Below are positions 1 through 35,292 of a stretch of 35,292 bases of DNA, piece after piece; position 1 is the stretch's first letter, and the number at the start of each line of letters is the position of its first letter. Both the position numbers and the translations under genes were made by a program. Under the pieces are notes generated by a model. The model was not told the origin of the DNA. It saw only the letters and a list, made by a program, of their open reading frames with translations, and ran no database searches. The stretch is taken from positions 1 through 35,292 of the forward strand of contig JAUSHZ010000004.1 in the NCBI GenBank assembly GCA_030648255.1. The letters run 5' to 3'. The DNA is from a bacterium (lineage in GTDB: Bacteria; Patescibacteriota; Minisyncoccia; Minisyncoccales; CG1-02-41-26).

Positions 1-132
1 TTAGGATTTAAGAAACCTTTAGAGGTTATGTTGGAGAACAACCAATTCAAAAATCCAGATGTTTTTGTTATGATAGATTCAATCGTCAAACCAAACAATA
101 ATTTAATCCCAAGTGTTCGGTTTCAGGGCTGA
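1..132 (+). pseudogene. C-terminal fragment of a probable DDE transposase (cut by window edge)
   Basis: An open frame enters from the left edge and stops at TGA (130-132), giving 43 residues. It begins LGFKKPLEVMLE, which resembles the 'LGYKTPxEV' motif near the C-terminus of integrase-core transposases (IS3/IS30/IS481-like), and ends in SVRFQG. The upstream part is outside the window, so I cannot tell a complete transposase from a remnant; the pseudogene label reflects truncation by the window only. The family is inferred from a short motif and could be wrong. Confidence 0.4.
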
Positions 133-156
133 ATCCACAATAAAATTCATAAACAT

Positions 157-185
157 ACTATAATTCCATAAGAGTTTTTTGTCAA
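157..185 (-). promoter_or_regulatory. Consensus-like promoter pointing into the transposase 3' end
   Basis: On the minus strand, TTGACA (180-185) is followed after exactly 17 nt by TATAGT (157-162). Transcription would run leftwards, antisense to the transposase fragment. No minus-strand gene starts just downstream within the window. It may be an antisense or IS-derived promoter, or a chance match in AT-rich DNA. Confidence 0.4.
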
Positions 186-206
186 ATTTTTATTTTATTT
201 ATATTT

Positions 207-284
207 TTACTTCCAGCATTGGGTGATGGGACGGAAGGCGACTTGTTCTTGGGGGATTTGCATTGGGCCTTGGGGTGGATTATT
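207..284 (-). pseudogene. 78-bp remnant duplicating the 3' end of the adjacent ClpP-fold protease gene
   Basis: Read on the minus strand this encodes PPQGPMQIPQEQVAF followed by RPITQCWK and a stop. That is nearly identical to the last residues of the intact gene at 418-1452. Most differences are silent third-position changes (CCT/CCC twice, GGT/GGC, CGC/CGT, AAA/AAG). Only two residues change (Thr to Pro, Gly to Cys). Upstream of about position 285 the similarity stops abruptly. It looks like the tail of a diverged second copy left after a deletion or recombination, not a fresh duplication. Confidence 0.8.
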
Positions 285-349
285 TTAACATTTTTCTATC
301 GTTGACTTTTGTAAAACTTCCAAATCAGCTTTAATCGTGTGGCTTTATT

Positions 350-379
350 TTTTACAAGATTTCTAAAAATCTTGTAAAA
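350..379. repeat. 13-bp perfect palindrome with 4-nt loop
   Basis: TTTTACAAGATTT (350-362) and its exact reverse complement (367-379) flank the loop CTAA. It lies 38 bp beyond the stop codon of the protease gene. A transcript from that gene would form a stable hairpin here, but there is no clear U-tract after it on the minus strand. It could be a weak terminator, an mRNA-stabilising 3' hairpin or part of the IS scar. Confidence 0.6.
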
Positions 380-417
380 TCACCCTACTTTTTATTAATT
401 CTTCTTGTGTCATATTT

Positions 418-1452
418 TTATTTCCAGCCTTGGGTGATGGGGCGGAAGGCGACTTGTTCTTGAGGGATTTGCATTGGACCTTGAGGGGTTTGCTGGGTTA
501 TATGTACTTGCTGCTTTTTGAAATCAAGCGTTAACTCAAAATAATTTGAAATTTCTGCGCTTTCAATAAAAGCAATTTTATAGCCCTTTTTGTTTTGCAT
601 AGAGTTTTGGCCAAGCTCGTTTTCTGGGTTCCATAAAACGCCAAGTTCCATTTCTTGAGCGTATTCCTCATATAAATCCGTCATTGCTTTAGACAATTCT
701 TCGCTAGCTGAAGTTACTGCTTTTAGGCCCAAGTCCTCTTTTGCCTCTTTTCGGCCAATAAAATACTGGTGCGAATAAAGTTTTTCTGTAAAATAATCAA
801 CAACTTTTTCAATTTCATCCTCTTTCATTGGCGATTTGTGGCTTTTTAACAATCTTCCTGCCAAAATTCTAATTAAATTATGTGTTCGATTAACATTACC
901 CAAGGCCAAGGGGTGAATTTGCGGGTTGGCCTCAACAAACTTGCCAAAAATTTTAGCCAATTCAGCGTCATTTTTTATGCCAAATTTATTTTTAGCTAAG
1001 TCAAAATAAGCCATTACGTCTTCCACTGAAATTGGAATTTTGCTTTGAGGATTTTGGGGATCGGTTGGGTTAAAAACATTAGCGGTTGATGGGTCAATTG
1101 GGGAAAGCTCTGACAAATCAGTCATTACAATTTCATCAGCCCCCAAAGAAATCATGGTGGCGGCTGAATGGGCTTTATACGGAATTAAAACTGAAAACTT
1201 ATCACAATACTCCCTAATCATAGAAACCAAACGCCACGGCACCATTGTATCCCCCCCAGACGAATGCAAAAACAAATCAATGTTTTCGGTTTTGCCAATT
1301 GCCCGCAAGTGCTTGCTAATTATTGGCACTATATCCATAGCAATTCTGGCTGAGGGAGTACCTGGGGCACCTTGCCTGTCGCTAGTTAAATAAGTAATAA
1401 CCCGCGAATTTCTTAATTTTTCAATTTTTTGTATTAGCTGTTTTTTGTCCAT
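418..1452 (-). CDS. ClpP-fold serine protease of the SDH (serine dehydrogenase proteinase) family
   Basis: 344 residues with no signal peptide. The ClpP/crotonase-like core lies in the N-terminal half. HSSGGD (residues 63-68) is the oxyanion-hole segment. AHSAATMISLGAD (from residue 94) carries the probable nucleophile Ser96. PIDPS (118-122) follows, as in the SDH_sah group of ClpP-class proteases often labelled periplasmic though many lack export signals. The second half (about 150-344) is helical and less typical. Substrates are unknown. The gene has its own promoter and is monocistronic. Its last ~25 codons are duplicated downstream at 207-284. Family assignment is firm; proteolytic activity is inferred from the retained Ser. 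Confidence 0.8.
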   Translation of the reverse strand: MDKKQLIQKIEKLRNSRVITYLTSDRQGAPGTPSARIAMDIVPIISKHLRAIGKTENIDLFLHSSGGDTMVPWRLVSMIREYCDKFSVLIPYKAHSAATMISLGADEIVMTDLSELSPIDPSTANVFNPTDPQNPQSKIPISVEDVMAYFDLAKNKFGIKNDAELAKIFGKFVEANPQIHPLALGNVNRTHNLIRILAGRLLKSHKSPMKEDEIEKVVDYFTEKLYSHQYFIGRKEAKEDLGLKAVTSASEELSKAMTDLYEEYAQEMELGVLWNPENELGQNSMQNKKGYKIAFIESAEISNYFELTLDFKKQQVHITQQTPQGPMQIPQEQVAFRPITQGWK

Positions 1453-1483
1453 ATTTTTACTTAAATTGCCTGAATTTAGCTAC

Positions 1484-1512
1484 ATTCTACATTTAAAAAA
1501 CCGCCTTGTCAA
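1484..1512 (-). promoter_or_regulatory. Sigma-70 promoter for the ClpP-fold protease
   Basis: TTGACA (1507-1512, minus) and TAGAAT (1484-1489) are separated by 17 nt. The predicted start site is about 25 nt upstream of the ATG at 1452. The gap to the upstream kinase gene (1453-1544) contains nothing else I can recognise. Confidence 0.7.
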
Positions 1513-1544
1513 AAAAATGAAAACATTGTTTTGTCATTCATAGA

Positions 1545-2474
1545 TTAAATTAAAAAATCAGAGAAAAAAAGATATTTTTGATACATATATGAGCTTAAAA
1601 CTAATTTATTAGTTTCGCTTGAATTTTCTAGTAAATCGCAGAAATAAGTGGCAGCATCAGATAGGGTGGCAAATTTTATCCATGAATAGAGTTTCTTGTC
1701 TTTTTTCCATTTTATATTGGCAACAGAATTATAGCCATCCAAAAATGCGTCAAATATGGTGAAATCTGCTTCGGTCTGACCATCGGGAAATGACCACTCC
1801 ACAACTGCCAGCGCCAAATCCTTAACAAGAGGGCCCACACAACTCCAATCAAAATCAATTATACCCGTAATATCGTCATTGTCATTAAAGAAAACATTGC
1901 TCGGCCGATAGTCATTATGAATAAGCCCAGCTGTTTCTTTTTGGCTTTTTGCAAAGTTTATTGCATCTTTTACTTCGCTAACAAATTTCTCTCCTCCTTC
2001 AAAATTTTTTACAAAAACATCAGAAAGGGTTAATGCTCTCTCTAGCTCTGAAAAAATATTCCTTTTTCTTGGCGTTGATGGGGTAAAAACTATTGCCTTG
2101 TTGCTTAGTAGCCCAAGTCCTTTGCCAGCGTTAAAAGCCTGGGTTGTGGTTGGTAAGTGGTTTTTATCTACTTGGATATGATGACCACTAAGAAAATCAA
2201 ATATCACAGCAACCGCTCCATTACTTAGGGTGTAAAAACTATCAGATTTTGTTCTCACCCAACTTGGCACTGGTAGACCTTGCTTGAATAGATACTCAGT
2301 GGCCTCATATTCAAATTTAATATCCTCAATTGGCAGTCTCTTGCTAATTCTTAAAATCTTTTTATCTTTTTCACCAACAACAAAAACCTCGTTATCTGGT
2401 GAATCTCTTAAAAGACAGACTGGGCTTGTTTCAACAAGCTCATATTCTGCCAATATTTTTTGGACATCCCTCAT
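1545..2474 (-). CDS. APH-family phosphotransferase (homoserine-kinase/choline-kinase-like fold)
   Basis: 309 residues. The catalytic loop HNDYRPSN (186-193) is a form of the APH Brenner motif HxDxxxxN, with Asp188 as catalytic base and Asn193 binding magnesium. IIDFDW (205-210) is the metal-binding DFD segment. The N-lobe has KILRISKR (39-46), with a likely ATP-contacting Lys. The family phosphorylates hydroxyls on small molecules such as aminoglycosides, homoserine, choline or methylthioribose; the substrate cannot be read from sequence. Start is the ATG at 2474. It lies downstream of the proB terminator and so is probably transcribed separately. A second, distant APH-type kinase occurs at 34035-35030. 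Confidence 0.75.
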   Translation of the reverse strand: MRDVQKILAEYELVETSPVCLLRDSPDNEVFVVGEKDKKILRISKRLPIEDIKFEYEATEYLFKQGLPVPSWVRTKSDSFYTLSNGAVAVIFDFLSGHHIQVDKNHLPTTTQAFNAGKGLGLLSNKAIVFTPSTPRKRNIFSELERALTLSDVFVKNFEGGEKFVSEVKDAINFAKSQKETAGLIHNDYRPSNVFFNDNDDITGIIDFDWSCVGPLVKDLALAVVEWSFPDGQTEADFTIFDAFLDGYNSVANIKWKKDKKLYSWIKFATLSDAATYFCDLLENSSETNKLVLSSYMYQKYLFFSDFLI

Positions 2475-2556
2475 AACCGATTGATAAGCTCATAATTACC
2501 TTATCCTATCACACCTCTTTACTTTTTGTAAGCAAAAGTAACACTTATAGCAAAGA

Positions 2557-2583
2557 GGCGTAATCTATATAAGAGATTACGCC
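2557..2583 (-). terminator. Hairpin downstream of proB
   Basis: A perfect 10-bp stem (GGCGTAATCT at 2557-2566 with its complement at 2574-2583) and a 7-nt loop lie 28 bp past the proB stop. The U-tract is short on the minus strand (TCTTTGC). On the plus strand it is followed by TTCATTTTTT, so it could act in both directions. Confidence 0.6.
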
Positions 2584-2610
2584 TTCATTTTTTAAGTTAC
2601 CAACCATCTA

Positions 2611-3417
2611 TCAACATACTCTGTCAGGATTCTTTATCTTTGTGCCTACTGGAAAACCCTTAACAAACTTTATAATAATATCCTCATCCTTGCCAGCAAC
2701 CGCTACTTTCTTCCCAGCCTGAGCACATTGAAATGCTGCTTTGAGTTTGGTTTTTATGCCACCAGATCCTCCTGTTGAGTTATGACCATTGTCTAAAAAC
2801 TCTAAACCAGCTTCACAGTCTATTTCCTCATAAATCTCTGCTTTTAAACTTTCCTGCGAATCTTCTTTGTAAATTCCTTTCACACTTGTAATAAACAACA
2901 CCGCATCCGCTTCCACGAGGGTAGCAATCCGCCATGCCAAATTATCATTTTCGCTAATGCCCTCGTCCATCCATCTTATTTCCTCGTCAGAAAGGACATC
3001 ATTTTCATTGATTATAGGAATGACCCCGTTCTCTAAATAACATATAGTGCTATCTTTCGTACTTTTCCGTTCGCCATTGTGCGCAAGGCTGGCATATGTA
3101 ACCCAAATCTGAGCAACCTCTTTTCCATATATCTCAAACGCTCTGCCCCATTCGTTCATTAAATGCCTTGCACCTATCCCTGCGATCTGCTTTTTCTCCA
3201 TGTGTACAGTTTCAAGTCGTAGCTCATCCATCCTTTCCGCACCAGCCCTAATGGCGCCCGAACTTACTATTGCCACCCCTATACCAAACTGTTGTACCGC
3301 TATAATCTGCCTAGCAAAATCATTAAAGATCTTCTGACTTAACCTACCATTTTCACCCGAGAGACTTTCTGTGCCAAATTTTACCACCAATCTAGAGACC
3401 GCTTTTAGTTTACACAT
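2611..3417 (-). CDS. proB: Glutamate 5-kinase (proline biosynthesis)
   Basis: 268 residues, the length of an amino-acid-kinase domain without the C-terminal PUA domain of longer ProB proteins. VVKFGTESLS (11-20) is the phosphate-binding start, SSGAIRAG follows, then QIAGIGARHLM, NENDVLSDEE (substrate region), DNLAWRIA, and the nucleotide-binding end SGGIKTKLKAA near residue 220. It makes gamma-glutamyl phosphate from glutamate and ATP. Normal partners ProA and ProC are absent from the window. The ATG at 3417 is preceded by a strong Shine-Dalgarno (AAGGAGG, 7-nt spacing), unlike most genes here. The long upstream leader is a T-box with a proline specifier, so expression should rise when tRNA-Pro is uncharged. 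The leader and base composition suggest acquisition from a Firmicute-like source; that is inference. Confidence 0.88.
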   Translation of the reverse strand: MCKLKAVSRLVVKFGTESLSGENGRLSQKIFNDFARQIIAVQQFGIGVAIVSSGAIRAGAERMDELRLETVHMEKKQIAGIGARHLMNEWGRAFEIYGKEVAQIWVTYASLAHNGERKSTKDSTICYLENGVIPIINENDVLSDEEIRWMDEGISENDNLAWRIATLVEADAVLFITSVKGIYKEDSQESLKAEIYEEIDCEAGLEFLDNGHNSTGGSGGIKTKLKAAFQCAQAGKKVAVAGKDEDIIIKFVKGFPVGTKIKNPDRVC

Positions 3418-3424
3418 TTCATTG

Positions 3425-3735
3425 CCTCCTTATTTCTAAATAATTCAAAATAAATAAAAACTCTTTCGCTCTTACTTCTTCTTTTTAAAGAACAAATAAG
3501 GACGAAAGAGTTCTTCCGTGGTACCACCTTAATTTGTTTTAGTTTTATCTAAAACCTTAACATCCTGCAAACACAGGATTACTGGAAGATAACGGCCAGT
3601 TGCCGAGCAAAGTTATTAGCCCTGCCATCTGTTAAGAGTAGGTTCAAGAAAAGCATTGACATGGGCTTCCAGCCTAAGGCCCATTTCTCTTTAGTCGTGG
3701 CTTTTATTTACTATTCTCTTGTCATTGATTTTAAT
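3425..3735 (-). promoter_or_regulatory. T-box leader (riboswitch), proline specifier, controlling proB
   Basis: Read on the minus strand. The T-box consensus AAGGTGGTACCACG is at 3517-3530. Stem I runs about 3634-3720, closed by AAGAG/CTCTT, with the AGUA/GAA S-turn. Immediately after GAA comes CCT (3640-3642) followed by A, giving a Pro specifier. The distal stem I has GAC/GUC and AUGGGC/GCCCAU helices with an AG-type bulge. Stem III is ATCCTG/CAGGAT near 3563-3580. The terminator is a 10-bp stem (3503-3512 with 3459-3468) followed by TTTATTTATT. Uncharged tRNA-Pro should stabilise the antiterminator and allow proB transcription. Confidence 0.9.
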
Positions 3736-3738
3736 AAA

Positions 3739-3744
3739 ATTATA
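3739..3744 (-). promoter_or_regulatory. Candidate -10 box for the T-box/proB transcript
   Basis: TATAAT on the minus strand sits about 7 nt before the predicted leader start near 3732. A matching -35 is weak (TGCAAT at 16-nt spacing). Position relative to stem I supports it. Confidence 0.5.
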
Positions 3745-3850
3745 ATGTTCGCAACTCACAATTGCAGTATAGCTGGTCCCACACCATCCGTCAACCGTTT
3801 TTATAAGCACATCACAATTCAAAATCAACCCCTATATTTTTTATAATCGT

Positions 3851-4189
3851 CTAGGCTAGCTTATCTCCTAGTTGAACAGAATATTTTGATGGGGTTATTA
3901 GCACCCAACCTATTCCTTCGGCATTTCTAAAACCCAATGTGAGAACCTCTGATTCAAAAGAACCAATTTTCTTTACGGGAAAATTTACAACACAGCAGAC
4001 CAACATTCCTTGCAATTCTTCTTTTGTGTGGGCGCCAACAGCCTGTACACTAGACGATTTAATTCCTATTTCTTGCCCAAAATCAATTTTTAATTTAAAA
4101 GCTGGTTTTTTTGCTTCGGGAAAGTCGGAAACTTCTACAAGTTTGCCAACCCGTATGTCAACTTTTTCAAAATCTTCGTAATTAATCAT
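3851..4189 (-). CDS. csaA: CsaA-like tRNA-binding protein (EMAP/Trbp111 OB fold)
   Basis: 112 residues, the full length of the CsaA family. The opening FEKVDIRVGKLVEV is the typical OB-fold strand of tRNA-binding domains (compare the C-terminus of MetRS and Trbp111). KLKIDFGQEIGIKSSSVQ and VVNFPVKKIGSFESEVLTLGF follow in the same order as Bacillus CsaA. CsaA dimers bind tRNA and have been described as an export-related chaperone; which role matters here is unknown. It starts at the ATG at 4189 and ends 434 bp before proB's ATG. It probably follows the AbiE pair in one transcript (7-bp gap). Confidence 0.85.
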   Translation of the reverse strand: MINYEDFEKVDIRVGKLVEVSDFPEAKKPAFKLKIDFGQEIGIKSSSVQAVGAHTKEELQGMLVCCVVNFPVKKIGSFESEVLTLGFRNAEGIGWVLITPSKYSVQLGDKLA

Positions 4190-4196
4190 ATATAAG

Positions 4197-5027
4197 TTAA
4201 AGGTTATATTTTTTTCTGGCGGTTTGGAAGACTTCTAGAAAATTTTTACTAAATGCATCTACGAAACCAGACGAAGCAAATAACGGCCGTAAATCCGCGG
4301 ACAAACCACGAGAAAAGCTCTTATTGCTAGCAACAAAATTTTCTATATCGTCAAAGATTTCTTTTAAAGGCTTCTTTATTTCCTTTTTTTCAAGCATTAT
4401 TGGGTCGGGTATAATCCCCTGCTCCATATACCAGATTAAATCATAAAAGTCCCGGCCCTTAAAATTTATACCCTTACGGCCTAAAATAGCTGGTAGTTTC
4501 GTCGCAAACAAAGTTGGCAGGTCATAATGCTTAGCAACAAAAGTTACGCCATACTTTGATTTTAAAGTTAAGCTTGTTTTGGTGTTATTAAAAAATTCCA
4601 CGGGTAATGGTCTGGCCTCCACTTTTAACCTTAAAACTTCACCCTTATGAGGAGACAAACCAATCTCATAAAGCACTGGCAATTTTAAAAAAATGCGATT
4701 AATTGTGCGCATTTTATTAACCTGAATTTTTTCATAAAGTGCTAAGTCCTTTTTGAAATAATTTTCTAATCCCACGGCTAGCTCTCTTAGATCTATTCTT
4801 TCATCTGCCTCAAAATCAATATCCTCTGACAAACGTGGCAAATCAAAAAGCATCCTCAAGGCGCTCCCTCCATAAAATACCATATCCTTAAACTTGGAGC
4901 CATAAATATAATCTAAAACAAAATAATGCAAATATTCCTTGAGAATATTGCAAATTAAATCATTTTCAAGGCCTTGCTTCTTGCCGTCTTTGACAATATT
5001 TTGCATTTCTAAAATAAAATTATTCAT
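4197..5027 (-). CDS. abiEii: AbiEii-type nucleotidyltransferase toxin
   Basis: 276 residues. The nucleotidyltransferase signature MVFYGGSALRML (about 48-60) followed by RLSEDIDFE (about 64-73) supplies the GGS and DxD metal-binding residues of the DUF1814/AbiEii family. LKVEARP, near 155, probably holds the third acidic residue. In type IV toxin-antitoxin systems AbiEii/MenT proteins modify tRNA acceptor ends with nucleotides and block growth, giving phage resistance. It overlaps the upstream antitoxin-like gene by 8 bp, the usual order antitoxin then toxin. Whether it is toxic in this host is untested. Confidence 0.85.
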   Translation of the reverse strand: MNNFILEMQNIVKDGKKQGLENDLICNILKEYLHYFVLDYIYGSKFKDMVFYGGSALRMLFDLPRLSEDIDFEADERIDLRELAVGLENYFKKDLALYEKIQVNKMRTINRIFLKLPVLYEIGLSPHKGEVLRLKVEARPLPVEFFNNTKTSLTLKSKYGVTFVAKHYDLPTLFATKLPAILGRKGINFKGRDFYDLIWYMEQGIIPDPIMLEKKEIKKPLKEIFDDIENFVASNKSFSRGLSADLRPLFASSGFVDAFSKNFLEVFQTARKKYNL

Positions 5028-5664
5028 TTTGATATTTTTTTAAAAAAAGTTTTTTACTTAATTCTATTAAAACTTTATTCTTTGAAAGTTCGCAAAAATC
5101 TTTAAATTCTTTAGTGTCTTTTGTGTTGAACATGTCTAAATTTAATCTTTCTCTGGCTAAAATATCATTGGCTGAAAAACGGGTCTTGCCGTATTTAATA
5201 TAAAGATAATCAAAAAGAGCTTTAGCTAATGTGGCGATATAAACTGGATGGTCAATATAAAAACTGCGGCTATAGCCCGCATATAACCTCGGAGCAATAG
5301 AATGATAAATAAACTCCCGCCAATTATTAACATAACTACGAGTTGCTTTGGTGGTCACAGAAGTAATCGGATAGGTTGCTTCAACCATAACACCCCTACT
5401 CTGTAAAACATATACCCCAGAAATATAAGAAGGACGGCGAAGTGAATTGGCTAAAAAGGCGACAAAAGCAGGCTCGCTGATATGCTTATCTTTGTAATGT
5501 TCTGTCACGAAAAATCCTTTTTTTAGTTTAATAACCTCTCCTTTTTTAAGCCAGCGAGTAATTTTACGATAAACTGATTCTTTTTTTAGTAATGGCAAAA
5601 AACCTGCCACATCGTGGGTGGTAAAAAATGGAGAAGATGATAATTTTTTAAGTATTTCGTCCAT
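5020..5664 (-). CDS. abiEi: AbiEi-type antitoxin / transcriptional regulator
   Basis: 214 residues. The N-terminus (about 10-55) is a winged-helix domain: FFTTHDVAGFL, then VYRKITRWLKKGEVIKLKKGFFV, the 'wing' typical of AbiEi proteins. The remainder is the conserved AbiEi C-terminal domain, needed for antitoxin activity in characterised systems. AbiEi proteins repress their own operon by binding inverted repeats in the promoter. Exactly such a repeat lies just upstream (5672-5696). The gene overlaps the toxin gene by 8 bp, so translation is probably coupled. Confidence 0.82.
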   Translation of the reverse strand: MDEILKKLSSSPFFTTHDVAGFLPLLKKESVYRKITRWLKKGEVIKLKKGFFVTEHYKDKHISEPAFVAFLANSLRRPSYISGVYVLQSRGVMVEATYPITSVTTKATRSYVNNWREFIYHSIAPRLYAGYSRSFYIDHPVYIATLAKALFDYLYIKYGKTRFSANDILARERLNLDMFNTKDTKEFKDFCELSKNKVLIELSKKLFLKKYQNE

Positions 5665-5671
5665 ATTTCAT

Positions 5672-5696
5672 AATATGTACACTTATTGTACATATT
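5672..5696 (-). promoter_or_regulatory. Probable AbiEi operator: perfect 10-bp inverted repeat
   Basis: AATATGTACA (5672-5681) and its exact reverse complement (5687-5696) are separated by 5 nt. The upstream arm overlaps the promoter's -10 box, and the repeat ends 8 bp before the abiEi ATG. Binding here would block RNA polymerase. Confidence 0.75.
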
Positions 5697-5722
5697 GTAA
5701 AATACCCCAAAAAAGATGTCAA
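5694..5722 (-). promoter_or_regulatory. Promoter of the abiE operon
   Basis: TTGACA (5717-5722, minus) and TACAAT (5694-5699) are 17 nt apart, close to the sigma-70 consensus. The -10 box shares bases with the inverted repeat described as the operator. Confidence 0.75.
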
Positions 5723-5746
5723 GATAAGTTTTCCACAACGAAATCT

Positions 5747-6403
5747 TTAAAGAATGTTTAGTAAGTCAGTTAAAGAGTAAACGGTAAAATCCACAATATC
5801 TTCTGGTATATCTTGGCGATTTGTGGCGTTGAAAAATACTGTGGTCATGCCTAATACTTTTGCCTCTTGCAAGCCTCGCTCAATGTTATCATCTATCATT
5901 GCGGACTCTTTAAACTCGGCTTTTGCGTCTTTTAAAACTGCTTTAAAAAATTCTGGATTTGGCTTAGCTAAGCCATAATCTTCAGAAATTCCCAAAACCT
6001 TAAAGTAATCTGCCAGCCCCGCTTCCCCTAAAAAACCTGTGATGGCTGAAGAATAATTGGAAATTACGCCTAAAGAATAATTTTCTGAAAGCTTTTTAAC
6101 CACTTCTATGGCATTTGGCATTATAGGTATATTTTGTAAAATCTTTGTTCCCTGCCCGTGAATTTCATTTTTAAGGCGTTCTGCCAACTCCTTATCCCCT
6201 GTTAGTATTTCTAAAATATTTTGTCTTAAAGAACCGGGCGTTTTACTGGCTTGATTGTGAGCAATCTCAAAATCATAATCTGATATTTCTGGATTTATTT
6301 CTCTGGCTTTTAAAAGCAAGATGTCCTTACGCCAGTTGTTATACTCGGTTTCATCTCTTAACACCCCGCCAATATCAAAAAATATCCATTTAATTTTATT
6401 CAT
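5747..6403 (-). CDS. HAD-superfamily hydrolase (subclass IA)
   Basis: 218 residues. Motif I is FFDIGGVL (8-15), with Asp10 as nucleophile. Motif II is GVISNYSS (about 113-120), motif III LAKPNPEFF (Lys about 145) and motif IV IDDNIERGL. The residue two after the nucleophile is Gly, not the acid/base Asp of most HAD phosphatases. This DxGG form is found in the haloacid-dehalogenase/epoxide-hydrolase-like branch of subclass IA. The substrate is unknown. It overlaps the upstream nuclease gene by 8 bp. A related DxN variant occurs at 9709-10302. Confidence 0.8.
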   Translation of the reverse strand: MNKIKWIFFDIGGVLRDETEYNNWRKDILLLKAREINPEISDYDFEIAHNQASKTPGSLRQNILEILTGDKELAERLKNEIHGQGTKILQNIPIMPNAIEVVKKLSENYSLGVISNYSSAITGFLGEAGLADYFKVLGISEDYGLAKPNPEFFKAVLKDAKAEFKESAMIDDNIERGLQEAKVLGMTTVFFNATNRQDIPEDIVDFTVYSLTDLLNIL

Positions 6404-7148
6404 GTTGTTTTACGGCTTTACGATAGTTGCAATAAGTGCAGGTAAAACTGGCTTGAGGCAAGGCCGAGCTTTCCAAGCAGGCCTTAATATCAAGCAAAGT
6501 TTGTTCTATCCAAGATGGATCGCCCTTATACGGAATTAACTTTACTTTAAATTCTAATTTGCCATCAAACGCCTCTTTATCAGTTATGCCATTGCAGTAA
6601 ACAAAATAGCCAGTATCTGAAACTCTAAACCCATTTTGCTTAAAAAGCCACTGATAAACCTCCATTTGGCGCTTATAGCCAATTTGCCAATCAGCGTCTA
6701 AATTTACCTCTCCATCCTTGGATGTTGCCTTGTAGTCCACAATTATAAGCTCGCCTGTTTTGGTGTTTTCCCATACATCGTCTACCCCGCCAGTAACATA
6801 AAAATTAGTGGGCTTGTGCAAATAACATATCCCGCCCGACAAAGCATTTCGCCACTCATCCATTAAATCATTTTGATAAGGCAGAACATTATCAAGGCCA
6901 TATTTCTCAATAAACGGATGGGCTGTTTGCTTGGCTCTATGAATATCAAATTCTTTTTTTAAAAGCTTATCAACGGCCGAATTTAAAGTAAAGGGAAAGC
7001 TTGGGGGCTGAGGTATGCCCAATTTTCTGTCCAAATAAAAACATCTTGGACAATTTAAAAACAAGTCAATTTTTGAACGGCTTATCCTGTATGGCTCTTT
7101 TTGCCCAGAAGTATAATTACCTCGCTTGGTATAAATTTTTTCTTGCAT
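6396..7148 (-). CDS. Cas4/RecB-like PD-(D/E)XK nuclease with four cysteines
   Basis: 250 residues. SRSKIDLFLNCPRCFYLDRKL (split here: CPRC at 33-36) at the N-terminus and CTYC (237-240) at the C-terminus look like the cysteine pairs that hold a 4Fe-4S cluster in Cas4 and AddB nucleases. Between them GGVDDVW (about 119-125) and IIVDYKA (about 136-142) give the acidic residue and the DxK catalytic motif, and QMEVYQWL supplies the motif-III Gln/Tyr. No CRISPR genes are nearby, so a general DNA-processing role is likelier than spacer acquisition. It sits 2 bp after DUF167 and overlaps the HAD gene. Confidence 0.8.
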   Translation of the reverse strand: MQEKIYTKRGNYTSGQKEPYRISRSKIDLFLNCPRCFYLDRKLGIPQPPSFPFTLNSAVDKLLKKEFDIHRAKQTAHPFIEKYGLDNVLPYQNDLMDEWRNALSGGICYLHKPTNFYVTGGVDDVWENTKTGELIIVDYKATSKDGEVNLDADWQIGYKRQMEVYQWLFKQNGFRVSDTGYFVYCNGITDKEAFDGKLEFKVKLIPYKGDPSWIEQTLLDIKACLESSALPQASFTCTYCNYRKAVKQHE

Positions 7149-7150
7149 AA

Positions 7151-7366
7151 TTAAAAAGAAATTATTTTTTTATGGCTGGATTTGCCAGCTATTATTTTTA
7201 TGCTAGTTTGGGGTATTTTAAAGTATCTTGCCAGCGCTTTAAGCACAGCCGCATTGGCCTTGCCTTGCTCGGGAATTTCTTTAACCCAAACCTCGTAGTT
7301 ATTATCCCCTATTTTAACCACTTTTTTCTCCTTGGCTTTTGTTTTAACCTTTACAATTATTTTCAT
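7151..7366 (-). CDS. DUF167 / YggU family protein
   Basis: 71 residues. The pattern of YggU-like proteins is clear: KVKTKAKEKKV, then NYEVWVKEIPEQGKANAAVLKALARYF (conserved PxxGKAN core) and the ending IIAGKSSHKKI. This small alpha/beta family has solved structures but no firmly assigned role. A good Shine-Dalgarno (AAAAGGAA) precedes the ATG. It lies 14 bp after the MBL gene and 2 bp before the nuclease gene. Confidence 0.82.
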   Translation of the reverse strand: MKIIVKVKTKAKEKKVVKIGDNNYEVWVKEIPEQGKANAAVLKALARYFKIPQTSIKIIAGKSSHKKIISF

Positions 7367-7380
7367 TTCCTTTTGGCGTA

Positions 7381-7947
7381 TTATTTCTTTGTTTTATACA
7401 TTCCAGCGTGGCCTGGCACAATATAATCAGCTATTTTTAAAATCATTTCTCGGTTTTGCTTGAGCAACTCCATATCGTCAGCGTATGGGTCGAAATCTGG
7501 GCTATTTTCTTTCCAAAAAATATCGCCGCAAATCGCCACTACGCCCTCTTTTGTGTCAGCTAACAAAGTTAACCCTGTGTGGCTATGCCCTGGAGTTTTA
7601 ATTATCTTAATATCTTCTGCAAATTGTTCTTTCCACTCTTGGGCTACGTTGCCATTCCACAAGGCAAAATACTCCAAAAGCTTGGCCTTTGGAAACATCC
7701 CCACATTTCTATAATGATCAGCATGAGAGTGAGTGACAAAAACATAATTAACGTCATTTATACCAATCCCCTCTTTAGTTAAAGCATTTTTCAGCAGTTC
7801 TTGGCTTTCTAAAACGCCTGGGTCAACCACCATGATAATATTGCCCGATTTAACTAAAGAAATCGTTGAGCAAGTTTTCTCCTCGCCGCTATTATCCTTA
7901 ACATCTGCTGACGTATACCCCTCAATTAAAACTTTTACCTCTGCCAT
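7381..7947 (-). CDS. Metallo-beta-lactamase-fold hydrolase
   Basis: 188 residues. HSHADH (73-78) is the HxHxDH zinc-binding motif. TPGHSHT (119-125) supplies the third-motif His, CGDIFW (Asp142) the bridging Asp, and IVPGHAGMY the final His. The set is complete, so a hydrolase with one or two metal ions is expected. Its short form resembles MBLAC1-like and other small MBL-fold proteins; the substrate is unknown. It is packed between NUDIX and DUF167 genes with gaps of 4 and 14 bp. Confidence 0.8.
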   Translation of the reverse strand: MAEVKVLIEGYTSADVKDNSGEEKTCSTISLVKSGNIIMVVDPGVLESQELLKNALTKEGIGINDVNYVFVTHSHADHYRNVGMFPKAKLLEYFALWNGNVAQEWKEQFAEDIKIIKTPGHSHTGLTLLADTKEGVVAICGDIFWKENSPDFDPYADDMELLKQNREMILKIADYIVPGHAGMYKTKK

Positions 7948-7951
7948 ATTT

Positions 7952-8416
7952 TTATATATTTTTATTTACATTATCCAAATACATTTCAGCTCCCTCTAAA
8001 TTAGCTAGCATAAAAAAGCTTTTTATATTCTCTTTGCTTAGCTTTACCCATTTAAACCCTGTGTGCTCCTCACTTATTTTTATATCGCCACTAATATATT
8101 TTGCTTCAAAAAAAATAACCAACCAGTGAACAAGCCCGCCCAAGGGGCTTTCTCTTTTGGGATTTTCCATGCGGCTCAAAGCAACTGGCTTTAAAGCGAG
8201 TTCGTACCCAATTTCGCCAAGCTCCTCCATTATTTCCCGTTTAATAATTTCATCAAAAGGAGTGTTAAATTCATTTTTTTCTATCCTGCCTCCGGGCAAA
8301 TCATGGAAACCAACAAAACGCCCGCCGTTTTCGCACTCCAAAATCAAGGTTTCCCCCTTATCGTCATTGAGAAAAACCTTTAACGAAACATTATAAAAAT
8401 CTCTTTCGCTTGGCAT
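7952..8416 (-). CDS. NUDIX hydrolase
   Basis: From the ATG at 8416 the product starts MPSERDFYNVSL. An upstream TTG at 8437 would overlap maf and is less likely. The Nudix box is GGRIEKNEF...KREIMEELGEIG. Between the first Glu and the REIMEE helix there are 10 residues, not 7, a three-residue insertion relative to Gx5Ex7REUxEExGU. The catalytic REIMEE helix is intact, so NDP-X or (d)NTP pyrophosphohydrolase activity is plausible. LVHWLVIFFEAKY and HTGFKWVKLS are typical later Nudix strands. It is translated 4 bp after maf. Confidence 0.82.
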   Translation of the reverse strand: MPSERDFYNVSLKVFLNDDKGETLILECENGGRFVGFHDLPGGRIEKNEFNTPFDEIIKREIMEELGEIGYELALKPVALSRMENPKRESPLGGLVHWLVIFFEAKYISGDIKISEEHTGFKWVKLSKENIKSFFMLANLEGAEMYLDNVNKNI

Positions 8417-8420
8417 AGTT

Positions 8421-9011
8421 TTAAATTTTATAGTCAAAGATGTTAATACCTGACTGTTTTAATAAAGCATTTAATTTAAATAATGGCAAGCCAAGAATGT
8501 TTGGATAATCTCCCTCTATTCTTTCAATAAAAACAGCAGCTTGGCCCTGAACGCCAAATCCTCCAGCTTTATCTAGAGGGTCTCCTGTTGCCACATAGTC
8601 GGATATTTCTTGCTCGGTTAAACTTTTAAACTTTACTTTGGTTATTTCAAAATCCTGCAACTCTTTTTTATTTTCAATATCAATAACTGCAATGCCAGAT
8701 ATTACTTCTACAGTTTGCCCGCTCATTTTTTGGAGCATTTCCTTGGCTTTCTCTGGTGTGTGTGGCTTACCAAAAATTTCATTATTAAAAATTACCACCA
8801 CATCAGCAGAAATTACCACGCCTTCAGATAATTTGCTTGCCACATCTCTGCCTTTTTCCAAAGCGTGGAATAATACTAATTCTTTTGGCGGCAAATTTAA
8901 ATTATTATCTTCTTCATAAGAGCTTGCCTGCACTTCAAAATTATTGCCAATTAAAAGCGTTAAAAGTTCTCTTCTTCTATATGAAACCGAAGCCAATATT
9001 ATTTTTTTCAT
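8421..9011 (-). CDS. maf: Maf-family nucleoside triphosphate pyrophosphatase
   Basis: 196 residues, normal Maf length. ILASVSYRRRELL (5-17) is the Maf N-terminal signature. ISADVVVIFN corresponds to the SADTVV region, and FGKPHTPEKAKEML, DPLDKAGGFGVQG and GDYPNILGLPL follow in order. Maf proteins hydrolyse non-canonical or canonical (d)NTPs (dTTP, UTP, m7GTP, depending on subgroup) and are linked to septum inhibition. The Asp-to-Val change next to the catalytic Asp (SADVVV, usually SADTVV) leaves the key Asp in place. It is probably co-transcribed with the NUDIX gene, making two nucleotide-sanitising enzymes side by side. Confidence 0.88.
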   Translation of the reverse strand: MKKIILASVSYRRRELLTLLIGNNFEVQASSYEEDNNLNLPPKELVLFHALEKGRDVASKLSEGVVISADVVVIFNNEIFGKPHTPEKAKEMLQKMSGQTVEVISGIAVIDIENKKELQDFEITKVKFKSLTEQEISDYVATGDPLDKAGGFGVQGQAAVFIERIEGDYPNILGLPLFKLNALLKQSGINIFDYKI

Positions 9012-9020
9012 AATTTATGA

Positions 9021-9719
9021 TTAAGTGCTTTGCCTATCTTTACTCAAAATGTAGAAGCTTGCCCCGCCACCGCAGTATTTCTCAATTAAATCAGCCAAGT
9101 CTTTTGTTGCTGTTTCTACATCCTCATAAGTTGCTGGAGATAGTGCCTCTATTACAATTATAGCGTTTTCTGTTTCTTCGGTGAGCTTGGTACGGTCCCC
9201 CTCCCGCCAGTTCCACCTTCGGCAAACCACGCCAATATTATCTTTATATACCACTTCGCCTTTTTGAGGGGGTTCGTTCTCTGTCCCACCCAAACGAATA
9301 AATGGCTCTGTGCCATCAGAAAAATCCAGAATTAAGTCCCCTTCTATTTTATCTGTGTCTTCCCCGCCAACCGGCAAAACATACTTTAAGGAAATATGAT
9401 TATACAAATCAACTAATTTATTAATATGGCGCAATTGGTCACCCTTTAATACGCGTCTAACCAAGGCTTCCGCCGAACATCTATATTGATGCGGATCAGA
9501 GCCAAACTTTCTATAGGCCATTCTCCAAGCGTTAAGTTGGGGATGCTGGCTAAAAGTTTCCATTCCAGACAATTTATCCGTTTGCTCTTTTTCTGCTTCG
9601 GCTAAAAGCTGAGCGACTTCTGGATCTTCTCCCCTATTATCAACATTTTTTAATAAAATAACCCCAGCAATAAAATCTGGAAAAGTATCAAATATTTCTT
9701 TTTGAATTTTAAATCCCAT
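9021..9719 (-). CDS. B3/B4 domain protein (free-standing PheRS-beta editing-like domain)
   Basis: 232 residues. The B3_4 fold found inside the PheRS beta chain is suggested by HPQLNAWRMAYRKFGSDPHQYRCSAEAL (split; the conserved 'WRxAYRxFG...P..R.S.EAL' pattern, about 59-86), followed by LVDLYNHISLKYVLPVGGEDTDKI and GEVVYKD...VCRRWNWREGDRTKL. In PheRS this domain clears mischarged Tyr-tRNA-Phe. Free-standing homologues are common in bacteria, and whether they deacylate tRNA is not established. It overlaps the following HAD gene by 11 bp. Confidence 0.78.
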   Translation of the reverse strand: MGFKIQKEIFDTFPDFIAGVILLKNVDNRGEDPEVAQLLAEAEKEQTDKLSGMETFSQHPQLNAWRMAYRKFGSDPHQYRCSAEALVRRVLKGDQLRHINKLVDLYNHISLKYVLPVGGEDTDKIEGDLILDFSDGTEPFIRLGGTENEPPQKGEVVYKDNIGVVCRRWNWREGDRTKLTEETENAIIVIEALSPATYEDVETATKDLADLIEKYCGGGASFYILSKDRQST

Positions 9720-10302
9720 ATTTTTCTAAGGCTTCCTCAAGCGAGTTAAGCCCAGTGTATAAAAATGAGTTAATACCAAGCCGATTGGCTATTTCTATAT
9801 TGCTTTGGGAATCATCAAAGTAAAGACACTCTTTTGCCTTCAAGTTGTTTTCTTTTAAAATATTTTTATAAGCTTTTAGGTTAGGCTTTACAAGCCCAGT
9901 CTGCCAAGAATAATACACTTTGTCAAAAATCTCGTCTAAAAATGGAAAAACCTGTTTATAGTATGCTGACCTTTCTGGAAAATTGTTAGAAAGAATAAAA
10001 ACTTTAATGCCCTTTTCTTTAATATTCTTTACTAATTCTATCATTTCTGGCACTTCTTTTTCCGCTTCAAACCAAAAATCAAAAAACTGCTCTTTGGTTA
10101 GGTAAACCTTCCAATTTTCTAGATAAGGATACCAAAGGTAAAAAGAATCTTTTACTGATTTTTGCCTGGCTAGATCCATAATTTCTTTTAAAACAGGTAA
10201 AAAGTCTTCAACGGGTACGCCGAACTTTTCAGCAAATCTTTCACTTAATTTCGGGCTTTGAATGAAAATACCGTTGAGATCAAAAATAATTGCTTTTATC
10301 AT
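9709..10302 (-). CDS. HAD-superfamily hydrolase with DxN motif I
   Basis: 197 residues. Motif I is IIFDLNGIF (nucleophile Asp8, but Asn10 where phosphatases have Asp). Motif II is VFILSNNF, motif III GLVKPN and motif IV YFDDSQSN with two Asp. The cap domain is helical (about 15-85), as in subclass IA. The missing general acid may reduce phosphatase turnover or indicate another reaction. It overlaps the membrane-protein gene by 4 bp (ATGA) upstream and the B3/B4 gene by 11 bp downstream, so it belongs to one operon. Confidence 0.8.
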   Translation of the reverse strand: MIKAIIFDLNGIFIQSPKLSERFAEKFGVPVEDFLPVLKEIMDLARQKSVKDSFYLWYPYLENWKVYLTKEQFFDFWFEAEKEVPEMIELVKNIKEKGIKVFILSNNFPERSAYYKQVFPFLDEIFDKVYYSWQTGLVKPNLKAYKNILKENNLKAKECLYFDDSQSNIEIANRLGINSFLYTGLNSLEEALEKYGI

Positions 10303-10835
10303 AGTTTTATTATGAAAAAGAAAATGTTCAACACATCAATCATTGCAATTAAAAAAACGCTAAAAAAAGTAACTAGGTAAGAAAAAACCGTTAAAGATAC
10401 CCTCAAGGCCTCTGGAATTTTTTTAAAAAATAAACTTTGATTAACTTTTTCCGACACCACAACCGGAAAAAGCACCCAAGCTAATAAAAGTAAAATTATA
10501 TAAGGCAAAGAACCCATAAGGGTGGGTGGATTAAGTATAAATACGGGCTTGGCTGAAACAATCAATATTGAATTCATAAAAAGACCAACTACGAAAAGCA
10601 ATGGGTGCTTTTTAAAGCCAAACATAAAGCCGATTAACCGCCTTGAAACTATAAGAAGGCTTAACTGTAAAACCACAAAGAGAAAGATAAAGGCTCCCAC
10701 ATAAGTTGGCCAATTCGGTAAAACAGTGCTAAACCCCCAAGTAATGCCTTGGGCCAACATTAAAACTATTACTGCTCCAAAAGGCACTATTAAGAACTTT
10801 TTGTAAAAATCTTTATCTATCCATTCTTCTTCCAT
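10299..10835 (-). CDS. Small integral membrane protein of unknown function
   Basis: 178 residues, starting with a charged MEEEWIDKDFYKKF. Hydrophobic stretches near 15-32, 42-64, 78-97, 107-128 and 148-172 suggest about five membrane helices. I do not recognise a family: there is no signal peptidase site, no transporter motif and no conserved charged residues inside the helices. It sits 8 bp after the radical SAM gene and overlaps the HAD gene by 4 bp. Confidence 0.6.
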   Translation of the reverse strand: MEEEWIDKDFYKKFLIVPFGAVIVLMLAQGITWGFSTVLPNWPTYVGAFIFLFVVLQLSLLIVSRRLIGFMFGFKKHPLLFVVGLFMNSILIVSAKPVFILNPPTLMGSLPYIILLLLAWVLFPVVVSEKVNQSLFFKKIPEALRVSLTVFSYLVTFFSVFLIAMIDVLNIFFFIIKL

Positions 10836-10843
10836 AATTTAAT

Positions 10844-11650
10844 TTAGTGCTTTACAATTTCGCGGACTTTTATGTTAAAGCTACTTATTTCTTCTTTTGT
10901 TTTATCAATAAAATCTTTATATAAAATTTCATTACTGACAATTTTATAACTTTGGGGAAATTCTTTTTGCAATACTTGAGCAAATTCTTTGCCTGCTCCT
11001 CGCAAGTTTAAAAACTCAAACCAATAATAATCAACGAAATTTCTAGTTTTATTAATAATATCCTGCAATCCCTCCTTCGCCAAAGCTCCGGCGGGCGAGG
11101 CAATTAACTCTGGAATAATCGGGCTAACAAAAGCATACGTTTTAATCCCCTGCTCTTTTAACCTCTGTAAAGCGCTGATTCTTTGTTGATTTTCCGGAGC
11201 TCCTGGCTCAAAAATATTTTTAGTTTTACCAATAAAACTATTTATAGTTAAACCAACTTCTATATTTTTAAATTGTTTTAAAATATCAATGTCTCGCAAA
11301 ACCAAATCTGATTTAGTTAGTATGGATAGTTTGGCGTTTTTATCTAGGTTTTCTAAAATCTTTCTAGTGAACTTTAACTCTTTTTCTATTGGCTGGTATG
11401 CGTCACAAATTGAACTCATAAATACCGTGCCTTTTACTTTTCTATCTTTAGCTAGTTCTGGGCCGTTTATTTTTGCTTCCACCCATGTCCCCCATTTGCC
11501 ATACTCTATTGGTCGCCACCTCGCAATAAATTTTGCATAGCAATACAAGCAGTTATGGCCACAGCCAACATAGGGATTTATTACATAATCAGCCTCAAGC
11601 TTAGTTTTCGTAAAAATCTCCTTGGCTTTTATCTCAATTATTTTAATCAT
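10844..11650 (-). CDS. SPL-like radical SAM protein (Rv2578c/SplB-type)
   Basis: The best start is the ATG at 11650, preceded by GGAGGAG at 9 nt; a TTG at 11668 is also in frame. The product has 268 residues. GCGHNCLYCYA holds the radical-SAM cysteines C30, C34 and C37. VINPYVGCGHNC and the later VFMSSICDAYQPIE, LTKS and EVGLTIN are typical of the spore-photoproduct-lyase-like group often annotated 'radical SAM protein' or 'DNA repair photolyase'. The exact reaction is unknown. Residues encoded at 11071-11100 (SPAGALAKEG) look like an in-frame palindromic insertion. It overlaps the VOC gene by 8 bp. Confidence 0.82.
   Translation of the reverse strand: MIKIIEIKAKEIFTKTKLEADYVINPYVGCGHNCLYCYAKFIARWRPIEYGKWGTWVEAKINGPELAKDRKVKGTVFMSSICDAYQPIEKELKFTRKILENLDKNAKLSILTKSDLVLRDIDILKQFKNIEVGLTINSFIGKTKNIFEPGAPENQQRISALQRLKEQGIKTYAFVSPIIPELIASPAGALAKEGLQDIINKTRNFVDYYWFEFLNLRGAGKEFAQVLQKEFPQSYKIVSNEILYKDFIDKTKEEISSFNIKVREIVKH
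11071..11100. repeat. In-frame GC-rich palindromic element in the radical SAM gene
   Basis: CCTC-CTT-CGCC (11071-11081) pairs imperfectly with GGCG-GGC-GAGG (11090-11100) across AAAGCTCC. The segment is much richer in GC than its surroundings and encodes SPAGALAKEG in the radical SAM protein. A similar element lies in the helicase gene at 17317-17363. Confidence 0.55.
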
Positions 11651-12020
11651 ACTTTGGCTCTCCTCCAAATTTTGTTAAATCAATAATAGGAATTTTGTTT
11701 CCGTCTATGTCAGTTATAATTGCAAATTTACCGCAGCGTACTTCCATTGGCTGTTGCAAAATTTTATAGCCCTTTTGTTTATGCTCATTACAAAAAGATT
11801 CAACATTATCAACCAAAAAGCTAAAGTCTAGGTTTGGAAGTTCCGGGTCACTATGGATAACTATTTCTGAGTCGCTTTTTTCAAAAACAAAGCCAACCAT
11901 TTTTTTCTTTTCATCATGCCATGCCTTTTTAAGCCCTAATTCTCTCTCATAAAACTCGCTGGCTTTTTCCAAGTCTTTTACATAAAACATTATGTTGTCA
12001 ATTTTAAGTAATTTTTGCAT
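11643..12020 (-). CDS. VOC-superfamily protein (glyoxalase/bleomycin-resistance-like)
   Basis: 125 residues. Two beta-alpha-beta-beta-beta units are visible. The first starts IDNIMFYVKDLEKASEFYERELGLK, the usual VOC opening of 'xxxVxDxxxSxxFYxxxLG' (split by structure, about 7-31). The second begins near 66 with LDFSFLVDNVESFCNEHKQ. ITDIDGNKIPIID near the end contains the 'DPDGN'-type turn. Metal ligands may be His57 (VIHSD) and the terminal acidic residues. The substrate is unknown. It overlaps the radical SAM start by 8 bp and follows the GNAT gene by 2 bp. Confidence 0.72.
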   Translation of the reverse strand: MQKLLKIDNIMFYVKDLEKASEFYERELGLKKAWHDEKKKMVGFVFEKSDSEIVIHSDPELPNLDFSFLVDNVESFCNEHKQKGYKILQQPMEVRCGKFAIITDIDGNKIPIIDLTKFGGEPKYD

Positions 12021-12022
12021 AT

Positions 12023-12550
12023 TTAAAGTTTAATTCTTTTAAGAAAATTATTTTCTTTTGGAGGTTGCAAAATTTTATAAAACAAATAATCGTCAGCGCC
12101 GTAATAACTTTTTGGAATTTTACCAACATAGGTAAATCCCTGTTTTTTGTAAAAATCTAAGTTTCTTTTATCGGTCCAAAGGTGTATTTTGTGCATACCG
12201 AGCCGTTTGGCATCTTTTTGCCACATTTTTAAAAGAGCAGTGGCTATTCCATGGCCTTGGTGTTCTTTTGCTACTGCCAGCCAATTTGCCATACCAATAC
12301 CACCGCAGATATAAGTTGTATACAAAAAGCCTGCAACTTCATTTTTGCTATAGGCTAAATAAAGCGCTATTCTTTTATCTTTTAAGCCTTCCTCTATATA
12401 TTGCAAGGGATATTCTTTCTCTAAAAAAGCTTTTCTTGTTTTAATAGAGTACTCGGGAAACTGGGTTTTAATATTTTTCGCAAAAGCTGGCCAAAAAGTA
12501 TTTAAGTCTTTTATAGTTGCTTTTTTAAAAGTATATTTATTTTTTTGCAT
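12023..12550 (-). CDS. GNAT-family N-acetyltransferase
   Basis: From the ATG at 12550 the product is MQKNKYTFKKATIKDLNTFW..., 175 residues. NWLAVAKEHQGHGIATALLKMWQKDAKRLG (motif A; the QGHGIA acetyl-CoA loop is near 105-110) and the following LWTDKRNLDFYKKQGFTYVG (motif B) are typical of GNAT enzymes. The acceptor is unknown. The frame can be extended upstream to a GTG at 12592 through three 12-nt repeats encoding LLNH, but the same repeat precedes atpB, where it is clearly a leader. I therefore place it outside the gene. Confidence 0.82.
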   Translation of the reverse strand: MQKNKYTFKKATIKDLNTFWPAFAKNIKTQFPEYSIKTRKAFLEKEYPLQYIEEGLKDKRIALYLAYSKNEVAGFLYTTYICGGIGMANWLAVAKEHQGHGIATALLKMWQKDAKRLGMHKIHLWTDKRNLDFYKKQGFTYVGKIPKSYYGADDYLFYKILQPPKENNFLKRIKL

Positions 12551-12592
12551 ATGATTTAATAAATGGTTTAGCAAATGATTCAGCAGAATCAC
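12551..12592 (-). repeat. Leader with three tandem 12-nt repeats (YTRYTRAAYCAT)
   Basis: On the minus strand CTGCTGAATCAT, TTGCTAAACCAT and TTATTAAATCAT follow each other (12575-12586, 12563-12574, 12551-12562) and run straight into the ATG of the GNAT gene. CATAGGGTGATT precedes them. A two-unit version with the same preceding sequence lies before atpB (27791-27820). Confidence 0.75.
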
Positions 12593-12629
12593 CCTATGGG
12601 CTCACCCTAGGGGCTTATGCTTGGCACAG

Positions 12630-14150
12630 CTAAAGCATGCTTTGCAAGCATACTTCTTTTCTCGCTAAATCTTTTGAAGTAAGCGGCTCGCCTCTATAGC
12701 TATCAGCTGGCCTCATAACAAAGGGCGGTAAAAAATAAGGAATTCCGTCCATTATAATTTGGTAAGGTCTCTTGATTTTCATATTTCCAAGAAAAACAAG
12801 AATTTTGCAGTAAATAGTATCTCTAAAAACTTCGTATCTTAGCCCTGGGCTACCGCTAAGAGCGTGCTTAAAACTATAAATAATGGAGAATCCTTTTCTT
12901 ATCTCCACAAGAGCTTCTTCTGGCGACATATTATAAAGCTTTCTTACATAATGCCTTGTATCGTAATTATTTGGGTCCCAATCCACAATTTCATTGTTTT
13001 GAACAGCTTCGCTGTAATCTTTTGTGCCGGGAAAGGGCACCAAATCAAACGGCGTTACTATGTCGAACTTACTTGCCATTAGCCTTGCCTCTTTTTGAAT
13101 ACTCTTAGCTTTTTGGTTTGGCCAGCCAGTTATCCAACCAGCATCTACTTTAATTTTGTATTTGTGGAACTCTTCAACTAATTTTTGGTAATTCTCTGGA
13201 TTATTTTGTTTTTTGTTAGAAGCTTGCAAGTTATCCAAATCAAGAGATTCAACGCCTAAGTACACTTGATTTATCCCGGCAAAAGCTAGATCGCGAACAT
13301 CAGACGGGCTTATGGCTGTATCTAATTGAGCAAAAATTCTTAACTTTTTACCCAACCGCTCATTAAGAACTATCAGCTCTTGCAATAATTGGCGATAATT
13401 TGGAGAACGCCTAAAATTATCATCTAAAAACATAATGGGCAGGCCTAGTTTATGCGTTCTTTCAACCCAATCAATCACTCCGCCTATGCTTCTTGCTCTG
13501 TGCGGAAGCATTTCTCTGCCTCGCAATAGTGTTACGCAACAAAACGAACAGCCAAACGGACAGCCCTCGGAAGTATCAATGCCTGCCATTGGATTTAAGC
13601 CATGCTTATAACCATCGCCAATAACATCTGGTATGTCTGGAAAAGGCGCTTTGCTTAAATCAACAAACGATCGTTGCCAGTATAGTAATTTTAAAGAATT
13701 ATTAACAAAATCCGTGACTATTTTGGGTATTGTTTCTTCGCCTTCGCCAATATTAAAACTAATGCCTTCATTCTTAAGTATCTCATAAATTTTCCAATCG
13801 GCCAAAGTAACGCCAATACCGCCAATTACCACATCGATATTGGCTCGCTTGAGTCGGCGCGCGATATCAATGGCTCTTGGCAATTCAAATGTTTTAGCAC
13901 TAATGAAAATTAATTTTTTTATATAACTTTTATTATCAATAATTTCTTGAATATATTTTTCACCTCTTTCTAGTCTATCATTAACGCAAATTATTTCAAA
14001 ACTTACACCCAAAATTTGAGCCACTTGATTGATCAAAGCCCTCATCACGCCAAAAATTGGCGGGATCATTAAAAGCCAGCGAAATTGAAATAATCTTCCC
14101 GTATCTTCATACGAGCTGGGTGATATAATCCATATGCCAAAACTTTTCAT
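12630..14150 (-). CDS. B12-binding-domain radical SAM protein
   Basis: 506 residues. The N-terminus (about 30-155) resembles a cobalamin-binding Rossmann fold: VIGGIGVTLADWKI and FNIGEGEETIPKIV are the usual 'GG.H.T...E' and 'GEGE' landmarks. The classical DxHxxG is absent, so the cofactor may be lost. SEGCPFGCSFC gives the iron-sulfur cysteines C197, C201 and C204. FLDDNFRRS and VYLGVESLD are typical of the Elp3/MiaB-like TIM barrel. Such enzymes methylate or rearrange lipids, hopanoids, bacteriochlorophyll or peptides; no substrate can be assigned. The gene has its own promoter. Confidence 0.8.
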   Translation of the reverse strand: MKSFGIWIISPSSYEDTGRLFQFRWLLMIPPIFGVMRALINQVAQILGVSFEIICVNDRLERGEKYIQEIIDNKSYIKKLIFISAKTFELPRAIDIARRLKRANIDVVIGGIGVTLADWKIYEILKNEGISFNIGEGEETIPKIVTDFVNNSLKLLYWQRSFVDLSKAPFPDIPDVIGDGYKHGLNPMAGIDTSEGCPFGCSFCCVTLLRGREMLPHRARSIGGVIDWVERTHKLGLPIMFLDDNFRRSPNYRQLLQELIVLNERLGKKLRIFAQLDTAISPSDVRDLAFAGINQVYLGVESLDLDNLQASNKKQNNPENYQKLVEEFHKYKIKVDAGWITGWPNQKAKSIQKEARLMASKFDIVTPFDLVPFPGTKDYSEAVQNNEIVDWDPNNYDTRHYVRKLYNMSPEEALVEIRKGFSIIYSFKHALSGSPGLRYEVFRDTIYCKILVFLGNMKIKRPYQIIMDGIPYFLPPFVMRPADSYRGEPLTSKDLARKEVCLQSML

Positions 14151-14195
14151 ATCTCATTTATTATTTAAATGTAGCTTTTTTGGCTGAATTTGGCA

Positions 14196-14224
14196 ATTAT
14201 AGTAATTCCCTACACAACCAAAAA
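14196..14224 (-). promoter_or_regulatory. Candidate promoter of the B12/radical SAM gene
   Basis: TATAAT (14196-14201, minus) with TTTTTG 17 nt upstream (14219-14224). The predicted start leaves a leader of about 40 nt. The -35 is poor and lies within the preceding terminator-like hairpin. Confidence 0.45.
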
Positions 14225-14253
14225 CCCTTTGCCTAATGGAAAAGGTTTTGGTT
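14216..14253 (-). terminator. Terminator-like hairpin after the anti-sigma-like gene
   Basis: AACCAAAACCTTT pairs with AAAGGGTTTTTGGTT (14216-14230) across a 10-nt loop, 30 bp past the stop at 14283. The T-rich part lies in the 3' arm of the stem. Confidence 0.55.
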
Positions 14254-14282
14254 CAAATTTCCACTACTACATTATTATGTTA

Positions 14283-15809
14283 TTACTTAGCTTCACCTTG
14301 GCCGCTTTCAAACATTGGCATTGGCACGGGCTGTGGGCCTTGTTGATCTTGAAAATCTAGCATTTCTGTTATTAACGGCACCACAATATTTTCTGGGCTG
14401 TAGTAATATTGGCTGGCTTGATTTTCCTTTACTGGAAAAAGAAGGGCGGGCACTACAAATTCTTCTGTTTTGCCATTTTGATATCTAGTGATACTTTCAT
14501 AAACTCTTTGGGGTTCGCCTAATTCTACCTCTATTGTTTCGCCTAAGTTATTGTCATAGTTGTTGTAATAAGGCCTATATATTTTTTGAATAGCCTCTAA
14601 AATTTTATTAAAGTCGGTTTGAGCTTCATAAAACGAGCTTTGATAATTCTGGGTTTTTAAGTTCCACAAACTCATTACTTTGTTGCTTGTGGTGTCAACA
14701 GTTATATTCATGCCCACCTTTCCTCCGCCTTGGTCATATATTTGCTGGCCATTAACTAACATTGGGTAAATAACGCTTAAAGAAGATGGGATATAACATC
14801 TGTTTTCAAGAGATGCTCTACACGCCCTTAAAATCCATTGTTTTTGCACTTCTGGGGAGCCGTAGTTAGCGGCATTTATGCCATACTTGGCTAAAAACCT
14901 ATTTGCAATAGCGATAACTTTATCATCTGGAGGCAAGCTACTTATACTTTCTTGCGCGTCCAGATTATCTACTGCCACCACCATTCCCATATCTTGATTT
15001 ATAGAAACCATGCCGTTATTAAAATCAAGGCTTATGGAATATCCAGAATTGCCTGGTTCTTTTAAGGTAACATATTGGGCTAACAAGCCAGAAAACTTTG
15101 CAAAGTTTAAGCCTTCCCATTTTAAATTAGAAAACATTCTTCCAACCAAAGTTGCTTGAGAAGTTTCACTTTTGCGCTTATATACTTTTAGCTGGCTTTC
15201 GTTTAATTCAACTGGATCACCTTTATAGGTATAGATAATATTATATGCTCTGTATGGCATCATTTTATTTATTGGAGCTGAAATGCCTTCACCTCCACCC
15301 GCTACATAACGGCTAGGGTTTTGGGCTAAATTGGTTTGGCTGGATTGGCTGAGTTGTTTAAGTCCGCTGGTACTCCCTTCTGGTGCTGTTGCTGGGGTAA
15401 AGTCACCCAAAGCCAGCTTACCAAAACTATTTTTCTCAACTTCTTGCGCATTAAAAATAAATGGATCGTTTAGGGTTAGCTGTTGAGGGTTATTCTTTGA
15501 AAGCATCCATGGCATTGCCACCAATAAAACAACCCCAATTCCAGCTGTAACATAGGCAACTGGCCTTAAGGCAAAGCGCCATGAAAAAGTAGCTTGACGC
15601 CTGAGTTGCTTTTGACTTTTTAGTTCTTCGGCTTTTCTCAAAACTTGCGCTTTTAATTCTTGTTTAAAATTTTCATTAATCATAATTTCTGGTTTATTCT
15701 CTAGTAATTTTGCTATTAAAGCTGAAAGCTCTTTTTCCATAGCTTTAAATGACGGGTCAATTTGATAAAGATCGCTTAAAATATTATCTAAAATTTTTTC
15801 ATTTTCCAT
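14283..15809 (-). CDS. Membrane-anchored probable anti-sigma factor / extracytoplasmic protein
   Basis: 508 residues. A cytoplasmic segment of ~80 residues (helical, charged, ending QLRRQATFSWRFALRP) precedes one membrane helix (about 83-104, YVTAGIGVVLLVAMPWML). A long extracytoplasmic part follows with a Ser/Thr/Gly-rich linker (140-180) and then beta-rich sequence. The final region ends in PQPVPMPMF. It begins 6 bp after the ECF sigma gene. That position and topology (cytoplasmic N-terminus, single TM, external sensor) match anti-sigma factors, though I see no ZAS HxxxCxxC motif. The name is therefore an inference from context; the external domain is unrecognised. Confidence 0.6.
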   Translation of the reverse strand: MENEKILDNILSDLYQIDPSFKAMEKELSALIAKLLENKPEIMINENFKQELKAQVLRKAEELKSQKQLRRQATFSWRFALRPVAYVTAGIGVVLLVAMPWMLSKNNPQQLTLNDPFIFNAQEVEKNSFGKLALGDFTPATAPEGSTSGLKQLSQSSQTNLAQNPSRYVAGGGEGISAPINKMMPYRAYNIIYTYKGDPVELNESQLKVYKRKSETSQATLVGRMFSNLKWEGLNFAKFSGLLAQYVTLKEPGNSGYSISLDFNNGMVSINQDMGMVVAVDNLDAQESISSLPPDDKVIAIANRFLAKYGINAANYGSPEVQKQWILRACRASLENRCYIPSSLSVIYPMLVNGQQIYDQGGGKVGMNITVDTTSNKVMSLWNLKTQNYQSSFYEAQTDFNKILEAIQKIYRPYYNNYDNNLGETIEVELGEPQRVYESITRYQNGKTEEFVVPALLFPVKENQASQYYYSPENIVVPLITEMLDFQDQQGPQPVPMPMFESGQGEAK

Positions 15810-15815
15810 AAATAT

Positions 15816-16376
15816 TTAGCGAAGCATTAACAAGCAAAGAACAAATAAAGCTGGGTTCATTTCTTCTTTAACTTTTTTAATAGTTCGCGAGTAAATCATT
15901 TTGCAAGCTCCTTCGTTTTTGCCAATAATCTGGGCAATTTCCTGATAAGTTAAGTTTTCCCAAATTCGCAGAGTAATTATTTCCCTTTGTTCTAGGGTAA
16001 GGCCCTGCATATATTGTTTAATTTTTTGGTATTGCTCTCTATTATTAAGCTCACCCGCCAAATCGCTTGAAGCGCCCAGTTCCCAAACATCCTCAATATT
16101 AACGGTTTGTTTGCGAGTACGGTAAAAATCAATTACTGTGTTGCGGGCAATTTTAAAGAGCCACGCCTGAAAAGACCCTTTGGTATTAAACTGGCTAATG
16201 GCTTTTAATGCTTTTAGAAAGGTTTCACTGGTTATATCTTGGCTGGTTTCTTGGTGGTATGTTTTATAATAAACAAAACGATAAATCTTGTTAAAATATA
16301 AGTCATACAATTCACCAAAAGCCTCTAAGTTGCCTTTCTGGCAAAGTAAGATAGCTTGCTGTTCTTGCTCTGACAT
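15816..16376 (-). CDS. ECF-type RNA polymerase sigma factor
   Basis: 186 residues. Sigma region 2 (about 10-80): FGELYDLYFNKIYRFVYYKT, TSQDITSETFLKALK, and FQAWLFKIARNTVIDFYRTRK (region 2.3/2.4). Sigma region 4 (about 120-170): LTLEQREIITLRIWENLTYQEIAQIIGKNEGACKMIYSRTIKKVKE (split by region), containing the helix-turn-helix for the -35 element. Regions 1 and 3 are missing, as in ECF factors. The last residues are hydrophobic (ALFVLCLLMLR), which is unusual. It pairs with the membrane protein downstream (6-bp gap), a typical sigma/anti-sigma operon, probably sensing an envelope signal. Confidence 0.88.
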   Translation of the reverse strand: MSEQEQQAILLCQKGNLEAFGELYDLYFNKIYRFVYYKTYHQETSQDITSETFLKALKAISQFNTKGSFQAWLFKIARNTVIDFYRTRKQTVNIEDVWELGASSDLAGELNNREQYQKIKQYMQGLTLEQREIITLRIWENLTYQEIAQIIGKNEGACKMIYSRTIKKVKEEMNPALFVLCLLMLR

Positions 16377-16454
16377 ATGAGTTTGTTGTTATAATTATAA
16401 CTTCAATAATTAAAACGATGCAAATTGAAAAACGTAACATTTCTATTGGCTATT

Positions 16455-19361
16455 TTATTCTTCTCCGCCACCACTGGCGAATTGGCAGATGTTATAAAAA
16501 TCGCAGAATTGGCAATGAAACCCCGGGGTGGCCTTAAAATCGCTTTTCGTTATTTGTAAAATTACATCAATAATGTGCTCTTTTAGTTTTTCCTTTTCTA
16601 CATCTGTGCCCAAATACGAAACTTTTTCTCCGTCTTCAATATAGTGATAAACAAGCTGGGTTGGGTTTATTTTCCAAATTTCCTCCAGCGCTATTTGATA
16701 AATTAAAAGCTGGATTTTATCGTCTTTCTCTAATTTTTCTTTTTTCTTGCCGGTTTTGTAATCAACAATTTTTATCCCCTCGCTGGTTTCTTCAACTCGG
16801 TCAATTTTTCCTTTTAAAATATAATCTCCTACTTTTAAATTAAAGGGCAATTCCAAGGCAATTTCATTATCAATAAATAAAATTTTAGGCGGATTTTTTA
16901 TAAAGTCATCATAAAAGTTTTTTAGAATTTTTTGACCAAGTTTTTTATAATCGTCTTTCTGGGACTTGCTTTCATACCATTCCCCTATCCAATTTTTTTC
17001 ATAAAGCCCCATCAAATCCTCAAGGCTTACAACGCTCCGAGCGCTGTAATTTCCAAAGCCGAAGAGATTGTCTTGGGATTGATTTGGCTTTTCAAAATAT
17101 GATCGCAAAAAGTCATTTAAAGTGTTGTGGATTGTTTTGCCAAACGAAAACGACGGCTTGCCCTTAACTGGCACTTTTAAAATATGGGCAAGCTTATACT
17201 GATAAGGGCACTTTTGAAAAGCAGCTAATTGAGTAAAAGAAAAGTGGTCGGGCATTGGCCAATTTTCTATTTTTAAAGCTGGGGGTTCTTTGGCCACTCC
17301 GTCTAATATTTGTTCTGAGCCCGCCTTCGCCCTATCGGGCTTCGGCGTGGCGAAGCCAAGCTCAATTAAGAAAATAGAAGGTTTTTTAAGGGTTTTACCG
17401 CCATAGTTTTGAGCTGATGTTAAAAAAATCCCATTTTTAGCCCTTGTTAGGCCAACATAAAAAAGTCTGCGTTCCTCTTGCAAGTGGATATCGCCTTCTG
17501 GAAGATCTTCTTTGGCCAAGCCATCTGGAATTTCAATTGGGTCTTTTCTTTCTATGGAGGGAAATCTTTTATCAACCAAACCAACCACGAAAACATATTT
17601 AAACTCCAAGCCCTTGGCTGAATGAATAGTCATTATTTTTATAGATTCTGGGCCCTGCTCTGGGTCAAAATCTAATTTGCCTTGCTCCCCTCCTTCCAAC
17701 TCCCAGTTAAGCTGGCTTAGAAATGTTTTTAATAAAGGGTCAATTGACGAATCCTCAAACTCTTTTATTTTTTTATAAAACTGGGTAAGCAAATCAATTT
17801 CTAATAACTTATCGTTTTGGGCTAAATATTTTAAATAGCCAGAGTCATTTAAAAAAGAAACAAAAACTTCGCCAACTGACCTTGTTTTTGCCATTTCCGT
17901 ATGGCGATTTATTAAAGATAAAATAAAAATTACCTTTTTTAAAGTTTCTTGAGAAATTCCTTTAATAACAGAGAGCTTTGTTAATGTTTCATAAACCGAT
18001 TGGGAGTTTTTATGGCTTTCTTGGGTTATGCGCATTATATCGTTGTTATCTATATCAAAAATAGGCAACGATAAAACACGATACAAGGCCAAGCTTTCGT
18101 GATAGTTATCCAATAATTTTAAATAAGAAATAATATTTAAAACAATTGGCTTTTGGTATAGGCCTTGTGAAGCCAAGAACTGGCAAGGGATTCCATTTTT
18201 TTCCAATATTTTAGCAAAAACGCCAGCTGAATTATTGGCTCTCACCAAAACCGCAAAGTCATTAAGCCTAGCTGTTATATCTGCTTGTAAAAGCTCGGCT
18301 ATTTTTTTGGCAACCCCTTTGGCTTCTTCCTCGGCAGTGGTGAAATTTAAAAAACTAATAGTTCCGCTTTCGGTTTTTTGAGCTTGAAGTTTTTTATCAA
18401 TTTTTGAAATATATTCCAACCGATTGGGATTGTTGGCCTGAATAAAATTATAAGCCAAGTCCAATATATTTTGGCTTGACCTGTAATTTTTTATTAAACA
18501 AATCTCTTTAGCCCCTGGAAAATCTTTTTTAAATTGTTTTATATTGCCAACAGACGCTCCCCTCCATTTATAAATTGCCTGGTCATCGTCCGCAGTGACG
18601 GTTAAATTATTTTTTGGCTGGGACAAAAGCTTGATAAGCTCATACTGGGCTTTGTTGGTATCTTGAAACTCGTCCACTAGAATATATTTAAATTTTGCTT
18701 GATATTTTTCTAAAATTGAAGGTCTTTTTTGAAATAATTGCAAGCAATAGTTTATTAAATCGCCAAAATCCAAATAATTATTTTCAAGCAATAATTGCTG
18801 ATAAATATGATAGCAATTGGCAAGTTCTTTTATTCTTTCTTCGTCTTCTAAATTGTTTTCCGAATACTCTAAATAATCTTTGGGATAAATCATTTGGTCT
18901 TTGCATTTTGAAAAATGGCTAATTAAAGAGTTTAAGAATTTGTTTGGATTTCCAAGGGGCTTATAATATTTTAAATCAAATTTATCCAAATTTTGGCGCA
19001 TTAAAATCCAAGCGCTAGTTTGAGTTAAAAGTTTAAAGTCGGTTGGCAGGCCGATATTTAAGCCATTGTCTTTTAAAATCCGCTCGGAAAAAGCGTGAAA
19101 AGTAGATATCCAAAGGTCAAAATAGCCAAAAGGCAAGGCCCTATCAACCCGCTCTTCCATTTCTAATGCCGCTTTTTCAGTAAATGTAACAGCTAAAATT
19201 TCTTCTGGCTTGGCCAAGCCCTGTTCTATTAAATAAACAACCCTGTCGGTTATGACCGTGGTTTTGCCTGTGCCAGCCCCAGCCACAATTAAAAGTGGCC
19301 CATCTTGATGCACCACCGCCTCCCTCTGCTCATTATTCAATTTCCCCAAATCAACCGCCAT
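16455..19361 (-). CDS. UvrD/PcrA-like helicase fused to a Cas4-type Fe-S nuclease (AddA/RecB-like)
   Basis: 968 residues. Superfamily-1 helicase motifs: Walker A GAGTGKTT (28-35), AVTFTEKAALEM (Ia), ILVDEFQDTN (II, near 230), ADDDQAIYKWRGA (III), KNYRSS (IV), IMTIHSAKGLEFKYVFV (V) and FYVGLTRAKNGI (VI). After a short linker the C-terminus is a PD-(D/E)XK nuclease: FTQLAAFQKCPYQYKLAH, GKIDRVEE, IVDYKTGKK, QLLIYQIAL and the cysteine end CQFCDFYNIC, suggesting a 4Fe-4S cluster. This is the layout of AddA/AdnB-like end-processing enzymes; no AddB partner is in the window. The linker carries an in-frame palindromic insert (17317-17363). Confidence 0.88.
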   Translation of the reverse strand: MAVDLGKLNNEQREAVVHQDGPLLIVAGAGTGKTTVITDRVVYLIEQGLAKPEEILAVTFTEKAALEMEERVDRALPFGYFDLWISTFHAFSERILKDNGLNIGLPTDFKLLTQTSAWILMRQNLDKFDLKYYKPLGNPNKFLNSLISHFSKCKDQMIYPKDYLEYSENNLEDEERIKELANCYHIYQQLLLENNYLDFGDLINYCLQLFQKRPSILEKYQAKFKYILVDEFQDTNKAQYELIKLLSQPKNNLTVTADDDQAIYKWRGASVGNIKQFKKDFPGAKEICLIKNYRSSQNILDLAYNFIQANNPNRLEYISKIDKKLQAQKTESGTISFLNFTTAEEEAKGVAKKIAELLQADITARLNDFAVLVRANNSAGVFAKILEKNGIPCQFLASQGLYQKPIVLNIISYLKLLDNYHESLALYRVLSLPIFDIDNNDIMRITQESHKNSQSVYETLTKLSVIKGISQETLKKVIFILSLINRHTEMAKTRSVGEVFVSFLNDSGYLKYLAQNDKLLEIDLLTQFYKKIKEFEDSSIDPLLKTFLSQLNWELEGGEQGKLDFDPEQGPESIKIMTIHSAKGLEFKYVFVVGLVDKRFPSIERKDPIEIPDGLAKEDLPEGDIHLQEERRLFYVGLTRAKNGIFLTSAQNYGGKTLKKPSIFLIELGFATPKPDRAKAGSEQILDGVAKEPPALKIENWPMPDHFSFTQLAAFQKCPYQYKLAHILKVPVKGKPSFSFGKTIHNTLNDFLRSYFEKPNQSQDNLFGFGNYSARSVVSLEDLMGLYEKNWIGEWYESKSQKDDYKKLGQKILKNFYDDFIKNPPKILFIDNEIALELPFNLKVGDYILKGKIDRVEETSEGIKIVDYKTGKKKEKLEKDDKIQLLIYQIALEEIWKINPTQLVYHYIEDGEKVSYLGTDVEKEKLKEHIIDVILQITKSDFKATPGFHCQFCDFYNICQFASGGGEE
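17317..17363. repeat. In-frame palindromic element in the helicase-nuclease linker
   Basis: GAGC (17317-17320) to GCTC (17360-17363) encloses nested inverted repeats: GCCTTCGCC against GGCGAAG(G/C)C, and CCCTATCGGG inside. It encodes GFATPKPDRAKAGSE in the linker between helicase and nuclease domains. Its GC content is far above the surrounding gene. Confidence 0.6.
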
Positions 19362-19369
19362 ATTGAAAC

Positions 19370-19375
19370 ATTATA
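19370..19375 (-). promoter_or_regulatory. -10 box giving a nearly leaderless helicase mRNA
   Basis: TATAAT on the minus strand lies 8 nt before the helicase ATG (19361). A start 6-7 nt downstream of the box would leave a leader of 1-2 nt. No convincing -35 or Shine-Dalgarno is seen. Confidence 0.5.
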
Positions 19376-19394
19376 CCACACCCCCCAATTTTTT

Positions 19395-19611
19395 TATAAG
19401 AGAAAAGACTATGCAAGCATAGTCTTATATAATGGGGTCCGCGACAAAAGAGCGTACGTCAAAGGTCAAATAAACCTTTGAAAACTGGTCAAACACAATG
19501 GCTTGACACTGCACTACACGTTGTCAACAATTTTTTAAAAAATCGCTCTTTCTCGCGGAGGGGTTTAGAGAAAAAATTTTCTCCAAAACTCTCCGCAAGA
19601 AACTGATTACT
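19395..19611 (-). ncRNA. Candidate structured non-coding RNA of about 215 nt
   Basis: No open frame spans this gap. A promoter (TTGACA-17-TATATT) at its 5' end and a hairpin with T-rich tail at its 3' end frame it on the minus strand. Internal stems: GCGGAG/CTCCGC hairpin (19591-19596 with 19555-19560). A long-range helix of 7 + 8 bp (19553-19559 with 19438-19444, and 19544-19551 with 19447-19454). TCAAAGGT/ACCTTTGA with a 7-nt loop. TTGACA/TGTCAA. The first hairpin and the long-range helix use the same bases, so they exclude each other. I could not match it to SRP, tmRNA, RNase P or 6S RNA. Confidence 0.6.
19405..19426 (-). terminator. Terminator of the candidate ncRNA
   Basis: AAGACTATG and its complement form a 9-bp stem with CTTG loop, followed on the minus strand by TTTTCTCTTAT. 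It also separates the ncRNA from the helicase promoter. Confidence 0.65.
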
Positions 19612-19617
19612 AATTAA

Positions 19618-19646
19618 AATATACCAAACCCTAAAAATTATGTCAA
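19618..19646 (-). promoter_or_regulatory. Strong promoter of the candidate ncRNA
   Basis: TTGACA (19641-19646) and TATATT (19618-19623) on the minus strand with 17-nt spacing. The -35 box lies in the last codons of rarA. Confidence 0.7.
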
Positions 19647-20846
19647 GTATTTTTTATTTTTTAGCTGGTCGGGGAGGTAGGTTTGGGTTTCTTGGTAGTC
19701 AAAATCTGGGCTGTATTTGTAGTCGGCGCCATAGCCCAGGTCTTTCATTAATTTTGTTGGAGCGTTTCTAATGTGTAGAGGCACAGGCAAGTTGCCGTAT
19801 TGCTCAATATCTTTTCTAACTTTTAAACAAGCCACATAAAGCTCGTTTGATTTTTTGCACTTTGCCATATAAACAACTGCCTGGGCTAAAATAACATTGC
19901 ACTCGGGCATACCAATAAAATGGCAAGCCTGGTAGGCAGATACTGCTTGCTCCAAAGCCCGAGAATTAGCCAAGCCAATATCCTCACTAGCAAAACGCAC
20001 AATCCTGCGGGCTACATACAAGGGATCCTCCCCTGCCTCTAACATTCTCATCAGCCAATACAAAGCCGCATCAGCATCTCCTCCTCGCATTGATTTGTGC
20101 AAAGCTGAAATTATATTGTAATGCTCATCGCCATTTTTATCATAAAGCAAATATGATTTCTGAAACGCCTCTTTAATAATGTCTAAAGAAATATTGTTTG
20201 ATAAGCTACTAGCATATTCTAAAACATTTAAAGCTGTTCTGGCGTCGCCATTGGCCATCTGGCTTATTCTTTTTAAAATATTGTCTTCTATTTTTAAATT
20301 TAAATTTCCCAATCCCCTTTCTTTATCAGTAATAGCCTTTTCTAAAATGCTTTCAATTTCATTTTCGGTTAACTGTTTTAAAACAAAAACCCTGCATCTA
20401 GATAACAGGGCTGATCTAACTTCAAAGCTTGGATTTTCGGTTGTGGCGCCAATCAAAGTAACCAGCCCTTTTTCAACATGGGGCAACAAAGCGTCTTGCT
20501 GGGTTTTGTTCCATCTATGGATTTCATCAATAAATAATATAGTTTTCTTGCCTTGCCACTCGTCACCCTGCGCTCTTTTGATAACTTCTCTTAAATCTTT
20601 TAAACCACTGGTTACAGCGCTAAATTTCACAAAATCCGCCTTTGTTTGATTGGCAATAATGCTGGCCAATGTTGTTTTACCACTGCCGGGCGGGCCCCAA
20701 AAAATTATTGATGGAATTTTATCTTGGATAATTGACTCTCTTAATATTCTCCCCTGCCCCAAAATATCATCTTGGCCCAAGAATTCATCTAATGTTCTTG
20801 GCCTCATTCTATCCGCCAACGGACTTTGTTTGTTTTGCTCTTCCAT
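19638..20846 (-). CDS. rarA: Replication-associated recombination protein A (RarA/MgsA AAA+ ATPase)
   Basis: 402 residues. The start PLADRMRPRTLDEFLGQDDILG is the RarA signature. Walker A is GPPGSGKTT (51-59), Walker B is FIDEIHRW (105-112), sensor 1 is GATTENPSFE and the arginine-finger region is ALLSRCRVF. The C-terminal tetramerisation region has HKSMRGGDADAALYWLMRMLEAGEDP (split), then ARRIVRFASEDIGLA and PLHIRNAPTKLMKDLGYG, all typical. RarA acts at stalled replication forks with SSB and RecA. It starts 8 bp after the carbonic-anhydrase-like gene, probably in one transcript. Its 3' end overlaps the ncRNA promoter. Confidence 0.93.
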   Translation of the reverse strand: MEEQNKQSPLADRMRPRTLDEFLGQDDILGQGRILRESIIQDKIPSIIFWGPPGSGKTTLASIIANQTKADFVKFSAVTSGLKDLREVIKRAQGDEWQGKKTILFIDEIHRWNKTQQDALLPHVEKGLVTLIGATTENPSFEVRSALLSRCRVFVLKQLTENEIESILEKAITDKERGLGNLNLKIEDNILKRISQMANGDARTALNVLEYASSLSNNISLDIIKEAFQKSYLLYDKNGDEHYNIISALHKSMRGGDADAALYWLMRMLEAGEDPLYVARRIVRFASEDIGLANSRALEQAVSAYQACHFIGMPECNVILAQAVVYMAKCKKSNELYVACLKVRKDIEQYGNLPVPLHIRNAPTKLMKDLGYGADYKYSPDFDYQETQTYLPDQLKNKKYLT

Positions 20847-20854
20847 AACATCAA

Positions 20855-21268
20855 TTAAACTTTTTTTAGTGTCAAATCGCCAGTTGAGGTATTTTTTACA
20901 ATAAAACCATCGAATTCTATGTCTTTAAAATTATTTTTTATAATTTTTTCTATTTTTGCCAAATCCTGCTTCTGGGTTTCCTCTTCTTCGTCTTTATCAG
21001 CAATGCCATAAGCTCCGCAGTTATCATGCAATAAAACAATTACTTTGCAAATATGATGAAGCTTGCTTGAAAGCTCAATTTGTTTTAACAAAAATTCTTT
21101 TTCTCCTTGTCTTTCAGAAAGCAGATCTTTGGCGCTTCCTGCCACAGAAACCAAATCAAAATTCCCCTCCGAACATCCGATTACTTCTAAAAGCTCGTTT
21201 AAAACCGATGGCTTGAGGCGAAAATCCATACATCTGAATAATAAATAATTACAAGAATGATTACTCAT
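20855..21268 (-). CDS. Beta-carbonic-anhydrase-like zinc protein
   Basis: 137 residues, shorter than typical beta-carbonic anhydrases (about 200). CMDFR (13-17) corresponds to the CxDxR zinc ligand and Asp-Arg dyad, and LLHDNCGAYG (about 79-88) to the HxxC ligand pair. So both halves of the zinc site are present. The sequence between is brief and the C-terminal helices are reduced. Activity as a true carbonic anhydrase is uncertain; a related small-molecule hydrolase or a binding role is possible. It follows the ATP synthase operon after a 43-bp gap filled with a tandem repeat, and precedes rarA. Confidence 0.65.
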   Translation of the reverse strand: MSNHSCNYLLFRCMDFRLKPSVLNELLEVIGCSEGNFDLVSVAGSAKDLLSERQGEKEFLLKQIELSSKLHHICKVIVLLHDNCGAYGIADKDEEEETQKQDLAKIEKIIKNNFKDIEFDGFIVKNTSTGDLTLKKV

Positions 21269-21283
21269 AAATTTAATTTTTAC

Positions 21284-21311
21284 TTAATTCCTGATTCTTA
21301 ATTCCTGATTC
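21284..21311. repeat. Two perfect tandem copies of a 14-bp unit
   Basis: TTAATTCCTGATTC is repeated exactly (21284-21297, 21298-21311) between the atpC stop and the next gene. Confidence 0.85.
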
Positions 21312-21734
21312 TTAGTAGCTCTTCCTAGTTTTATGTTTGCGAACCACTTTTAGCCGAGCTAGTTCTCTATCCAGCCCCCCAACTAAACCAGCTGTGTCAA
21401 CTTCTTGGCGATTCTTGGCTTCTATCAATAACTGTTCGGCTTTCTTTCTTGCTTCCTCTACTTTTTCTTCGTTTAATTCAGATGCCATTTCCGCAGTGTC
21501 AGCCAAAATAACTGTTTCATTTTTCTTAACTTCAATTAATCCTCCAGAAACAGCCATTGAGGTTTCTTTGTTTTCACTTTTTAAAATAATTTCCCCAGCC
21601 TTTAAAACCGCCACCAATGGAATATGACCTGGCAAAATAGTTATTTCTCCCATGGCCGTTGGCACTGTTATTTGCTCAACCTCTTGCTGTAAAACAACTC
21701 TTTCTGGGGTTATAATTTTAAAATTTATTTTCAT
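21312..21734 (-). CDS. atpC: F-type ATP synthase epsilon subunit
   Basis: 140 residues. An N-terminal beta-sandwich (MKINFKIITPERVVLQQEVEQITVPTAMGEITILPGHIPLVA, split; the 'GexgILPgHapl' signature is near 28-42) is followed by a helical hairpin (about 88-130) rich in Glu/Lys/Ala. The subunit belongs to the central stalk and can inhibit ATP hydrolysis. It is the last gene of the operon, 8 bp after atpD. Confidence 0.92.
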   Translation of the reverse strand: MKINFKIITPERVVLQQEVEQITVPTAMGEITILPGHIPLVAVLKAGEIILKSENKETSMAVSGGLIEVKKNETVILADTAEMASELNEEKVEEARKKAEQLLIEAKNRQEVDTAGLVGGLDRELARLKVVRKHKTRKSY

Positions 21735-21742
21735 ATTGAAAA

Positions 21743-24129
<2,387 letters not shown>

Positions 24130-24137
24130 AATAATAG

Positions 24138-25649
24138 TTACACTGGTAAGACCGGTGTAAAGCTTTTAAATTCTTCAATTACTTTTACTAATTCAGCTTC
24201 AGTTTCCGGGCTCAAAACCTTTTCTTTTTTTATTGTTTCTAATATCTCGCTTTTCTGCCCAACCATAAATCTTAAATACTCTTTTTCGAAAACTCTAATT
24301 TTATCAACGCTGATGTTGTCCAAATACCCTCTTAAGGCGGCAAAAAATAAAACAACTTGCTGTTCAACTGGCATTGGAGAAAATTGGTCTTGCTTTAAAA
24401 CTTCGGTTAACCGTTTGCCTCTTTCAATTTGAGCTTGGGTGTCTTTGTCTAAATCCGAGCCAAACTGGGCAAAAGCGGCCAGCTCTCTGTATTGAGCCAT
24501 TTCAAGCTTTAATTTGCCAGCTACCTGCTTCATTGCTTTAATTTGAGCGTCCGAGCCAACTCTGGAAACAGACAAGCCAGTATTAATAGCTGGCCTAACT
24601 CCTTGAAAAAATAAATCTGTTTCCAAAAAAATCTGGCCATCTGTGATAGAAATAACATTAGTTGGAATATAGGCTGAAATATCGCCAGCCTGTGTTTCAA
24701 TAATTGGCAAAGCAGTTAAAGAGCCTCCGCCATATTTTTCATTTAAACAGGCTGCTCTTTCCAATAATCGGGAGTGCAAATAAAAAATGTCGCCGGGATA
24801 TGCCTCTCTTCCAGGCGGCCTTCTTAATAACAAAGAAATTTCTCTGTAAGCCACAGCTTGCTTGGATAAATCATCATAAACCACTAAAACATCTTTGCCT
24901 TTGTCCATAAAATATTCCCCCATTGAGCAACCAGCAAAAGGCGCTAAATAAAGCATTGAAGACGGATCCGATGCCCCAGCCAAAACAATAATTGTATAAT
25001 CCATGGCCCCTCTTTCAGTTAACTCTTGCACTGTTTGGGCAATTTTTGATTCTTTCTGGCCAATAGCCACATAAATACAAATAACTCCCTCGGTTTTTTG
25101 ATTAACAATAGCGTCAATGGCTAAAGCGCTTTTTCCGCTTTTTCTATCGCCAATTATCAATTCTCTCTGGCCCCGTCCAATGGGAATCATAGCGTCAATG
25201 GCTTTAATGCCAGTTTGTAATGGCCTGCTCACGCGCTGCCTGGTGATAACTCTTGGGGCAATTTTTTCAATTGGGTAAAATGCCTCGGGCTTGGCTTCGG
25301 GCTTGGCATCAAGAAATTGGCCCAATGGATTTACCACGCGGCCCAAAAATCCATGGCCAACTGGCACTTCTAAAATTCTTCCTGTGCTTTTTACTATTTG
25401 GCCTTGGGATATTTTTGAGCAATCCCCCATTATCATAGCCCCCACAATATCTTCTTCTAAGTTTAAAACAACTCCCAAGATATTATCGCCAAAATCTAAA
25501 ATTTCAGCCATTAAGCAATCTGAAAGCCCGTCTATTTTGGCAATGCCATCTCCCACCTCAACAACCTTGCCAACTTTTTCCATTTTGGTTTGGCTTTGGT
25601 AGCCTTGAATTTGTTTTTTTAAATTTTCAACTATTAAGTTTGCATCCAT
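24138..25649 (-). CDS. atpA: F-type ATP synthase alpha subunit
   Basis: 503 residues, normal length. The P-loop reads GDRKSGKSA in place of the usual GDRQTGKT, still a valid Walker [46 protein letters not shown] (split) and [18 protein letters not shown] follow, all alpha-specific. The C-terminus FTPVLPV is short. Alpha carries non-catalytic nucleotide sites. Its start overlaps the atpH end by 16 bp, implying coupled translation. Confidence 0.96.
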
Positions 25650-26023
25650 AAATAATTTTTTAAATTTTCTAACTTATTTTTTAGGCTTGTGTTGTATAAT
25701 CTATCGCCTACTTTTAAAATAAATCCGCCTAATATATTTTCGTCAATCTTATACTCAAAATTTAGTTTTTCTCCGTATGATTTTTCTAATTCTTTCTCAA
25801 TTTTTTCTTTTTCTGTATTTTTTATTTCGCCTCTAAAAGTTAAAATCGCTTTTTTTTCTTTGGCGTTAAGTTCAACAATTTCCAAATATTTCTCGGCTAT
25901 TTCATTAAATTTAGAAAGCATATGATTTTTCACTAAAATATCACAAAAAGATGAAGTCTTTCCTTCGTTTGTTAATTCAAAAAGAAGCTGAGCGTATATT
26001 TTTATAAGTTTTCTTTTATCCAT
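25634..26023 (-). CDS. atpH: F-type ATP synthase delta subunit (short form)
   Basis: From the ATG at 26023 ([17 protein letters not shown]) it has 129 residues; the upstream TTG at 26041 is rejected. Typical delta/OSCP proteins have 175-180, so about 50 residues of the N-terminal helical domain are missing. The C-terminal signature is intact: [31 protein letters not shown] (split), matching 'iD.sliGGf.i.igd...d.Si...L..l'. Delta links F1 to the b stator. It overlaps atpF by 8 bp and atpA by 16 bp. Confidence 0.88.
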
Positions 26024-26528
26024 TATCTTTTGTATTCGCAATGTCTCTAATTGAGTTTTCTATTAGGTCTTTGTCTATCCCATCTTTAGCTGCTTTTCCC
26101 AGAGTTTTTTCAAGAGCCAAAACAACCAAATCAGCCAAGTCTTTTTTGGCTGATTTCATAATTTTTTCTTTTTCATCTAAAAGATTTTCTTTGGTTATTT
26201 TGCTTATTTTTTCTGATTCCTCTTTAGCTATTAGCAAAATTTTTTCTTTTTCTTTTAAAGCGCTTTTTTCTGCTTCATCAAAAATTACTTTGGCTTTTTC
26301 TCGAGCCGTCATAATAACATCCAAATATTCTTTTTGGGATTTATCTAAAAGCGCTTGGCTTTGCTTGGCATTTTCAAGCCCTTTTTCAATTTCTTGACTT
26401 CTCTGGCTGATTTTTTTAGCCAATGGCTTGAAAACAATAAACCACAATACAAAAACAACAATGCCTAAGTTTATTACTTGGGCTATCATTAGCTTCCAAT
26501 CAAGATGAAACATTTCAATGATGTTCAT
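26016..26528 (-). CDS. atpF: F-type ATP synthase b subunit
   Basis: 170 residues. One N-terminal membrane helix (about 12-34, LMIAQVINLGIVVFVLWFIVF) is followed by KPLAKKISQR and a long charged coiled coil (40-150) rich in Lys/Glu/Ala. This is the peripheral stalk. The end [17 protein letters not shown] binds delta in homologues. It overlaps atpH by 8 bp. Confidence 0.92.
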   Translation of the reverse strand: MNIIEMFHLDWKLMIAQVINLGIVVFVLWFIVFKPLAKKISQRSQEIEKGLENAKQSQALLDKSQKEYLDVIMTAREKAKVIFDEAEKSALKEKEKILLIAKEESEKISKITKENLLDEKEKIMKSAKKDLADLVVLALEKTLGKAAKDGIDKDLIENSIRDIANTKDNG

Positions 26529-26622
26529 TAGAATGAGTAATGCTAATCTACTAATTTCACACTAATGCCACTAATTTATTCGTAGCATTCGTTTAGCCAT
26601 TCGTAGATTAGAATTATTTAGG
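26529..26622. repeat. Repeat-rich intercistronic segment between atpE and atpF
   Basis: CTAATCTAC (26543-26551) and GTAGATTAG (26603-26611) form inverted ends. Inside, TCGTAG and CATTCGT recur, and CTAATTT/CACTAAT units alternate. No gene fits. It is AT-rich and looks like a short palindromic repeat element. Confidence 0.6.
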
Positions 26623-26853
<231 letters not shown>

Positions 26854-26911
26854 TTAAAAAATAAAGCATTGTTAGTTTTATTTTATTAAAATCACTCTTT
26901 GTGTTAGTGTC

Positions 26912-26964
26912 TGAGGGCAGACCTCCCAAAATCTGAGCTCAAGTTTCTTGGAGGTCTGCCCTCA
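26912..26964. repeat. 15-bp perfect stem-loop between atpB and atpE
   Basis: TGAGGGCAGACCTCC (26912-26926) pairs perfectly with 26950-26964 across a 23-nt loop containing GAGCTC. It starts 7 bp after the atpB stop. No U-tract follows on the operon strand. It lies in a 136-bp gap whose remainder (26836-26911) shows nothing else. Confidence 0.85.
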
Positions 26965-26971
26965 AACGCCA

Positions 26972-27790
26972 CTACGCATGAGCCTCTTCGTGCTCCTCGT
27001 GGCTCTCGGACATTATATTCAAAAAAACCAATATTAAAACAGAAAAAATAAACGCCTGAATAAACCCCACCAAAACCTCTAAAAGCAGAAATGGCACTGG
27101 CAAGAAAAATGCAAACATTGAAGCCATTGCCCCCAATAGCACTTCGCCAGCAAAAACATTTCCAAACAACCTTAAAGACAAAGAAGCAGTTTTGGCAAAC
27201 TCTCCAGCTATTTCAATTATACCAACAAAAAATTTAATAGGGTTAACAATCAAAATACTGAAATCCCTTTGCTTTATTTTCTTGGGAATTTCCAAAAATA
27301 AATTAAGCCCCACAAATCTGTTTAAATGTTTCCAAGGGCTTGTTAATAAAACCCCAGCAATATGAGTGGACAAAACAGCCACAATTGCCAAAGCCAATGT
27401 CATATTTAAATCCGACATAGCGCTTCTTAAATATGGGATAAAGGTTGTTTTACCGCTATGTTCAGCTAAAAAACCAATTGAGCCAACCCCTGGCATTATG
27501 CCCAACCAATTGCTCAATAAAATAAAACAGAAAATCGGCAAAACAAAAGGAGCGAATTTTAACGTCTTCTCCCTATCGCCTGTGATGGAATCGCCAAAGC
27601 TTAACGCTCCCTCCAAAAACCATTCCATAAAATTTTGCAATTTGCTTGATTTTTTAGAAAAACCTAATCTAACAACAATGGCTAAAACTATAAAGCCCAG
27701 AACAACAATCCATGCGTTAATCAAGGCGTTTGAAACAATAAAATTTTTTATGGAAAAAATCGGTTCAGCAAAAATTGATATGTCTGTCAT
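26972..27790 (-). CDS. atpB: F-type ATP synthase a subunit
   Basis: The start is the ATG at 27790 (MTDISIFAEPIFSI), giving 272 residues. The upstream frame contains two LLNH-coding 12-nt repeats and is judged a leader. Five to six membrane helices are seen. SLSLRLFGNVFAGEVLLG contains the essential Arg of helix 5, and FIQAFIFSVLILVFL is the conserved final helix. FIPYLRSAMSDLNMTLALA and the 'GDSITG' region are typical of bacterial a subunits. The end SESHEEHEEAHA is His/Glu-rich. The subunit forms the proton half-channels with the c ring. Confidence 0.94.
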   Translation of the reverse strand: MTDISIFAEPIFSIKNFIVSNALINAWIVVLGFIVLAIVVRLGFSKKSSKLQNFMEWFLEGALSFGDSITGDREKTLKFAPFVLPIFCFILLSNWLGIMPGVGSIGFLAEHSGKTTFIPYLRSAMSDLNMTLALAIVAVLSTHIAGVLLTSPWKHLNRFVGLNLFLEIPKKIKQRDFSILIVNPIKFFVGIIEIAGEFAKTASLSLRLFGNVFAGEVLLGAMASMFAFFLPVPFLLLEVLVGFIQAFIFSVLILVFLNIMSESHEEHEEAHA

Positions 27791-27820
27791 ATGATTTAAC
27801 AAATGATTCAGCAGGATCAC
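27791..27820 (-). repeat. Leader with two tandem 12-nt repeats before atpB
   Basis: CTGCTGAATCAT (27803-27814) and TTGTTAAATCAT (27791-27802) run straight into the atpB ATG. They are preceded by CCTAGGGTGATC, which begins at the atpZ stop codon. The same block with three units precedes the GNAT gene at 12551-12592. No Shine-Dalgarno is present. Confidence 0.75.
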
Positions 27821-27821
27821 C

Positions 27822-28043
27822 CTAGGGGCCTTTTGGTTTTTCAATCTTTTTTATATAGGCCTTTGTTTCTTTAACTATGCCAAAGCAGGTAATAAGAAAA
27901 GCCACTCCCAAACAAACAAAAAATAACATTTGGCCTGTGTGATATTTTCCATCAAGCCACTTGCCCAAAAACAAAGCTATAATTATTGGCCCGGCCAGCC
28001 AGCCCGAAAGATTGAAAAATAAAGCAATTCCTTGGGTTTGCAT
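27822..28043 (-). CDS. atpZ: AtpZ/AtpI-like ATP synthase assembly protein
   Basis: 73 residues with two membrane helices (about 8-27, 39-60). GWLAGPIIIALFLGKWLDGKYHTG is the AtpZ/AtpI core (GxxxGxxxDxxxxt pattern). Such proteins help assemble the c ring or carry Mg/Ca in some species. It is the first gene of the operon, as usual, and its stop codon is part of the CCTAGGG block preceding atpB. Confidence 0.82.
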   Translation of the reverse strand: MQTQGIALFFNLSGWLAGPIIIALFLGKWLDGKYHTGQMLFFVCLGVAFLITCFGIVKETKAYIKKIEKPKGP

Positions 28044-28052
28044 AAAATTTAT

Positions 28053-28082
28053 TTAAAAAAAATCAATAACCTATTTGGTTAT
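28053..28082 (-). terminator. Hairpin with T8 tail before atpZ
   Basis: ATAACC/GGTTAT (28066-28071, 28077-28082) with a 5-nt loop is followed on the minus strand by TGATTTTTTTT. It either ends the ABC transporter transcript or attenuates a promoter in 28085-28147 (a candidate TAAAAT -10 with TTGTAT 16 nt upstream lies there). Confidence 0.55.
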
Positions 28083-28147
28083 CTATTTTAATTGTCCGCC
28101 ATTATTTTAGCAGAAATTTCAAAAAATACAACAACTTAGAGTATTGA

Positions 28148-29908
28148 CTATTTAAACCCCCCAGCTTGCAAATTCCAAAGCCGCCTGTATTCTCCGTGAA
28201 CAAACTTAGTCAATTCTTGATGTGTGCCCTCTTCTTTAATTTTACCATTGTCAATTACCAAAATACGATCCACCTGACGGATAGTAGACAAACGATGAGC
28301 AATAACAATCACTGTCTTATTTTTCATTAACTCGTTAATAGCTTTTTGAATTAAAAGTTCGGAAGAAGAATCTAGGCTGGAAGTTGCTTCATCTAAAATT
28401 AGAATTTGGGCATTACGCAAAATAGCCCTGGCAATAGCCACTCTTTGGCGCTCTCCCCCCGAAAGCTTAACTCCCCTCTCGCCCACATATGTATTATAAC
28501 CATCAGGCAAGCTGGCTATAAACTCATGGCATTGGGCCATTTTACTAGCAATTATTACTTCTTCCTCTGTAGCTGAAGGCTTGCCATAACGAATATTTTC
28601 CAATAAAGTTCGATGAAATAAAAGCGGATCTTGGGGCACAAAGGCAATATTTGCTTTTAAACTTTCTTGGGTAATTTTAGCAATATTTTGACCGTCAATT
28701 AAAATTTCCCCAGCTGTTACATCGTGCATACGCGAAATAAGCTTTGCTATCGTGGTTTTACCACTGCCCGATGGCCCGATTAAAGCAATCTTTTCACGAC
28801 TTTTCACTGCTAAACTAAAGTCTCTTAGAATAGGCCGAGTTTGATTGTAATAAAAATCAACATTTTTAAACTCAATAGCGCCCCGAGAAACTAATAATTT
28901 CTTAGCTTTGAGCATATCTTTAATTTCATGAGGCGTTTCTAAAATTTCGGTCATTTCCGCAGCATCAGCCAAGTTTTCATAAATGTTGCGGATAACTTTA
29001 TTGAAATCCCAAACCCTATGGAAAATACTTATTAAATATGATTGCAATAAAGCAAAGTCGCCAATAGTTAAAAAACCTTTTTGCCAAAGAATAATCGCGC
29101 CATACATAATGCCTATTTCAAGAGCCACCATTAAAAAGCCCTGGCCCGCATGGAAGAAATTATTAAGATTCCAGGTAAACTTGGCTAGTTTTCGCCATTC
29201 CTCCATCTTACCTTTAAAAAACTTTGCTTCTCTGAAAAACCCATTAAATAAATTAATATTGCTGTGGTTAGTAATAGTGTCAGCTAAAATGCCCGTGGTT
29301 TCTGTTTCTTTTTCCGCCCGCTTAATATCATAGCGAAGTTTATAACCAGCAAAAATAAAATTAAAAAATAGGAAAAGAGCTGTCCACACAACAACGCCCA
29401 AGCCAATCCAAAAGCTTCGCTTAAACAAAACAACCGCAATAATAGTCATACTCACGGCCAGGGGTATAATATTCCAAGTAAGCTTGTCCACAATATTTTC
29501 AAATGCCTTGCCAAACCATTTAACTCTTTTCACCAAAGACCCCACAAAATTATTATTAAAGAAAGAGGATGAATGCTTTTGCAAATACTCAAAACATTGG
29601 CTGTTTAAATCAGCTATAACATGAGATTCAAAATGGGCTATAGCAAAATCAGAAACCCGCCAAAAAATCCACTCCAGCAAATTTATTGCCCCGATAATAA
29701 TTAAAATTTTAATCAATATTAAAACAGCATCAGCCCTTTCCAGCCCACTATTCGCTAAAACATTAAAAAAATCTCTGTAATACAAAGGCGCAATTGCTCC
29801 AAGCCCTACAGCTATTACCACAGAAAACAAATTAAAAAATCCCGAAACTTTGTATTTCAGGCCAGCTTTCCAAAAATATTTTAATGTCTTTTTAGTATTG
29901 TCTTTCAT
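28148..29908 (-). CDS. ABC exporter, fused permease and ATPase
   Basis: The start is the ATG at 29908 (MKDNTKKTLKYFWKAG), 586 residues. The longer frame crosses a terminator and is rejected. Six membrane helices occupy about 20-310. The nucleotide-binding domain has Walker A GPSGSGKTT, the Q-loop FVPQDPLLF, signature LSGGERQR, Walker B ILILDEATSSLD and the switch VIAHRLST. It is an MsbA/lipid-A-type or multidrug half-exporter that would act as a homodimer. The substrate is unknown. It lies just upstream of the ATP synthase operon on the same strand. Confidence 0.9.
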   Translation of the reverse strand: MKDNTKKTLKYFWKAGLKYKVSGFFNLFSVVIAVGLGAIAPLYYRDFFNVLANSGLERADAVLILIKILIIIGAINLLEWIFWRVSDFAIAHFESHVIADLNSQCFEYLQKHSSSFFNNNFVGSLVKRVKWFGKAFENIVDKLTWNIIPLAVSMTIIAVVLFKRSFWIGLGVVVWTALFLFFNFIFAGYKLRYDIKRAEKETETTGILADTITNHSNINLFNGFFREAKFFKGKMEEWRKLAKFTWNLNNFFHAGQGFLMVALEIGIMYGAIILWQKGFLTIGDFALLQSYLISIFHRVWDFNKVIRNIYENLADAAEMTEILETPHEIKDMLKAKKLLVSRGAIEFKNVDFYYNQTRPILRDFSLAVKSREKIALIGPSGSGKTTIAKLISRMHDVTAGEILIDGQNIAKITQESLKANIAFVPQDPLLFHRTLLENIRYGKPSATEEEVIIASKMAQCHEFIASLPDGYNTYVGERGVKLSGGERQRVAIARAILRNAQILILDEATSSLDSSSELLIQKAINELMKNKTVIVIAHRLSTIRQVDRILVIDNGKIKEEGTHQELTKFVHGEYRRLWNLQAGGFK

Positions 29909-29948
29909 AAACAGCCATACAGATATTTTACCACTATAAAAAACCAAG

Positions 29949-29978
29949 TGCCAGTTGTGCATATATACACAACTGGCA
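29949..29978. terminator. Bidirectional terminator-like hairpin
   Basis: TGCCAGTTGTG (29949-29959) and its complement (29968-29978) flank CATATATA. TTTTTT follows on the plus strand, and GGTTTTTTAT appears 4 nt after it on the minus strand. It would end the transcript of the small gene at 29997. Confidence 0.75.
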
Positions 29979-29996
29979 TTTTTTCCGTGGAACATT

Positions 29997-30230
29997 TTAA
30001 ATCCCACCTTCTTCTAATTTTTTCTTAAACAAAAGAATGTCTTGCTGTAAACGTTCTTCAGGAATTCTCTCTCCTGCTTGCCCAGTTATCTTAGAAGCTC
30101 TTTTTGGCTCTCGACACCCGAGATAGTGCCGAAAAGTTTTATCTTTTAACTGAACTGTAATATGGATAATCGGCTCCCCATTTGGAGCCTTTCCAACCTC
30201 AACTCCATCAATTGTTTCATAATCTATCAT
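29997..30230 (-). CDS. Small conserved-looking hypothetical protein
   Basis: 77 residues from the ATG at 30230, which has a good Shine-Dalgarno (GGAGG, about 8 nt away). An upstream in-frame extension to 30326 overlaps the nucleotidase gene and is less likely. Sequence begins MIDYETIDGVEVGKAPNGEPIIHITVQLKD; the second half is charged and helical (RIPEERLQQDILLFKKKLEEGG). I do not recognise the family. No Cys/His metal motif or membrane segment is seen. Confidence 0.6.
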   Translation of the reverse strand: MIDYETIDGVEVGKAPNGEPIIHITVQLKDKTFRHYLGCREPKRASKITGQAGERIPEERLQQDILLFKKKLEEGGI

Positions 30231-30307
30231 TTTACAGCCTCCAATTTTTACAACAATTAAATTATCTAATTGAAAATCAAACAATTTGCTTGCTGCAAAT
30301 TTAATTT

Positions 30308-31165
30308 TTAAAGATCGCCACCACAAATTTCTTTTAATAGCTCGTTGATAAATTTCATTGAGCCGTCGTTTGTTATTATAGCGTCAAAATTCTTTTTGTA
30401 AACCCCTAAATTTTCCTCTATATTTTCATTTAAAAATCCAATTTTTATTAAATTGTCATACTCAAAGCCCTCAACCATTGCTATATCTTCCACATTATCG
30501 CCCAACAAAATAACATTTTTTCTATTTTTTACTTTTCCAAAAATTTCTGGAAAATCTTTTATTAAAATTTCATCTTTATTTAAGCTGTGAATAATTGGCA
30601 GTTTTGGCCTTACTGCCAGCCCTTGCTCGTCCCATTCAAAAGCATTGGAAATTATATGAATATTATCAGAAATCTGGCCTGCTTCTTCAAAAACTAATTT
30701 AACTGCCTCCCCCACCCCCGAAGCAGACATAACCACCAGCGGGATATTATTTTTATTTAAAATACTAAAAAACTCCAGAGCGCCCTCCCTAAATTGAACA
30801 AGCCCGATATCAATAATTTTTTGCAAATGAATTTTACTAAAGCCAAAATCAATCATCAAGTTAAACATTTTATCCCACCACTCCTCCATTAGCCTTTTCT
30901 TTTCTTCTTTTGTCAATGAACTATCAATTTCCAAAGGGTGGTAATATTCAAAAAGCCCTCGTGATTTTTCTCTATATTCTTGAGGTAAAATATCGCCTTC
31001 TCGCAAAACCGTCAAAAGCGAACCAACTTTTTTCCCATTAACAAGAACTTTAGTTAAAGTCCTGTCAAAATCCGCCAAAATATGCAAGGCCGAAGCCCCG
31101 CCTTTTTTCATAGCTGTTTTAATCTGCTCAAACTTTTCCTGATTTGTAATAATTATGTTTTCCAT
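30308..31165 (-). CDS. HAD phosphatase of the UMPH-1 (cytosolic 5'-nucleotidase III) family
   Basis: 285 residues. HILADFDRTLT (28-38) is HAD motif I with both Asp present. VVMSASGVGEAV is motif II. HIISNAFEWDEQG is the UMPH-1-specific segment, and LLGDNVEDIAMVEG motif IV. The family, best known from eukaryotes, removes phosphate from UMP, CMP or m7GMP. A bacterial copy near Maf/NUDIX genes would fit nucleotide recycling. The 78-bp gap to the next gene (30231-30307) shows nothing else. Confidence 0.82.
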   Translation of the reverse strand: MENIIITNQEKFEQIKTAMKKGGASALHILADFDRTLTKVLVNGKKVGSLLTVLREGDILPQEYREKSRGLFEYYHPLEIDSSLTKEEKKRLMEEWWDKMFNLMIDFGFSKIHLQKIIDIGLVQFREGALEFFSILNKNNIPLVVMSASGVGEAVKLVFEEAGQISDNIHIISNAFEWDEQGLAVRPKLPIIHSLNKDEILIKDFPEIFGKVKNRKNVILLGDNVEDIAMVEGFEYDNLIKIGFLNENIEENLGVYKKNFDAIITNDGSMKFINELLKEICGGDL

Positions 31166-31176
31166 GATTATTTTCT

Positions 31177-31485
31177 TTATAACTTCATCATTATCAAGAG
31201 CATTTTAAACTTTTTAAGCGCTTTTAAAGAATGGGGCTTATTGGCTGGAAGTTCAATCATCTGCCCATCAATAAGTGTGTGTGTTGTTTCCTCGATTTTA
31301 ATTTGCGCTTCTCCATCTAAAATATAAACCAGCACATTAAATGGAGCCGTATGCTCGCTTAACCCCTGTCCCTCATCAAAAGCAAAAATGGTTACCGTTC
31401 CATTTTCTGTTTTTAAAATTTCTTTACTAACCACCGACCCCTTTTGATATTCAATATGATTTTTTAACGTAATTATATTTTGCAT
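31177..31485 (-). CDS. Single-domain cupin protein
   Basis: 102 residues. SEHTAPFNVLVYILDGEAQIKIEETTHTL (split; cupin motif 1, but with SEHTA in place of HxH) and ELPANKPHSLKAL (motif 2 with the conserved His) mark a small RmlC-like cupin. One or two metal ligands (His40, His82 approx.) remain, so metal binding is possible. The role, enzyme or ligand sensor, is unknown. It is 3 bp after the deoxyribosyltransferase-like gene. Confidence 0.78.
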   Translation of the reverse strand: MQNIITLKNHIEYQKGSVVSKEILKTENGTVTIFAFDEGQGLSEHTAPFNVLVYILDGEAQIKIEETTHTLIDGQMIELPANKPHSLKALKKFKMLLIMMKL

Positions 31486-31488
31486 GTT

Positions 31489-31896
31489 TTATTTTAGAAT
31501 ACTAAGTTTGTTGTTTAGGTCTTCTAAATTTTCAAACTCAATAATTGAATTTGCCATTTCACGCAAAAACACTGTTTGGATATCTTTTTTTGTAGCCAGA
31601 ATAATCTTTTTGTTTTTAGCTATTGCATAGCCAACTTCCAAAAGCATGCCTTCGCTTTTTTCTTGGCTTTTAATAATAACTAAAACGCAATCTGCTTTGT
31701 CTATCTCTTTTAGGGCGTATTCTAAAATCTGCTTTTTAGTAAAGTTATTTTTTTGGAAATAATCCTCTTTTTGAAAAGAATAAAAGCACTCAAAGCCAGC
31801 CACTTCAATGCTTTGGTAAATCCTTTTCATTACCACTATTAGTCCTTCCCTATCCTCGCCAGTTATCCTATACGATAAAAATATCTTTTTTTTCAT
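31489..31896 (-). CDS. Nucleoside 2-deoxyribosyltransferase-like protein
   Basis: 135 residues. The start KKKIFLSYRITGEDREGL and the segment EKSEGMLLEVGYAIAKNKKIILATKK resemble the NDT/DNPH1 family, where the Glu of 'S.G...E.GyA' is the nucleophile. A distant resemblance to TIR-like or SLOG folds is shared by this class. It may cleave or exchange the glycosidic bond of (deoxy)nucleotides. It overlaps the membrane-protein gene by 4 bp and is followed by the cupin gene. Confidence 0.65.
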   Translation of the reverse strand: MKKKIFLSYRITGEDREGLIVVMKRIYQSIEVAGFECFYSFQKEDYFQKNNFTKKQILEYALKEIDKADCVLVIIKSQEKSEGMLLEVGYAIAKNKKIILATKKDIQTVFLREMANSIIEFENLEDLNNKLSILK

Positions 31897-32600
31897 TTTG
31901 AAATTATAAAAAATTGTTCTTTAATCTTTTTCGATATTATTGAGCCAAACAAAATTTCATAAACCCAATGCAAGGGAATAAATCCAATAAAAAACTCTAT
32001 CGCTTTTCCTATTAAATCAACAGCGCCTGTTTGGTTTGTAATAGTATAGCTAAATAAATATGTCATTCCCAAGCAATATACTATGGCAATAAAAATAACA
32101 AATGCTTTTTCATAGCGCTTTGTTTGAAATTTCTGAGGCCAATAAATAAGCAATAAAACAGCTGGCAACACGGCAACGATTAAAAATATTGGAAGAGCAA
32201 TAAAAACGCCTAACTGTAGATAAACAAATGGCAACATAGATAAACAAAAGCTCCATATTTCCTTTAGCTGAGTATTAAAAAAATTTCCGACAAACAAAAC
32301 AACTCCCAAAGACATAAAAAAAGAAGAAAAGGGAGGGAAAAACAAAACAGAACGAGGGTTTCTTTTTACTATTTTCCACACGTCAAACCAAAATGGAAAC
32401 CTATCTGGAAAAACTCTCGAAAGACCAAAACTTAAAATAATACCCGCCAAAGCAAACCCCAGCACAGGAAAAAATAAATTCTGCCCCTGCCTTAAAAAAA
32501 CAATAAAACAGGCCAAAGCAAAAATAGCCGAGCCATAATAAACTAACAAACTAAGCCAAACACGATAACCAGCACTAAATATTTGTGAAATTTTTGGCAT
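31893..32600 (-). CDS. Polytopic membrane protein of unknown function
   Basis: 235 residues. Hydrophobic segments near 15-35, 40-60, 93-106, 116-135, 137-152, 168-186 and 205-222 suggest six to seven membrane helices. The first cytoplasmic loop is basic and aromatic (RVFPDRFPFWFDVWKIVKRNPRS). I recognise no family motif. It overlaps the following NDT-like gene by 4 bp, indicating one operon. Confidence 0.6.
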   Translation of the reverse strand: MPKISQIFSAGYRVWLSLLVYYGSAIFALACFIVFLRQGQNLFFPVLGFALAGIILSFGLSRVFPDRFPFWFDVWKIVKRNPRSVLFFPPFSSFFMSLGVVLFVGNFFNTQLKEIWSFCLSMLPFVYLQLGVFIALPIFLIVAVLPAVLLLIYWPQKFQTKRYEKAFVIFIAIVYCLGMTYLFSYTITNQTGAVDLIGKAIEFFIGFIPLHWVYEILFGSIISKKIKEQFFIISK

Positions 32601-32626
32601 ATTACTTAAAAATCTTTTTATAAAAA

Positions 32627-33250
32627 TTAAACCACCCCAGCAGCTTGATGTTCTTTTTTAGCTTTTGCATTTTTATCAATCTTTTTAAAGTTGGCCACAA
32701 TGTTCCATTTTATTTTTCGCGAGTTTATTTGTTGAAAATCAATCTTTTCCAAACATTCTTTTAGCTCATCTTGATAAAAAGCATAGTGCGGTATATCTTT
32801 TTCATCACCTGACAATTTAATAAAAGTTTGGGGAGCTATCATTTTATATTGCATTTTACCAAACTCTAAATCTTGCTCCTCATACAAGCTCTCCCCTATT
32901 TGCTTAAAGTTCAACTGTTCAAAATCAGAAATTTTAATTGAAAAAATACCATTTACTTTAAGCACCCGATAAATTTCCTTAAAAACATTCTCAATTTTAT
33001 TTTTTAAATTATGGTTAATACACTGCCAAGAATAAACAGCATCAAAGCTTTCGTTTTCAAAGGGCAACGCTTTTTCAAAAATTAGCTCTTCAATACCAGT
33101 AGTATCATACCCCAATTCTCTCAAGGCAACTAAATTACGGCCATCCCCACAAAAAACCTCTAAGATGTTTTTAATCTTAAATTTCTTAAACAGCTTCAAC
33201 TCTTCTTCTGTTAAACTTATTCTAAAATCATGAGGACTTTGTTTTTTCAT
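32627..33250 (-). CDS. Class I SAM-dependent methyltransferase
   Basis: 207 residues. Motif I LEVFCGDGRNL (30-40) binds SAM, FDAVYSWQCINH matches motif II/III, and EIYRVLKVNGIFSIK motif IV/V. It is a type-11-like small-molecule methyltransferase; the substrate is unknown. The ATG (33250) lies only 16 bp from the -10 box of the divergent tRNA-like RNA gene, so the two promoters may interfere. Confidence 0.85.
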   Translation of the reverse strand: MKKQSPHDFRISLTEEELKLFKKFKIKNILEVFCGDGRNLVALRELGYDTTGIEELIFEKALPFENESFDAVYSWQCINHNLKNKIENVFKEIYRVLKVNGIFSIKISDFEQLNFKQIGESLYEEQDLEFGKMQYKMIAPQTFIKLSGDEKDIPHYAFYQDELKECLEKIDFQQINSRKIKWNIVANFKKIDKNAKAKKEHQAAGVV

Positions 33251-33263
33251 TTATTTCAAAAAT

Positions 33264-33271
33264 GTTATAAT
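33264..33271 (+). promoter_or_regulatory. Extended -10 promoter of tRNA-like RNA copy 1
   Basis: TGTTATAAT spans 33263-33271, with TATAAT at 33266-33271. The TG-N-TATAAT form can work without a -35. The block from TTTTTCATTT through the -10 to the RNA start is nearly identical to that of copy 2. Confidence 0.7.
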
Positions 33272-33282
33272 GGAATTGTGTT

Positions 33283-33350
33283 GGGGGTGGCTTGGTGTAG
33301 GTTCTGGCTTATCATCCAAGGACTTGGGGGTTCGATTCCCCTCACCTCCA
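33283..33350 (+). ncRNA. tRNA-like small RNA, copy 1 (68 nt)
   Basis: The acceptor GGGGGTG (nt 1-7) pairs with CACCTCC (61-67), with G3:U70-type wobble and discriminator A. The T arm is GGGGG-TTCGATT-CCCCT, canonical. The 36 nt between are too few for normal D and anticodon arms. Two folds fit. (a) A 6-bp stem 17-22/38-43, a bulged A37, a 3-bp stem 23-25/34-36, and loop CUUAUCAU. (b) A truncated D hairpin 8-12/16-20 plus a poor anticodon arm. CCA is not encoded. TTTTTT follows 4 nt after the end. Compared with copy 2 the frame is conserved and the interior differs with compensatory changes. Function unknown; G3:U70 suggests it could be charged with alanine (inference). Confidence 0.7.
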
Positions 33351-33370
33351 ATGCTTTTTTAAAACTGCCC

Positions 33371-33399
33371 TTGACAAATGAAAATAAAAATAATATAAT
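33371..33399 (+). promoter_or_regulatory. Perfect consensus promoter of the antisense small RNA
   Basis: TTGACA (33371-33376) and TATAAT (33394-33399) with 17-nt spacing: all 12 consensus bases match. It points away from copy 1 and toward the NUDIX 3' end. Confidence 0.85.
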
Positions 33400-33405
33400 T
33401 GGCTT

Positions 33406-33475
33406 AATTGGATGATAAGCCAGTTTCTTGTACCAGGTTAATTCCTGCAAAACCCGCCGCAAGGCGGTGTTTTTG
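33406..33475 (+). ncRNA. Small RNA with 16-nt antisense to the tRNA-like RNA
   Basis: Predicted start is about 33406, 7 nt after the -10 box. TTGGATGATAAGCCAG (33408-33423) is the exact reverse complement of 33304-33319, which is nt 22-37 of tRNA-like copy 1. A hairpin CAGG-TTAATT-CCTG (33434-33447) follows, then the terminator. It contains no start codon with a plausible frame. Expected length about 70 nt. The antisense stretch is at the extreme 5' end, free of stable internal stems, which favours pairing. Confidence 0.65.
33449..33475. terminator. Intrinsic terminator, usable on both strands
   Basis: CCGCC-GCAA-GGCGG (33454-33467) with flanking AAAAC/GTTTT pairing. TGTTTTTG follows on the plus strand. 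On the minus strand GGGTTTTGC follows, so it can also end the NUDIX gene transcript. Confidence 0.8.
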
Positions 33476-33484
33476 TTTAAAATT

Positions 33485-34018
33485 TTATAAATAAAAATTC
33501 TCTAAAAAGTTTAGGGCTGTTATGTTGGTGGGAGCTGTAACTATTTTTCGCACTTCCTCTAAGGATAGCCACTTAGTGTCGTGAAATTCTGTAAAGTCAA
33601 CATTAAAATTGCTTCCATCCGTAACCATTAAATACCAAATATCGTAATGAATTTTGCAACCCTGAGTGTTGTTGTTAATTCTCGTAACTGTTAATAAAAA
33701 CGGGTTGGGGGCTTCTTGAAAATAATCTTTAACGCCCACCTCTTCCCAAATTTCTCTGTTTATAGTTTGCCACAAAACCTCTCCCCTATCAACATGCCCA
33801 CCCGGCGCTATCCAAAGCCCAGCTTTTTTATGATGTACTAAAAATAATTCCTTAGTTTCAGGATTAAAGGGCAAAAAGAAAGTGCCAAAATGCGTTAAGG
33901 CATTTTCATCTCTAGTCAAACTCCCCTCCTCCAGTCGTTGCTGAAATTCCCGATAAGTCTCCTCACTATCGCAAACCCCCCGCTTTAAAATTTTTGTAAT
34001 GTCTTGATATAAGTCCAT
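33485..34018 (-). CDS. NUDIX hydrolase
   Basis: From the ATG at 34018 (MDLYQDITKILKRG) it has 177 residues; a frame to 34057 overlaps the kinase gene by 23 bp and is less likely. The Nudix box GGHVDRGEVLWQTINREIWEEVG fits Gx5Ex7REUxEExGU exactly (split: GGHVDRGE, then REIWEEVG). LVHHKKAGLWIAPGGH precedes it. The N-terminal ~45 residues are helical and acidic. Substrate unknown. It probably follows the APH kinase in the same transcript. Confidence 0.85.
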   Translation of the reverse strand: MDLYQDITKILKRGVCDSEETYREFQQRLEEGSLTRDENALTHFGTFFLPFNPETKELFLVHHKKAGLWIAPGGHVDRGEVLWQTINREIWEEVGVKDYFQEAPNPFLLTVTRINNNTQGCKIHYDIWYLMVTDGSNFNVDFTEFHDTKWLSLEEVRKIVTAPTNITALNFLENFYL

Positions 34019-34034
34019 AAAATTTACACTGGTC

Positions 34035-35030
34035 TTACCTGCGCAAACATAACGCACTCAAAAATAGATCCAAAATAAGTCCTTTTTCTACTTCTGCGTA
34101 GTTTATTTCTTCAGATATATTAACATAAAGGAGGCAAATTAAAGTTAAATTTCTCATTCTCAAAAACAAATTTAAAAATTTATATTCTTCCTCTATAATA
34201 TTTCTTATTTTTTGATAACTCTCAAAATAATTGCTCAATATTTTTTCGTAATCCTCTTTTTTATTTTTAAATAACCACCACCAAATTGAATTTGCGGTGT
34301 CTAAAACAAAAGGCTGGTTAGAAATATCGTCAAAATCCAAAATAGCTTTTATTTTGCCATTATCAACAATTATATTGTCGCTATCATAGTCTAAATGAAC
34401 ATCGCCACAAGGCAAAGCCAATATGCCGTCAAAATTTAATTCAATGTTTCTTTTCAAGTCACTATGTATCTCCTCTACTTTGCCAAATATTTCTTTAGTT
34501 AATTCTTTTGCTTTTATTTCGTTAAATTCTTTATCCATCCAGTCAACCATAGTTTTGAAATTTGACCTTTCCAAATTTTTATTTAGCCCGCTTGAAACTA
34601 AATGCATTTTTGCTTGATATGTCGCAAACTCTGGAATTATTTCAAAATCATTTGATTCAAGATGTCTTCCTTCTGCAAAGGTCATAATAATGGCTCTCCA
34701 TTCCATGCCAGCAGAATCTTTAAAAACCGTTAATTTTTTATCAAAAATATTAGCTATAACTAACGGAACAGGAACGCCAGATATTCTCATTTCCTCCATA
34801 AAATTCAACTCATTCTCAATGGCGTCGTTGCTTTTATCGCCATTTTGATAAACCCTCAACACCAACTTAGACCCGTCCTCTATTTTAAGACAAAAAGACG
34901 TATTTATTATTCCACCCTTAAAACATTGAACATCTAAAACGCTTAGCTTGTACAAATCAAACACCTCAACTAACTCTTCTTTAGACCCATCAAATTTTAT
35001 GTCCTTTTCTAGTTGCATGATATTTTTCAT
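34035..35030 (-). CDS. APH-family phosphotransferase (homoserine-kinase-II-like)
   Basis: 331 residues from the ATG at 35030 (MKNIMQLEKD); an in-frame ATG at 35018 and a TTG at 35039 are alternatives. FKGGIINTSFCLK is a Gly-rich loop as in ThrB-II/CotS kinases, LVLRVY the N-lobe Lys region. CGDVHLDYDSDN (208-219) is the catalytic loop, ILDFDD (230-235) the metal site. The form with 'GGI.NT.f' resembles homoserine kinase II/aminotransferase-associated kinases. No threonine genes are nearby. Its start is about 16 bp from the -10 box of tRNA-like copy 2, divergently arranged exactly as the methyltransferase and copy 1. Confidence 0.78.
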   Translation of the reverse strand: MKNIMQLEKDIKFDGSKEELVEVFDLYKLSVLDVQCFKGGIINTSFCLKIEDGSKLVLRVYQNGDKSNDAIENELNFMEEMRISGVPVPLVIANIFDKKLTVFKDSAGMEWRAIIMTFAEGRHLESNDFEIIPEFATYQAKMHLVSSGLNKNLERSNFKTMVDWMDKEFNEIKAKELTKEIFGKVEEIHSDLKRNIELNFDGILALPCGDVHLDYDSDNIIVDNGKIKAILDFDDISNQPFVLDTANSIWWWLFKNKKEDYEKILSNYFESYQKIRNIIEEEYKFLNLFLRMRNLTLICLLYVNISEEINYAEVEKGLILDLFLSALCLRR

Positions 35031-35042
35031 TTTTTCCAAAGA

Positions 35043-35051
35043 TGTTATAAT
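35043..35051 (+). promoter_or_regulatory. Extended -10 promoter of tRNA-like RNA copy 2
   Basis: TGTTATAAT with TATAAT at 35046-35051, identical in sequence and distance to the RNA start as in copy 1. Predicted leader about 5 nt. Confidence 0.7.
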
Positions 35052-35062
35052 GGAATTGTGTT

Positions 35063-35130
35063 GGGGGTGGCTTGGCGCAAGCCCCAGGTTGCCACTTGAG
35101 GGCTTGGGGGTTCGATTCCCCCTACCTCCA
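35063..35130 (+). ncRNA. tRNA-like small RNA, copy 2 (68 nt)
   Basis: The first 13 nt match copy 1 exactly. The acceptor is GGGGGTG/TACCTCC with discriminator A, again with the third pair G:U. The T arm is GGGGG-TTCGATT-CCCCC. Interior stem 17-22/38-43 is AAGCCC/GGGCTT; relative to copy 1, pair 20-40 changes from U-A to C-G. Upper stem pairs 23-36 and 24-35 also change compensatorily. The loop is GUUGCCAC. An alternative 6-bp hairpin GGCUUG/CAAGCC (nt 7-12/16-21) competes. No complementary small RNA follows within the window. Confidence 0.7.
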
Positions 35131-35181
35131 GCATATTTATTTTATCCACAAAAAAGTGTTTTAGATACAAACATTTTGCAC

Positions 35182-35292
35182 TCAGAATAATCTAAGAGCT
35201 TGATTTGGCGTTTTACCATTTAAACTACAATGTTTGGTGTCGTTGTAATACATATTCCATAATCTTATCTTGTATTTTAAATCTTCAAAAGA
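35182..35292 (-). pseudogene. C-terminal fragment of an IS3/IS481-like transposase (cut by window edge)
   Basis: Minus-strand frame open at the right edge, 36 residues then TGA. It reads LWNMYYNDTKHCSLNGKTPNQAL, split here as WNMYYND and SLNGKTPNQAL. This is the C-terminal integrase-core signature (YN..R.H..LNGKTP.E.L) of IS3/IS481-type transposases. The rest is outside the window, so it may be complete in the genome. The 51-bp gap to tRNA-like copy 2 should contain the IS end, but I could not identify the terminal repeat. Confidence 0.78.

Follow-up and report, generated by a model that had tools for sequence, protein, structure and literature searches.

The 35,292-nucleotide stretch of patescibacterial DNA analysed here (the window) contains two copies, A1 and A2, of a small RNA (RNA-A) that is very probably a tRNA mimic chargeable by alanyl-tRNA synthetase (AlaRS) and paired with a cognate antisense RNA (RNA-B). 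This judgement concerns the anatomy alone. The fuller statement, that a tRNA-Ala mimic is held by its antisense RNA in an RNA-only toxin-antitoxin-like (type VIII-like) or addiction module, stands evenly between acceptance and doubt. Comparison of related loci shows the predicted fold of RNA-A, its CCA behaviour and its cognate pairing with RNA-B at two points. Judging by the model matches, the RNA-A family is present in scattered genomes across the phylum Patescibacteria. The features of the window are listed in Table 1.

Table 1. Coordinates of the A–B modules and of other features in the window.
Feature	Position	Strand	Remarks
RNA-A1 promoter	33244..33271	+	TTTTCA-16-TATAAT, extended -10 (TG); 10/12 matches
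RNA-A1	33279..33353	+	tRNA-like; G1 to A73 = 33283-33350; 24/24 pairs formed, covariation in homologues
A1 anticodon-like arm	stem 33299-33304 / 33320-33325; loop 33305..33319	+	15-nt loop
A1 segment complementary to RNA-B1	33304..33319	+	16 nt, 100% complementary to 33408-33423 (inverted repeat)
RNA-B1 promoter	33371..33399	+	TTGACA-17-TATAAT, 12/12
RNA-B1	33406..33475 (ends approximate)	+	47.8 bits with the B model
RNA-B1 5' loop complement	33408-33423	+	
RNA-B1 D-arm complement	33427-33437	+	complementary to A1 D arm
RNA-B1 terminator	33454-33469	+	hairpin, followed by T run
NUDIX (PF00293) and APH-type phosphotransferase (PF01636) genes	33485-35039	-	between the modules
RNA-A2 promoter	35024..35051	+	TTTTCA-16-TATAAT, extended -10
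RNA-A2	35059..35133	+	G1 to A73 = 35063-35130; partner B2 on another contig (G000:C8:146-246)
DnaA-box-like TTATCCACA	35142..35150	+	between A2 and IS
Transposase C-terminal piece (apparent IS)	35182..35292	-	contig end, between A2 and B2; open frame
T-box leader	3495-3734	-	98.4 bits; upstream of gene 2611-3417
Gene reading as glutamate 5-kinase (by eye)	2611-3417		

A sequence-only reading of this DNA had described A1 and A2 as twin RNAs with a constant frame and a variable interior, and this description holds. Each is 68 nt long and begins with the same 13 nt. The two are unlike at 17 of 68 sites, 15 of them within positions 14–40 and two at 60–61; the T arms show no differences and the acceptors are unlike in one pair, G7:C66 against G7:U66. 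With the promoters included, the repeat spans 108 nt at 81% identity (33243–33350 and 35023–35130), and a blastn search of the source genome (846,593 bases in 33 contigs) returned just A1 and A2 as full-length RNA-A. The anticodon-like arm has a 6-bp stem and a 15-nt loop in both copies, unlike the 7-nt loop on a 5-bp stem of tRNA, and its loop measures 13–16 nt in the family. An extended -10 element (TGnTAnnnT) precedes 53 of 86 RNA-A genes. In A1 and A2 the acceptor helix continues for 4 bp past A73, with covariation; this extension, the partner RNA and the 16-nt complementarity between A1 and its partner go beyond what that reading had noticed. ARAGORN found 0 tRNA genes in the whole window, and Rfam at gathering cut-offs gave no match at A1 or A2, the tRNA model (RF00005) included, with one T-box elsewhere in the window. 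Against the tmRNA model (RF00023) the copies scored 29.0 and 24.8 bits, below the gathering threshold of 47, in alignments to the model ends only that skipped about 300 model positions. Scores typical of ordinary tRNAs would have spoken against the earlier reading, and both copies lie below the Rfam tRNA and tmRNA cut-offs.

Homologues of the two RNAs were obtained from related genomes. A blastn search over 147 relatives gave three clear homologues (in G065, G001 and G093), and all 24 proposed pairs form in five of five sequences when these are aligned with A1 and A2. Both sides are changed in 10 pairs of this alignment, a number reached in 0 of 500 shuffles. A covariance-model search, which had been proposed as a check, detected many further copies. 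The first model (R1) recovered at least 23 RNA-A sequences from at least 17 genomes among 247 of the order, with G3:U70 in 23/23; in their alignment 97.6% of cells are paired and the covariation score is 0.716, compared with 0.227 for shuffled alignments and 0.09–0.12 for slid controls. The rebuilt model (R2) at E ≤ 1e-6 placed RNA-A in at least 17 of the 247 genomes searched for the order, at least 34 of the 383 for the class and at least 29 of the 379 for the phylum. These genome samples overlap and the tallies are lower bounds, as a search of more than 40 genomes scored only the best candidates; the class tally includes three genomes with just an ordinary tRNA-Ala (L182, L189, L190) and the phylum tally two (L151, L152). 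From 93 model matches 87 RNA-A were kept, after removal of these five, which ARAGORN calls tRNA-Ala, and of L185, whose partner was not convincing; L146 was retained for its partner, though ARAGORN reports an Arg tRNA. The model was built on sequences with G3:U70, so other identities are under-sampled. Neither RNA has a counterpart in Rfam 15, and a literature search with most subscription journals outside its reach gave nothing on RNAs of this kind; four tRNA-like terms sought in PMC2864571 are absent from it.

The acceptor stem, T arm, D-loop/T-loop elbow and CCA end of RNA-A all agree with those of tRNA. Among the 87 sequences, G3:U70 and A73 are each present in 82 and G1:C72 in 86, and acceptor pairs 4–7 vary widely in type (at pair 4, GC in 48 and CG in 33; at pair 6, TA in 48 and CG in 26). 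Retention of the predicted alanine identity is thereby shown by comparison. Two of the five exceptions are badly aligned, and the other three have G1:C72, C2:G71 and C3:G70 with U73, which we take to be a glycine-like identity. Candidate partner RNAs of the same design accompany the glycine-type variants L143, L186 and L191 (perhaps also L188 and L156:2481-2555), the candidate of L186 being weak (p = 0.13). In the elbow, D-loop GG occurs with T-loop TTC or TCC in 54 of 84 classified sequences and AG with TGC in 27; GG was seen by eye in the three apparent exceptions and in three unclassified rows, so none of the six contradicts the rule.

The 3' end follows the habit of the host. CCA is encoded by 12 of 13 RNA-A in genomes with CCA-encoding tRNAs and by 0 of 13 in the others (p = 2.7e-6, a value that overstates independence because the members are related), the sole exception being L131 in G869. 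The comparison covered 20 genomes, with ordinary tRNAs taken from the loci examined (1–7 per genome), and its non-CCA group includes two genomes with minority CCA tRNAs (G718, 1/4; G913, 1/3). Past A73, and with -1:73 taken as the first pair, the acceptor helix gains a median of 5 pairs in non-CCA genomes and of 2 in CCA genomes. Since the helix runs on in the former, processing would be needed there for mature RNA-A ends; the extension itself might, as a guess, be a terminator or a protecting clamp. The earlier proposal of a tRNA-Ala mimic without a usable anticodon is well supported by this comparison, given the retained G3:U70 and A73, the CCA rule and the lack of any ARAGORN call in the window.

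A candidate partner RNA, promoter included, is located downstream of A1 at 33371–33475. The first three homologues show the arrangement seen at A1–B1, and the complement in B shifts along with the loop of A. A partner was found within 300 nt of 85 of the 87 RNA-A, and for 81 of them it reached p ≤ 0.05 when compared with shuffled loops; A2 and L162 are the two without one. The layouts comprise 69 tandem, six divergent and eight convergent pairs and two on the same strand with B upstream. Where the loop measures 15 nt (53 pairs), its positions 2–12 are Watson-Crick paired in 44–53 of 53, with two to four pair types at each position. Loop pairing is far stronger in cognate than in permuted pairs (-21.9 versus -8.9 kcal/mol; 0 of 2000 permutations), as is the contact of B with the D arm (-13.5 versus -8.8 kcal/mol; 0 of 2000 permutations; 85 pairs), L080 being excluded from the energy test because the contig end cuts its B. 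A promoter with a score of at least 9/12 lies ahead of 79 of 83 RNA-B, compared with 105 of 1720 random windows. Since complementarity served to locate RNA-B, selection inflates the loop energies; the D-arm contact and the promoter score played no part in choosing B, and these tests carry more weight. The family with exchangeable interiors proposed earlier is thus half right: the interior varies, but each is locked to its cognate antisense RNA and is not freely exchangeable, because it pairs with this second small RNA.

Other accounts of RNA-B and of the loop were tried and rejected. As a conserved small ORF, RNA-B would have 9–10 codons in three of the first four loci by eye, and the rest do not share it; as a T-box or riboswitch it has Rfam matches at chance level only. 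A role of the A loop as an anti-Shine-Dalgarno mimic was set aside, as many loops, inspected by eye, have no such sequence. No protein family was found to recur beside the A–B loci, the most widespread cluster being present at 6 of 55.

The contig ends before any partner of A2, in an apparent transposase fragment with what is presumably an IS3-type ending. From the A–B rule, an RNA with the complement of the A2 loop was predicted in the same genome and was then found. The exact 14-mer complement has one site outside A2, at C8:183-196, 183 bases from the contig start, in a region (B2) with TTGACA, TATAAT, a D-arm complement and a terminator; a B model built without B2 still detects it at 40.3 bits. 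The A2/B2 pair was probably split by insertion of an IS. The 9-nt DnaA-box-like site behind A2, TTATCCACA, recurs between RNA-A and the RNA-B promoter, inverted once (L159). Its loose form occurs in 21 of 69 tandem A–B spacers versus 23 of 2506 control windows and its exact form in 10 of 69 versus 2 of 2506, an enrichment which suggests that the module may be under DnaA control.

Comparison shows cognate pairs to be mutually specific within one genome. In the 13 genomes that have more than one pair, the own B was the best B in the genome for 28 of 28 RNA-A, and in the source genome of the window the cofolding gain was -18.8 kcal/mol for A1–B1 and -19.7 kcal/mol for A2–B2, compared with -1.3 and 0.0 kcal/mol for the cross pairs. 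Loci L072 and L154 belong to different orders; they have 224 bp in common at 86% identity, from A through the terminator of B, and nothing alike beyond this unit over about 10 kb. Similarity is confined to the cassette also in L164/L160, and nearly so in L159/L160. Such comparison shows the A–B cassette to be horizontally transferred, apparently as a gene-free unit. Synteny is kept in L156/L163, L168/L167, L085/L077 and L076/L082, so vertical descent occurs beside transfer.

Decayed and incomplete loci were also found. The B model had matches at E ≤ 0.001 in at least 103 of 247 genomes, those under about 37 bits being mostly promoter-like. Four new matches were inspected: L295 and L302 are decayed A–B loci, and L304 and L305 show neither A nor B. 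In L295 the A sequence is cut short behind its D arm and joins the -10 element of B, and in L302 half of A is fused to B via the shared complement; A is destroyed in both, and B has lost some of its promoter elements too. L162 (G275:C6) has an intact A with an IS directly behind it, and its cognate B is absent from its genome as searched. The same contig has, at a distance of about 11 kb, an orphan B-like RNA (L270) that could pair imperfectly with the L162 A.

RNAs resembling A also occur outside Patescibacteria and were excluded from the RNA-A counts. All 17 (L192, L194, L195, L197, L198, L200, L203, L208–L210, L214, L218, L220, L221 and viral L222–L224) match model R2 at 47.8–69.2 bits. They come from Alphaproteobacteria (Ruegeria, Roseovarius, Maritimibacter, Bradyrhizobium), Acidimicrobiia, Acidobacteria and three IMG/VR contigs. 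Their CCA or near-CCA ends are encoded, most have a G+C-rich hairpin directly upstream (by eye), and several are near transposase-like genes. No clear partner RNA was found within 1.5 kb of the 15 examined, most scores being below the shuffled maximum; L222 equals and L224 slightly exceeds the maximum of ten shuffles, with no inspected promoter support.

Several known RNAs can be compared with these. The tRNA-like domain of tmRNA (RF00023) shares with RNA-A the G3:U70 pair, A73, the T arm, a reduced D arm and the lack of an anticodon, whereas RNA-A has no mRNA-like part (tag reading frame) or pseudoknots, is 68 nt long and has a cognate antisense RNA. A role of RNA-A as tmRNA replacement was rejected because ordinary tmRNA is present in 30 of 30 genomes tested. 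The metazoan mascRNA-menRNA (RF01684) is likewise a small tRNA-like RNA, but is not of AlaRS type and has no known partner; A2 scores 21.0 bits with its model, a chance-level value (cut-off 42.5). Type VIII toxin-antitoxin systems, of which SdsR/RyeA is one, resemble A–B in that a small RNA lies next to a second one with which it pairs. The A–B arrangement is like type VIII, and its membership would hinge on toxicity. The CreT toxin acts by sequestering a tRNA, as the relevant part of PMC8501985 describes, and has a mini-ORF, whereas RNA-A appears to be itself a tRNA mimic with an aminoacyl-tRNA synthetase identity. The CreTA antitoxin works with a CRISPR effector, and none is known to be involved with A–B, which no recurrent protein family adjoins. 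The tRNAOther of Bacillus cereus is tRNA-like and outside translation, as RNA-A would be, and is a single locus beside a genomic island; in the opening lines of the PMC3399842 abstract, no antisense partner is described.

The proposed mechanism starts from an RNA-A that would form a small L-shaped tRNA-Ala mimic with an AlaRS-type acceptor, CCA end, T arm and tiny D arm. Its overlong anticodon-like arm would exclude normal decoding. Charging by AlaRS does not need the anticodon, in keeping with an anticodon arm that has been turned into a recognition loop. RNA-A would be charged with alanine. Free RNA-A may harm or slow translation by occupying AlaRS, EF-Tu or the ribosome, and RNA-B would neutralise it. 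The 5' tail of RNA-B is predicted to bind the loop of A, and another segment to bind the D arm, by which the tRNA elbow of A would be opened. Such binding would leave the acceptor-T minihelix intact, so that B need not stop AlaRS and may act after charging. It is tentatively proposed, with some doubt, that the whole is a selfish, protein-free addiction module, in which the mimic would parasitise AlaRS and translation while the cassette of about 220 bp spreads phylum-wide and diversifies into mutually specific pairs. The destruction of A at the decayed loci speaks for the module reading; the intact A of L162 without a cognate B and the loss of B promoter elements at these decayed loci speak against it.

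Other explanations account for part of these observations. One is that RNA-A is a regulated aminoacyl donor that delivers alanine (glycine in a few variants) outside the ribosome, for instance to a lipid or a cell-wall bridge, at a level set by B. The identities found among RNA-A are alanine and glycine only, a decoding arm is lacking and non-translational tRNAs are known, cell-wall tRNA-Gly being one. Another is the tRNAOther of B. cereus (PMC3399842). The donor role is unlikely, as no transferase or cell-wall gene recurs at the loci, where the commonest protein cluster reaches just the 6 of 55 given above, and a donor needs neither patchy presence nor mutually specific paralogues. RNA-B as a regulatory sRNA that finds mRNA targets by its 5' seed, with RNA-A as decoy or sponge, would suit the position of the seed at the extreme 5' end and the strong promoter and terminator; it is rather improbable, since the G3:U70, A73, CCA and elbow retained by A are left unexplained and the seeds of B shift along with A, pair by pair. 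It is also quite improbable that A and B form one active two-piece RNA particle, at the ribosome or elsewhere. Near-constant co-occurrence, pairing at two points and the likeness of A to the tRNA domain of tmRNA (the bit scores given above) would agree with such a particle; the ordinary tmRNA in all genomes tested, the conservation of A as an RNA with a free tRNA elbow, which B would open, the several A–B arrangements with separate promoters and the A-like RNAs outside the phylum, for which no partner was found, argue against it. That RNA-A are decayed or ordinary tRNA genes is most improbable, as the tRNA-like sequence and the ARAGORN tRNA-Ala calls among weak model matches are outweighed by the lack of ARAGORN or Rfam gathering tRNA matches in the window, the strong covariation and the dedicated partner.

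If the selfish-module reading is right, the A–B cassette would be the smallest addiction-type mobile element, made of RNA only and residing in uncultured bacteria. AlaRS, the one synthetase to disregard the anticodon, would serve as the handle that leaves the anticodon arm free to become a specificity loop, and the orthogonal A–B pairs would provide a toolkit of RNA switches. Even if RNA-A is non-toxic, it would represent an Ala-type tRNA mimic with a dedicated partner, distributed phylum-wide and without a counterpart in Rfam 15 or in the literature searched.

Follow-up and report, generated by a model that had tools for sequence, protein, structure and literature searches.

Several described RNAs and RNA pairs come close to the system reported here. 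tmRNA (ssrA, RF00023) has in common with it a G3·U70 pair, A73, a T-arm, a stemless D-loop, and a long helix in the place of the anticodon arm, and two-piece tmRNAs occur in other lineages. tRNA-Ala and minihelices share with it the T-loop, the elbow, and the major AlaRS identity elements, G3·U70 and A73, which together form the AlaRS identity set. Type I and type VIII toxin-antitoxin systems and CreTA likewise comprise two small RNAs with a strong antisense promoter, a sporadic and multicopy distribution, and cognate-specific pairing, and in RNAI/RNAII and hok/sok loop-loop complementarity also leads to an extended duplex. The tRNA-like RNA described here (TLS), however, is 68 nt long versus about 370 nt for tmRNA, lacks the mRNA-like domain and the pseudoknots, has a dedicated antisense RNA (sRNA), and coexists with a full tmRNA in its genome. 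Unlike tRNA-Ala, it has neither a D-stem nor an anticodon stem-loop of 5 bp and 7 nt, a quarter of its members have an A18-G55 elbow, and its acceptor is extended in the predicted primary transcript. Where those toxin-antitoxin systems have a toxin mRNA or an anti-tRNA RNA, the antisense RNA here is partnered by a tRNA-like acceptor of alanine type, and the partner gene is, unlike in RNAI/RNAII and hok/sok, separate, nonoverlapping, and found in four relative orders. We could not match this two-RNA system to anything described; no description was found in open-access papers, which does not prove absence from the literature.

The window analyzed is one whole contig (35,292 nt) of an 847-kb genome. 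It carries two TLS copies on the plus strand, copy 1 at 33283-33350 and copy 2 at 35063-35130; nucleotide n of the RNA lies at window position 33282+n in copy 1 and at 35062+n in copy 2. Both copies have a 7-bp acceptor stem, a 9-nt stemless D-loop, a long arm, a canonical T-loop, and A73, with no encoded CCA. In copy 1, the acceptor (33283-33289/33343-33349) includes G3·U70 at 33285/33347 and is followed by the discriminator A at 33350; the D-loop (GCUUGGUGU, 33290-33298) holds GG at 33294-33295, corresponding to positions 18-19, and the T-arm occupies 33326-33342. Between them lies the arm (33299-33325), with its stem at 33299-33304/33320-33325 and its loop at 33305-33319; the arm stem of copy 2 is at 35079-35084/35100-35105 and its loop at 35085-35099. 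Measured against a cloverleaf, the D-stem and anticodon arm are absent and the T-loop/D-loop elbow (18-55) is present. ARAGORN called neither window TLS as a tRNA.

A covariance model seeded on three copies and rebuilt from 25 was used to search Patescibacteria, in genomes of the order and in samples of the class and phylum. With hits counted from roughly 49 bits upward, the order yielded about 20 TLS-bearing genomes (of 246), the class sample about 34 (of 383), and the phylum sample about 21 (of 379). The boundary between TLS and tRNA was chosen by inspection: hits below about 46 bits and 70 to 74 nt long were put aside as ordinary tRNAs, and a sample of these were tRNAs by ARAGORN. The distribution is sporadic, with several copies in some genomes, and TLS-bearing relatives are named Parcubacteria, Yanofskybacteria, Nealsonbacteria, and Sungiibacteriota. 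In BLAST searches of phage and plasmid records, all matches were short and at chance level, and a strict pattern search of IMG/VR found no match.

An earlier sequence-only reading had proposed, from the two window copies, that base changes at 33299-33325 support a non-cloverleaf arm. Its coordinates and base changes were correct on rechecking in both copies: nucleotides 17-43, 18-42, 19-41, 20-40 (U-A versus C-G), 21-39, and 22-38 pair, and above them A37 is bulged and 23-36 (U-A versus C-G) and 24-35 (G-C versus A-U) pair. The case from two copies alone is weak, and the larger alignment called for by that reading bears it out. All six pairs of stem 17-22/38-43 changed on both sides, first among 22 homologues and then among 68, with 88.7% of arm-stem cells paired. 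Across the whole TLS structure, 96% of cells in these 68 sequences are paired (73.5% in shuffles), both sides change in 17 of 18 pairs, and covariation scores 0.654 (0.212 in shuffles and at most 0.125 in slid controls). Thus, the arm is real, and the TLS fold is well supported at the level of sequence. The upper pairs and the A37 bulge hold in both copies but are weaker in homologues: of the 44 members that are 68 nt long, 37 have 24-35 and 38 have 25-34, but only 24 have 23-36, which is often swapped for 23-37. A competing D-like hairpin, 8-12/16-20, had also been claimed to be conserved; it fits both window copies, yet all five of its pairs form in only 3 of the 44 members, and it was rejected as a switch partner.

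The acceptor end is nearly invariant where alanine identity resides. G3·U70 is kept at 93 of 94 loci, a count open to some retrieval bias because the covariance model was seeded with this pair, and A73 is present at 92 of 94; acceptor pairs 4 to 7 are free to vary. The elbow covaries without exception: GG in the D-loop accompanies UUC or UCC in the T-loop at 70 loci, and AG accompanies UGC at 24 (0/94 exceptions). A regular expression had misbinned eight loci because of a second GG nearby; by hand, AG stood at the elbow position in each, which gave 94/94. This D-loop/T-loop coupling is, in sequence terms, tertiary covariation of positions 18 and 55, and it indicates a tRNA elbow. In copy 1, the 5-nt leader GUGUU (33278-33282, plus strand) is predicted to begin the transcript, exactly at -5, and to pair with 33350-33354, extending the acceptor helix to 12 bp. 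Of 82 loci of gene orders A, B, and D (defined below), 45 can form all five extension pairs (-1 to -5 with 68-72) and a further 10 can form four; the pairs are of many different types, and U-1/A73 occurs at 77 loci. Charging would need 5' and 3' trimming, because the extended helix of the predicted primary transcript ties up A73 in a pair with U-1. At type C loci, the leader GUGGAG is instead complementary, by eye, to a 3' end CUCCAC. Alanine identity is not universal, since one TLS with a partner lacks both G3·U70 and A73: locus L167 (2384-2450, minus strand), with a partner-like sRNA, has an acceptor GCCGGTG/CACCGGC and U73 and looks to be of glycine identity instead.

With these elements, TLS appears to be an acceptor of the AlaRS type, similar to the tRNA-like domain of tmRNA, and a split tmRNA-like particle, with TLS as the alanine-accepting piece and the sRNA as the second piece, was considered. 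Beyond the tmRNA-like G3·U70, A73, and stemless D-loop, the likeness extends to the covariance models: no Rfam 15 family matched TLS at threshold, and the nearest was tmRNA, with both model ends matched weakly (20.4 bits, E = 1e-6, versus a gathering cutoff of 47) and only the short arm between them. However, a tmRNA-model match was found in 15 of 15 genomes tested, full length and above the cutoff in 14, with SmpB in 14. The window's own genome has a separate full-length tmRNA beside smpB (contig C13, 36615-36983), and a missing or split ssrA was discarded given the full tmRNA and SmpB. The sRNAs also have no common reading frame by eye, and pairing would mask elbow nucleotides that TLS itself needs. 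We consider a split tmRNA improbable. An sRNA-encoded short peptide was likewise rejected; the frames inspected by eye in copy 1 (MISQFLVPG) and in two other genomes, G002 (MAIQDMLRVR...) and G023 (MGDNPDFVSS), share nothing.

The second RNA was found through the arm loop. In copy 1, segment 33304-33319 has an exact 16-nt complement (16 bp, helix 1) at 33408-33423, at the start of a second predicted transcription unit on the plus strand. This predicted sRNA (33406-33476, about 70 nt) is preceded by a predicted promoter matching consensus at 12 of 12 positions (TTGACA-17-TATAAT, 33371-33399) and ends in a terminator (stem 33454-33467 plus U-tract); its nucleotides 33429-33439 would pair with the D-loop at 33289-33299. 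A congener has a different loop sequence and, correspondingly, a different downstream complement. At all 13 of the first type A loci, a promoter lies 12 to 32 nt past TLS, and average duplex energies at these loci were -42.6 kcal/mol for matched and -23.9 kcal/mol for mismatched pairs. The best complement of the arm loop is adjacent sequence at 91 of 97 candidate loci; L139 and L165 are among those without a recognizable partner. When 29 loci of a phylum-wide set were fetched after the analysis was fixed, 27 had a partner, and one of the two partnerless loci looks like an ordinary tRNA-Ala. It is most improbable that these are degenerate or pseudo-tRNA genes persisting by chance: escape from ARAGORN and sporadic occurrence would fit, but not the 68 sequences with near-complete pairing and extensive compensatory change, nor a covarying partner RNA at nearly every locus. 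At L087 (about 4993-5072), a TLS-like sequence has its 5' half replaced by sRNA-like sequence and may be a recombination remnant.

The partner lies downstream on the same strand (type A, about 61 loci), upstream on the opposite strand (B, 7), upstream on the same strand (C, 11), or downstream on the opposite strand (D, 12); these counts are approximate, and L146 was scored B though a better-promoted type A candidate exists. RNA complementarity is the sole constant across these orders; thus, the element acts as RNA, and for B and D at least it acts in trans. The four orders also disfavor a DNA-level inverted repeat, i.e., a recombination, attachment, or transposon site whose tRNA look is incidental. 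The type A complement of 16 bp is indeed an inverted repeat with about 90 bp between its halves, and an insertion sequence adjoins copy 2, but orders B and D make a direct repeat in which RNA complementarity is still kept, the RNA stems covary, and a promoter, a complement where the transcript is predicted to start, and a terminator recur. Nor is there a conserved protein neighbor: the first 22 loci share no neighboring gene beyond a few recurring housekeeping genes, and a protein-associated module was set aside on the same grounds. We judge the DNA-level reading very unlikely.

No partner sRNA lies beside copy 2 in the window. A partner was predicted and then turned up on a different contig: when the genome was searched for the copy 2 complement, a single exact match lay outside the window, 15 nt long, at positions 182-196 of contig C8, 182 bp from its edge, with promoter and terminator. 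In the window, copy 2 is followed by what appears by eye to be the C-terminal end of an insertion-sequence transposase (35182-35292, minus strand; open frame ...NMYYNDTKHCSLNGKTPNQALRLF), which runs off the contig and would separate copy 2 from its partner.

Pairing is specific to each locus. In permutation tests on 37 type A and B pairs, complementarity of the loop, the D-loop, and the 3' stem strand was locus specific (each P ≤ 5e-5), and that of the acceptor/T-arm control was not (P = 0.40). Copies within the same genome (20 genomes) are insulated, with energies of -27.9 kcal/mol for own versus -12.6 kcal/mol for cross-pairing; one genome (G735) is a strong exception to weak cross-pairing. 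Pairing between sRNA and TLS is thus well supported as a sequence relationship. The sequence-only reading had further suggested that two conserved, mutually exclusive folds form a switch; selection for exclusive pairings stands, with the difference that the alternative partner is the intermolecular sRNA and not hairpin 8-12/16-20.

The roles might conceivably be reversed, with the sRNA as a trans-acting effector on mRNAs and TLS as a sponge, a stable tRNA-like decoy showing the complement of the sRNA 5' seed. The stronger promoter belongs to the sRNA and the seed is its 5' end, and partial conservation of the loop motif UUnnCA makes a shared target conceivable. Against this, the complement goes beyond the needs of a sponge by also taking in the D-loop and some of the arm stem, pairing leaves the sRNA without another conserved region, and a sponge has no need of near-invariant G3·U70 and A73 or of elbow covariation. 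We regard a sponge as unlikely.

On the simplest reading, the sRNA antagonizes a tRNA mimic that accepts alanine. Sequence statistics show that TLS folds as described, that its elbow covaries, that pairing is specific and independent of gene order, and that copies in the same genome are insulated; on this basis, we consider an antisense-controlled, alanine-accepting tRNA-like RNA, possibly toxin-antitoxin-like, to be on balance probable. In the proposed mechanism, both RNAs would be transcribed, and TLS would be trimmed, given CCA, and alanylated on the strength of its AlaRS-charging identity elements. Its stemless D-loop would dock on the T-loop to give a tRNA elbow, with the long arm replacing the anticodon arm. 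The strongly promoted sRNA would pair through its entire preterminator body with the arm loop, the D-loop, and part of the arm stem, so that TLS would lose elbow and arm and keep acceptor and T-arm. Because this pairing would remove elbow and arm, TLS would be switched off as a tRNA mimic, and since these are the parts that the sRNA pairs with, the free and bound states would be mutually exclusive. Bound TLS should lack the elbow, a feature with independently conserved covariation.

Free Ala-TLS, we infer, would act on AlaRS, EF-Tu, or the ribosome. Candidate actions are toxin-antitoxin or defense, titration of AlaRS or EF-Tu, and tmRNA-like action. A toxin-antitoxin function would best fit sporadic, multicopy, insulated pairs with a strongly promoted antisense RNA, although the sporadic and multicopy pattern is also compatible with other accessory regulators. 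The likeness to type VIII lies in two RNAs with complementary sequence (pairing only) and in the insulation of copies. The likeliest biological role is a toxin-antitoxin-like or growth-state control module, to which we give somewhat less than an even chance. Slightly more tentative is a new RNA-only toxin-antitoxin or defense class, in which the alanylated TLS would poison or divert translation and be checked by its cognate antisense RNA, whose promoter often has a DnaA box.

The promoters differ between the two RNAs. Copies 1 and 2 of TLS have a predicted extended -10 element (TGTTATAAT; 33263-33271, with a poor -35, and 35043-35051, both plus strand), and TGnTAnnnT lies upstream of 45 of 68 TLSs. 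The sRNA promoters are near consensus; a regular expression found one of the expected form before the complement at 46 of the first 68 loci, looser promoters being unscored. At 16 of these 46, TATCCACA lies 6 to 18 nt (mostly 7 to 10) upstream of the sRNA -35 element, compared with 0.34% of 45-nt windows taken at random. An earlier set of 28 strong promoters included eight with this box, all of them at TLS loci. TTATCCACA is a DnaA box and TATCCACA its core, which suggests a link to replication and possibly replication-linked control of the sRNA. The core is just upstream of the sRNA -35 in L065, L066, L069, L073, L079, L081, and others and is absent at window copy 1; near copy 2, TTATCCACA occurs at about 35143-35151.

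If this account is true, a tRNA-like RNA with dedicated antisense control exists across a large, poorly understood phylum. Elbow covariation from G18-U55 to A18-G55 is combined here with RNA-RNA coevolution at about 90 loci, which makes the system directly testable with synthetic RNAs, and it may open up a new way for cells with very small genomes to control translation, alanine charging, or resistance to phages. TLSs of a divergent type lie directly in the 5' leaders of genes that, by eye, are dprA-like (twice) and RNase J-like (once) (L071, L075, and L076, in genomes G228 and G215). Elsewhere in the window, the minus strand carries at 31489-31896, three genes from the TLS locus, a protein that matches nucleoside 2-deoxyribosyltransferase and, weakly, TIR_2 and, at 3495-3734, a T-box leader (98.4 bits, above the Rfam gathering score) upstream of a same-strand open reading frame at 2611-3417.

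Follow-up and report, generated by a model that had tools for sequence, protein, structure and literature searches.

RNA-only toxin-antitoxin systems are represented by the type VIII pair SdsR/RyeA of E. coli, in which both partners are small RNAs encoded as overlapping cis-antisense genes, and one base-pairs with and is thought to neutralize the other (PMC6610125). In CreTA, another system with an RNA-only payload linked to tRNA function, CreT is a mini-ORF that ties up a rare tRNA, while CreA acts through Cascade on DNA (PMC8501985). Transfer-messenger RNA (ssrA), including its two-piece forms (Rfam RF00023, RF04321), carries an alanine-accepting tRNA-like domain with G3:U70, no D-stem, and a T-loop/D-loop elbow. 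Here, we analyzed a 35,292-nucleotide window (contig JAUSHZ010000004.1, GCA_030648255.1) from an 847-kb genome of 33 contigs that was 97.8% complete, and found a pair of small RNA genes that is widespread in Patescibacteria and apparently undescribed: RNA1, which looks like an alanine-carrying tRNA that lacks a D-arm, and RNA2, an antisense RNA that co-evolves with RNA1 and probably acts as its dedicated off-switch. The window contained the following features:

33263..33271 (+), RNA1 promoter, extended -10 element TGTTATAAT, with a weak -35 TTTTCA at 33244
33278..33354 (+), RNA1 copy 1, D-armless tRNA-like RNA with acceptor G1 = 33283, discriminator A73 = 33350, and a 5-bp leader/trailer extension
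33288..33319 (+), full RNA1 stretch in the predicted intermolecular duplex (D-domain plus arm plus loop)
33304..33319 (+), variable (anticodon-like) arm and loop of RNA1 that pairs exactly with RNA2
33371..33399 (+), RNA2 promoter, TTGACA-17-TATAAT
33405..33475 (+), RNA2, with a 5' antisense segment (about 33407-33440) followed by a terminator
33408..33423 (+), exact antisense core of RNA2
33454..33475 (+), intrinsic terminator of RNA2
35044..35052 (+), promoter (-10) of RNA1 copy 2, TGTTATAAT
35058..35134 (+), RNA1 copy 2, whose cognate RNA2 lies on another contig of the same genome

The exact 16-nt reverse complementarity between 33304-33319 and 33408-33423, on which the original prediction of a dedicated RNA-RNA regulator or antitoxin-like pair was based, was confirmed. 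With up to 3 mismatches allowed, only these two sites occurred in the whole window, against 0.37 expected, and both were exact. The RNA2 promoter matched the sigma-70 consensus at 12 of 12 bases with a 17-nt spacer, while the RNA1 promoter matched 10 of 12 with TG before the second hexamer. However, the statement in the original prediction that the match covered the whole variable hairpin and nothing of the conserved frame was wrong. The match covers the 3' part of the 5' strand of the arm, the loop, and part of the 3' strand, and it continues with G-U pairs and bulges through the conserved D-domain, giving a predicted duplex of about 30 bp at -42.8 kcal/mol. Also not recognized initially were the alanine identity and tRNA elbow of RNA1, the spread of the system across Patescibacteria, and the embedding of some pairs in inteins.

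RNA1 copy 1 folded at -34.2 kcal/mol (z -3.2) and was recovered at 84.8 bits (E = 1.4e-17) by a covariance model, which was built from five homologues and extended to 35. The model shows three helices, namely a 12-bp extended acceptor, a 9-bp arm with an 8-nt loop, and a 5-bp T-arm, with 20 of 26 pairs having two-sided changes and 196 double-change cells against 61.5 in shuffles, although model-based alignments lean towards their model. In 63 aligned members, G1-C72, G3:U70, and A73 were invariant (63/63), while acceptor pairs 4-69 to 7-66 changed by compensation. G3:U70 together with A73 constitutes the identity of alanine tRNAs and tmRNA, and RNA1 is therefore expected to be processed like a tRNA and charged by alanyl-tRNA synthetase. 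Two variants with a bulged nucleotide in the acceptor stem (loci L105 and L106), which still had a cognate antisense RNA, were left out of the 63; L106 appears to have A3-U70. T-loop UUC/UCC occurred with D-domain GG, and T-loop UGC with AG, without a clear exception, although in eight rows the D-domain GG was shifted in the alignment; this supports a real tRNA elbow. CCA was encoded directly after A73 in 19 of 63 members, whereas leader and trailer could pair beyond A73 in 48 of 63, so that 3' maturation is assumed where CCA is not encoded.

RNA1 nevertheless differs from a canonical tRNA. ARAGORN called no tRNA in the window, no D-stem was present in the alignment, and the loops were mostly of 8 nt (consensus NUURYCAN) with a variable triplet. 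The 9-bp arm roughly replaces the D plus anticodon stack of a tRNA, and we infer that the loop could reach the decoding position. No Rfam family matched RNA1 above its gathering score, the only match in the window to reach threshold being a T-box leader (98 bits; 3495-3734, minus strand) upstream of a glutamate 5-kinase-like gene (2611-3417). The tmRNA model gave the best sub-threshold match, with its 304-nt message part deleted. Given this match, the alanine identity, and the missing D-stem, we considered whether RNA1 is the tRNA-like half of a split trans-translation device, with RNA2 supplying the message-like half by base pairing. This is very unlikely: 16 of 16 pair-bearing genomes tested, including this one, had a complete tmRNA, no conserved ORF or tag was found in 28 RNA2s, in which frames and stops were not conserved, and the duplex would unfold the elbow that tmRNA needs.

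In 28 tandem loci, a TTGACA/TATAAT-type promoter lies 7-33 nt after RNA1, and the predicted start of RNA2 falls within a few nucleotides of the antisense. The duplexes reach about 30 bp and include the D-domain (-35 to -54 kcal/mol), while RNA2 contains little else than the antisense and a terminator. RNA1 more often has an extended -10 without a good -35, with TG-n-TAnnnT within 40 nt upstream in 32 of 65 family members, which suggests that RNA2 is the stronger unit. Interestingly, a perfect DnaA box, TTATCCACA, sits 5-7 nt after RNA1 in 7 of 65 loci (window 35142-35150 and loci L044, L049, L050, L051, L068, and L072), about 100 times the background density, indicating possible replication-linked control of RNA2. 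The strong promoter and accessible 5' seed of RNA2 could also fit an sRNA effector for mRNAs with RNA1 as its sponge. We regard this as unlikely, as the seed differs in every copy and RNA1 keeps tRNA features (G3:U70, A73, elbow, CCA) that a sponge does not need.

Searches of 247 order-level genomes gave 23 clear copies in 17 genomes, and a phylum-level sample of 380 genomes gave 63 genomes at E <= 1e-4, an upper bound because the weak end includes tRNA-Ala. Lower-scoring hits (at most 44 bits, about 80 nt) look like ordinary tRNA-Ala genes and were not counted. A pattern scan of GTDB contigs added named Parcubacteria, Kuenenbacteria, Moranbacteria, Nealsonbacteria, Sungbacteria, Yanofskybacteria, and Peregrinibacteria. 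RNA1-like sequences ending in ACC were also detected outside Patescibacteria, in Acidobacteria (L071, L090), Rhizobiales (L091), and two viral contigs (L134, L135), without an antisense partner nearby; the two acidobacterial ones lie just upstream of transposase genes, and these sequences may be a related but different thing. Plasmid and phage collections yielded no close copy, only tmRNA-like matches.

Nearly every copy examined had its own antisense partner, and complementarity was kept in homologous loci with different sequences. At 65 loci, cognate duplexes averaged -37.6 kcal/mol against -23.5 kcal/mol for composition-shuffled arms, and 46 of 65 lay below the lowest of 260 nulls, excluding chance. 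Over 53 loci, 16 of 16 core intermolecular pairs showed two-sided changes, with 206 double-change cells against 68.6 +/- 8.4 in shuffles and 29-41 in slid controls, and 90% paired against 67% (slid controls 26-43%). A few distant loci (L101, L102, L115) had only partial or unclear complementarity. Gene order was not conserved, with 46 tandem, 5 convergent, 4 divergent, and 1 upstream same-strand layouts, plus one divergent pair at a contig edge (genome G153); in members of a Yanofskybacteria-like family, RNA2 is divergently encoded upstream. What is conserved is therefore pairing between RNAs, not a DNA palindrome. A role of the complementarity at the DNA level, as an inverted repeat of a small mobile element or recombination site with incidental RNAs, could be suggested by the patchy distribution, several copies per genome, and insertion in frame inside inteins and surface-protein genes. 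However, this is very unlikely: in convergent layouts the two copies are direct, not inverted, repeats, yet the RNAs still pair, promoters and terminators are kept on both units, and the repeat starts at the predicted RNA2 start site.

RNA1 copy 2 (79.5 bits) seemed to lack a partner because the contig ends in an IS-like sequence. By searching the genome (G000) for the complement of its loop, we found the partner on another contig (C8, about 175-250; match at C8:183-196), with its own TTGACA/TATAAT and a terminator nearly identical to that of copy 1, and a duplex of -50.8 kcal/mol. The IS-like sequence (window 35150-35292 and C8:1-175) appears to have split copy 2 from its RNA2 and broken the assembly. 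Co-folding gave gains of -17.6 and -18.3 kcal/mol for the cognate pairs and 0.0 for both crosses, so that the two copies are predicted to be orthogonal. Two RNA1 copies often occur 1.2-1.8 kb apart (window 33278/35058; L077 4072/5249; L088 4202/5770; L085 3735/5011), suggesting local duplication followed by divergence of specificity.

No protein family accompanied most copies, the only neighbor recurring in more than four loci being a large surface-protein family that carries inteins, and a search for relatives of the adjacent kinase-like protein in genome contigs gave no result. Interestingly, in about ten loci the pair was embedded, antisense and in frame, inside a long ORF. Pfam identified intein splicing domains (PF14890) in GyrA (L056), GyrB (L055), and large surface proteins (L045, L074, L108; L080 below the curated cut-off). 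In L056, L055, L045, and L108, the RNA pair occupies the middle of the intein, where homing endonucleases normally sit, a position also noted for L057. Elsewhere the pair is intergenic.

Taken together, we are fairly confident in a two-RNA module in which RNA1 folds into an acceptor/T-arm minihelix with a D-loop/T-loop elbow and a long hairpin in place of the D/anticodon stack, and the unpaired 5' end of RNA2 captures the RNA1 loop and then invades the whole 5' half (D-domain, 5' strand of the arm, loop). While the pairing is supported by covariation, we infer that it destroys the elbow and the anticodon-like arm and so keeps RNA1 inactive. Each copy has its own private sequence, so paralogues are not predicted to cross-neutralize. 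The most likely purpose, although this remains tentative in the absence of expression, charging, or phenotype data, is an RNA-only addiction unit, in which RNA1 freed of RNA2 would disturb translation as a counterfeit alanine tRNA, with an anticodon-like loop that usually does not read Ala codons. The main alternative is that RNA1 is a useful, regulated alanine donor, for example for peptidoglycan or lipid alanylation or C-terminal alanine tailing, the amount of which is tuned by RNA2. Copies at two loci that look orthologous between genera (comF/dprA in genomes G184 and G236; upstream of a comM-like gene in G077 and G170) keep the pairing despite strong divergence, which may argue for a useful rather than purely selfish role, and the invariant alanine identity and the DnaA boxes, which hint at regulated expression, are also in line with this reading. 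We consider it less likely, as presence was patchy even within a family, with only three clear carriers (G000, G001, G022) among the 24 genomes of family f1 and a gap between at least 76 and at most 44 bits, no enzyme gene was linked, and rapid change of pairing sequence between paralogues is typical of addiction or antisense families.

No published description of such a pair was found in the open-access literature searched, and we know of no tRNA-like RNA that carries a dedicated, co-evolving antisense partner. If real, it adds an RNA-only regulatory or addiction system to a huge, little-understood bacterial radiation, shows an RNA cargo at the homing-endonuclease site of inteins, and provides orthogonal pairs that could serve as switchable tRNA tools. 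As in SdsR/RyeA, both partners are non-coding RNAs and, by computation, one pairs with the other; a type VIII-like role is plausible, but membership is not claimed. The genes described here do not overlap, their layout varies, RNA1 is a tRNA mimic, and the family is spread over a phylum with co-evolving pairing. In contrast to CreTA, RNA1 itself is tRNA-like and RNA2 is a plain antisense RNA. Similar to plasmid antisense control pairs such as ColE1 RNAI/RNAII and hok/sok, which likely rely on fast, cognate-specific pairing started at a loop or tail, the pairs are predicted to show incompatibility-like orthogonality, but the target is a tRNA-like non-coding RNA rather than a primer or mRNA, and the genes do not overlap. 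Finally, RNA1 shares with tmRNA the tRNA-like domain with G3:U70, the missing D-stem, and the elbow, but has no message part and no tag, forms a closed hairpin with an anticodon-like loop, and coexists with a full tmRNA.
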